The notes beneath the pieces are model-generated. The model was not told the DNA's origin, ran no database searches, and saw only the letters and a program-made list of their open reading frames with translations. Shown here one piece after another: positions 1 to 43,820 of a DNA stretch of 43,820 bases. This DNA is from Bryobacteraceae bacterium (GTDB lineage Bacteria > Acidobacteriota > Terriglobia > Bryobacterales > Bryobacteraceae): NCBI GenBank assembly GCA_014860455.1, contig JACZJQ010000080.1:1-43820 (forward strand), in the 5' to 3' direction. Position numbers and translations under genes: made by a program. Position 1 is the first letter of the stretch. Each line of letters starts with the position of its first letter.

Positions 1-423
1 GGTGGGGGCGCGGGGGTGGAATGGTATTTCGGCTACAAGTACGCGCACATGGACCTGAACTGCGAGGACTGGCGTTCGCGGGACCGCATGTGGGACCAGA
101 CGCGGCATGCGCTGGAGTTTTTCCGCAGCCATCTGCCGTTCTGGGAGATGACTCCGCATAGCGTCAAGGTCGAGCCCGGCACGGCGCGCGTACTGGCCAA
201 GGCGGGCGAGGTGTACGCGGTTCAGTTGCCCAAGGGCGGATCGGCACGGCTCGAACTTGCGCCGGGCAGCTACACGGTTGAGTGGTACGATCCGCGCGCC
301 GGCGGGGCGCTGAGAACGGGCAGCGTCGCCATGGTGACAGGCGGCGGCATGGCGAGCCTTGGCGCGCCGCCGGCGGACGCGGGCAAAGACTGGGTAGTGC
401 TTGTGAAGCGCCGGGCCAACTAA
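1..423 (+). CDS. C-terminal part of a glycoside-hydrolase-like protein (5' partial)
   Basis: The reading frame is open from the first base, so the gene begins outside the window and only about 140 C-terminal residues are seen. The front part (WYFGYKYAHMDLNCEDW, then a DQTRHALEFF segment) resembles the end of the catalytic barrel of apiosidase-like/DUF4038-type hydrolases. The last 90 residues (VYAVQLPKGG, then TVEWYDPRAGG) resemble the small beta-sandwich annotated as putative collagen-binding domain that follows that barrel. The GTG at 16 is internal and should not be taken as the start. The stop (421-423) overlaps the stop of the convergent methyltransferase gene. Substrate cannot be judged from this fragment; the family call is from motif resemblance only. 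Confidence 0.7.
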   Translation, partial: GGGAGVEWYFGYKYAHMDLNCEDWRSRDRMWDQTRHALEFFRSHLPFWEMTPHSVKVEPGTARVLAKAGEVYAVQLPKGGSARLELAPGSYTVEWYDPRAGGALRTGSVAMVTGGGMASLGAPPADAGKDWVVLVKRRAN

Positions 424-1670
424 TCCCGCGCCAGTTCGACCACCGTCTCGATGTGGAAGGTCTGCGGGAACATGTCGATGAGGGTCGCCTTTTCGAGCCT
501 GTAGCCGCCTCGCATGAGCACGCCGACGTCGCGCGCGAGTGTGGATGGATCGCAACTGACGATGTGGATCCTCGGCGGCGCCAGCCGCAATAGATGGCCG
601 GTGACAAGTTTGCCCAGCCCGCTGCGCGGCGGGTCGGCCACGACGAAGTCTGGTGTGGATTTCAGACGCTCCAAATACTGCTCAGCCTGCGCCCGGTGGA
701 CCGCGATCGAGAGGCCCGCCTTGCCGGCGTTATGTTCCATGTCGCGCACCGCGGCGCCGTGGCTCTCAACCGATGCCACCTTTTCGAATCGCCTGGCAAG
801 CGGGATGGTGAACAGCCCGACGCCGGCGTAGAGATCCAGCGCCGAGGCGCCCGCGGCCTCGCCTAACGCCGCATTCACTAGATCGCCTGCGAGGTGACGG
901 TTCACCTGGAAGAAAGCGCCGTGGCTGACGCGGTAGGCGAAGCCGTTGACTTCGTACTCGAGTTCGCCCTTATCGGCGCCGGGCACGTGCTGTGCGAGCC
1001 ACTCGAAGAAGCCTTTGGCGAGAAAGCGGCCGCCTTCGGTTTCGAGGGCGTTGATGAGGACCTCCCGGCCGTTGGTGAACAGTTCGATTGAGCGGAGGAA
1101 GCGGGGCCAGTGGGGGTCGTGCAGCTTTTTGCGGATCACGCGCAGGGCGTCGTTGATGGCCGGTGCGGAGATGGGGCACTGCTCGATTTCCACCAGTTTG
1201 TGTGAGCCGGCGGAGAGATAGCCGATGCGGGCTCGGTCGATGCGGAACTGATTGCGGTTGCGGTAGTTCCAAGGGTCGGCGGAGATGGTTTCAATGGCGG
1301 CAGGTGGCTCAAAGCGGCCTACCCGGCGGAAGGTCTCTTCAAGGATCTCGACTTTGCGCGCCAGTTGATAGTCGTAGGAGGCGTGCTGGTAGTGGCAGCC
1401 GCCGCAACGCTCGAAGACGGGGCAGGCGGGCTCGATGCGGTCCGGCGAAGATTCGAGCCGCTCCTCGGCCTGGGCCTCCAGGATGGAGGCGCGCTTTCTG
1501 GGCTGGCCCAGCCGGACCTTCTCGCCCGGCAGGACGAAGGGCACGAATGCCACCTGCCCATCCAGGCGGACCAGGCCGGAGCCTCCATAGACCCACTTCT
1601 CCACGGTTGCTTCAGATGCCGCGCCGGACTTGGGCGGCGCTTCGGGATTGTTGTCAGGTGTGTCGATCAC
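420..1670 (-). CDS. TRAM-domain RNA (uracil-5-)-methyltransferase, RumA/RlmD-TrmA family
   Basis: This 416-residue protein is a SAM-dependent m5U methyltransferase of the RlmD/RumA type, which modifies uracil in rRNA or tRNA. Residues about 24-75 fit a TRAM RNA-binding domain. Cys83, Cys89, Cys92 and Cys165 (CPVFERCGGC and IEQCP) fit the 4Fe-4S ligands. DLYAGVGLFTIPLA (279-292) is the SAM-binding loop, DPPR (346-349) follows, and VSCDP contains the catalytic nucleophile Cys373. FPQTFHIETVVEL near the end carries the catalytic glutamate. The start is a GTG directly after an in-frame stop, so it cannot be much longer; the first 25 residues are low-complexity and a later start is possible. It diverges from trpS across only 37 bp. 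Which uridine is modified cannot be read from sequence. Confidence 0.93.
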   Translation of the reverse strand: MIDTPDNNPEAPPKSGAASEATVEKWVYGGSGLVRLDGQVAFVPFVLPGEKVRLGQPRKRASILEAQAEERLESSPDRIEPACPVFERCGGCHYQHASYDYQLARKVEILEETFRRVGRFEPPAAIETISADPWNYRNRNQFRIDRARIGYLSAGSHKLVEIEQCPISAPAINDALRVIRKKLHDPHWPRFLRSIELFTNGREVLINALETEGGRFLAKGFFEWLAQHVPGADKGELEYEVNGFAYRVSHGAFFQVNRHLAGDLVNAALGEAAGASALDLYAGVGLFTIPLARRFEKVASVESHGAAVRDMEHNAGKAGLSIAVHRAQAEQYLERLKSTPDFVVADPPRSGLGKLVTGHLLRLAPPRIHIVSCDPSTLARDVGVLMRGGYRLEKATLIDMFPQTFHIETVVELARD

Positions 1671-1707
1671 TTAGGATGAAGATTACCCTTCCACTAACAG
1701 TTTTCGC

Positions 1708-2694
1708 ATGAAACCACGTGTCTTGTCGGGCATCCAGCCCACCGGCTCTCTACACATCGGCAATTATCTGGGCGCATTGAAGCACTGGGTCCAGATGCAG
1801 CCCGACTACGAGAGCATCTTTCTCATTGTCGATCTGCACGCCATCACGCTCTATCAGGAGCCGGCTGAACTGCTGAAGAAGATCGAACAGACGGCGGCGA
1901 TTTTCCTCGCAGCGGGCATCGACCCGAAGCAGTCGCCGGTGGTAGTTCAGTCGCTCGTACCCGGTCATGCCGAACTCACTTGGCTGCTCACCTGCACCAC
2001 GCCGGTGGGCTGGCTGGAACGCATGACGCAGTATAAGGACAAGTCGTCCAAACAGGAATCCATCGGCGACGGACTGCTGCAGTACCCGGTGCTGATGGCC
2101 GCCGACATTCTGATCTATCAGGCCAACGTGGTGCCGGTGGGCGACGACCAGTCGCAGCACCTCGAACTGACGCGCGACATCGCCCAACGCTTCAACGCCC
2201 TCTATGGCGACACGTTCGTCATGCCGGCCACGAAGCTGCCCACCGTGGGTGCGCGCATCATGGGCCTGGACGACCCGGCGAAGAAGATGTCGAAGTCGAC
2301 TGAAGGGCCGGGCCACGCCATCTCGCTTCTCGATCCGCCATCGGTGATCCGCAAGAAGATCATGCGGGCGACGACGGATTCGCTGCCTGGCGTCGATTAC
2401 GACGACATGGGCGCGGGTGTCGCCAACCTGCTCACCATCCACCAGGCGTTTTCCGGCTGGACCGACGATCAGATGAAAGCGCACTTCGCCGGCATGCGCT
2501 ACGGCGACCTGAAGAAGCAGGTGGCCGAGGCGGTGGTCGCAGGCCTCGAACCCTTGCAGGCCCGCTACGCCGAGATCACGGCCGATCCTGCGTATCTCAG
2601 AAGCGTGCTGCGCGAAAGCGCCCAGCGCGTCATGCCCATCGCCGAAGCCACCGTTCGTTTGGTCAAGCAACGCATGGGCGTCTACGTCGGGTAA
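1708..2694 (+). CDS. trpS: Tryptophanyl-tRNA synthetase
   Basis: This class Ic aminoacyl-tRNA synthetase charges tRNA-Trp in the cytoplasm. The 328-residue length is normal for bacterial TrpS. PTGSLHIGNYLGAL (11-24) holds the HIGH-type motif, and AKKMSKST (191-198) holds the KMSKS loop. VGDDQSQHLELTRDIA (144-159) is the conserved tryptophan/adenylate-site segment. The ATG at 1708 opens the conserved N-terminus with little spare sequence, so the start is secure. The MFS gene begins 6 bp after its stop, so the two are probably co-transcribed, although no functional link is known. Confidence 0.97.
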   Translation: MKPRVLSGIQPTGSLHIGNYLGALKHWVQMQPDYESIFLIVDLHAITLYQEPAELLKKIEQTAAIFLAAGIDPKQSPVVVQSLVPGHAELTWLLTCTTPVGWLERMTQYKDKSSKQESIGDGLLQYPVLMAADILIYQANVVPVGDDQSQHLELTRDIAQRFNALYGDTFVMPATKLPTVGARIMGLDDPAKKMSKSTEGPGHAISLLDPPSVIRKKIMRATTDSLPGVDYDDMGAGVANLLTIHQAFSGWTDDQMKAHFAGMRYGDLKKQVAEAVVAGLEPLQARYAEITADPAYLRSVLRESAQRVMPIAEATVRLVKQRMGVYVG

Positions 2695-2700
2695 CCGGAC

Positions 2701-4020
2701 ATGGCCTCGGGCGGGCAATCGACCTATTCGCTGTCCGCATACGGCCGCCTGTTGCGCGACAACCGCGACTTCCGGCTTCTCTGGTTCGCGCAGATCGTCT
2801 CGGAACTAGGCGACTGGTTTTACGCCGTCGCCATCTACTCGCTGCTGCTCGAACTCACCGGACAGGCACGCAGCGTCGGGCTGGCGGTGGTGCTGCAGTT
2901 GTTGCCGCAGGTCTTCATGGCTCCGATGGCCGGCGTCATCAACGACCGTCTGCGCCGCCGCAGCGTCATGATCTTCGCCGACATCGCCCGCGTCTTCATC
3001 GTCCTGGCCATGCTGCTGGTCAGTTCGCCCTCGATGGTCTGGTTAATCTGGATCCTCCTGTTCACCGAAACCACCATGTGGGCGCTGTTCGAACCGGGCC
3101 GGACTGCGCTCATCCCCAGTGTCACCGGAGGCAAGGATCAGATCGTGCTGGCCAACGCGCTGTCGTCGATGACCTGGTCAATCAACCTCGCCATCGGATC
3201 GGGCATCGGCGGGCTGATTGCCTGGAAGTTCGGCCGCGAGGCGGTCTTCGTGATCAACGCCGCGAGCTTCGTCCTTTCGGCGGCGCTGCTCTGGGCGATG
3301 AAGGTGGATGAGACGCATACCCGGCACCTGCCGCCGGTCCGGCTGCGGGATTTCTTCGACTTCAAACCGACCGTCGAGGGGTTCAAGTACGTCAGGCAGG
3401 AGCCGCGCATGTGGTCGACGCTGCTGGTGAAGGCGGGCATGGGGCTGCTGGGGGCGCACTGGGTGATCCTGCCGGTCTTCGGCGAGCGGCTGTTCGTTTG
3501 GCGAGAATCGGGGACGCTGTCGATGAGCCTGCTGTTCGGCGCACGCGGTGTTGGTGCGCTGATCGGATCGCTGCTCAGCGGTCACCTGGCCAGGAACCAG
3601 CCCGACCGCATGAGAAGAGGCATCTTCTGGGGGTTCCTCATCGTTGCCGCCGGCTACATGGCGCTCGGCGGAGCGGATTCGCTCTGGACGGCCTGCCTGT
3701 TCGTAATTCTGGGCCATACGGGAACATCGCTGTGCTGGGTCTATTCGACGACGATGCTGCACGGGATGACTGAGGACCGGTATCGCGGACGAGTGTTCTC
3801 GGCCGACTACGCCGGATTGTTCCTCATCATGAGCGTGGTCAGTTTTGCCGCCGCAGTCATGGTTGACGCGGGCGTCAGCGTCAGAGTGGTAGCGTTCGGG
3901 ACCGGGGTGATCGGGATCCTGCCGGCGATGCTATGGTACGCGGCGCGCGGGCGCTACTTTGGGGATGGATCCCGTCAGGTATCCAAACCCGCCTCGGCCC
4001 AGCGGACAGATTCGAGATAG
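2701..4020 (+). CDS. MFS transporter, DHA3/EntS-like exporter
   Basis: This 439-residue protein has about 12 hydrophobic segments and no signal peptide, typical of the major facilitator superfamily. The N-terminus (LLRDNRDFRLLWFAQIVSELGDWF) and the short basic loop NDRLRRRSVM between helices 2 and 3 fit the MFS_3/DHA3 group that includes the enterobactin exporter EntS and macrolide exporters. The substrate cannot be predicted. The gene starts 6 bp after trpS. Its last 46 bp overlap the 3' end of the convergent EAL-HDOD gene, so both C-termini are encoded by the same DNA. No separate terminator is visible between the two. Confidence 0.9.
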   Translation: MASGGQSTYSLSAYGRLLRDNRDFRLLWFAQIVSELGDWFYAVAIYSLLLELTGQARSVGLAVVLQLLPQVFMAPMAGVINDRLRRRSVMIFADIARVFIVLAMLLVSSPSMVWLIWILLFTETTMWALFEPGRTALIPSVTGGKDQIVLANALSSMTWSINLAIGSGIGGLIAWKFGREAVFVINAASFVLSAALLWAMKVDETHTRHLPPVRLRDFFDFKPTVEGFKYVRQEPRMWSTLLVKAGMGLLGAHWVILPVFGERLFVWRESGTLSMSLLFGARGVGALIGSLLSGHLARNQPDRMRRGIFWGFLIVAAGYMALGGADSLWTACLFVILGHTGTSLCWVYSTTMLHGMTEDRYRGRVFSADYAGLFLIMSVVSFAAAVMVDAGVSVRVVAFGTGVIGILPAMLWYAARGRYFGDGSRQVSKPASAQRTDSR

Positions 4021-5189
4021 AGGTCGCCGATCTGCGAGGGCCTCAGTGTGGGACTGGCGGCGCAGGCCTCGACGGTATCGGTGTCGCCTTGCTGCCAGGC
4101 GACGGCGACATTCAGGCACTTCCTGGCGATTCCAACGTGGGCGCAGGCGTTCGGGAGGAACAGTGCCCGCGCTTCGTCGGGCAGGGCCATATCGTCGCAG
4201 ATTTCGTCCATGGGCTTGCCCAGCAGGGCTTCGAGCATGGAGAACAGCCCGCCGAGAAACGCCAACGGGCGCTCTTGGATGGCGCCGGCCGAGGCGGCGA
4301 GAAGGTCGCTCATGCGTGCGCGGATGAGCGCCTTCTCGAGCAAGGATCTCTTTCCTTGGCCGGCCAGGCCTGCGACGGCGAACATGCTGACGAAGCGGCG
4401 CGTCTGGTCCAACCCCAGCCACAGGAGCGCTTCCCTGACTGTTGCAGCGGGCGTCCGGCGGGCCGAGGCCGCCGAGTTGACCCATTTCAGCAGTTTGTAC
4501 GAGAGGTCGAGGTCTCTGCTTATGGAGACCTCCACCAGTCTGAGATCCGGGTCGGTCCGCGCGAGTTCGCTGAGTAGCTTCAAGCGACCTATCTGAGCGG
4601 CGGGCAGGCGCCTCCCCGACATCAGCTTCGGCCGCTCCAGGAAGTAGCCCTGAAAGTAGTCGTAGCCCATCAGTTGAGCGTCTTTGAACTCCTCCTCCGT
4701 CTCGATTTTCTCGGCTAGGCACTTCCATTTCCGCTGACTGGGAACGGCGCGCTTGGTCTCGCGCGGCGCACCCATCCAGTCCACTTTCACCCAGTCGCAG
4801 TATTCGAGCAGCGGCTCGTGCTCCTGTGCCCCAATGTAATCGTCCAGAACCAGTCTGTAGCCACGGTCCTTCAACTCCCGGCAACGGGCCAGGACCTCGC
4901 TGGTGGGTTTGGTCAACTCAAGCAACTCCAGGTACACGTGGTCGGTTGGAATGAGTAGGATGCGATCCGAGAGCAGCAGATCCTGGGTGACGTTCCAGAG
5001 CGCCGGCTTGCCGCGGGCCAGTACTTTCCACCCCACGGTGAAGAACCCGTTCGACAGCACCTCTTCGCTGGCTGCCGAATCAGATTGCGTGGCGGTGAGG
5101 GCGTTGGGATCCCCCCGATATAGGAGTTCGTACGCCGCAACTTCCAACTTCCGGTCGTAGACTGCCTGTCGGGCCACGTAGCCTTCCAT
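3975..5189 (-). CDS. EAL-HDOD signalling protein
   Basis: This 404-residue cytoplasmic protein has an N-terminal EAL-like domain (about 1-190) and a C-terminal HDOD domain (about 200-395), the YuxH architecture. In the EAL part YELLYRG (20-26) replaces the catalytic E-x-L signature region, while VKVDWMG (134-140), AEKIET (159-164) and QGYFLERP (180-187) are recognisable. In this architecture the EAL part usually lacks full phosphodiesterase activity and acts as a binding or scaffold module; that is family knowledge, not shown here. The HDOD part (LSELARTDPDLRLVEVSISR onward) resembles regulatory HD-like domains. It is the last gene of a leftward group with the kinase and YkgJ genes, 32 bp after the kinase stop. 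Confidence 0.9.
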   Translation of the reverse strand: MEGYVARQAVYDRKLEVAAYELLYRGDPNALTATQSDSAASEEVLSNGFFTVGWKVLARGKPALWNVTQDLLLSDRILLIPTDHVYLELLELTKPTSEVLARCRELKDRGYRLVLDDYIGAQEHEPLLEYCDWVKVDWMGAPRETKRAVPSQRKWKCLAEKIETEEEFKDAQLMGYDYFQGYFLERPKLMSGRRLPAAQIGRLKLLSELARTDPDLRLVEVSISRDLDLSYKLLKWVNSAASARRTPAATVREALLWLGLDQTRRFVSMFAVAGLAGQGKRSLLEKALIRARMSDLLAASAGAIQERPLAFLGGLFSMLEALLGKPMDEICDDMALPDEARALFLPNACAHVGIARKCLNVAVAWQQGDTDTVEACAASPTLRPSQIGDLYLESVRWAEAGLDT

Positions 5190-5221
5190 GTAAGTTCTTA
5201 TCGCCAGGTGGCGGGTAGATC

Positions 5222-5671
5222 TTAGGAAAGCGCAGAGGGACGGATTACCGTAATCCTTTCAAATCCTTCATCCAGGCTTGGCGGCGTCAGCAGGCGAGCC
5301 ATCCGTTGCATGGCCGTCGCCGGCACAACCCTTCCTCGCCCCGCGTTGCGGGCCATGCACACTTCCAGAGGAGTATCGAAGAAGACAGCCTCGACGGGGC
5401 AGCCGCGTGCTTGGGCCAGCCGGATCCAGCTCCGCCGCTCGCGGCGGGTGAGGGCGGTGGCATCGATCCAGGTCTCGGGGCAGCCAGCCGAGAGTCGGGC
5501 CCGCACCAACGACCTCAACAGGCTGAATACAAGCCCGTTGTGCTCCTGATTGGCCTCGTCGCCGGTGATCAGGGCTCGTATGGAATCTGACGACAGCGAC
5601 GGCTTGCCCTGCCGCGCCAGCCAGGTTGTCTTGCCGGAGGCGGGCAAGCCGACGAGAACATAGATCCGCAT
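5222..5671 (-). CDS. Small P-loop kinase-like ATPase (AAA_33 type)
   Basis: The 149-residue protein starts with a beta strand and a Walker A loop, GLPASGKTT (8-16). The later SSDSIRALITGDEANQEHN segment and the FFDTPLEVCMARN segment (nucleotide-kinase lid region) fit the polynucleotide-kinase/zeta-like P-loop kinases called AAA_33. Such proteins phosphorylate small molecules or nucleic-acid ends; the substrate here is unknown. It lies between YkgJ (44 bp upstream) and the EAL-HDOD gene (32 bp downstream), all leftward, which suggests one transcript. No antitoxin-like partner is present, so a toxin role is not supported. Confidence 0.82.
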   Translation of the reverse strand: MRIYVLVGLPASGKTTWLARQGKPSLSSDSIRALITGDEANQEHNGLVFSLLRSLVRARLSAGCPETWIDATALTRRERRSWIRLAQARGCPVEAVFFDTPLEVCMARNAGRGRVVPATAMQRMARLLTPPSLDEGFERITVIRPSALS

Positions 5672-5715
5672 AGGATTCGCGCCCGCCGCTGATGTGCGGA
5701 CTCTTCAGGATATCC

Positions 5716-6237
5716 CTACCCTGGGCTCGCCTTGGGGCGAAAGCCCGTGAGGTGCTTGAACTCCTCCAGCGCCTCGAAGACCACCGGGCAGATGGCCGCC
5801 TGGCGGCAGACTGACGGCAACCGGTTGCCCAGCAGGTCCGCATGAAGTGCGATCGCGGGAAACTGCCTGCATGCCTCGGGCCTGGCCTCGTACACCATAC
5901 AGACCCCGCCATCGAGAAAGACGCAGGCATCGTCCTGCTGCTTGAGCAGCGTCTCCGAGGAATCATCGCCGCGCTCCGTGTACAACTGCCTCACCTTGGC
6001 GGCTTCCATCGCCAGGCAGGCGGCGATTTCGGCGATCTCATCCGCGCTCACCGGCACGCGCGTTTGGCGGCAGCAGTTGGCGCACTGAGTGCAGTCGAAC
6101 TGCTTGAGAAGCGCGGATACGCGCTCGCGCAACGGATGGTCTGAGATGTGGCGGTCGTGGACGTGGCGGCGAAACTCGAGATTCTCGGCGTCGTGCATCC
6201 GAGCCAGGCGCCGGATCTGGATCAGATCCGTGAGCAT
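5716..6237 (-). CDS. YkgJ-family cysteine-cluster protein
   Basis: This 173-residue protein belongs to the YkgJ/CxxCxxCC family, thought to bind a metal or Fe-S centre; its role is unknown. The signature Cys49, Cys52, Cys55 and Cys56 (CTQCANCC) is followed by CVFLDGGVCMVYEARPEACR, the second conserved cysteine block with the Y-x-x-R-P-x-x-C pattern. I chose the ATG at 6237 over an ATG 12 codons upstream because the alternative adds a non-conserved stretch and the chosen ATG is preceded by a weak GGTGGG. It leads the leftward group YkgJ-kinase-EAL-HDOD. Confidence 0.85.
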   Translation of the reverse strand: MLTDLIQIRRLARMHDAENLEFRRHVHDRHISDHPLRERVSALLKQFDCTQCANCCRQTRVPVSADEIAEIAACLAMEAAKVRQLYTERGDDSSETLLKQQDDACVFLDGGVCMVYEARPEACRQFPAIALHADLLGNRLPSVCRQAAICPVVFEALEEFKHLTGFRPKASPG

Positions 6238-6416
6238 GGACCCACCATACGCCCAATGGCGGGCAAAATCCAAGCGAACTTCCCCTCTCCCTCACACAGC
6301 GCGCCCGGCACCCGGCTCAGTCGGGAATCACCACCGAGACCCGCTCCCTGTGGTCGCAGCCTCCGCCCGCTGGCACGGTTATGGTTCACTCTCGCATGCC
6401 GCAAGCCCAGGTGCAC

Positions 6417-7355
6417 TCAGATGTGGAATTCGAGGATGTCCTCGTCCTGGACCGGGTGGTTGCGGTCCACCATCATGAAGTCACGGCCGCCTTTGCGGAA
6501 GCGGCGGGCGAACTTCAGATGCTCGGCGAAGTCGCGGTGGACGTGACGTGCGGCATCAAGCACCGTCTCGCCAAGCTTCAGCACGTACGGGGCATTCAGC
6601 TCCGGCTCCTTGCCCGGCGACTTGGTGTAGACGCGCACCAGTGCCAGCAGATCGAACAGCGCCCGGCGCAGCGCATCCAGACCTTCGCCGGTTTCGGCCG
6701 ACACAGCCATCACCTGGTACCGCTCGCCGTAAAGTTCTCGCAGGGCGTCGATGCTCTCGATCTCGCCCTGCAAATCGCATTTGTTCGCGATCATCAACTC
6801 CGGCCGCGCCACTCGCCATTGATCGAGTTTGGATTCGATGTAGTCGATCTCGTCGAGCGAATGGGGATCGTTGGCGTCGATCACCATCAGGGATTGCCCG
6901 GCGTTGCGGAAGACCTGCGGCAGCCAGGCTTCGGTGAATTCGTCGGCTACGGGCGGCAGGTCGATCAGCTGGATCTGGACGTTCTCAAACGCCATCATTC
7001 CGGGCATCGGCACCCGCGTCGTGAACGGGTATTCGGCGACCTCGGGGTGGGCATGGGTCAATGCCGCCAGCAATCGCGACTTGCCCGAGTTGGGTGGGCC
7101 GGCCAGCGCCACCTGCCCGGCGCCTTCCCTGGCGATGTAGTAGAAGGGCACGGAATGAGTGGCGCCCTTCTTCTGCGACTCCTTGCGAGCCTGCGACAGT
7201 TTCCGTTTCAGTTCCGCCTGCAGCTTCTCGGTGCCTTTGTGCTTGGGCAGCGTGGCCCACATTCGCTCCAGCGCGGTGATCTTCTCGCTTTGAGTTTCGG
7301 CGTCGCGGAACTCCTGCTCCGCCGCCAGGTAGTCCGGTCCAAGATTGGCGGGCAT
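6417..7355 (-). CDS. DRG-type GTPase with C-terminal TGS domain
   Basis: This 312-residue GTPase resembles the DRG/Obg-like group. A basic helical N-terminus (KHKGTEKLQAELKRKLSQ) precedes the G domain: GPPNSGKS is the P-loop, DLPP stands where DxxG is usual, NKCD gives base recognition, and SAETGEG is the G5 region. The C-terminal 75 residues (VRVYTKSPGKEPELN, then VLKLGETVLDAARHVH) are a TGS domain. Relatives act on ribosomes or translation-linked RNA. An earlier GTG at 7421 would add 22 residues; the ATG at 7355 is preferred because relatives begin MPAN-like and a GCGGAAA lies upstream. It stands alone on its strand, 180 bp upstream of the YkgJ gene. Confidence 0.88.
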   Translation of the reverse strand: MPANLGPDYLAAEQEFRDAETQSEKITALERMWATLPKHKGTEKLQAELKRKLSQARKESQKKGATHSVPFYYIAREGAGQVALAGPPNSGKSRLLAALTHAHPEVAEYPFTTRVPMPGMMAFENVQIQLIDLPPVADEFTEAWLPQVFRNAGQSLMVIDANDPHSLDEIDYIESKLDQWRVARPELMIANKCDLQGEIESIDALRELYGERYQVMAVSAETGEGLDALRRALFDLLALVRVYTKSPGKEPELNAPYVLKLGETVLDAARHVHRDFAEHLKFARRFRKGGRDFMMVDRNHPVQDEDILEFHI

Positions 7356-7488
7356 GGCCGATGTTTCCGCTGACAGCATATCACCGCAAACTTCAGACCC
7401 AAATCTCAGCCCCCTGGACACAACGGACCCGAATTGGCTGATAGAATGGTGCGTTGCCGCCCAACGCTCGGCGGCCGTGGAGGTTTGA

Positions 7489-7896
7489 GTGAAGATCTTC
7501 GCCCTGCTGCTTCGCTATTGGTCTTACATCTACTCAGGACTGTTCGGGCTTTTCATGGCCGGCATCGCCGCCGTGCTTCTCATATCGGGAACGCCCAACT
7601 TCCGCTTCTCGCAGATCCCGTTCGCCCAGGGCAACGCCGTTCTCTATCTGCTGCTGGCCCTCGGGTTGACTGGCATCGCCGCAGCCCTGCTGGCACTGCT
7701 CAAAGGGATGCGCCCGCTGTTGCTGGTCTGGACGCTGGTCGTCTTCATCCTGCTGGTCTACGGATATTTCATCAGCCCGAAGCACTACTTCGCGCTAGGC
7801 GCGGCCGAGGCCCGCGGCGCAGCCCTGGTTGCCTTCGGCGGACTCGGCGCCTTCTTCGGCGCGCTGATGCACTACCGCAAGGACACGCGCTCCTAA
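7489..7896 (+). CDS. Small integral membrane protein, function unknown
   Basis: The 135-residue product has four predicted membrane spans (about 15-34, 48-69, 73-92 and 105-126) and no recognisable catalytic motif. A good ribosome-binding site (GGAGG, 7479-7483) lies 5 bases before the GTG at 7489, which fixes the start. The gene is divergent from the DRG GTPase and ends at a bidirectional terminator shared with the DUF1501 gene. I do not recognise the family; a cytoplasmic-membrane location is the only safe statement. Confidence 0.8.
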   Translation: MKIFALLLRYWSYIYSGLFGLFMAGIAAVLLISGTPNFRFSQIPFAQGNAVLYLLLALGLTGIAAALLALLKGMRPLLLVWTLVVFILLVYGYFISPKHYFALGAAEARGAALVAFGGLGAFFGALMHYRKDTRS

Positions 7897-7917
7897 AGGC
7901 TGACGCGGTATAGAGAT

Positions 7918-7965
7918 TCGCCCCGGCCGCCTCAGAACTGAGACGGAACGGGGCGATTTCATTTT
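7918..7965. terminator. Bidirectional intrinsic terminator
   Basis: A perfect 8-bp stem (TCGCCCCG at 7918-7925, CGGGGCGA at 7949-7956) encloses an inner stem CTCAG-AA-CTGAG. It is followed by TTTCATTTT on the plus strand, and the minus strand also has an A/T-rich exit. It lies between the convergent membrane-protein and DUF1501 genes and probably stops both. Confidence 0.85.
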
Positions 7966-7984
7966 GAGGCGCCGGGCCGGGTTC

Positions 7985-9364
7985 CTAGGCCCAGACCTCA
8001 AGCACCGGCTTGAACTCCAGTCCCTGGTTGTTCGGCAGCAGATAGAAGCCCCGGCCCAACGGATCGTCGTGATAGGCCTTGGTCCAGTCGATGCCAAGCG
8101 CGGCATAGATGGTGGCTTCGACGTCTTCGGGGTAGATGGGGCGGTTTGCGCTCCATCCCGTCTCGGTGATGGCGCGACCCTCACCATCGGTGGCGCCGAT
8201 GGCTTTCGCGCCTTTGATTCCCGCGCCGGCGAGGAATACCGACATGCCCGAGAAATGGTCGCGGCCGGACTGGCTGTTCAGCACGCCTACCGTCCTGCCA
8301 AACTCTCCCATGGCGACGATCAGCGTCTCGTTCAACGATCCGTCGGCCTTGAGGTCGCTGATCAACGTGCCGATGGCTTCGTCGAACCGCCGTCCGCCCG
8401 AGGCGGCGTTGGTGGCATTCAACATGCCGGTATAGATGCCCGAATGGTTGTCCCAGCCGCCGGTGGTGATCTGGATGAACCTGGTCCCCATGTTCGCCCG
8501 CAGCAGGTTCCTGGCGGTAATGCAGGCGTTGCCCAGGGTTGTGTTGCCGTAGCGGGCGCGTTCCTCTGTGCCGAAGGTGAACGCCTGGTCGACGCGGGAG
8601 TTGAACATCAGCGTCCGGGCGGAGAGGTTGAACTGGGCCATTTCGTCGCCCGCGGGGCCGAGATCGCCCGAGGTGCGGGTCTCGGCGTCGAGTTCAAGCA
8701 GCATGTTGTAGCGGCGGTCGAAGCCGGCCTGGCCCAAATACGGCGGCGGGGCGGTGTTGCCAAGCCCGGCGCCTCCCGGGGCCACTTTGAACGGCGCGTG
8801 TTCGGCCTCGAAATATCCCTGTCCCGGCGCATCGCCGGCATTGAGAGCAAGGAACGCCGGCAGCGTCGTGTCAGTGCTCGACGACCGCAATTCGCGCGAA
8901 ACTACGCTGCCGATATGCGGGGCAATCCTTGAGGTGCCTGCGAGTGGATTCCGTCCGATCTGGACCCAAGTCTGGCAGATCCCATGCACCACGGCCCACG
9001 CCTTGGCCGATCGCAAGAGCGCCACCGAGTCCATGTTCTCGGCGATCTTCGGCATCAGGCCGCGCGGCCAGCGGACTCCGTTGTATCCGGTTGGCTCAAA
9101 GGCGGAAGGCGTCCAGGACCCTTCCTTCAGGTCGAAGGTGTCCACATGGCTGGGTCCGCCGGCCATGAGGATGAAAATGACGTTCTTGGCCTTCGCCGCC
9201 GTCTCAGCGGCCTTGGCCGCCGGTGACAGCGCAGGCAGGAAATAGCTGCCCGTGACGGCGGCGCCCATGTGCCGGAAGAAGACGCGCCGGTCCAGGGCGG
9301 GACGTTTCCAGAAATGCGTCCCGGCTGCCTGGCGCATGTCGTTGCCGAATCGGTCTTTGTTCAT
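7985..9364 (-). CDS. DUF1501 domain-containing exported protein
   Basis: This 459-residue protein belongs to the DUF1501 family, a sulfatase/alkaline-phosphatase-fold group abundant in Planctomycetota and Acidobacteriota. The N-terminus has a twin-arginine-like export signal (RRVFFRHMGAAVTGSYFLPA), so export by Tat is likely. NVIFILMAGGPSHVDTFD is the conserved metal-site-type start of the domain, and MGEFGRTVG, then SGRDHF, are further family motifs. The reaction is unknown. It follows the DUF1549/DUF1553 gene by 27 bp on the same strand; this pair is common and the two products are believed to act together outside the cytoplasm. Confidence 0.92.
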   Translation of the reverse strand: MNKDRFGNDMRQAAGTHFWKRPALDRRVFFRHMGAAVTGSYFLPALSPAAKAAETAAKAKNVIFILMAGGPSHVDTFDLKEGSWTPSAFEPTGYNGVRWPRGLMPKIAENMDSVALLRSAKAWAVVHGICQTWVQIGRNPLAGTSRIAPHIGSVVSRELRSSSTDTTLPAFLALNAGDAPGQGYFEAEHAPFKVAPGGAGLGNTAPPPYLGQAGFDRRYNMLLELDAETRTSGDLGPAGDEMAQFNLSARTLMFNSRVDQAFTFGTEERARYGNTTLGNACITARNLLRANMGTRFIQITTGGWDNHSGIYTGMLNATNAASGGRRFDEAIGTLISDLKADGSLNETLIVAMGEFGRTVGVLNSQSGRDHFSGMSVFLAGAGIKGAKAIGATDGEGRAITETGWSANRPIYPEDVEATIYAALGIDWTKAYHDDPLGRGFYLLPNNQGLEFKPVLEVWA

Positions 9365-9391
9365 TTCGTTCTCTCCCCTCTGCCCCTCTCT

Positions 9392-11362
9392 TCAGTAGCT
9401 GTACAGGAAGTCGATCTTATTCACCAGGCTCCAGGCCAGATCTTCGATTGCCGTGTTCCTCGCCGCGCCGGACTTGCCCGTAAGCTGCTTCAGCGACACT
9501 TCGCGCTCATACTCGCTTGGCTGCCGCGACAGGAAAGCCAGGAACATCTCGTCGACCACCTGGCCGTTGTTCTCGTTCCTTGTCAGCCCGGCGATGAACG
9601 GCGACGCGAAGGTCCCATTCTGTCTGATGCGTTCGGTGACCAAAACGTTGTTCATGACATTGAGCTGGAGCAAAATTGATCCGTTCTGAGTTCTGGGAAC
9701 GGTGTCGCGGTTGCCGCGGCTGAAGGTGTCCAGGAACTGGGCTACGGCTCGGTTGGAGCGGGGCTCGACCGGTTCCGGCAGTTGCATCGCCCTGGTCAAC
9801 CGCAGATCGCCCCAGCCCTGCACCGTGTAGCCCCGGCTTGGCGGCAGCGTGGCGGTGGCCGACATCAGCGCATCGTGGAACTCCTCGCCCTCGATGCGGC
9901 GCGGGATGTGGCGGGCAAACAGGTTCGCCTTGGTGATGTCCCATTCGCCGTCATAGGCGGAATCGAGCTGGTAGGCCGACGACTCGGCCAGGACGCGCAG
10001 GAACTCGCGGATGCTGAAATCCTGGCCGCGCGCCAAATGCGCAAGGTCAGCCAGCAGTTGCGGGTGCGACGCCTGCAACTCCCAGGGCTCGGGCGGTGGG
10101 TTGTTTGGATCGAGCCTCATGGGGTCGAGCGTGTCCACGGGGTCGACCAACCCCAAGCCGAACATCGCCTTCCACAGCCGGTTGGCGAAGTTGATGGCGA
10201 ACAGTTCGTCCTCGATCATGGCGGCGTGGAAGCTCTCGCGCCACGTCTTGCCAGCGGCCGGGGTCTTGCCGTCGCGGTAGACCGGAGTGTAGCTGTTTAT
10301 GGTCACGCCGTCCACCACCGGCGGCCTACGATTGGGACGGTTGCCCGCCGAGGTGTTCAGACCGTAGGAGCCGGTGCGGGCGTCGTCCACCAGGAAACTC
10401 TGGTAGTAATACTCGGTTGTGTCCGACGTTCTGTAGCCAGCCATCGTGGTGCGCGAGAAGTGCGCGGCCATCTTCTGCGCGTCGGCGCGCTTGGCTGCGG
10501 CGCCCCAGACGCTGATGGTGTCCAGGTGGCGGCGGCCGTCGTGGCACAGGATGCAGTCGTAGTGGCTCATCCCCATGAACGCTGTGGCCGTGCGCACCAG
10601 CATCATGTCGTAGGTGTCCTGCGCCGGACCCATCGTGTGGAACGAGCGGACCATGAAGTTGGTTCCACCGGCGCTCTGGTCGTAGTTCCGGCCGGCGCTG
10701 ACAATGGCGCCATAGGCGATGTCGCGGAAACTCACGCGCTGCTCAATGGCCTCCTTCATCCAGAAGTGGAAGGAGTTGCGGCCGCGGAACTGGAGGTTTC
10801 GGTTCGAGTTCACCTGCGCGTTACCGAGCAGGTCGCCCAGCCACATCGTCCACTTGTCGTTGAACTCCGGGCTATTCAGCAGGCTGTCGATCATACGGCT
10901 GCGCTTGTCCGCGGACGTATCGGCGGTGAAGTCCCGGATCTGCTGGACCGTAGGGATCCTGCCCGTGAGGTCGAGCATGATGCGCCGCAGGAACGTCTCG
11001 TCGCTTGTCATGGCGGCAGAGGCGGCTCCTTCCGCCTTCAGCCGGTCGAAGATGTGCTCGTCGATGAAGTTGACGCGCGGGATCGCGTCGGGCGACACGC
11101 TGCTGGCCGCCCTGCGCGTTCCCTTCGCGAAACGCAGCACACGCTCATGGACATCCTGCCTGGCCCGGTAGGCACGCAACTCCACCTCCTGCGGGTCGTT
11201 GCGGTAGGAGCAGTTCTGCCCGGAGGCTTCGGCCTCCTGCTGCTCAACGGCGGTCTCCGGAGGTTCCTGTTGCAGGGCCAAGGCGAGTTGTCCTGCGTAA
11301 ATTAATGTCAAACACAGCCCGCCGATGCGGGCAGCGCGGATCCAGGTGGATGTTGAATACAT
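9392..11362 (-). CDS. DUF1549/DUF1553 exported protein with one CxxCH haem motif
   Basis: This 656-residue protein has a short N-terminal hydrophobic segment (about 11-30), a DUF1549 domain (about 95-290: NFIDEHIFDRLKAEG, then LRRIMLDLTGRIPT) and a DUF1553 domain in the C-terminal half (FAINFANRLWKAMFGLG onward). CILCH at 270-274 is a CxxCH haem-c motif, so a bound c-type haem is plausible once the protein is outside the membrane. Family members are often called PSCyt-associated and are uncharacterised. The ATG at 11362 is preceded on the minus strand by a TATAAT. The DUF1501 gene follows directly and is likely co-transcribed. Confidence 0.93.
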   Translation of the reverse strand: MYSTSTWIRAARIGGLCLTLIYAGQLALALQQEPPETAVEQQEAEASGQNCSYRNDPQEVELRAYRARQDVHERVLRFAKGTRRAASSVSPDAIPRVNFIDEHIFDRLKAEGAASAAMTSDETFLRRIMLDLTGRIPTVQQIRDFTADTSADKRSRMIDSLLNSPEFNDKWTMWLGDLLGNAQVNSNRNLQFRGRNSFHFWMKEAIEQRVSFRDIAYGAIVSAGRNYDQSAGGTNFMVRSFHTMGPAQDTYDMMLVRTATAFMGMSHYDCILCHDGRRHLDTISVWGAAAKRADAQKMAAHFSRTTMAGYRTSDTTEYYYQSFLVDDARTGSYGLNTSAGNRPNRRPPVVDGVTINSYTPVYRDGKTPAAGKTWRESFHAAMIEDELFAINFANRLWKAMFGLGLVDPVDTLDPMRLDPNNPPPEPWELQASHPQLLADLAHLARGQDFSIREFLRVLAESSAYQLDSAYDGEWDITKANLFARHIPRRIEGEEFHDALMSATATLPPSRGYTVQGWGDLRLTRAMQLPEPVEPRSNRAVAQFLDTFSRGNRDTVPRTQNGSILLQLNVMNNVLVTERIRQNGTFASPFIAGLTRNENNGQVVDEMFLAFLSRQPSEYEREVSLKQLTGKSGAARNTAIEDLAWSLVNKIDFLYSY

Positions 11363-11381
11363 GGGAGCCCCAGTGCCTCAA

Positions 11382-11389
11382 ATTATACT
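11382..11389. promoter_or_regulatory. Overlapping divergent -10 elements
   Basis: On the minus strand 11387-11382 reads TATAAT, and on the plus strand 11384-11389 reads TATACT. They sit between the divergent DUF1549 and beta-barrel genes. No convincing -35 is seen for either, so this is a tentative promoter. Confidence 0.4.
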
Positions 11390-11439
11390 CCAGCAAAGAA
11401 ACGGACTTGCCTGTGACCGCGTCTTTCGAGGCGAACGAT

Positions 11440-12069
11440 ATGCGCTTCTACCTTGTTTTACTCGTCGCCGCCTCAGCGGTTTGCCCGGCTCTGGCCCAAT
11501 CCTTCCAGAAACACCACATCACGGGCGGCCTTGGCGCTGCGATGCCGCGTGATGAGTTGAACAATTACTACCAGAACGCATTTTCCTGGACCTTGGGTTA
11601 CGGCTACCGGCCCGTCTCCTTTTTCCAGATCGACTTCGGCTATGACGGCGCCTACAACGCCGCTCGGGTGAACGACTTCTACGACAGCCCCGCCTTCGGC
11701 GCCATCCGCATCCGCGACTTCCAGCACTACCTGCCGGTAGGCGGCCGCGTCGTGCTGCCGCTGGCTGACGGCAAGGCCGAGATCTATGGCGGCGGCGGCG
11801 GCGCCTACATGCGCTACAGCGAAGGCCTGCGCCAGCCCAGTGATTTCTACCGCGTCGATTGCCCGGTCTGCAACGCCCGCGACGGTTTTGGCTACTACGC
11901 GCTGGCAGGAGCCAATGTCGCGGTTACGTCCTCACAGCGCCTGCGCCTGGGCGTTACAACGAAAATGTACAAAGGGACCACCGACGGCCTGAGCGTGGGC
12001 ATCATCCCCGCTGCGAAGACCAAGGACCGCTGGGTGAACGTCTACTTCCATCTGACGCTGAGCCTGTAA
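11440..12069 (+). CDS. Outer-membrane beta-barrel-like exported protein
   Basis: This 209-residue protein has a clear signal peptide (MRFYLVLLVAASAVCPALAQ). The mature part has alternating, aromatic-rich strands (FSWTLGYGYRPVSFFQIDFGYDGAY, then FGYYALAGANVAV) and ends with a strand-like terminal segment WVNVYFHLTLSL. That pattern fits a small outer-membrane barrel, probably OmpA/OmpW-like in size. The frame is open further upstream, but the ATG at 11440 starts the signal peptide and has GAGG (11428-11431) before it. Two cysteines (CPVCN) lie near the middle. The exact family is not recognised. Confidence 0.78.
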   Translation: MRFYLVLLVAASAVCPALAQSFQKHHITGGLGAAMPRDELNNYYQNAFSWTLGYGYRPVSFFQIDFGYDGAYNAARVNDFYDSPAFGAIRIRDFQHYLPVGGRVVLPLADGKAEIYGGGGGAYMRYSEGLRQPSDFYRVDCPVCNARDGFGYYALAGANVAVTSSQRLRLGVTTKMYKGTTDGLSVGIIPAAKTKDRWVNVYFHLTLSL

Positions 12070-12079
12070 GCCCGCCCGG

Positions 12080-12856
12080 TCAGACAGGCAGTTCGAATCC
12101 TTCGCCGAGATAGACCCTTCTTACTTCCGGGTCGCGCGTCAATGTGGCCGGCGATCCAGAGCGGAAAATGCAGCCGTTGTTGATGATGTAGGCCCGGTCG
12201 GTCACCGCGAGGGTTTCTCGGACGTTGTGGTCGGTGATCAGGATTCCGATGCCGCTCTTCTTCAGATCGGCGATGATGCGTTGGATTTCGAGCACCTGGA
12301 TCGGGTCAATCCCGGAAAACGGCTCGTCCAGCAACAGAAACTGCGGCCGGATCGCCAGCGAACGCGCAATCTCCACCCTGCGCCGTTCACCGCCCGAAAG
12401 CATGTAGCCCTTGCTCATCCGGACCTTCTCGAGTCCCAGTTGTTCGATCAGCAGCGAAAGCCGTTCGCGCCTCTCGTGGCCGGAGATCGGCAACGTCTCC
12501 AGAATCGCCCGCAGGTTGTCCTCGACGCTCAGTTTCCGGAAGACCGAAGCCTCCTGCGGAAGATAGCTGATGCCGGCCCGCGCCCGTTCATACATAGCCA
12601 AACTGGTGATCTCGTCGTCGTCGAGCATCACCCGGCCGGTGTCCGGGCTGATGAGCCCGACGATCATGTAGAACGATGTCGTCTTGCCCGCGCCGTTCGG
12701 TCCCAGCAGGCCGACCACCTCGCCGACTTCAACCTCCACCGACACCGCATCCACCACCCGGCGTCCGCGATAGGATTTAGAGATCTCCAGCGTGCTCAGC
12801 TTCCGCCGAGTGCTATTTCCGTTCGTCTTTGATGATCCGGCTGACGGCAGGCCCAC
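12080..12856 (-). CDS. lptB: LPS export ABC transporter ATPase
   Basis: LptB is the cytoplasmic ATPase that powers LPS extraction from the inner membrane with LptF/LptG. The 258-residue product has Walker [10 protein letters not shown] (52-60), the signature [12 protein letters not shown] and Walker [23 protein letters not shown] is the LptB-typical H-loop region. The only conventional start is a GTG at 12856, inside the last 44 bp of the preceding gene, giving an N-terminal extension of about 20 residues. This overlap means translational coupling with the LptC/LptA-like gene. LptF and LptG genes are not in the window. Confidence 0.95.
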
Positions 12857-15068
12857 TTCCCGTATTATCCATCATCAGGCGGTCTTCCCTCAGAAGCCAG
12901 GTGATAATCGAGCTCCGCGTCGTCCCACGCCGCTTGTCGGTGACCAGCGGATTGCCGCCGGTCAGCACCATGCGCTCTTCGCCGGGATAGTACTCGCCAT
13001 GCTCCGACGACCCCGTTTTCGAAGCCTTCGGCCCCTTCTCGACCACCAGGACCGCGCCGTCGGCGAAGATCCGGTCCAGCCTGGTATCGACGGCGCCCTT
13101 CGAGTCCTTCTCCTCGCGGAACCAGACGCGCAACTGCGCCGAATTCAGGTCCATGTTCGGCCGCTCCATGGTGGTCCCGCCGGAGTAGTAGGCCAGCTTC
13201 ACTTTGTCGTCATAGACCATCGACGGCGCCCGCACGGTCGTCGCGCCGGGCCGTGTCCGGCCGCCGCCGCGGTCGTCCGGGATCAGCGTCATCACGTCGC
13301 CGGTGGCTGTCAGGCGGTCGGCCGCGCGGTCGATTTCAATCCGCTTGCCGCGCAACCGGCTGCCCGCCTGCCACATCAGCACTTCGCCCTCGTACACGAT
13401 GCGCTGGTTCTTCTCCGTCACGCGCATCTTCTCGGCCCGTGCCTGCAAGGACTGCCGCGCGTCGAGCATTCCGTCGGACGATTTCGACCTGACATCCGGC
13501 ATTCGCGTCGACGCCACATGGCCCGTGGCCGTCAGATCACCCGTATTCTGATCGAGCACGATCACATCGGCCGTGGTCGATCCGGTCTCGTCCCACAACC
13601 GCGCGGAACCGTCGAGCGTGATCTCTTCCTTGGGTGAATCCAGGACGGCCTTTGCCGCCCGCGCCTTCAGGGTACCTTCTTCGTATTCGAAGTCAGGCCA
13701 TTGCTCGATCCTCGTGGTCTGCCCCGTGGCCGTGTCAAACTGCGCCTGCAGCATCTTGCTGCGCGTCACGGCCACCGACGGCTTGCCGCCCTTCTTCGGA
13801 TTCTCTGTTCGCGTGGTCACGTCCACGGCGACAAGCGACTCGGCCATGTTCCCTGGTCCGTACTTCACCGTCAACCGCTCGCCGTTCAGCTTCCGGCGCC
13901 TGTCTTCAGGACGCCGCGGGATGAACTCGGCCTCTGTGGCACTGTGGGTGGCCACCTCGCTGATCTCCTCGCCGCCGGGCCTCATGCGGACCTCGATCAC
14001 CTCGCTGGCCAGGGTCCGAACCGGCGGCAGTACGCCGTTGGGCCGTTTCGCCGGCGTCGATTCCAGCCGCGCCTTGCCCGTTCCGACCGACTTCGACAGT
14101 TCGCTGCCGTCCTTGGTGGAGACGAAGTCCATATCCACGCGCTCGGCCGTCACCACCGTCGAGCCTGCCGGCGACTGTGAAATGAGCCGCGTGCCCTCCA
14201 GCCCCTCGATTCTGCGGATCGCGGCGTCAGCGCCGAAGTAGATGTTCAACCGCTGCGCCGCGTAGGTCAGTGTCCGTTTCGGCGTCCGGTCCTCGCCGGA
14301 GGCCTTCACCGCTTCCACCCGGTCCAGCGCGCCGCCGTTCAGAATCACCACCGAATCGCCGGCGGTCAGCGTGAAAGTCCCCCGCGTCAACTTCGCATGG
14401 GGCGTCAGGAAGATCTCGCTTGTGAGTTCGTGATAAACCAGGTGGCCGGCCTCGATAACCATCTGGCGTTCCACGGGTCCACCGCCACGCCAGCGCAGGA
14501 CGACCTCGGATTTCATCGTCAACTGGTGCAGTTGCGGGTCGTAAGAAGCGCCCACCGAGGCGCCGTCGCCCTTTTCGAACTCGAATGTGGCCGGGCGCTC
14601 CGTCCAGACCTTCGTGGATCGGGCATCGAAATGCGCGCCCGACGATCGGATGTGCATCGGCGGACTCGATGGCGTTCCGCCGTCCGCGATGGCGGTGGTG
14701 ATGTCCACCTCGCCATCCGAATACAACTCGCCCGAGGCCGTGTCGAAGTTGGCCCGGGCGCTCTTGATCAGGCTGTAGCTGAGGCCCGCGGCATCGTAAA
14801 CCTTCATCTCGACGCCTTGGAGGAGGAAAGACGATGGCTCTTTCACCTGCTGGAACGTACGGGCGCGCACGATCACCTTTGGAAGTTCGCCCTGTTTGAG
14901 CTCCCAGGTCCAGTAATCGGCGGTGGCAGAAATGTTGGCCGGCAGCGGCGCGGATACCTTCGGACGGGCCGCGCGCTGCGCCTTGCGCTGTATATAGAAG
15001 GTGGCAGCGGTGAAGGCGGTCACCACGGCCAGCGCAAGCAGAACCAGCCAGCGTGCCCGCCGGAACAT
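12813..15068 (-). CDS. LptC-LptA-like fusion protein of LPS transport
   Basis: This 751-residue protein has one N-terminal membrane anchor (about 8-25). Residues about 30-220 look like LptC: periplasmic beta-jellyroll with [25 protein letters not shown] and SDGEVDIT. The remainder carries repeated OstA/LptA-type strands, for example [44 protein letters not shown] and [12 protein letters not shown]. Both types form the periplasmic LPS bridge, so a fused, anchored bridge is inferred. E. coli LptC and LptA are each under 200 residues, so this product is longer than the two combined. It overlaps lptB by 44 bp, supporting the assignment. Domain borders are approximate. Confidence 0.85.
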
Positions 15069-15233
15069 GTCTTCAGAATACCATCCGCCAGAAACGGCAG
15101 CTCTGGTTCTGGATATGAGTGCGACGAGCTAAGATTTTCTTCGTGGCGCGTAGCCGACGAAAACAGATCTAGTCACTTATGTTGTCTTCGTCAAACTTTA
15201 TTTGGTTTAATTTCAGTAACTTGCAGTTGGCTA

Positions 15234-15260
15234 TTGGCACTCGTCATGGATGTGTGCTAA
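15234..15260 (+). promoter_or_regulatory. CIRCE operator (HrcA binding site)
   Basis: The sequence TTGGCACTC-N9-GTGTGCTAA (15234-15242 and 15252-15260) matches the CIRCE consensus TTAGCACTC-N9-GAGTGCTAA with one substitution per arm. It lies about 90 bp upstream of the groES start. TTGGCA (15234-15239) could serve as -35 and TAATAA (15258-15263) as -10 with 18 bp spacing, so bound HrcA would cover the promoter. hrcA itself is not in the window. Confidence 0.93.
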
Positions 15261-15274
15261 TAATATGGGTGTTG

Positions 15275-15291
15275 TCCGGCAGCCTGCCGGA
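15275..15291 (+). other. Palindrome in the groES leader
   Basis: TCCGGCAG-C-CTGCCGGA is a perfect inverted repeat of 8-bp arms around one base. As RNA it could form a 6-bp hairpin between the promoter and the ribosome-binding site GGAGG (15331-15335). Its role is unknown. Confidence 0.6.
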
Positions 15292-15345
15292 CCGGACTTA
15301 CGATACTCGGAAGTCGACTCGAAACCAATTGGAGGTTTTGTCACA

Positions 15346-15642
15346 ATGCAGATTCGTCCGCTCTATGACCGGCTGGTGATCCGCCGCGTCGAGCAAACAG
15401 AAACCATGATGAACGGCATCATCATTCCCGACACCGCGAAAGAGAAGCCCCAGGAGGGCGAGGTTATGGCGGCTGGCCGCGGCAAGCGGCTGGAAGACGG
15501 CAGTGTGGTTCCGCTTGACGTCAAAGTCGGCGACCGCATCCTGTTTGGCAAGTACTCGGGCAGCGATATCAAAATCGACGGCGAGGAGTTCCTCATCCTG
15601 CGTGAGGACGAAGTTCTCGGCGTGCTCGAGGGCGGCAAGTAA
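15346..15642 (+). CDS. groES: Co-chaperonin GroES
   Basis: GroES caps the GroEL ring in the cytoplasm. The 98-residue product starts [16 protein letters not shown], includes the mobile-loop region ([20 protein letters not shown], with IIIP at the hydrophobic tip) and ends with the conserved [13 protein letters not shown] strand. GGAGG at 15331-15335 fixes the ATG at 15346; the frame is open 32 codons upstream, but that stretch includes the operator and is not coding. groEL follows after 44 bp. Heat-shock control by HrcA is predicted from the upstream CIRCE. Confidence 0.98.
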
Positions 15643-15671
15643 ACAGGCCCCCCGCAAGTTCTAGACATTGA

Positions 15672-17318
<1,647 letters not shown>

Positions 17319-17342
17319 AAACAGTCCAATCAGTAGCTTACG

Positions 17343-17386
17343 CGCCCGCCCAGGCTTCGCAGCCTGCGGCGGGCGTTCTTCTTTTT
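17343..17386 (+). terminator. Intrinsic terminator of groESL
   Basis: CGCCCGCC-CAGGCT (17343-17356), a TCGC tetraloop, then AGCCTG-C-GGCGGGCG (17361-17375) form a stem of 14 pairs with one bulged C. TTCTTCTTTTT (17376-17386) follows directly. Confidence 0.93.
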
Positions 17387-17442
17387 GCGCCTGAGTCGCG
17401 TTCCAAACGAACTCCGCCGAGTCGGAATTGCAAAAAAAACTG

Positions 17443-17471
17443 TTGACGTCATCCTGGTTCATTCGTATGAT
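17443..17471 (+). promoter_or_regulatory. Sigma-70-type promoter of the tetR efflux operon
   Basis: TTGACG (17443-17448), a 17-bp spacer and TATGAT (17466-17471) make a near-consensus promoter. Transcription would start around 17478-17480, only about 4-6 bases before the tetR ATG at 17484, implying an almost leaderless mRNA. Confidence 0.8.
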
Positions 17472-17494
17472 TGAAACAGTCGTATGACTGAAAC
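17458..17494 (+). promoter_or_regulatory. Tandem palindromic operator, probable TetR autoregulation site
   Basis: Two imperfect palindromes share the centre GTAT: TTCATTC-GTAT-GATTGAA (17458-17475) and AACAGTC-GTAT-GACTGAA (17475-17492). The same DNA shows a 14-base direct repeat, CGTATGAtTGAAAC and CGTATGAcTGAAAC, with period 17 (17464-17477, 17481-17494). The first copy covers the -10, the second covers the predicted start site and the tetR start codon. Placement and symmetry fit binding by the adjacent TetR-family product, which is inference. Confidence 0.7.
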
Positions 17495-18191
17495 GAACGT
17501 AAGTTCCGCGATCTCTTCGGCAACAGCTTCCGCCCCCGAGCCCGCCAAGGAAACCAAGGACCGAATCCTCGACGCTGCCGAGTCCCTCTTCATCGCCAAC
17601 GGCTTCCAGGCCACCTCGCTCCGGCGTATCACCGCCATGGCTGGCGTCAACCTGGCGGCAGTCAACTACCACTTCCAGTCCAAGGAGCAGCTCATCATGG
17701 CCGTCATGATGCGCAAGCTTGACCCCGTCAACCGCCAACGGCTGACACTCCTCGACGGTTTCGAGGCCGCATCCGGCAGCCGGCCGCCATCGCTTGAGAA
17801 TGTCCTCGTCGCTTTCCTTCAGCCGATAACGGACCACCAGGCGGCGGGCGTCGATCTCGGCTCGTTCCCCGTCCTGATGGGCCGGCTCTATAGCGAACCC
17901 GGCGGCCTGTTCCAGAAACTGTTCAGCATCGCGTTCGCACCCGTCGCCAAGCGGTTCAAGGACGCCATCACGCGCGCCCTGCCCGGATCCGACCCGCTCG
18001 ACATACTCTGGGGTATGCACCTCACCGTTGGTGCCATGGCCCATTACCTCGCTCGCCCTCCGGTCCTGACCCTGCTTGCCGGGCGCGATGCCGCCCCGGC
18101 TCATGATCCGGTGGAGTCGCTCGACCGCCTCGTCGCTTACATGGCCGGCGGCTTCCGGGCGCTCGTCTCCAGAAAGGCGGATAGTCTATGA
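17484..18191 (+). CDS. TetR-family transcriptional regulator
   Basis: This 235-residue repressor-type protein has the TetR DNA-binding domain at about 24-72: TKDRILDAAESLFIANGF, then the helix-turn-helix at about 46-66 ending VNYHFQSKEQL. The C-terminal ligand domain is divergent, so no inducer can be named. The ATG at 17484 is the only start before the HTH and lacks a ribosome-binding site, matching the leaderless prediction from the promoter. The stop overlaps the TolC-type start by 4 bp (ATGA), so it heads a seven-gene efflux operon that it probably controls. Confidence 0.92.
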   Translation: MTETNVSSAISSATASAPEPAKETKDRILDAAESLFIANGFQATSLRRITAMAGVNLAAVNYHFQSKEQLIMAVMMRKLDPVNRQRLTLLDGFEAASGSRPPSLENVLVAFLQPITDHQAAGVDLGSFPVLMGRLYSEPGGLFQKLFSIAFAPVAKRFKDAITRALPGSDPLDILWGMHLTVGAMAHYLARPPVLTLLAGRDAAPAHDPVESLDRLVAYMAGGFRALVSRKADSL

Positions 18192-19540
18192 GAATCAACA
18201 AGTTAGCCGTCGCCATGGCGGCGTTTGCGATGCTGCAGAATGCGCCCGCTCAAACTCCGCAGCCAGCCAATTCGTCCGTCAGTCTGACCCTCGAAAAGGC
18301 CGTCGAAATCGCCCTTGCCCCCCAGGGCGCCATTCGCCGCCAGATGGCCGCCGAACTTGTCCGCCAGGCCGAGGCGCAGAAACGCACCGCCCTCAGCGCC
18401 GTGCTGCCGAATGTAGACGGTTCCTGGACCTATTCAAGCTTCACACGCAACCTGGCCGCCTTTGGCATCTCTGCCTCACCCCAGATCGGAATCCCGCTCG
18501 TCATCCCCCGCTTCGTCGGTCCGGTAGACACCTACGACTGGCGGGCGACCGCCGGCTGGAACCTGCTCGACTGGAGCGCCTGGCAGCGCTACCGGGCGTC
18601 GAAGGCGCGCCTTGATGCTGTATCGGCCGAGGAGAGGACCGCCCGCAACCAGACCACCGCGCTCGTCATCCGCGCCTACTCCGCCGCCCAGCGCGCCGAG
18701 CAGATGGTGGCGACGGCGGAATCCAACATCGCCCTCGCCGAACGCGTCCTGCGGTTGGCGCGCTCGCAGAAAGACGCCGGTATGGCGACGGGGCTGGACG
18801 TTACCCGCGCCGAGGTCCAGTTGGCCCAGGAAAAGTCCCGTCAGATCTATGCCGTGCAGGAGCGCGACCGTTCCCGTCTGGAACTGCTCCGCCTGCTCAA
18901 CATGGGACTCGACATGACCGTCGAACTCGCCGACCCGCTCGTCTACAAGCCCGTCGACGCGCCCGAAGCCGGCGCCGCCGTCGCCCGGGCGCGGCAGAAC
19001 CGGCCCGAGCTGACCTCGCAAATGGCCCGCGAGCGCGCCGGACAGCTCAACAAGAGCGCGGCCAGGCTCTCGCGGCTGCCCTCGGTCCAGGCGTTCGGCG
19101 ACTACGGCACAATCGGAACCTCCGCCGGGACCGGCCTGCCCACCCGCGTCGTCGGCCTGCGAGTGAACATCCCGGTTTGGGACGGCGGCCGGCGCGATGC
19201 TCAGCGGGCCGAAGCCGGGAGCCTTCTGAGGCAGGAGGAGCTTCGCGGTCGTGATCTACGCCAGTTGATCGAGTTCGAAGTCCGGACGTCAATCGATCTG
19301 CTGCGCACGGCCGACGCTCAGGTCCGCGCGGCGAACGAGACCGCGGCCTTGGCGGAGAAGGAAGTGGAACAGGCTGAACGCCGGTTCCGCGAAGGCGTGG
19401 CCACCAGCGTGGAGATCGCCGACGCCCAGGCCCGACTCGGCCGGGCTCGGGAAGCCAAAGTGACGGCAATCTACCAACACCGCGCCGCCCGCGCGGAGCT
19501 CAGCCTGGCGGTGGGCGACATCGCAGGCGCAATCCAGTAA
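18188..19540 (+). CDS. TolC-family outer-membrane efflux protein
   Basis: This 450-residue protein has a signal peptide (to about residue 23, NAPAQT) and two OEP repeats rich in long Ala/Gln/Arg helices, for example RAEQMVATAESNIALAERVLRLAR and ETAALAEKEVEQAERRF. These form the periplasmic helical tunnel, while the strand-like segments FGDYGTIGTSAG and LRVNIPVWDGG fit the barrel part. It should provide the outer-membrane exit for the adjacent HlyD/ABC pump. It overlaps tetR by 4 bp and the adaptor starts 21 bp downstream. Confidence 0.93.
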   Translation: MRINKLAVAMAAFAMLQNAPAQTPQPANSSVSLTLEKAVEIALAPQGAIRRQMAAELVRQAEAQKRTALSAVLPNVDGSWTYSSFTRNLAAFGISASPQIGIPLVIPRFVGPVDTYDWRATAGWNLLDWSAWQRYRASKARLDAVSAEERTARNQTTALVIRAYSAAQRAEQMVATAESNIALAERVLRLARSQKDAGMATGLDVTRAEVQLAQEKSRQIYAVQERDRSRLELLRLLNMGLDMTVELADPLVYKPVDAPEAGAAVARARQNRPELTSQMARERAGQLNKSAARLSRLPSVQAFGDYGTIGTSAGTGLPTRVVGLRVNIPVWDGGRRDAQRAEAGSLLRQEELRGRDLRQLIEFEVRTSIDLLRTADAQVRAANETAALAEKEVEQAERRFREGVATSVEIADAQARLGRAREAKVTAIYQHRAARAELSLAVGDIAGAIQ

Positions 19541-19561
19541 CTCCAGGCAGAAGAAACGGAC

Positions 19562-20731
19562 ATGTGGAAAAAACTCACCATCATCATCGTCATCGTCGCA
19601 ATCGGCGGTTTCTGGGCCTACAAGGCCTGGAATGGCCGCGCGGATGAGGGACTCATCCGGCTCAGCGGCAATATCGAGCTCACCGAGGTCGACATCGCCT
19701 TCAAGACCGCCGGCAAGCTGGTTGAACTCAATGCCGATGAAGGCGACGCAGTGAAAAAGGGCCAGACTCTGGCACGGCTCGACGCAGCCGAGCTCGAGCG
19801 CAGCCTGGAACGTGAATCCGCCACTGTCGATGGCGCCCGTTCCGCACTGGCACAGCTCGAAACCGGCATCCAATATCAGCAGGAGGCCATTGGGGGCGAG
19901 ATCGCCCTCCGCCAGGCCGATCTGCGGCAGGCCGAAGCGAGGTTGAAGGAACTTCAGACCGGCAGTCGTCCGCAGGAGATAGAGCAGGCCCGCGCCGCCG
20001 TCGCCGAGGCTCAGGCCCAACACGCCCAGGCTTCGGCCGATTGGACCCGCGCCCAGAGGCTGATCTCGAACGACGACATCACCCGCCAGCAGTTCGACCA
20101 GTTCAAGAACCGCTACGACGCCGCTTCAGCCGCGCTCAAACGCGCCGCCGAGGCGTTGAAACTCGTTGAAGAAGGGCCGCGCACCGAGCAGATCGAACAG
20201 GCAAAGGCGGTCGCGGAAAGGGCCCGCGCGGCGCTCCGGGTGGCCGAGGCCGGGCGTATCGACATCCAGCGGCGGCGCCAGGAACTCACGATGCGCAAGG
20301 CCGAAATCGAGCGCGCCACGGCACAAAAGGGCGTTCTTTCGGCACAGATGAGCGACCGCCAGGTCGAGTCGCCCGTCGATGGCGTTGTTCTGTCGAAATC
20401 GGCCGAGGCGGGCGAGGTGCTTGCCGGCGGCGCGGCGCTGCTCACCGTCGGCGACATCGACCGCCCCTGGGTGCGCGGCTACATCAGCGAAACCGATCTC
20501 GGCCGCGTGAAGCTCGGCATGGCCGCCGAGGTGACGACGGATTCTTACCCTGGCAAGGTCTACAAAGGCACGGTCACCTTCATCAACAGCGAAGCCGAAT
20601 TCACGCCTAAGCAGATCCAGACCACCGAAGAACGCGTGAAGCTGGTCTACCGCGTGAAGATTGAGGTCGAGAACCCCAACCGCGAGTTGAAATCGAATAT
20701 GCCGGTGGATGCAGTCATTCGGGTGAACTAG
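19562..20731 (+). CDS. HlyD-family periplasmic adaptor (YbhG-like)
   Basis: This 389-residue membrane-fusion protein has one N-terminal anchor (about 5-21). The lipoyl-like half-motifs are at about 35-80 (GNIELTEVDIAFKTAGKLVELNADEGDAVKKGQTLARLD) and near 275 (DRQVESPVDGVVLSKSAEAGEV). Between them lies a long coiled coil of Ala/Glu/Arg/Gln heptads. It would link the TolC-type protein to the ABC-2 inner-membrane pump, like E. coli YbhG with YbhFSR. An AGAAG-type site before the ATG is weak but well placed. Confidence 0.92.
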   Translation: MWKKLTIIIVIVAIGGFWAYKAWNGRADEGLIRLSGNIELTEVDIAFKTAGKLVELNADEGDAVKKGQTLARLDAAELERSLERESATVDGARSALAQLETGIQYQQEAIGGEIALRQADLRQAEARLKELQTGSRPQEIEQARAAVAEAQAQHAQASADWTRAQRLISNDDITRQQFDQFKNRYDAASAALKRAAEALKLVEEGPRTEQIEQAKAVAERARAALRVAEAGRIDIQRRRQELTMRKAEIERATAQKGVLSAQMSDRQVESPVDGVVLSKSAEAGEVLAGGAALLTVGDIDRPWVRGYISETDLGRVKLGMAAEVTTDSYPGKVYKGTVTFINSEAEFTPKQIQTTEERVKLVYRVKIEVENPNRELKSNMPVDAVIRVN

Positions 20732-20737
20732 GTCGAA

Positions 20738-21661
20738 ATGATCAGGCTGGCGGGCGTATCCAGACAATTCGGCGCACTGACGGCGGTCAACAACCTCTCC
20801 TTCGAGGTCGGCCGCGGCGAGGTCTTCGGCCTGCTCGGCCCGGACGGAGCCGGCAAGACCACCACGCTGCGCATGCTCTGCGGCCTGTTGGACCCGACCA
20901 CCGGCCAACTGTCGATCGACGGACTGAACGTGGCCGCGCATCTCGACCAGGTAAAGGACCGCATCGGCTACATGGCCCAACGCTTCGGGCTCTACGTTGA
21001 CCTGACTGTCGAGGAGAACATGAAGTTCTACTCCGACCTGTTCGGGCTCGACCGCGCCACCCGCGACCCGCTCATGGAGAAATTGCTCGCCATGACCCGC
21101 ATGGCCGAGTTCCGCTCCCGCCCGGCCGGAAAGCTCTCCGGCGGCATGAAACAGAAGCTGGCGCTGATGTGCACGCTGCTGCACAAACCCGCCGTCCTCA
21201 TGCTCGACGAGCCCACAAACGGTGTGGACCCGCTCTCTCGCCGCGACTTCTGGAAGATCCTCAACTCGCTGGTCGAAGATGGCCTCACGGTGCTGGTGAC
21301 CACGGCCTATCTGGACGAAGCAGAACGCTGCGGCCGTCTCGGCCTGATGTATGCCGGCCGGCTGATTCGCACCGGTACGCCTGACGAACTGCGCGCGGCC
21401 GTGCGCCCGCTCTGCTACAAGGTTGAAACGCCAGCCCGCCGCGAGGCCCATGCCTGGCTCCAGGGCAAGCCTGGCGTGATTGGCGCCGAACCCGCCGGTG
21501 CGTCGCTGCACCTCTATTCCGGAGCTGCGACCCCGGATCTGAACGAACTCGCCGTCTCACTATCTCTGGCTACAGGTGCGCCGGCGTCGATCGCTGCCGT
21601 TGAGCCGACGCTCGAAGACGCCTTCATCGCCCTGATTCGAATGGAGGAAAGCCGTGGTTGA
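20738..21661 (+). CDS. ABC transporter ATPase, YbhF N-half-like
   Basis: This 307-residue ATPase has Walker A GPDGAGKTT, with Asp in place of the common Asn as in YbhF-type proteins, a Q-loop in GYMAQRFGLY, the signature LSGGMKQKLAL and Walker B VLMLDEPTNGVDP. The C-terminal 80 residues form a DrrA-like tail. With the next gene it makes the two ATP-binding units of one exporter; in E. coli YbhF these are fused into one protein, here they are separate. It starts 6 bp after the adaptor stop and its end overlaps the next start by 8 bp. Confidence 0.94.
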   Translation: MIRLAGVSRQFGALTAVNNLSFEVGRGEVFGLLGPDGAGKTTTLRMLCGLLDPTTGQLSIDGLNVAAHLDQVKDRIGYMAQRFGLYVDLTVEENMKFYSDLFGLDRATRDPLMEKLLAMTRMAEFRSRPAGKLSGGMKQKLALMCTLLHKPAVLMLDEPTNGVDPLSRRDFWKILNSLVEDGLTVLVTTAYLDEAERCGRLGLMYAGRLIRTGTPDELRAAVRPLCYKVETPARREAHAWLQGKPGVIGAEPAGASLHLYSGAATPDLNELAVSLSLATGAPASIAAVEPTLEDAFIALIRMEESRG

Positions 21662-22412
21662 TCCGGCTGTCCGTTGCGAGGCCCTGGTGAAGCGCTTCGG
21701 CGAATTCACCGCCGTCGACAACGTCTCGCTCGACGTCGCCAAAGGCGAGATCTTCGGCTTCCTTGGGCCGAATGGCGCGGGCAAGTCAACGACCATCCGG
21801 ATCCTGTGCGGCCTGATGGAACCAACTTCGGGAACCGCTGTTGTGAACGGCTTCGACGTCGCTCGCGAGAGCGAGAAAGTGAAACAGTCCATCGGCTATA
21901 TGTCGCAGAGGTTCTCGCTCTACGACGACCTCACAGTGGAGGAGAATCTCGATTTCTTCAGCGGCATCTACGGCGTACCCAAGGACACGCGCGAGGAGCG
22001 CAAAGCCTACGCCCTGCGCATGGCGGCACTGGAAGCCGAGCGCGCCACGATGACGCGCCAGCTTGCCGGTGGCTGGAAACAGCGCCTGGCTCTGGGCTGC
22101 GCCATTCTGCACTCGCCGCGGGTGGTCTTCCTCGATGAACCCACCTCGGGCGTCGACCCAATCGCACGCCGCCGCTTCTGGGATCTGATCTACGACATGG
22201 CGGCGGCCGGGACGACCGTCTTCGTCACAACCCATTACATGGAAGAGGCCGAATACTGCCACCGCCTGGCCTTGATGTACCGCGGCCGCGTGGTCGCTCT
22301 CGGCTCGCCCGCTGAACTCAAGGCCGCCTGCGGACCGGACGCGACCATGGACGATGTCTTCGTTGAATCCATCGAACGCGAAGACGCGCGGCAAGTGAAG
22401 GGGGCCTTATGA
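21654..22412 (+). CDS. ABC transporter ATPase, YbhF C-half-like
   Basis: The 252-residue product has Walker A GPNGAGKST, Q-loop GYMSQRFSLY, signature LAGGWKQRLAL (Ala for the usual Ser and Trp for the usual Gln) and Walker B VVFLDEPTSGVDP. GTG at 21654 is the start; GGAGGAAA just before it is a strong ribosome-binding site inside the previous gene. It pairs with the preceding ATPase. Its last 4 bp overlap the first permease (ATGA), which implies translational coupling. Confidence 0.94.
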   Translation: MVDPAVRCEALVKRFGEFTAVDNVSLDVAKGEIFGFLGPNGAGKSTTIRILCGLMEPTSGTAVVNGFDVARESEKVKQSIGYMSQRFSLYDDLTVEENLDFFSGIYGVPKDTREERKAYALRMAALEAERATMTRQLAGGWKQRLALGCAILHSPRVVFLDEPTSGVDPIARRRFWDLIYDMAAAGTTVFVTTHYMEEAEYCHRLALMYRGRVVALGSPAELKAACGPDATMDDVFVESIEREDARQVKGAL

Positions 22413-23542
22413 GCTTTCGCCGCTTGCGCGCGGTCTTCCGCAAGGAAGGCCTCCACATCATCCGCGATCCCAGAAGCCTCATGGTGGCGCTCAGCGTCCC
22501 GGTGGTCATGATCCTTCTTTTCGGCTACGCGCTCACTCTGGATGTCGACCAGATCCCGACTGTGATCTACGATCAGGACCATTCGCCCGAAAGCCGCGCC
22601 CTGATCGAGGAGTTCAAAGGGTCGCGCTTCTTCTCCGTCACTGAAACGCTCGACGGCCATGCAGCCATCCGGCGCGGCATCGACCACAGCCACACGTTGC
22701 TGGGCGTCGTGATCCCCGGCGACTTCAGCCGGTCACTGGCGCGGGAGCGCGAGGCCTCGGTGCAGCTGATCATCGACGGGTCAGACTCGAACACAGCCTC
22801 CATCGCCGCCGGCTATGCCGAGGCGCTGGTCATGTCTCATTCGGCTCAGTTGCGGGATGCGGCGCTGAAGCATCGCGGCCTGGGCGAACTGAAGATGCCG
22901 ATCGACGCCCGCATCCGCGTGCTTTACAACCACGAACTCAAGTCGAAGAACTTCATCATCCCGGGCATCATCGCCGTCGTGCTGATGATTATCTCGGCGC
23001 TGCTGACGTCGCTCACCATCGCCCGCGAGTGGGAGTCCGGCACCATGGAGCAGTTGCTTTCGACGCCGGTCCGCCCCGTAGAACTGCTGCTGGGCAAGCT
23101 CTGCGCCTACTTCGTCCTCGGCATGGCCGATGTCGCACTGGCGCTGGTGGTTGGCGTCGGCGTCTTTGATGTGCCCCTGCGCGGTAATGTCCTCTTGCTG
23201 ATCGCGACAAGCGCCCTTTTTCTGTTTGGCGCGCTCTGCTGGGGCATCTTCCTTTCCACCGTCGCGCGGTCCCAACTGCTGGCCTTCCAGATGAGCATAG
23301 TCTCCAGCTTCCTGCCGGCGTTCATCCTGAGCGGCTTCATCTTCGCCATCGAGAACATGCCGGTGGTGATCCAGCAGATCACCCGCATCATACCGGCGCG
23401 CTATTTCGTCACCATCCTCCAGGGCGTCTTCCTGAAGGGAACCGGTTTACAGGTGCTCTGGGTGGAGGTGGTGTTCCTGATCGTCTATGGCGCGATCATC
23501 TTCATGATTGCCAGCCGCGCCATGCGGCAGAAGGTGGCCTGA
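22409..23542 (+). CDS. ABC-2 type permease (YbhS-like)
   Basis: This 377-residue inner-membrane permease has one N-terminal span (LMVALSVPVVMILLFGYALTL), a large periplasmic domain of about 140 residues, and five C-terminal spans beginning FIIPGIIAVVLMIISALLTSLTIAREWESGTMEQLLSTP. That EWE-SGTMEQLLSTPVRPVELLLGK block is the ABC-2 family coupling signature. It should form a heterodimer with the next gene product and export a hydrophobic or drug-like compound; the substrate is unknown. Confidence 0.94.
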   Translation: MSFRRLRAVFRKEGLHIIRDPRSLMVALSVPVVMILLFGYALTLDVDQIPTVIYDQDHSPESRALIEEFKGSRFFSVTETLDGHAAIRRGIDHSHTLLGVVIPGDFSRSLAREREASVQLIIDGSDSNTASIAAGYAEALVMSHSAQLRDAALKHRGLGELKMPIDARIRVLYNHELKSKNFIIPGIIAVVLMIISALLTSLTIAREWESGTMEQLLSTPVRPVELLLGKLCAYFVLGMADVALALVVGVGVFDVPLRGNVLLLIATSALFLFGALCWGIFLSTVARSQLLAFQMSIVSSFLPAFILSGFIFAIENMPVVIQQITRIIPARYFVTILQGVFLKGTGLQVLWVEVVFLIVYGAIIFMIASRAMRQKVA

Positions 23543-23543
23543 G

Positions 23544-24695
23544 ATGTGGGAACGGATCAGGGAGATCATCGTCAAGGAGTTCCGCCAGACGCTGCGCGAT
23601 CCCCGCCTGCGGTTTGTCCTCATCGTCCCGCCCATCCTGCAGACGATCATCTTCGGCTTTGCCGTCAACCTTGACGTAACCACTGTCCGGCTCGGCATCA
23701 TGGACCTGGACCGCTCCAACGAGAGCCGCAAACTGATCGACCGTTTCGCCGGCTCGAACTCTTTCGAGATCCTCGCCCGGGCCTCCAACGAGCGGGAGTC
23801 GCAGGACACGCTCGATCGTGGCAAAGTGCAGGCCATGGTGCGGGTGCCCGCCGGATTCGGCGCCGATGTCGCCCGCGGCCGCCAGACCGAGATCCAGATC
23901 CTGGTGGATGGCGCCAACTCAAATACCGCCGCGCTGGTGGCCGCCTACTCGAACTCGGTCATCGTCTCCTACAACCAGGAACTGCTCCAGGCCACGCAAC
24001 TCAAGAAGCTGGTGTCCAGGACCCGCCAAGGCCCGGTGCGACTGGCCCTGCCCGGAGTTGTGCCCGAAACGCGCGTCTGGTTCAACCCCGAGTTGCTCAG
24101 CCGCAACTACTTCGTGCCCGGCGTCGTCGTGAACATCCTGATGCTGGTCACGCTGATGCTGACGGCTCTATCCATCGTCCGCGAGAAGGAGATCGGCACC
24201 ATGGAGCAGATCATGGTCACTCCCATCCGCTCCATCGAACTCATGCTCGGCAAGACCATTCCCTTTGGCCTGATCGGCATGTTGGATATGCTGCTGGTCA
24301 CATCCGCCGCGCTGCTGGTGTTTCGCGTGCCGTTTCGGGGCCAGATCCTGATGCTGGTCTTCGCCACCGCACTGTTCCTTCTGACCACCCTCGGCGCCGG
24401 ACTCTTCCTATCCACCATCTCCGGCACCCAGCAACAGGCCATGATGGGCGCGTTCTTCTTCTTCCTGCCCACCATGATGCTGAGTGGGTTCACGTTCCCC
24501 ATCCGTAACATGCCCGAACCCATCCAGTATCTGACCTACCTGAACCCGATGCGTTACTTCATGGAGGTGATGCGCGGCGTCTTCCTGAAAGGCAGCGGCC
24601 TGGACGTGCTTTGGCCCCAGTTGCTGGCCATGGCTGTGTTTGGCGTGGTCATCATCACGGGCAGCGCCCTGCGCTTCCACAAACGGCTGGATTGA
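23544..24695 (+). CDS. ABC-2 type permease (YbhR-like)
   Basis: This 383-residue permease shares the layout of the preceding one: N-terminal span (FVLIVPPILQTIIFGFAVNL), periplasmic domain, then five spans with EKEIGTMEQIMVTPIRSIELMLGK as the ABC-2 coupling motif. The frame is open 12 codons further upstream, but the ATG at 23544 lies one base after the previous stop and is preferred. It ends the seven-gene operon; the convergent queA gene ends 14 bp beyond. No terminator is visible in that gap. Confidence 0.94.
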   Translation: MWERIREIIVKEFRQTLRDPRLRFVLIVPPILQTIIFGFAVNLDVTTVRLGIMDLDRSNESRKLIDRFAGSNSFEILARASNERESQDTLDRGKVQAMVRVPAGFGADVARGRQTEIQILVDGANSNTAALVAAYSNSVIVSYNQELLQATQLKKLVSRTRQGPVRLALPGVVPETRVWFNPELLSRNYFVPGVVVNILMLVTLMLTALSIVREKEIGTMEQIMVTPIRSIELMLGKTIPFGLIGMLDMLLVTSAALLVFRVPFRGQILMLVFATALFLLTTLGAGLFLSTISGTQQQAMMGAFFFFLPTMMLSGFTFPIRNMPEPIQYLTYLNPMRYFMEVMRGVFLKGSGLDVLWPQLLAMAVFGVVIITGSALRFHKRLD

Positions 24696-24709
24696 CGCGG
24701 GCCAACGGG

Positions 24710-25732
24710 TCAGAGGATCAGCATACAGTCGCCATAGGAGAAGAACCGGTAACGTTTTTCCACAGCATGGCGGTAGGCCGCGAGCATCAATTCCACCCCG
24801 CCGAAGGCGCAAACCAGCAGCAGCAGGCTCGACTTGGGCAGGTGGAAGTTGGTCAGCAGGGCCCCCGTCGCCCGGAACTCGAAGCCGGGGTAGACGAAGA
24901 TGCTGGTCTCGCCCGAGCACCCCCTGATGCCGCCGTTGCGCCTGGCGGCTGTTTCCAGCGTCCTGACGGAGGTGGTGCCTGCCGCCACCACCCGTCCGGC
25001 GCCCAGGATCTGGCCGGCCGCCTCCGCCGAAATATTGAAACGCTCGGCGTGGAGTTGGTTCAGGCGGATCTCGTCGGTTTGCAGGGACTGGAATGTTCCC
25101 ATCCCGACATGCAAGGTCACCTTGGCTATGTTCGCCCCGGCGGCGCGGCAGTCCTCCAACACCTCGGGGGTGAAATGCAGGCCGGCAGTCGGCGCCGCGG
25201 CCGAGCCCGGCTTGTCGGCGAACACCGTCTGATACCGGGTCCTGTCCGCCGCATTGTCTACGCGGTGAATGTAGGGCGGCAGAGGTACATGCCCGACGGC
25301 GGCGATCTCGTCGTCGATGTTCCTGGCCGTGGTGAAATGCACCACCCGCTCGCCGCCATTGCCCGCCTCCAGGATGTCGCACGAAAGCGTGTCCGAGAAA
25401 CGGATCTTCGTCCCCGGCGGCAGTTTGCGCCCAGGCCGGACCAGGACGTTCCACAACTTGCGGTCCGGCGAGGCTGGCTGCACCAGGAACACCTCGACGT
25501 CGCGATGGTAGTCCTCCTTGCGGCCGAACAGCCGGGCCGGAAACACACGGCTGTCGTTCAGCACAAGGCAGTCGCCCGGTTTAAGATACGCTGGGAGATC
25601 GGTGAACTTTCGATCGTTGAAGGTTCCCGTCGCCCGGTCGACAACGAGCATGCGCGATGCTGAGCGCTCAGGCAGAGGCTCCTGCGCAATCAACTCGTCC
25701 GGAAGGCGGTAGTCGAAATCGGTCAGTTTCAT
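24710..25732 (-). CDS. queA: tRNA preQ1-34 ribosyltransferase-isomerase QueA
   Basis: QueA moves the ribosyl part of SAM to preQ1 in the wobble position of tRNA, giving epoxyqueuosine. The 340-residue length is normal. The start MKLTDFDYRLPDELIAQEPLPER and later the segments TAGLHFTP, VTLHVGMGTFQ and FHLPKSSLLLLVCAF are highly conserved family motifs. ATG at 25732 is the conserved start. It is divergent from tsaD over 47 bp. Other queuosine genes are not in the window. Confidence 0.97.
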   Translation of the reverse strand: MKLTDFDYRLPDELIAQEPLPERSASRMLVVDRATGTFNDRKFTDLPAYLKPGDCLVLNDSRVFPARLFGRKEDYHRDVEVFLVQPASPDRKLWNVLVRPGRKLPPGTKIRFSDTLSCDILEAGNGGERVVHFTTARNIDDEIAAVGHVPLPPYIHRVDNAADRTRYQTVFADKPGSAAAPTAGLHFTPEVLEDCRAAGANIAKVTLHVGMGTFQSLQTDEIRLNQLHAERFNISAEAAGQILGAGRVVAAGTTSVRTLETAARRNGGIRGCSGETSIFVYPGFEFRATGALLTNFHLPKSSLLLLVCAFGGVELMLAAYRHAVEKRYRFFSYGDCMLIL

Positions 25733-25779
25733 CCGAAGTGTCAGTTCCAGAATAGCGATTTATCCGGTTTATTGCATTC

Positions 25780-26865
25780 ATGCCAGACCTTATTCTAGGG
25801 ATCGAAAGCTCCTGTGACGAGACCGCAGCCGCCGTAGTCTGTTCCGATCGCGGCATCCTGTCCAGCGTGGTTGCTTCACAGATCGCAACACACTGCAAGT
25901 ACGGCGGCGTGGTGCCCGAACTGGCCTCGCGCGAGCATCTCCGGGCAATCGTTCCCGTCGTCCGCGAGGCTCTTGAACGCGCCGGCGCCGGTTTTGATTC
26001 GCTCTCGGCCGTGGCAGTCACCGAGGGTCCCGGGTTGGTCGGTTCGCTGCTCGTCGGGCTCACTTTCGCCAAGGCGGTCAGCGCCGCCCGCGCACTGCCG
26101 TTGATCGGCGTCAACCATATCGAAGGACACATCCACGCCGTCCTGATCGAATCCCGGGCCGCGGGCGCCATCGTCCAATTTCCGGCGCTCGCCCTGGTGG
26201 CCAGCGGAGGCCATACCCACCTGTTCGAACTGCCCGAGGAGGGCCGTTACCGTCTGATGGGCAAGACCCGCGACGACGCCGCAGGCGAAGCCTTCGATAA
26301 AGTCGCCAAACTGCTCGGTTTCGGTTATCCCGGCGGCCCCGTACTCGATGCCCTCGCACCTCACGGCGACGCCAACGCCGTCCGGCTCCCGTTCTCCAAG
26401 ATGAAGGGCAATGCCCTGGACTTCAGCTTCAGCGGCCTCAAAACGGCCATGTTGCGCTGGGTGCAGGCGCGCGGCATGGACGACGAAATCGCCGCCCGCC
26501 GGGCCGTGCTCCGCTCCTCCGAACACCTGTCCATCGAGGAGTGGCTGGCGGCGACGCCCGCCACCACCCTCAACGCCATTGCCGCCTTCCAGCGTGTTGT
26601 CATCGAGGAACTACTGAGACGCCTCGACCGCGCCGCCGAGGAATCCGGCGCCCAGGCGATCATCGTCTCCGGCGGCGTCGCCTGCAATCAGGGACTGCGC
26701 CGCGCGGCAACGGCGGGAAGGTTTCCATGTCCCGTGTACTTCCCCACGCCCGGCCTGTCCACCGACAACGCCGCCATGATCGCCGCCGCCGCCCTGGGCA
26801 AGTTCAGCCGCGGCGAATTCGCCGATCTCACACTAAAAGCCAAAGCCGGATTGACTCTCGCCTAG
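25780..26865 (+). CDS. tsaD: tRNA N6-threonylcarbamoyladenosine transferase TsaD
   Basis: TsaD transfers threonylcarbamoyl to A37 of ANN-decoding tRNAs, with TsaB and TsaE. The 361-residue protein starts with [16 protein letters not shown] (ATP-site), has the metal ligands His113 and His117 in NHIEGHIHA, then [11 protein letters not shown] and [11 protein letters not shown] near the C-terminus. Length and motifs are complete, so it is expected to be functional. A 21-bp gap separates it from the following hydrolase gene, which may be on the same transcript. Confidence 0.97.
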
Positions 26866-26886
26866 CCACTGTTCTGCAATAGACCC

Positions 26887-28815
26887 ATGCGCTGGCTTGT
26901 CCTGCTCGCCCTACCCTGTCTGCTGACCGCCGAGGTCACCCGGATCCACGTCGTCGACCGCACCGATGTGCTCGATGGCAAATCGCTCGGCCCGGCGGGC
27001 GCCTACGAACGCGTGGTCGCCAAGGTGCGCTTTGCTCTGGACCCCAAACTGAGCGCCAATCGCATCATCCACGATCTCGATCTCGCCCCTAAGAACGCCC
27101 AGGGCAAGGTCGAATTCTCCGCCGACCTCTACGTCCTCAAGCCACGAGACCCGGCACAGGGCAATGGCGTCCTGCTCTTTGAAGTCTCCAACCGTGGCGG
27201 CAAGGGCCTGCTGGGCCGTTTCAACTCCGCCTCAGGTTCGGCTGACCCCACCACTCAGGAGCACTTCGGCGACCTGTATCTGATGAAACAGGGCTATACG
27301 CTGGTCTGGCTCGGATGGCAGTGGGATCTTCCGAAGACGCCCGGCCTGGTGAGGCTGGATGCGCCCGTTGTGAAGGGGCTCAAAGGCCCGGTACGCGCCG
27401 AGTTCATCCCCAACCGCCTCGGAAATGTGATGCCGCTGGGCGATCGCAACCATCAGGCCTATCCCGCTGTTGCCGGCGAACCCATCACCCTCACCCGCCG
27501 TAACGAGCCTGAGGCCAAGCCCGAAGTGATACCGCCCGCCTCGTGGCGCCTCAGCCCCGACGGCCAGACCATCCAGATGGATGCAGGCTTCAGGCCCGGC
27601 GTCATCTACGAAGCCGTCTATATCGCCCAGGATCCGCGCGTCCAGGGCGCCGGTATGGCCGCCATCCGCGACCTGATCTCATTCATGAAGCACCAGTCCG
27701 ACGGACTTAGCGTCCTCGGCGACCAGCCCCGCTTCCTCCGCCATGCCATCGGATTCGGCGTCTCGCAGAGTGGGCGGTTTCTGCGCACCTTCCTCTACAA
27801 CGGCATGAACGCCGACGAAAAGGGCCGCAAGGTTTTCGACGGCGTCTGGGCCGATGTCGCAGGCGGCGGACGCGGGAGTTTCAACCACCGCTTCGCCCAG
27901 CCCTCCCGCGACGGCCACGCTTTTCTGAATGTTCATTACCAGACCGACCTCTATCCCTTCACCGACCTCGCCCTGGAGGATCCGGTGACCGGGCGCAAGG
28001 AGGGCATTCTGTCAAGGTTGAAGCCCGAGTCCGTGCCGAAGATCTTCTATACCAACGGGTCGTATGAATACTGGGGCCGCGCCGCAGCGCTCATTCATGT
28101 GACGCCCGATGGCCGGGCCGACGCCCCGTTGCCGCCGACGACACGGATTTACTTCCTGGCCGGTACGCAGCACGGCTCAGGCCGGGTTCCGCCGGTCCGC
28201 CAGAGTACCCGCAATCTCGCCAACCCGGTCGATTTCCGTCCCATCCACCGCGCCCTGCTCGAAGCCATGCGCGCCTGGGTGGTCCGCGGAGTGGAGCCGC
28301 CCGAATCACGCTACCCCCGCATCGCCAGCGGCGAGTTGATCCCCGCCTCGGCCTACAGGAACCCCGCCGGCGACCATCCGCGCCGTATCCTGCCGGCCTT
28401 CAGGATGGACTACGGCCCGGAATTCGAATCCAAGGGCATCGTCTCGAAGGAACCGCCGGAAATCGGTGCGCCCTTCCCAGTGCTGATTCCGAAATCCGAT
28501 CCTGCCGGTATCGACCTTGGCGGCGTCCGCATGCCTGAAGCCATCCACCCGCTTGGCGCGCTCACCGGATGGAACTTCCGCTCGGCCGGCATTGGAGCGC
28601 CGAAAGAGCCGGCCGCCATGATCGGCTCGTTCCTGCCCATGACGCCTGAGGCGATCAAGGCGCGGTACGGCCAGCGCGACGACTACATCGAGCGCGTCAC
28701 CGATGCCGCCAACACATTGATCCGGGACCGGTTCATGCTCACCGAGGACCGTGGTCGAGTTGTTGCCCGAGCCGCCGCCCTCTACGATTCCGTGGTCTCG
28801 AAGAAGCTGAAGTAG
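26887..28815 (+). CDS. Exported alpha/beta-hydrolase domain protein (Abhydrolase_10 type)
   Basis: This 642-residue protein has a short signal peptide ([16 protein letters not shown]) and so is probably periplasmic or secreted. The central segment GVSQSGRFLRTFLYNGMNADEKGRKVFDG has the nucleophile-elbow motif SQSGR (293-297) of the uncharacterised alpha/beta-hydrolase group often called Abhydrolase_10. DGVWADVAGGGRGSF and YFLAGTQHGSG, with a candidate catalytic His, fit the family. The substrate is unknown; an ester or lactone is a guess. kdsD starts one base after its stop, so both are co-transcribed although no functional link is evident. Confidence 0.87.
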   Translation: MRWLVLLALPCLLTAEVTRIHVVDRTDVLDGKSLGPAGAYERVVAKVRFALDPKLSANRIIHDLDLAPKNAQGKVEFSADLYVLKPRDPAQGNGVLLFEVSNRGGKGLLGRFNSASGSADPTTQEHFGDLYLMKQGYTLVWLGWQWDLPKTPGLVRLDAPVVKGLKGPVRAEFIPNRLGNVMPLGDRNHQAYPAVAGEPITLTRRNEPEAKPEVIPPASWRLSPDGQTIQMDAGFRPGVIYEAVYIAQDPRVQGAGMAAIRDLISFMKHQSDGLSVLGDQPRFLRHAIGFGVSQSGRFLRTFLYNGMNADEKGRKVFDGVWADVAGGGRGSFNHRFAQPSRDGHAFLNVHYQTDLYPFTDLALEDPVTGRKEGILSRLKPESVPKIFYTNGSYEYWGRAAALIHVTPDGRADAPLPPTTRIYFLAGTQHGSGRVPPVRQSTRNLANPVDFRPIHRALLEAMRAWVVRGVEPPESRYPRIASGELIPASAYRNPAGDHPRRILPAFRMDYGPEFESKGIVSKEPPEIGAPFPVLIPKSDPAGIDLGGVRMPEAIHPLGALTGWNFRSAGIGAPKEPAAMIGSFLPMTPEAIKARYGQRDDYIERVTDAANTLIRDRFMLTEDRGRVVARAAALYDSVVSKKLK

Positions 28816-28816
28816 C

Positions 28817-29818
28817 ATGGATGCTCCGGAACTGACGCCCGCCGGGTGCGGCCGTCTGTCGATCGAACTCGCCTCCCAGGCGCTGGCCCGGACGGCAGCG
28901 ACGGCGGAACCGGCAATTCAACGCGCCGTTGAGCTGATCGCGTCGAACCCCGGCAAGGTGGTGGTCACGGGCATGGGCAAGTCCGGGCTCATCGGCCGCA
29001 AAATCAGCTCCACGCTGACATCCACCGGAACCCCGGCGGTCTTTCTTCACCCCGCTGAGGCCGTCCATGGCGACTTTGGCGTCTATGCGCCCGGCGAAGT
29101 CACGATCCTGCTTTCCAACAGCGGATCCACCGAGGAACTGGTCCGGTTGCTGCCGACGCTCAAGCGGTTTGAATCGCCGCTGATCGGCATCCTGGGCAAT
29201 CCGGCTTCACCGCTGGCCAAAGCCGTGGATGTCCTGCTCGATGCCAGCGTCGATCGTGAAGGCGACCCACACTCGATGGTGCCCACCACCAGCGCCATCG
29301 TCGCTTTGGCTCTCGGCGATGCCCTGGCGGTCGCGCTCATGGCTCGTAACGACTTCACCCCAGAGGACTTTGGCGTCTTCCACCCCGGCGGGCAGATCGG
29401 CCGCAACCTGCTGCTGCGGGTGCGCGACGTCATGCACACCGGCGATGAAGTCGCCTGGGTCGGCACCGGCGACTCCATTAAGGATGTCGTCATCGCCATG
29501 ACCCAGCGTCCGCTTGGCGCTGCTTGCGTCGTTGATACCCAGCACCGGCTCGCCGGATTGATCACCGACGGCGATCTCCGCCGTGCCCTACGCAACCACG
29601 ACGACCTGCGCCCGCTCACCGCCACCGCCATCATGACCGCCCGCCCACTCACCGCCTCGCCCGACCTTCGCCTGGACGCCGCCCTGCGCCGCATGGAAGA
29701 CCGCCCGAGCCAGGTTTCCGTTCTTCCCGTCGTCGCGCCCGACTCCGGCCGGGCGCTTGGACTGCTCCGGCTTCACGACATTCTTCTTGGCCGGACAGGC
29801 CAATCCGTGACAAAGTGA
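28817..29818 (+). CDS. kdsD: Arabinose-5-phosphate isomerase, KdsD/KpsF type
   Basis: KdsD makes D-arabinose 5-phosphate from ribulose 5-phosphate, the first step to Kdo for LPS. The 333-residue protein has a SIS domain (about 35-190: VVVTGMGKSGLIGRKISSTLTSTG, HGDFGVYAPGE, LLSNSGSTEEL) and two C-terminal CBS domains (from about 200, VRDVMHTGDEVAWV, to the end). FHPGGQIGRNLLLRVRDVMH is the typical linker. It fits the LPS-export genes elsewhere in the window. The ATG at 28817 follows the previous stop after one base. Confidence 0.95.
   Translation: MDAPELTPAGCGRLSIELASQALARTAATAEPAIQRAVELIASNPGKVVVTGMGKSGLIGRKISSTLTSTGTPAVFLHPAEAVHGDFGVYAPGEVTILLSNSGSTEELVRLLPTLKRFESPLIGILGNPASPLAKAVDVLLDASVDREGDPHSMVPTTSAIVALALGDALAVALMARNDFTPEDFGVFHPGGQIGRNLLLRVRDVMHTGDEVAWVGTGDSIKDVVIAMTQRPLGAACVVDTQHRLAGLITDGDLRRALRNHDDLRPLTATAIMTARPLTASPDLRLDAALRRMEDRPSQVSVLPVVAPDSGRALGLLRLHDILLGRTGQSVTK
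29787..29803 (+). other. Palindrome at the kdsD end, upstream of the NO reductase gene
   Basis: TTGGCC-GGACA-GGCCAA is a perfect inverted repeat within the last codons of kdsD. No T-run follows, so it is not a clear terminator; it may be a regulator site or chance. Confidence 0.4.
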
Positions 29819-29827
29819 CTAAAGTCA
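29816..29827 (+). promoter_or_regulatory. Palindrome TGACT-AA-AGTCA before the NO reductase gene
   Basis: This 12-base inverted repeat begins at the kdsD stop codon and lies 75 bp before the NO reductase start. It does not match the FNR/DNR consensus (TTGAT-N4-ATCAA). An operator role is only a suggestion. Confidence 0.35.
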
Positions 29828-29865
29828 TACCTTCCCAGCAAGATTCTCGGTACCCTCGTTCGGTA

Positions 29866-29891
29866 GGCGCGCCAGGGCGCGCCGGAAGGAG
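29866..29891 (+). promoter_or_regulatory. Leader hairpin abutting the ribosome-binding site of the NO reductase gene
   Basis: GGCGCGCC (29866-29873) and GGCGCGCC (29876-29883) can form a 7-bp G/C stem with a CAGG loop. The ribosome-binding site GGAAGGAG (29884-29891) follows immediately, so folding could affect translation of the gene starting at 29902. Confidence 0.5.
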
Positions 29892-29901
29892 TCGTAAACG
29901 C

Positions 29902-32133
29902 ATGAAAAAGCTGTGGTGGAGTTTCGCTGCGGTATTGGTCTTTTCGTTCGGAGTCCTCGGCTGGATCGGGACCCGGATCTACCAGGAGAAACCGCCGCTT
30001 CCGGCTGAGGTAGTCACTTCCACTGGCGAGAAGGTGATCCCGGCCGGGATGATCGAGAAGGGCCAGAACGTCTGGCAGTCGATGGGTGGCATGCAGGTGG
30101 GCTCGATCTGGGGCCACGGCAGCTACGTGGCGCCGGACTGGACAGCCGACTGGCTGCACCGCGAACTGGTCTTTGTCCTGAACCGCTGGGCGCAAGCCGA
30201 GCACCAGAAACCCTACGATCAACTCTCCGCGGAGCAGAAGGCCGGCTTGCAAGGCCGCCTGACCGAGTTGTACAAAACGAATTCCTACGATGCCGAAACC
30301 GAGGTCATCACAATCGACCCGGTCCGCGCCGATGCCGTCCAGGCGAACACGGAGTATTACACCGCGCTGTTCCGTGACGGCAGGCCGGAATACGCCATCC
30401 CGGCCGGCGCGATTCCGGATCCCGAGCGGGCCAAGGCGATGTCGGCGTTCGTCTGGTGGACGGCGTGGTCGGCTTCCACAAACCGCCCGAACGACAACCT
30501 CACTTATACCGGCAACTGGCCGCACGAGCCGCTGATCGGCAACCGCCCGACGGGCGAGGCCGTGATGTGGACCGGCGTCAGCATCATCATGCTGCTGGGC
30601 GGCATCAGCGCCCTGATCTGGTGGTATGCATCACAAAAGAAAGAGGAAGAGATCGACCTCGTACCGGCGTCCGATCCACTTGAATCCTGGCGCTCGACGG
30701 CCAGCCAGTTGGCCACGATGAAGTATTTCTGGGTTGTCGCGCTGCTGATTCTGGTTCAGATTGTCATGGGCGTGGTGACGGCGCATTACGGCGTCGAGGG
30801 TGACGGCTTCTACGGCATCAAGCTCTCCGAGATCCTGCCGTATTCGGTTACGCGCACATGGCACGTCCAGTTGGGCATCTTCTGGATCGCCACGGCGTGG
30901 CTGGCCGCCGGCCTGTTCATCGGACCGCTGGTGAGCGGCAAGGAGCCGCGGTTCCAGAGCGCGCTGGTCAACGTGCTGTTTGGGGCGCTGCTGCTGATCG
31001 TAGTCGGCTCACTGACGGGCGAGTGGATGAGCATTATGAACAAGATGAGCGACTCGCAGTCGTTCATGTGGGGCCACCAGGGCTACGAGTATGTCGATCT
31101 GGGCCGCGGCTGGCAGGTGCTGCTGTTTGCCGGGCTGATTATCTGGCTGGCGCTGGTGGTGAGGTCGGTGCGGCCGGCGCTGGCGCGGAGTCCGGAGTTG
31201 ACCAAACGAAGTGAGCAGAGGCCGCTGCTGGCTCTGTTCCTGGTGTCGAGCGCGGCGATTGGGCTGTTCTATGGCGCCGGCCTGACATGGGGCCACCACA
31301 CGCACATTTCGATCGTCGAATACTGGCGCTGGTGGGTTGTCCATCTGTGGGTTGAGGGATTCTTTGAGGTCTTTGCCACTGCGGTGATTGCCTTCTTCTT
31401 CATGCGGTTAGGGCTGATCCGGCCGCAACTCGCAGCCCAGGGCGCGCTGCTGTCGGCCACCATCTACCTGGCCGGCGGCATTATCGGCACCTGCCACCAC
31501 CTGTATTGGTCGGGCACGCCGACCTTGGCGCTGGCCTGGGGTTCGGTGTTCAGCGCGTTGGAAGTGGTGCCGCTGACGCTGGTGGCCTATGCCGCGATCG
31601 ACGACCTGCGGCGCGGGCGGTCGGCGCCGTGGGCGATCCGCTACAAGTGGCCGATCTACTTCTTCGTCTCGGTGGCGTTCTGGAACATGGTGGGCGCGGG
31701 CCTGTTCGGCTTCATGATCAACCCGCCGATCGCGCTGTATTACATGCAGGGGCTGAACACGACGCCGCTGCATGGACATGCCGCGTTGTTTGGCGTCTAC
31801 GGGATGCTGGGCATCGGGCTGATGCTGGTGTGCCTGCGGGCGCTGAACCCCGAGCAGAAGTGGCGCGAGGGGTGGCTGAAGTTCTCGTTCTGGGCAATGA
31901 ACATCGGGCTGCTGGCGATGTGTGTGCTGAGTCTGCTGCCGGTGGGCTTGATGCAGACGTGGGCGAGCGTGGACCAGGGCTACTGGTATGCGCGCGACAC
32001 GGAGTTCATGCAGCAGCCCCTGATGCAGACGCTTCGTTGGCTGAGGGCGCCTGGCGACACGCTGTTCGCCATCGGCGCGGTGGTGCTGGTGGCGTTTGTG
32101 TTCACGGTGAGGCCGCGCAAGAACGCGGCGTAG
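29902..32133 (+). CDS. norB: Quinol-dependent nitric oxide reductase (qNOR, NorB/NorZ type)
   Basis: qNOR reduces 2 NO to N2O in the cytoplasmic membrane with quinol as donor. The 743-residue protein is in the qNOR range. It has an N-terminal span, a periplasmic domain (GSIWGHGSYVAPDWTADWLHRE) fused in front of the catalytic subunit, and about 13 further spans. Candidate haem and iron ligands lie in TRTWHVQLGIFWIATAWL, WGHHTHISIVEYWRWWVVHLWVEGFFEVFAT, GTCHHLYWSG and LHGHAALFGVYG. GGAAGGAG at 29884-29891 supports the ATG at 29902; a longer frame from 29815 lacks a ribosome-binding site. It stands alone, without NorC, NorD or NorQ, which suits NO detoxification more than denitrification. Confidence 0.93.
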   Translation: MKKLWWSFAAVLVFSFGVLGWIGTRIYQEKPPLPAEVVTSTGEKVIPAGMIEKGQNVWQSMGGMQVGSIWGHGSYVAPDWTADWLHRELVFVLNRWAQAEHQKPYDQLSAEQKAGLQGRLTELYKTNSYDAETEVITIDPVRADAVQANTEYYTALFRDGRPEYAIPAGAIPDPERAKAMSAFVWWTAWSASTNRPNDNLTYTGNWPHEPLIGNRPTGEAVMWTGVSIIMLLGGISALIWWYASQKKEEEIDLVPASDPLESWRSTASQLATMKYFWVVALLILVQIVMGVVTAHYGVEGDGFYGIKLSEILPYSVTRTWHVQLGIFWIATAWLAAGLFIGPLVSGKEPRFQSALVNVLFGALLLIVVGSLTGEWMSIMNKMSDSQSFMWGHQGYEYVDLGRGWQVLLFAGLIIWLALVVRSVRPALARSPELTKRSEQRPLLALFLVSSAAIGLFYGAGLTWGHHTHISIVEYWRWWVVHLWVEGFFEVFATAVIAFFFMRLGLIRPQLAAQGALLSATIYLAGGIIGTCHHLYWSGTPTLALAWGSVFSALEVVPLTLVAYAAIDDLRRGRSAPWAIRYKWPIYFFVSVAFWNMVGAGLFGFMINPPIALYYMQGLNTTPLHGHAALFGVYGMLGIGLMLVCLRALNPEQKWREGWLKFSFWAMNIGLLAMCVLSLLPVGLMQTWASVDQGYWYARDTEFMQQPLMQTLRWLRAPGDTLFAIGAVVLVAFVFTVRPRKNAA

Positions 32134-32161
32134 AGGCCGGACCAGACGCCAATTGAGACTG

Positions 32162-32203
32162 CGGCGGGGAGTTCGTTTGATCTCCCCGCCGATTCTGCTT
32201 TGG
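32162..32203 (+). terminator. Intrinsic terminator after the NO reductase gene
   Basis: CGGCGGGGAG (32162-32171) and CTCCCCGCCG (32182-32191) form a perfect 10-bp stem with a 10-base loop. The T-rich tail (ATTCTGCTTT) is imperfect. Confidence 0.78.
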
Positions 32204-32212
32204 CGGCGCAGA

Positions 32213-32242
32213 TTGACAGTGGTTGGCGCGGGTACCTACAAT
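32213..32242 (+). promoter_or_regulatory. Strong sigma-70-type promoter
   Basis: TTGACA (32213-32218), an 18-bp spacer and TACAAT (32237-32242) are almost consensus. Transcription should begin near 32249, about 225 bp before the OmpH-like start codon. Confidence 0.85.
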
Positions 32243-32248
32243 TCGGAA

Positions 32249-32460
32249 GGTGGGTTCTGCGGACGCGGAGTGAGGAATTGCTGCGCCTGCGGACCCAAAC
32301 CGGCCTTTCCGGCGTCTAAAGTCAAAGGAAACCGAAGGAATGCCCACAGGGGCGGCCGCCTGACCGTGTGTTCTCGGAGCGCCGGCGGCGATGAGGATCC
32401 GGTGCTTCAGGCAAGGACGAGGTAGTGGCGGCGCCCGGATGGACCGGGCCAGAGTTTTTT
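32249..32460 (+). ncRNA. Candidate structured RNA or attenuated leader upstream of the OmpH-like gene
   Basis: The region between the promoter at 32213-32242 and a terminator-like hairpin has no supported ORF. It can fold as several helices: GGGTTC/GGACCC (32252-32257 with 32291-32296) enclosing CGCGG/CTGCG; CCGG/CCGG (32300-32312); GCCTGA/TCAGGC (32358-32363 with 32407-32412) enclosing GCGCCGG/CCGGTGC. The end is GCCCGG-ATGGA-CCGGGC (32433-32449), then CAGAG and TTTTTT (32455-32460). It could be a roughly 210-nt independent RNA or a leader that controls the downstream gene. I see no 6S, SRP or RNase P signature. Folds are by eye. Confidence 0.55.
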
Positions 32461-32474
32461 AGAATTGGAGAGCG

Positions 32475-33002
32475 ATGATGAGCAACAAAGTGATGCGGCC
32501 CTTCCTGCTTGCCGCGGCGATGCTGGTGACGGTGGGAGCCGCTCATGCGCAGTTGAAGGTTGGCGTGGTGGATCTTCAGAAGGTCCTTCAGGGCACCGCG
32601 GAGATCAAACAGGCCGAAGCCGACCTGAAGGCGCGGTTCGGGCCGCGGCAGGACGAACTCGCCGCGACCGAAAGGGAGTTGGCGAAGCTCCAGCAGGAGT
32701 TTGAGGCCAACCAGACCAAGTACACCGAAGCGGCGCTGGCCGACCTGACCGCCCGCATCCAGAACCGCCAGCGCATTTATCAGCGCAACGCCCAGGCTTT
32801 GCAGGAAGAAGTGAACCGCGACCGCCAGGACATCTTGAGCCGGGTGGGACAGCGGCTTCAGGAGATCGTGAAGAAGGTGGCCGAGGCGCAGGCGTTTGAC
32901 ATGGTGGTGGACTCCCAGTCGACGCTGTACTCGAAGCCGGCCCTCGACATCTCGGCCGCCGTGACGACCGCCTACGACGCCGCCTATCCCGTGAAGAAGT
33001 AA
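32475..33002 (+). CDS. OmpH/Skp-family periplasmic chaperone
   Basis: This 175-residue protein has a signal peptide with likely cleavage after Ala25 (AHA-QLK). The mature protein starts with the conserved strand LKVGVVDLQKVLQGT and continues as a long charged coiled coil (about 45-130) before a final beta segment DMVVDSQSTLYSKPALDIS. That is the Skp/OmpH tentacle architecture, which holds unfolded outer-membrane proteins in the periplasm. GGAG (32467-32470) lies just after the terminator T-run and before tandem ATG codons at 32475 and 32478. The following gene starts 14 bp after the stop. Confidence 0.9.
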   Translation: MMSNKVMRPFLLAAAMLVTVGAAHAQLKVGVVDLQKVLQGTAEIKQAEADLKARFGPRQDELAATERELAKLQQEFEANQTKYTEAALADLTARIQNRQRIYQRNAQALQEEVNRDRQDILSRVGQRLQEIVKKVAEAQAFDMVVDSQSTLYSKPALDISAAVTTAYDAAYPVKK

Positions 33003-33016
33003 GCAGGGAGGCCTAT

Positions 33017-33496
33017 ATGGCCGGTTTCTTCGACCAGTACGAGACGAAAAGCAGCCTGCAAGAGCGGGTCGCCAAATGGTTTTTTGTGGCGATCGCGGCG
33101 GTGTTGCTGCTGTGGGGCCTGGACTGGGTGCTGGCGAAGCTGGGCAAGGACAACTTGTCTGACTTCCGTGCCCAGTGGCGGGTCCGTTCTTTTGTTAACG
33201 CCCTGGAATCAAAGAGCTACGAAGAGGCCTACAGCATGTGGGGCTGCACCAAAGCCAGCCCGTGCCGCGACTACGCCTTCGAGAAGTTTATGGAGGACTG
33301 GGGTCCGAACAGTCCGAATGCGGCTCTGGTGAACGGGGAAAAGTTGGTGACGCGTCACTGTGCGACGGGGATTATCCGGACGGACCTGCTGCCGAACAAG
33401 GAGATGGTCCATCTGTACGTGGACCGGGGGGATTTGAACATCAGTTTTGCGCCCTGGGGCGATTCCTGCTCGGCGCCGGCGATGAAGGTACCGTAG
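33017..33496 (+). CDS. Membrane-anchored protein of unknown function
   Basis: The 159-residue product has a short cytoplasmic N-terminus, one membrane span (about 22-40, FFVAIAAVLLLWGLDWVLA) and an exported domain of about 115 residues. The exported part begins with a helical FRAQWRVRSFVNALESKSYEEAYSMWGC stretch reminiscent of small NTF2-like lipoprotein-type folds and has four cysteines (77, 83, 115, 151), which could form two disulfides. GGGAGG (33006-33011) supports the ATG. It probably shares a transcript with the OmpH-like gene. I do not recognise the family. Confidence 0.8.
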   Translation: MAGFFDQYETKSSLQERVAKWFFVAIAAVLLLWGLDWVLAKLGKDNLSDFRAQWRVRSFVNALESKSYEEAYSMWGCTKASPCRDYAFEKFMEDWGPNSPNAALVNGEKLVTRHCATGIIRTDLLPNKEMVHLYVDRGDLNISFAPWGDSCSAPAMKVP

Positions 33497-33832
33497 GCGC
33501 GTATCCAGCATTACCGCCGGCTGCGTCTGACGCAAAGTCGGCCGCCTGCCAGATAGCAGCGCCATTATGTTGGGGACTGCGTTGTCCCGCCCGCTCAATC
33601 CGCATTCATCCGCCGTCTCAGAGTCCTTATACGCCGGCGGGGACTCCGCTTCGGGTTTCAGGCTGATGCGATGTGCGCGCGGCTCGGAGAGGATTTCGGC
33701 AGCAATGGGGGAGGGGCGAGCGGGGAGTGGGGCGGACGCCGGACGCGTCTTCGCCGGATTCATTGGGAACGAACTATGATGCCCACTCCTGATCCCGTCC
33801 TTCCATACTTGCCAGGCGCCGGGAGTTGAGGT
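33497..33832. other. Gap between convergent genes, no gene supported
   Basis: This 336-bp stretch contains only overlapping high-GC frames without a ribosome-binding site or recognisable domain. A small palindrome TGCGTC-T-GACGCA lies about 25 bp into it, flanked by GCCG and CGGC, and may mark the end of the preceding transcript, but no T-run follows. Confidence 0.5.
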
Positions 33833-36817
33833 CTACAGCACTGTGCGTTGAATGCGCAGTCCGTCGCGGGCGATCTGCCAATCGGTGGCGTTCATGGAGG
33901 AGCGGAGTTCCGCAGCCGCCTCCTCGGAACGGGCGAGGAATATCATGAAACCGCCACCGCCGGCGCCGGCGAGTTTGGCTCCTCGAATGAGCGGACGGGC
34001 ACGGTCGAGCAACGCTTCGACGGGGGCGTTTGTGGTGTGGGGGTCCATGCGCTGGTTGAGTTCCCAATGGCGGTTCATGAGGGCGCCAAGGGTGTCCCAA
34101 TCGGCATCCTGCATGGCGTGCGCCATCTCCAGCGCCAGCGTCTTGATGCTGTGCAACACCTGGACTGTATGGGTTTCGCGGGCGAGGTAGCTGCCCACGA
34201 CCTGCTGGAGGAGGTTGCGGGCGATGCGGCGGATACCGGTGTAGGCGAGCACGACGAGCCGCTCGAGCTCGGCCTCGCGGTCGAGCGACCAGTTCAACGG
34301 CTGGTAGCGGAGTTTCTGGGCGGGTCCGGGCGCGGTGCTTAAGAGCTTGATTCCGGGGAAGATGCCGCCGGCCTGATCCTGCCAGCCGCCGCCGGCGCCC
34401 ATCATCTGTTCGAGGTCGAGAACGAGATCGCTCACCTGTTGTGTTGAGAGGCGCCGCCCGAACATCTCCATCGTGGCCCGGACAACTGCCGCGGCGAGTA
34501 TGGAACTGGAACCGAGGCCTGAGCCGACGGGCAGATCGGCGGAGGTGGAGATTTCGATGCCGCCGCCGAGCCGGTCGAGCAGGGCAGGCAAGGGCTGGTC
34601 TTCCTGAAAGAGGCCGGTGAGGCGCAGGGCGCACTTGGAGATGGCGAAGGCGTCGCCGGCGGTGGCGGATTGGAGTTCGTCGGAGGAAGTGCGGTATTCG
34701 GCGGTTTCACCGGTGTCCTCGGAACGGAGGCGGATGACGGGCGAGTCGAGAAGGCGTGCCCGGCAGCGGATCTGGTAGCCGCCGTTGAGTGCGACGGCGG
34801 AGTTCAACACGGTTCCGCCCCAGTCGAGGCAGAACGGAGGAGTGTCGCTCCAGCCTCCGCCGAAATCGATCCGCGCGGGGGCGGAGACTTCGACGGCGGA
34901 TAGGGTGAAGCCGCCGCCGGGGGTGATGCGCGACCGTCCGGCGAGGGTCGACACAGCCGTGGAAACCAATGAAAATGCGCGGCTCTTGAGGGAAGCGGCA
35001 CGTCCGTCATGTCCGGCCTGGGCGAAGAAAAGCGAAGCCTGATAGGCGAGGCTGGCTGCGGTGGAGGGATCGGCCTGTTGATGGGCGGAGGCGTGTTTCT
35101 CGATGAGTTCGCCGGCGCCGGTGAGGGCGGCGAGGCCGGGGGCGTAGGCGAGCACGGGGCGAAGGTCACTGCCGGCGAGGGCGAGTTCGGTGACGGTGGC
35201 GCGCCAGCGAAGGCGGTTGCGGAGGTCGCGTTGGGCGCCTTCGGCCTGGGTGTCGGCCCATTGTGCGCTGCTGGCGAGCGAGTGGCGGGGCATGGCGCGC
35301 CAGGCGCCGGCCAGATTTTCGCTGGATTCGCCCAGGAGCCAGCGGGCGTAGCGCCAGCAAGTGGGGGGATCGGCGATGGGGTAGAGTTGGGCGTTCCAGA
35401 GGCAGCGTTCGGAGGCGGGCAGACCGGGCCAGACGTCATCCGCTGAGATGCCAAGCAGATCAAGGTGGGTGAGGATTGGGCGTGCGAACCAGAGGGCGCC
35501 ATCGCCGGCGAGGGATTTGGGGTCGTCCTCGACGCCGTAGACGCGGATGACGGTACCGGCGGGAAGGTGGCAGGCGGAGGTTTCGAGTTGATGCGCGACG
35601 GTGTTCTCGGGCAGTTCGACATTGCCGGGGATGGAGGACAGGCCGTGGGCGACGGCACTTCGCGAGATGCGCAACGTATCTTCGAGGCAGCATTCCATGG
35701 CCAGGGCGCCGGGTCCAATCTCGCCGCCGCCGAGGACGCTATCGAGGATGACTCCGCTGCAGACGACGTTGGCGGGGGCCTCGGAGCCGAGCCGGGCATG
35801 AGCCGAGTAGAGATGTGAAAGGTCGGTCTCCTCGGTCATCATCTGGCGGAACAAGCGGGTGGTGCCGATATGGGAGAACTCGCCTTCGAGGGGGTCGCAG
35901 TGAAATCCGGCGGGTGAGAGCACGGCGGCCAGGGCCTGGAATTGCTCAGGCGAGGATGGGTCGGGTTGCCAGTGGCGGGTGAGGGCGCCGGTGAAGTGGG
36001 TATAGAGGTCGAGCGGCAGGGCAGGCAATCCGGAGAGGGCAACGGCGGTGAGTCCGGCTGAGGTTTGGGGATCGAAGCGCAGGATGCCGGTATCGACAGC
36101 AACCATGCCGTCTGAGCGAATGCCGCCAGCGGCTTCGACCTCGGTGCGGCTGGGTTTCTGGAGGAACGAATAGACGATGCCATCCTCGCCGGATACGTAG
36201 ACACCGTGCTGGGAACCGACATCGGGGCGTTGCCAAAGGGCGACTCCGGAGACTCCCGGGCGGCGCCAGTTGAGCCCGTCGGGTTCAAAAACAAGCAGGA
36301 CATCGCCGGAGCCGACGGCGAGGCCGGCGTCCATGCGTTCGCACCAGAGTGAAGAAAGGGCGAGGGTTTCGTCAAAGACGGTGGAGGCGCCGCCTCCGGG
36401 TGCGCGGACTGGAAGGGCGCTGAACAGTTTGCCGGCGGCCGAGAACTGAGGCAGGCGGCGGGAGTCGCCGCCGGAATGGATCATGAGGACGCGGTTGGAT
36501 TGCCACCAGGCGGCAAGGTGCTGGGTTTGGGGATGCGGGAAGAGCGATTCGGCGAGGGTGCGGAGGGCGTTGAGGGTGGCTCCGCCGCTGCCGGGGCGGG
36601 AGGATTCGGGGTCGGGTACTACTATGAATTGGGTCGCGGAAGGGAGACTTTGGCGGCGGCGGCGGTCGTCGATCTGGCGCGAGTATAGATCGGCCTGGCG
36701 GCGGGAACTGGCTGTGATCAGGACCGCGGACCACCAGGGCCGATGTCCGGCGATGGCCTCGGCATAGTCGGCGTGCGCGCGAGTGGTGATGTTGGACAGG
36801 GTCTGGGTAGCGCCCAT
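33833..36817 (-). CDS. fkp: Bifunctional fucokinase/L-fucose-1-P guanylyltransferase
   Basis: Fkp converts free L-fucose to GDP-fucose in two steps in the cytoplasm. The 994-residue length is close to Bacteroides Fkp. The N-terminal half is the pyrophosphorylase, with VVPDPESSRPGSGGATLNAL (67-86) as nucleotide-sugar loop, and a left-handed helix-like middle. The C-terminal 370 residues are a GHMP kinase: FGGWSDTPPFCLDWGG, the ATP loop LPVGSGLGSSSILAA (about 762-776) and KLAGAGGGGFMIF near the end. ATG at 36817 is the likely start. It follows the ABC ATPase by 57 bp on the same strand, but no fucosyltransferase or capsule genes are adjacent. Similar GHMP pyrophosphorylase fusions for other sugars cannot be excluded. 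Confidence 0.9.
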   Translation of the reverse strand: MGATQTLSNITTRAHADYAEAIAGHRPWWSAVLITASSRRQADLYSRQIDDRRRRQSLPSATQFIVVPDPESSRPGSGGATLNALRTLAESLFPHPQTQHLAAWWQSNRVLMIHSGGDSRRLPQFSAAGKLFSALPVRAPGGGASTVFDETLALSSLWCERMDAGLAVGSGDVLLVFEPDGLNWRRPGVSGVALWQRPDVGSQHGVYVSGEDGIVYSFLQKPSRTEVEAAGGIRSDGMVAVDTGILRFDPQTSAGLTAVALSGLPALPLDLYTHFTGALTRHWQPDPSSPEQFQALAAVLSPAGFHCDPLEGEFSHIGTTRLFRQMMTEETDLSHLYSAHARLGSEAPANVVCSGVILDSVLGGGEIGPGALAMECCLEDTLRISRSAVAHGLSSIPGNVELPENTVAHQLETSACHLPAGTVIRVYGVEDDPKSLAGDGALWFARPILTHLDLLGISADDVWPGLPASERCLWNAQLYPIADPPTCWRYARWLLGESSENLAGAWRAMPRHSLASSAQWADTQAEGAQRDLRNRLRWRATVTELALAGSDLRPVLAYAPGLAALTGAGELIEKHASAHQQADPSTAASLAYQASLFFAQAGHDGRAASLKSRAFSLVSTAVSTLAGRSRITPGGGFTLSAVEVSAPARIDFGGGWSDTPPFCLDWGGTVLNSAVALNGGYQIRCRARLLDSPVIRLRSEDTGETAEYRTSSDELQSATAGDAFAISKCALRLTGLFQEDQPLPALLDRLGGGIEISTSADLPVGSGLGSSSILAAAVVRATMEMFGRRLSTQQVSDLVLDLEQMMGAGGGWQDQAGGIFPGIKLLSTAPGPAQKLRYQPLNWSLDREAELERLVVLAYTGIRRIARNLLQQVVGSYLARETHTVQVLHSIKTLALEMAHAMQDADWDTLGALMNRHWELNQRMDPHTTNAPVEALLDRARPLIRGAKLAGAGGGGFMIFLARSEEAAAELRSSMNATDWQIARDGLRIQRTVL

Positions 36818-36874
36818 GGAGGGATTCCAGGGGCAGTTTATCAGACGCTACGAGTGAAAAGCAGAACCCACGTT

Positions 36875-37618
36875 TTAGTGGTGCGGGTTGAGCTCGTCCT
36901 TGGAGACCTTGCCGTCGCGGATGGTGATGATGCGGTGCGCGTATTCCGCGATGTCGCGCTCGTGGGTCACCAGAATGATCGTGTTGCCGAGGTTGTGCAG
37001 GCGGGCGAACAGATCCATGATTTCGACACTGGTTGCGGAATCGAGGTTGCCGGTGGGCTCATCGGCGAGCAGAATGGACGGATCATTGACCAGGGCGCGC
37101 GCGATGGCGACCCTCTGGCGCTGGCCGCCCGAGAGTTCGCTGGGCTTGTGGTACATGCGGGCTTCAAGATCGACGGCACGCAGCGACGCTTTGGCACGCT
37201 CAATGCGCGCTTCGGCGGCCATGCCGGAGTAAATCAACGGCAGTTCGACGTTGTGCAACGCGGTGGCGCGGGGCAGCAGGTTGAATGTCTGGAAGACGAA
37301 GCCGATCTCTTTGTTGCGGATGCGGGCGAGATCGTCGTCGGTCATCTCGCTGACCAGTTCGCCACGGATGTAGTATTCGCCTCTGGTGGGCGTGTCCAGG
37401 CAGCCGATCAGGTTCATCAGGGTGGACTTGCCGGAACCAGACGGGCCCATGATGGCGACATACTCGCCACGGCGGATCTCGACTTCAGCGCCGGAGACGG
37501 CATGGATCTCCTGGTCGCCCATGACGTAGGTCTTCCAGAGATCGAAGGTGCGAATGACGATGTTGTCGCGCTTGAGCTGTTCAGAGCGCGAGTTGCGCTC
37601 GGCAATGGCAGATGGCAT
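36875..37618 (-). CDS. MacB/LolD-type ABC transporter ATPase
   Basis: The 247-residue protein is a complete ATP-binding subunit with Walker [12 protein letters not shown]-loop region [20 protein letters not shown], signature [12 protein letters not shown] and Walker [13 protein letters not shown]. These match the MacB/LolD/FtsE-like group that drives mechanotransmission pumps. The leading segment (about 1-18) is a poorly conserved extension; a later start is possible. It lies 63 bp after the MacA-like adaptor on the same strand. The matching FtsX/MacB-type permease is not present next to it. Confidence 0.92.
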
Positions 37619-37681
37619 GGGCTTCTCGGATTCCTTGTCCTTATCCTCTAGTATGTCAGGACGCTGCCGAAGGCAGAAAGG

Positions 37682-39112
37682 TTATGTGTCGGCCTTGGCC
37701 GGGGCCTTATTGTCTATCTTGACCTTAGCCTCATTCTTCAGAGTGCGGATCACCTTATAGCTGCCGGTGATGATCTCCTCGCCATCCTTGAGGCCGCTGA
37801 CCACTTCGATATCGGTGGTGCCGGTAATGCCGGTGGCGACTTCGCGGAACTGCGCGGAGCCGTCCTTCACGACAAAGACGCCCTGGAGTTCTTCCTTGTT
37901 CTTCTTCACCGTAGCGGGATCGGGCTGGGTGTTGGCCTTGACGGAGCCTGATTTGGCTTCCGGCAGGAGGTCGCCGCGCTGACGGACGGTGAGGGCCTGG
38001 ATGGGGATGGACAGGGCTTTCTGGCGGGTGGCGGTGATGACCTTAGCGGTGCAGGAAAGTCCGGGACGGATCTCGACGGGCGGGTTGTCCAACGCTACGA
38101 CGACTTTGAAGTCCTTGGCTTCCTGGCTGGAGATGGCGCTCTGGCTGGCAGCCAGGCCAGATGAGCGCAGGATGGCGGTGTTACCGATCTCTATCACATG
38201 TCCCTTAAATGTTTTGTTGGGGATAGCGTCGATGGTAACGTCGGCTACCTGGTCGAGTTTGACGTTAACGATGTCGGTTTCATCCACCTTCACCTCAGCG
38301 GTGATCAGGCTCATATCGGCGATGGTCATGATGAGCGACGCCGAGGAGTTCTGGATGCCGGGGACGACGGTCTCTCCGACGCGGACAGGCAGATTGGTGA
38401 CGATTCCGTCGATGGGGGTTATGGCGGAGTGCTTCTTGAGGACGTCGCTGAAGCGTGAAAGGGTGGCCCGGACCTGGGCGACGCGGCGCTGGCTGACGGA
38501 GAGTTGGGCTGCGGTTTGCTCCCTCTGGGCTTTCATCTGCGCCAGTCTGAATTGGGATTCGCGGACGCCGGCCTGCAGGGCGTCATACTGTGACTTCCGG
38601 CTGTCGAACTCCTGCTTGGCGATCAACTTGGCCTTCCAGAGCTCTTCGCCACGTTCGTAGTCGAGGCGGGCACGGTCGAGTTCGGCTTTCGCGCGCTCGA
38701 CCGACGCCTGGGCGGTCTTCAGGTTCTCGTCCATCGCCTTCACGCCGGCTTCGGAAGCAGCGGCTTCGGCGAGCGAGGAATTGAGCGAAGCGTTTTGCGC
38801 CTGCACGTCGGCTTCGGCCTGGATGGATTCTAGGCGCGCCAGGATCTGGTTTTTCCTGACGCGGTCGCCTTCCTTGACGTAGAGATCAAGGATTCGACCC
38901 ATGACGTTGGCGCCGATGTTGACGTAGTTTCTGGGCTTGATTTCGCCCGAGGCTGTGACCAGGCTGGTCAAATCCTGCCGGACGGCGCGTCCGGTCTGGA
39001 CTTCGACAACGCCCCTGTCCTTCATCTTGACACTGGCAATGACTCCGCCTGCTATGACGAGCACACCACCGATGGTGAGGATCCACTTCCACTTACGCTT
39101 CACTGTTTTCAA
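37682..39112 (-). CDS. MacA-like periplasmic adaptor of an efflux system
   Basis: This 476-residue membrane-fusion protein has an N-terminal anchor (about 10-27) and lipoyl halves at about 35-90 (VVEVQTGRAVRQDLTSLVTASGEI and NVMGRILDLYVKEGDRVRKNQILARL). The coiled-coil hairpin runs to about 230, then come beta-barrel segments (KGHVIEIGNTAI, VEIRPGLSCTAKV). The C-terminal domain carries DGSAQFREVATGITGTTDIEVVSGLKDGEEI, typical of MacA. The frame begins with TTG at 39112, 3 bases after AGGAG; GTG at 39103 is an alternative with 12-base spacing, so the start is uncertain by three codons. Confidence 0.9.
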   Translation of the reverse strand: MKTVKRKWKWILTIGGVLVIAGGVIASVKMKDRGVVEVQTGRAVRQDLTSLVTASGEIKPRNYVNIGANVMGRILDLYVKEGDRVRKNQILARLESIQAEADVQAQNASLNSSLAEAAASEAGVKAMDENLKTAQASVERAKAELDRARLDYERGEELWKAKLIAKQEFDSRKSQYDALQAGVRESQFRLAQMKAQREQTAAQLSVSQRRVAQVRATLSRFSDVLKKHSAITPIDGIVTNLPVRVGETVVPGIQNSSASLIMTIADMSLITAEVKVDETDIVNVKLDQVADVTIDAIPNKTFKGHVIEIGNTAILRSSGLAASQSAISSQEAKDFKVVVALDNPPVEIRPGLSCTAKVITATRQKALSIPIQALTVRQRGDLLPEAKSGSVKANTQPDPATVKKNKEELQGVFVVKDGSAQFREVATGITGTTDIEVVSGLKDGEEIITGSYKVIRTLKNEAKVKIDNKAPAKADT

Positions 39113-39422
39113 CGACTCCTATTTGTTACTGACGCAACTAGGCGGCCGAATGTTCTTAAATTGTTCGGCCGTGATGCGAATCACGGGCCGTCCTGGAGCG
39201 ACAGGCTCACTCAGTGCGGCATAACGGCGGGATCCGGGGAGGAACCGTGTTCCGCCGCAAAAGACCTTCCTCCAGACCATTCGCCGGTTGCCACAAGAAA
39301 CACCCCAAAACAGACTCAAGCGAAGCGAATCAGAATGTGGTAAGTTGTTGAAAAATAATAAACAAATGTGAACAAAGCCGAACGCGGCGTCGGTCTTGTA
39401 ACCCAAGCGGAAAGGTCAGATA
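39113..39422 (-). promoter_or_regulatory. Leader region of the macA-like gene with two mutually exclusive hairpins
   Basis: In this 310-bp gap no gene is supported. Near its left edge CGGCCGAA (39143-39150) and TTCGGCCG (39164-39171) form a perfect 8-bp stem. GGCC-GTGAT-GCGA-ATCAC-G-GGCC (39167-39189) forms another, with a GNRA loop. They share the segment around 39167-39171, so only one can form at a time. Both lie in the leader of the macA-like gene (minus strand). The AT-rich part further upstream has no clear promoter. Confidence 0.5.
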
Positions 39423-39737
39423 CTATCCTCCCACCTGAATTCCTCCGCCGCAACCGCGCACGCACTCATGCAATAAGCTCTTCCGGCACCAACTCCCGAT
39501 CTGTCTCACAGTTCCCCCGCCCGGCTCGCCCCCGTACTGAAACAGCCGATCGATCGCTACGCCAAACGCCTTCGCTGCCCTGAACGTCGGTTCCAGCGAC
39601 GGCGAGTACCTGCCCTGTTCGATCGCAGTTACTGTCTGCCGCGTCACCGCCACCTGCTGAGATAGCGACCGCTGAGTCATCTCGCCATGTTCATGCCGCA
39701 ACTGCCGGATAGGGTTCCGGATCGACGTGCCGCCCAA
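39423..39737 (-). CDS. XRE-family helix-turn-helix regulator with weak start
   Basis: Residues about 8-67 are a canonical small HTH_3 regulator: IRQLRHEHGEMTQRSLSQQVAVTRQTVTAIEQGRYSPSLEP, then FGVAIDRLFQYGG. Relatives of 65-75 residues usually start right at this domain and end soon after FQY. Here no ATG exists at the expected place, only TTG at 39737 with GGAGGGAG directly against it, and a non-conserved 35-residue tail follows. The gene overlaps a frameshifted membrane-protein remnant by 47 bp. It may be in decay or use a non-standard start; function is DNA binding, target unknown. Confidence 0.62.
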   Translation of the reverse strand: MGGTSIRNPIRQLRHEHGEMTQRSLSQQVAVTRQTVTAIEQGRYSPSLEPTFRAAKAFGVAIDRLFQYGGEPGGGTVRQIGSWCRKSLLHECVRGCGGGIQVGG

Positions 39738-39955
39738 CTCCCTCCGACTTCCGGAAGCAACAAATCCGCGTCACCGGACTTGCCAGTTCCGCCATCACCA
39801 GCAGCAACGGCATCTGAACGACCGTCACCGGCTCCAGCCAGTGATCCCTGAACCGCGATCCCCAGCACGTGCAACACCCCATACCCGATCAGCAACACCA
39901 CCAGCCCAACCGTCGCCCTCCTGTGCCACTTCGCCTCAATTTGCCACTCTCGCTC
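39691..39955 (-). pseudogene. Frameshifted remnant of a small membrane protein paired with the XRE regulator
   Basis: On the minus strand one frame reads DEREWQIEAKWHRRATVGL and VVLLIGYGVLHVLGIAV, then turns to nonsense. A second frame continues with DHWLEPVTVVQMPLLLVMAELASPVTR and ends with TGA at 39691-39693. Joining them near 39850 gives one plausible protein with two membrane spans, of the type often placed next to this class of XRE regulator. No start codon is found upstream of DERE. The break may be a true mutation or a sequencing error; the missing start argues for decay. Confidence 0.58.
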
Positions 39956-40088
39956 ATCCTGCGAGCCGGCTGTCGATGAGGTGTGGGGCGGCGCGAAGCA
40001 GGCAGCAACATTCTGGGCTACAGAAGCTGTTTGCGTTGAGGGAGCCAGGAAGTGGCGTAGAGGCGAGGTGCTTACGGGCGGAGGGAGT

Positions 40089-40165
<77 letters not shown>

Positions 40166-40170
40166 CCTCA

Positions 40171-40199
40171 ACTGTAACAACTGCGGGGAGAGGATGCAA
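40171..40199 (-). promoter_or_regulatory. Promoter of tRNA-fMet
   Basis: On the minus strand TTGCAT (40199-40194), a 17-bp spacer and TACAGT (40176-40171) precede the mature tRNA 5' end by 5 bases. Spacing and matches fit a sigma-70-type promoter. Confidence 0.72.
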
Positions 40200-40538
40200 C
40201 TTCCTTCCGCAAGCGGCCCGTACGCCCGAAGGATTCCCGGTTCGACGGTCGGCTGGGTGACTCCGTGCACCAGCGTCCACCGTCCAAAGCCGATCACTCT
40301 CAGCAAAGCCAGCCAAGCTGAGTTGGCTTCTTGTCCGGACGCGCCCGGCCTGCGCAATCACCGGCCGCATCAACGATTTGTCCAGGAGACTTAGCCCTCT
40401 GGTGACTGGCATTGCCGGTTCGCCCCGCCTGTCAGCGCTGGTGCAGAAATCCCTGTAGCGCCGGTTGACAAGCCGCCACCGCCTGCGGCTTCTTGTGGCG
40501 CGGTTCGCTCTGCCTCGCTGACCACGCCTCCAGCCGGT
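40200..40538. other. Intergenic region, no gene supported
   Basis: High-GC frames exist on both strands, but none has a ribosome-binding site or recognisable domain. AAGCCGC (40470-40476) and GCGGCTT (40485-40491) form a hairpin, and a TTGACA at 40465-40470 has no matching -10. Confidence 0.5.
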
Positions 40539-40567
40539 TTGACCCCCCACCCCCGAGCGTCTACCAT
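40539..40567 (+). promoter_or_regulatory. Possible promoter of the large exported-protein gene
   Basis: TTGACC (40539-40544), a 17-bp spacer and TACCAT (40562-40567) lie about 118 bp before the start at 40685. The -10 matches four of six consensus bases. Confidence 0.45.
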
Positions 40568-40684
40568 GATGTGTACGATTTCCAGGTTCCTTCGGTCGCG
40601 CCATGCCCGGTGCTCCCGCCTGCCGGACCCATGGGAATCCTTCGCGATTCGTCTATGAAGTCTGAAAGTCAGAAGGGAGGGAGA

Positions 40685-43114
40685 ATGCGTCGCATTCAAC
40701 TGCTCACCGCCTGCGCCGGCATCCTGCTGACCGCGTCCGCCGGCCTTGCCTGGAGGCGCAACCGCGCCCCTCAACCGCCCCCTGCCGCCAAAACGACGAA
40801 ACACTTCAACTTCGCCGCCGATTCGGCGCTGATGCGGACACCCTCCAACCAGGGCATCCCTCCAGTCGCCAATCTCATCACCATTGCCACTCTCGACCGC
40901 CAGACCCAACCATCCCGCCCCGTCAGCATCTCCCGCTTCTTCGCCCCCTCCGAAATTTCCCCAGGCCAGTTCGCCACCGCCGTCATCGCAGGCCAACCCG
41001 TCCCCACCCAGTGCGATATCCGCACCCGCTGGCCCGACGGCAGCCTCCAGCACGCCGTTCTCACCTTCAAATCCTCCGTCACGCCGTCGCCCACCGTAGT
41101 GGCCTTCGCTCCCGCCCCCGATTCCCTCGCCTCCCCCGGCCTCGACGCCGGCGCCATGCTCTCTGACCGCTTCGATTTCAGCGCCATCCTCGAAATCGAA
41201 ACCCCCGACGGCCGCCAGCGCGCCAGTGCCCGCGACATGGTCAAGGCCGGGCTATTCCGCTACTGGTCCCGCGGACCCCTCATGACCCAGATCATCATCG
41301 AGGAACTCGGTCCCCAGCCAGCCAACGACTTCCTCGCCAACGGCCACCGCTCCATCCACCCCATCTTCATCGCAACCTTCTATGAAGGACACCGCGGTGT
41401 CCGCGTCGAAGTCGTCTCCGAAATCGCCTGGCGCGACCGCCTCCAGCGTGTCATTTACTCCGCCCGCATCCTCACCGGACCCCCCGGCCAGGAGCAGCCC
41501 GCCTACGAGATCGCCAACTTCTCCCACCTTGCCCGCACCCGCTGGCGCCGCGACCTCTGGTCCGGCCCGCCGCTGGCCCGCGTCCACGTTAACCACAACC
41601 TGCCCTACATGGTCTATTCCCGCATCCTGCCCAGCTTCGACCTCTCACGCTCGGTCTCAAAGTCCGCCGTTGAACACGAACTCGCCTACCAGAAGCAACG
41701 CGACAACTTCCGTGGCATGGGCCCCGCCAACTGCTCCCGCCCCGGCGGCAGCTGTGCCTGGTTCACCGGCTTCGGCTCCACCGGCGGCCGCCCCGAACTC
41801 GGGCTGATCCCCCGTTGGGACGTCCGCTACCTCTACACCTTCGACCCCCGCCTCTACGATGCCGTTATCGCCAACGCCGACGTCAGCGGCCACGTTCCCA
41901 TCCACGACCGCGAGTCGGCCTCCGGCCGCGTCTTCCACCACTCCGCCGATAAGCCCGCCGACGCCAACGGCCGCATCGTCTCCATCGACGCCCGCTCCTG
42001 CTTCGTTTCGCGCGAGTTCGGTGAAACCTCCTGCGCAAAGGACGCCCCCGTCTACGTCGGCTCCCGCACCCGCGGCCCCTGGGAACCTGACCTCGCCCAC
42101 CAGGGCTCTTTCGCCTTTGTCGCCTACCTGCTCACCGGCGACTGGTACTTCCTCGAGGAACTCTATTTCTGGGCCGGCTGGAATATGGCCTGGGCCAACA
42201 ACGGCAATTGCGACTACTGCCGCGGCGGCAACGATGCCAACTCAGGCGTCTACGGTGTCGTCAACGCCTGGGTCAATATCCGCGGCGTTGCCTGGGGCCT
42301 CCGCGCAATTGCCCAGGCCGCCATCCTCGCCCCTGACGGAAGCCCCGAGAAAGGCTACTTCCGGGAAAAAGTCCTCAACAACATCGCCGCCGCCGAGGGC
42401 CGCTTCTCCATCAAGGACGGCGTTACCGCCGCCTCCCCTCTCCGCCAGCCCGTCTGGCGGCACGGCTTCCGCGACCTGGGTTTCTCCATGGTCAATCCCT
42501 TCTATTCCTGGTGGCCCGCCGTTGGCAAAGGTCCGCCCGGATCCCACATGGCTCTCGACCCCGCCACCTGCGCCAACTGGACCACCGCCCCCATGCAGAA
42601 CTTCAATTACGTCATGTTCGGCTATATCGACGAACTCGGCTTCCCCGCCACCACGCTCCGCCGCACCATGCTCCGCAGCATCCTCAACCAGCTCGCCAAC
42701 CCCGATTACAATCCCTACCTCATCGACGAAACGGCCATCTGCAGCGGCCCCAGCAACCGCGTCTTCCACAAGGATTGGGCCGGCGTCCTCTCCGGCTTCA
42801 AACCCTCCGTCCAGAAGCGGAAGTCCTTCACGAGCGAGACCATCGGCGAAACCGAACTCGGTTATGGCTACGTCGCCCTCGCTGCCGCTTCTTTTATGAG
42901 CGATGTCGAGGAAGGCCCCATGAACGGACGCGCCGCCCACAAGTGGCTCGCTGAAAACTACCCCGCCCTCGACGCCCTCAATGCCAATCCCAAATGGGCC
43001 CTCGTACCGCGCCCCTACGCGTTCAAAGGCTCCGTCTCGGCCCCAGCCACCTGGCATTCCGGTTTCAGAGCGCTGGCCGCTATGGGAACAGCCGGATCAG
43101 CCAAGGACCGATAA
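40685..43114 (+). CDS. Large exported protein, possibly polysaccharide-lyase-like, function unknown
   Basis: This 809-residue protein has a signal-type N-terminus (MRRIQLLTACAGILLTASAGLAW) and a GGGAGGGAG ribosome-binding site directly before the ATG at 40685. RWPDGSLQHAVLTF (115-128) resembles the RIFT-like N-terminal domain of exo-rhamnogalacturonan-lyase-type proteins. The middle and C-terminal parts are rich in Trp, Tyr and His with helical repeats (HQGSFAFVAYLLTGDWYFLEELYFWAGW), as in alpha/alpha-barrel enzymes. Paired cysteines occur (NCSRPGGSC, NCDYC), fitting an extracytoplasmic location. This is motif resemblance only. The last 35 bp overlap the convergent FemAB-like gene. Confidence 0.72.
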   Translation: MRRIQLLTACAGILLTASAGLAWRRNRAPQPPPAAKTTKHFNFAADSALMRTPSNQGIPPVANLITIATLDRQTQPSRPVSISRFFAPSEISPGQFATAVIAGQPVPTQCDIRTRWPDGSLQHAVLTFKSSVTPSPTVVAFAPAPDSLASPGLDAGAMLSDRFDFSAILEIETPDGRQRASARDMVKAGLFRYWSRGPLMTQIIIEELGPQPANDFLANGHRSIHPIFIATFYEGHRGVRVEVVSEIAWRDRLQRVIYSARILTGPPGQEQPAYEIANFSHLARTRWRRDLWSGPPLARVHVNHNLPYMVYSRILPSFDLSRSVSKSAVEHELAYQKQRDNFRGMGPANCSRPGGSCAWFTGFGSTGGRPELGLIPRWDVRYLYTFDPRLYDAVIANADVSGHVPIHDRESASGRVFHHSADKPADANGRIVSIDARSCFVSREFGETSCAKDAPVYVGSRTRGPWEPDLAHQGSFAFVAYLLTGDWYFLEELYFWAGWNMAWANNGNCDYCRGGNDANSGVYGVVNAWVNIRGVAWGLRAIAQAAILAPDGSPEKGYFREKVLNNIAAAEGRFSIKDGVTAASPLRQPVWRHGFRDLGFSMVNPFYSWWPAVGKGPPGSHMALDPATCANWTTAPMQNFNYVMFGYIDELGFPATTLRRTMLRSILNQLANPDYNPYLIDETAICSGPSNRVFHKDWAGVLSGFKPSVQKRKSFTSETIGETELGYGYVALAAASFMSDVEEGPMNGRAAHKWLAENYPALDALNANPKWALVPRPYAFKGSVSAPATWHSGFRALAAMGTAGSAKDR

Positions 43115-43820
43115 TCCGCGTCAACCGCAGCGGCAGCTTCTGCCAGATTTTGATCGCCAGCGAAAACTTCGGGTTCGCCGGACTGTAGTTCGGCAGGCTC
43201 TTCCGCCTCACCAGCAGGATCTCGTACGGCAGCTCCCGCTCCTCCATCCCCCAGTGGGACTTGAACAGATGCGCTCCCGTCCCCTTTTTGCTCCGCCCGA
43301 AATCAAACTTCGACAATCCTCGCGCCCGGGCCTCGCACATCAGTCCGTAATACATCATGTTGTTAGGATTCGCCCGGTTCAGCTCCGGGTCAGACGCACC
43401 GTAATACGGCAGCACCGTCGCCGCGTGATACAGCGACACCACCGCCGCCGCCAGCTTGCCCTCCAGCCGCAACTCCATCACGTCGGCCTCGGGAAACTCC
43501 CTCATCAGCGCGTCGAAAAACTTCGACGGGAATGCCGGCGTCCCCAGCTTCCTTAAATTCGCCGCATACAGCGGCTCGAACGCTGAATGATCCCGCGTAA
43601 ACCGGATCTCATACCCCTTCTCCACCGCCCTCCGTGTCATCCGCCTCGTCTCGCGCGGAAGGCCGTTCAGGATCTCATCCGCCCCCGTCTCAATCTCTTT
43701 CAGGAACGTGACGTAACGCGATATCCTCGCCCACCCCCCGCACTGCGACTCGTGCCAGTTCCGCAATTCCACATACTGCACCCGCAACGCCCGCCCCATC
43801 TCCGCCGCCCGCTCCCGCAG
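43080..43820 (-). CDS. FemAB/GNAT-like protein (5' partial)
   Basis: The frame is open to the window edge (residues LRERAAE precede the ATG at 43799), so the N-terminal half is missing. The visible 246 residues carry a GNAT-type fold with LPRETRRMTRRAVEKGYEIRF, then LEGKLAAAVVSLYHAATVLPYYGASDPE and GLSKFDFGRSKKGTGAHLFKSHWG. These fit the FemAB family, in particular the group annotated with XrtA/PEP-CTERM exopolysaccharide systems, where members are thought to transfer aminoacyl or similar groups to cell-surface polymers. No exosortase gene is in view. The 3' end overlaps the convergent exported-protein gene by 35 bp. Confidence 0.85.
   Translation of the reverse strand: MRERAAEMGRALRVQYVELRNWHESQCGGWARISRYVTFLKEIETGADEILNGLPRETRRMTRRAVEKGYEIRFTRDHSAFEPLYAANLRKLGTPAFPSKFFDALMREFPEADVMELRLEGKLAAAVVSLYHAATVLPYYGASDPELNRANPNNMMYYGLMCEARARGLSKFDFGRSKKGTGAHLFKSHWGMEERELPYEILLVRRKSLPNYSPANPKFSLAIKIWQKLPLRLTRIIGPWLIRLFP

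Follow-up and report, generated by a model that had tools for sequence, protein, structure and literature searches.

Probable promoter and leader of a former groES2-ompH operon retained upstream of ompH in a Bryobacteraceae genome

What is the stretch of DNA that precedes the OmpH-like gene of this Bryobacteraceae bacterium, in which a strong promoter is followed by some 210 bp that hold no evident gene? The initial annotation described G/C-rich helices and a hairpin with a run of six T in this interval, and proposed either an independent small RNA or an attenuation leader for an envelope chaperone gene. The window analyzed here (43,820 nucleotides) comes from a draft genome of 5.3 Mb, G000, of which it forms a single contig. 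G000 has a sister genome, G003; the relatives compared include genomes labelled ‘Candidatus Solibacter’, Paludibaculum, Bryobacteraceae bacterium and Bryobacterales bacterium. The downstream gene does belong to the OmpH family, as had been proposed, and encodes a product of 175 residues (Table 1). OmpH-family matches are found in 60 of 61 genomes, and 20 of 237 family genomes match at E 1e-45, the present genome being included in both counts. Our focal group, also numbering 20 with its own genome, consists of 19 of the latter (G166 was excluded) together with G001, which was kept although a contig end cuts its ompH. Most of loci L120-L131, being duplicates of species among the G genomes, were left out of the counts. 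DNA similarity alone is uninformative at this locus, with matches at E 1 in 57 of the 60 other genomes, and the only long match is to the sister genome (E 5.5e-66).

The promoter is composed of TTGACA (32213-32218) and TACAAT (32237-32242) with an 18-base spacer, and matches the consensus at 11 of 12 letters. It is the sole site at the scan threshold within 31000-34000 (shuffles gave a mean of 0.5, sd 0.6). A homologous site with TTGA and the same spacer is present in all 20 focal genomes, which bears out the near-consensus promoter of the initial annotation. The -35 element reads TTGACA in six of these and TTGAGN in the other 14, and the -10 element is TACAAT in all except G014, which has TATAGT. 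The two sister genomes agree at 28 of the 30 promoter positions, and their similarity begins at the -35 box, so that a rearrangement appears to end there.

The gene order in relatives is the key to the locus. In 17 of the 20 focal genomes (G001, G002, G014, nine of group g83 and five of group g74), the gene immediately preceding ompH is a groES, here called groES2, with a leader of 83-98 bases between promoter and gene. In the remaining three (G000, G003 and G017), groES2 is absent before ompH, and the promoter and leader are present. The promoter and leader align across groups g1, g15 and g12, and also across g1, g15 and g83, with g74 more distant. A census of full-length groES genes gives one each in G000, G003 and G017, in every case adjoining groEL (in G000 this is the groESL copy, at 15352-15624 of the window), and two each in G001, G002 and G014. 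In G000, groES2, which is a further co-chaperonin gene in addition to groESL, is lost, and near relatives have the shared promoter and leader with an intact groES2 at the same place. If the genus labels reflect descent, the gene was lost in the line of G000 and separately in G017, which provides ready comparisons. Two minor observations concern groES genes elsewhere. Locus L099 of this genome (G000:C209, 10-96) has a partial GroES-like N-terminus (21.1 bits) at a contig end, the frame of which runs on into other sequence; this may reflect either a third gene of GroES type or a join made in assembly. Locus L126 (DYJN01000051.1), labelled ‘Arcobacter sp.’, has a groES2-ompH region identical to that of G182 over 500 bases, and this assembly is probably mislabelled.

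The reading we consider probable, at roughly 0.8, is that this DNA once served a groES2-ompH operon as its promoter and 5′ untranslated leader, has been retained and now drives ompH. In the line leading to G000 and G003, groES2 was lost, with its promoter and leader left in place and probably also a fragment of its 3′ end. The ompH genes of the focal group would appear to lack a recognisable promoter of their own. An extended -10 motif, TGTG(T/C/A)TA.., which was defined by eye from ompH upstream regions, is present in 14 of 26 other genomes at 22-63 bases upstream of ompH (among L036-L060; the 26 are the remaining 25 of 30 retained loci plus G166, a partial survey), and directly before ompH in none of the 20 focal genomes. 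This indicates that ompH in the latter probably depended on the groES2 promoter, and such dependence would explain why the promoter was kept: ompH would have been silenced by any deletion that took the promoter along with groES2. The retained promoter would now yield an ompH mRNA with a 5′ untranslated region of ∼225 nt. From these comparisons we infer that transcription starts at the promoter and continues into ompH, and why the promoter was kept. More generally, a locus that looks like a structured small RNA upstream of a gene can be what a lost gene has left behind, preserved since the following gene needs the promoter.

Table 1. Coordinates of features between the promoter and the end of ompH (window positions).
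Feature	Coordinates	Strand	Basis
Sigma-70 type promoter TTGACA-N18-TACAAT, probable former groES2-ompH operon promoter	32213..32242	+	Scan; homologous site in 20/20 genomes
Probable retained 5′ leader of lost groES2	32243..~32336	+	Alignments; 3′ boundary set by eye
Helix P1, 5′ arm TGGGT	32251..32255	+	RNAalifold and pair counts, 11 of 20 leaders
Helix P1, 3′ arm ACCCA	32293..32297	+	RNAalifold and pair counts, 11 of 20 leaders
Conserved leader block GGCGTCTAA	32311..32319	+	Alignment of 14 leaders, with C/T variation at two positions
AAAGGAAA, probable remnant of the groES2 Shine-Dalgarno region	32324..32331	+	Alignment to AAGGAG in leaders with an intact groES2
Candidate relic of the groES2 3′ end	32387..32438	+	Co-linear alignment, anchored test; missed by nhmmer profile
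GC hairpin GCCCGG-ATGGA-CCGGGC, earlier called a terminator	32433..32449	+	Scan; G003 retains the stem but has a broken T run
Possible hairpin in which the T run would pair with GGAG (32467-32470), the ompH Shine-Dalgarno	32454..32473	+	Predicted, 8 pairs
ompH, Skp/OmpH family periplasmic chaperone	32475..33002	+	PF03938, E 1.7e-27

The candidate relic in G000 and G003 is placed by the alignment on the last codons of groES2. An anchored test against the 3′ ends of five groES2 genes, for a segment picked after the alignment had been seen, gives a score that is reached by none of 2000 shuffles for G000 and by two of 2000 for G003. When the test is slid along the window on both strands, scores at least this high are obtained at 42 (G000) and 32 (G003) of 17508 placements, with the true groES giving the best. 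An nhmmer profile built from 18 intact ompH-linked groES genes, with which a true groES scores 211 bits, does not detect the relic in either genome. The relic of G017 is matched at its 3′ end by the groES2 DNA profile (14.3 bits, E 2.9e-4 for a target of ∼44 kb), and its local alignments score 56 with the G014 gene (0/400 shuffles, shuffle maximum 39), 43 with the G002 gene (1/400), and 26 with the G001 gene, the last being within the null (169/400). In plain local alignments with three genes, the number of shuffles (out of 400) that do as well is 4, 197 and 365 in G000 and 71, 19 and 50 in G003; scores of the antisense strand are generally close to those of the sense strand (31 versus 33 in G000). 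Homology to groES is thus found by profile and local alignment for G017, and by the anchored test only for G000 and G003, where the scrap is a probable groES2 3′ end.

From the leader to ompH, the sister genomes are alike at 110 of 136 ungapped positions, with 8 gap columns. This exceeds the fourfold sites of ompH (51/80; Fisher p 0.006), and the stretch may therefore be more than debris. Mechanical open reading frames cross it, and the gaps between the two genomes are not multiples of three, which indicates that no reading frame is conserved; the description of ∼210 bp as free of genes holds as far as tested. A leader peptide starting at ATG 32340 was considered and rejected, as the ATG is absent in G003 and is not conserved.

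Both this stretch and the leader look constrained, judging from the alignments, and the leader most so: it is identical in the sister genomes at 80 of 94 positions with one gap column (Fisher p 0.0014 against the same fourfold sites). The set of groES2-ompH operon leaders was defined in this analysis, with G000, which is without groES2, among its defining sequences; G000 has, in cis, the promoter with its 18-base spacer, helix P1, GGCGTCTAA and a purine-rich Shine-Dalgarno remnant. The GGCGTCTAA block is unmatched in six of the 20 leaders (G014 and the g74 genomes, G182-G186), and these were left out of alignment A3 and covariance model R1. Three others (G001, G002 and G017) have the block, but were likewise left out because their 5′ part is unaligned and P1 is partial, so that A3 and R1 are based on 11 of the 20 leaders. 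RNAalifold finds a single helix of five pairs in A3, P1, in which 98.2% of cells are paired, versus at most 45.5% on sliding. The P1 covariation score exceeds all 500 shuffles, whereas as many pair changes on both sides occur in 97 of 500 shuffles, and as many pair types in 379 of 500. The changes on both sides belong to the sisters G000 and G003, and may represent a single event per pair. In G001, G002 and G017, 2, 4 and 1 of the five pairs can form by position. Over all 14 leaders with the block, 61 of 70 cells are paired; swapping the arms gives 56.0 on average, and 21 of 5000 swaps are as good. The compensatory changes sought among relatives are seen in P1 alone, and there to a limited extent, the helix having five pairs.

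At E 0.1, R1 matches 13 of the 237 family genomes (nine g83 and four g1), once each and always before groES2 or ompH, and finds no leader copy away from this site. The search used strict filters with 18 candidates scored per genome, and 11 of the 13 matched genomes are part of the model; the two outside it are G001 (E 0.03) and G002 (E 4.6e-4). The match in G000 spans 32236-32330 (E 1.0e-9, its own sequence being part of the model), and no match at this threshold is found in G017, G014 or g74. The leader holds a small conserved element that matches no known RNA family, and the rest is mostly ordinary gene decay.

The predicted fold of the 214-nt stretch is ordinary (z -1.27; 22 of 200 shuffles fold as well). 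An 8-pair helix in the predicted G000 fold, AGCGCCGG/CCGGTGCT, is impossible in G003 when read by eye. Of the G/C-rich helices described initially, only the 5′-most is supported. The hairpin and the six T (32455-32460) are both present as described, and the stem sequence is preserved in the two species (-11.4 kcal/mol in G000 and -11.7 in G003), but their role as a terminator is doubtful. The T run begins 5 bases past the stem, and is interrupted (TTCTTT) in G003, which alone among the relatives has this stretch; both points speak against an intrinsic terminator or attenuator. A scan found five terminator-like sites, with no clear excess over shuffles (mean 2.4, sd 1.7).

The T run can instead be modelled as pairing with TGGAGAGC over the ompH Shine-Dalgarno sequence, with predicted energies at 37 °C of -2.7 kcal/mol in G000 and -5.3 in G003, where, with the T-to-C change, a C-G pair takes the place of U-G. 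For the G000 hairpin alone, the predicted energies are -5.5, -2.7 and -0.5 kcal/mol at 20, 37 and 50 °C, and in an 80-base fold the Shine-Dalgarno accessibility is 0.14, 0.09 and 0.11 at these temperatures, with no rise upon warming. This accessibility is the third lowest among 38 mechanically chosen window starts, many of which are not real genes; the 0.73 unpaired obtained for G003 refers to another hexamer and not to the ompH Shine-Dalgarno. With one informative substitution in two genomes, the predicted hairpin is a lead only. The idea that the leaders generally mask the Shine-Dalgarno sequence was rejected, since single-sequence folds of 12 leaders, compared by eye, were inconsistent.

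These results bear on the two proposals made initially, of which the leader of an envelope chaperone gene stands in part: the shared promoter and leader lie in cis to groES2-ompH or to ompH. An independent, terminated small RNA of ∼210 nt would account for the promoter, the predicted GC-rich helices, the hairpin and the T run, but we give this reading almost no weight, as it has no stand-alone copies at E 0.1 under the strict filters used, no Rfam match and an ordinary fold energy, the homologous place of its 3′ part is occupied by a protein gene, groES2, in relatives, and the T run is both set apart from the stem and broken in G003. Attenuation of ompH transcription through the hairpin and T run agrees with the preservation of the stem sequence in both species, yet is very unlikely in view of the broken T run and the missing ATG 32340 in G003.

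A cis-regulatory RNA leader, for example one responsive to stress or temperature, that once controlled groES2 and now controls ompH, with the T run pairing with the Shine-Dalgarno in a FourU-like manner, is unlikely. In its favor, the leader is kept across g1 and g83 with P1 and the near-invariant GGCGTCTAA, its identity between the sisters exceeds that of fourfold sites, the hairpin over GGAG is predicted in both species with its pair preserved by the G003 substitution, and groES2 and ompH both encode chaperones. Set against this are the five pairs of P1, with changes on both sides confined to G000 and G003, two unexceptional shuffle measures and partial pairing in G001, G002 and G017, as well as the weakness of the anti-Shine-Dalgarno hairpin, its restriction to two genomes and the flat predicted response of Shine-Dalgarno accessibility to temperature in the G000 fold, and the lack of an Rfam match. 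The fuller form of this idea, namely an unlisted stress-responsive leader of the OmpH-linked groES2 that was re-targeted to OmpH while the junction evolved a U run masking the ompH ribosome binding site, we regard as improbable. If the leader were regulatory, a cytosolic co-chaperonin and a periplasmic chaperone would have come under one RNA element in Acidobacteria. It is similarly doubtful that CC-N14-GGCGTCTAA is a second promoter just before groES2, with -35 and -10 elements of the ECF-sigma type, rather than an RNA element. CGTC is a usual ECF -10 core, and the spacing from CC to GGCGTC is 14 bases in 13 of 14 leaders, but the bases beside CC change jointly with the P1 5′ arm. One pattern applied to 15 genomes gave 26 matches, 12 of them the operon site; the 14 others are comparable to the reversed control (18), and no regulon is seen.

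Rfam 15 (4227 models) at gathering score yields only a tRNA (40092-40165) in the whole window. With the threshold relaxed to E 10, the segment 32134-32480 matches just suhB (15.8 bits on the minus strand, cut-off 41) and mir-611 (15.7 bits, cut-off 90); the covariance search that had been suggested thus returns no family above its cut-off for this segment, and Acido-1 and Acido-Lenti-1 are not among the matches. A U run that can pair with a Shine-Dalgarno sequence, here that of a chaperone gene, recalls FourU and ROSE, which we take to be among the Rfam 15 models; the difference is that no family is matched here, and that the hairpin is predicted in two genomes only. In the available part of one survey (PMC2864571), the Pseudomon-groES motif (RF01721) is listed for Pseudomonas as a conserved groES leader element, and Acido-1 (RF01686) and Acido-Lenti-1 (RF01687) are listed as candidate Acidobacteria RNAs that are not cis-regulatory. 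The groES2-ompH leader resembles the former, so far as that part describes it, in being a conserved element before a groES gene, but it precedes a second, ompH-linked groES rather than groESL, and RF01721 is unmatched even at E 10; neither of the latter two is matched. The groES2-ompH pair of Bryobacteraceae relatives has the same promoter, leader and ompH, and differs from G000 in having groES2. We class this sequence among operon leaders, a familiar type, here with an element specific to the lineage and with the first gene missing; it is undescribed in the open-licence papers searched. A separate locus of this genome, L061 (G000:C218:4888-5088), gives a sub-threshold match to the full 6S model (32 bits, cut-off 46.4), and is perhaps a divergent 6S RNA.

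Two further sites in the window may be mentioned. A GC stem-loop at 32163-32190 (GGCGGGGAG, 10-base loop, CTCCCCGCC) follows the nitric oxide reductase gene (29815-32133); it is possibly the terminator of that gene, and is absent from the terminator scan list. At 15234-15260, before the groESL operon (15352-17249), there is a CIRCE-like operator with two mismatches to TTAGCACTC-N9-GAGTGCTAA, which we take to be the operator consensus; 100 shuffles gave no match, and this putative site suggests HrcA control of groESL.
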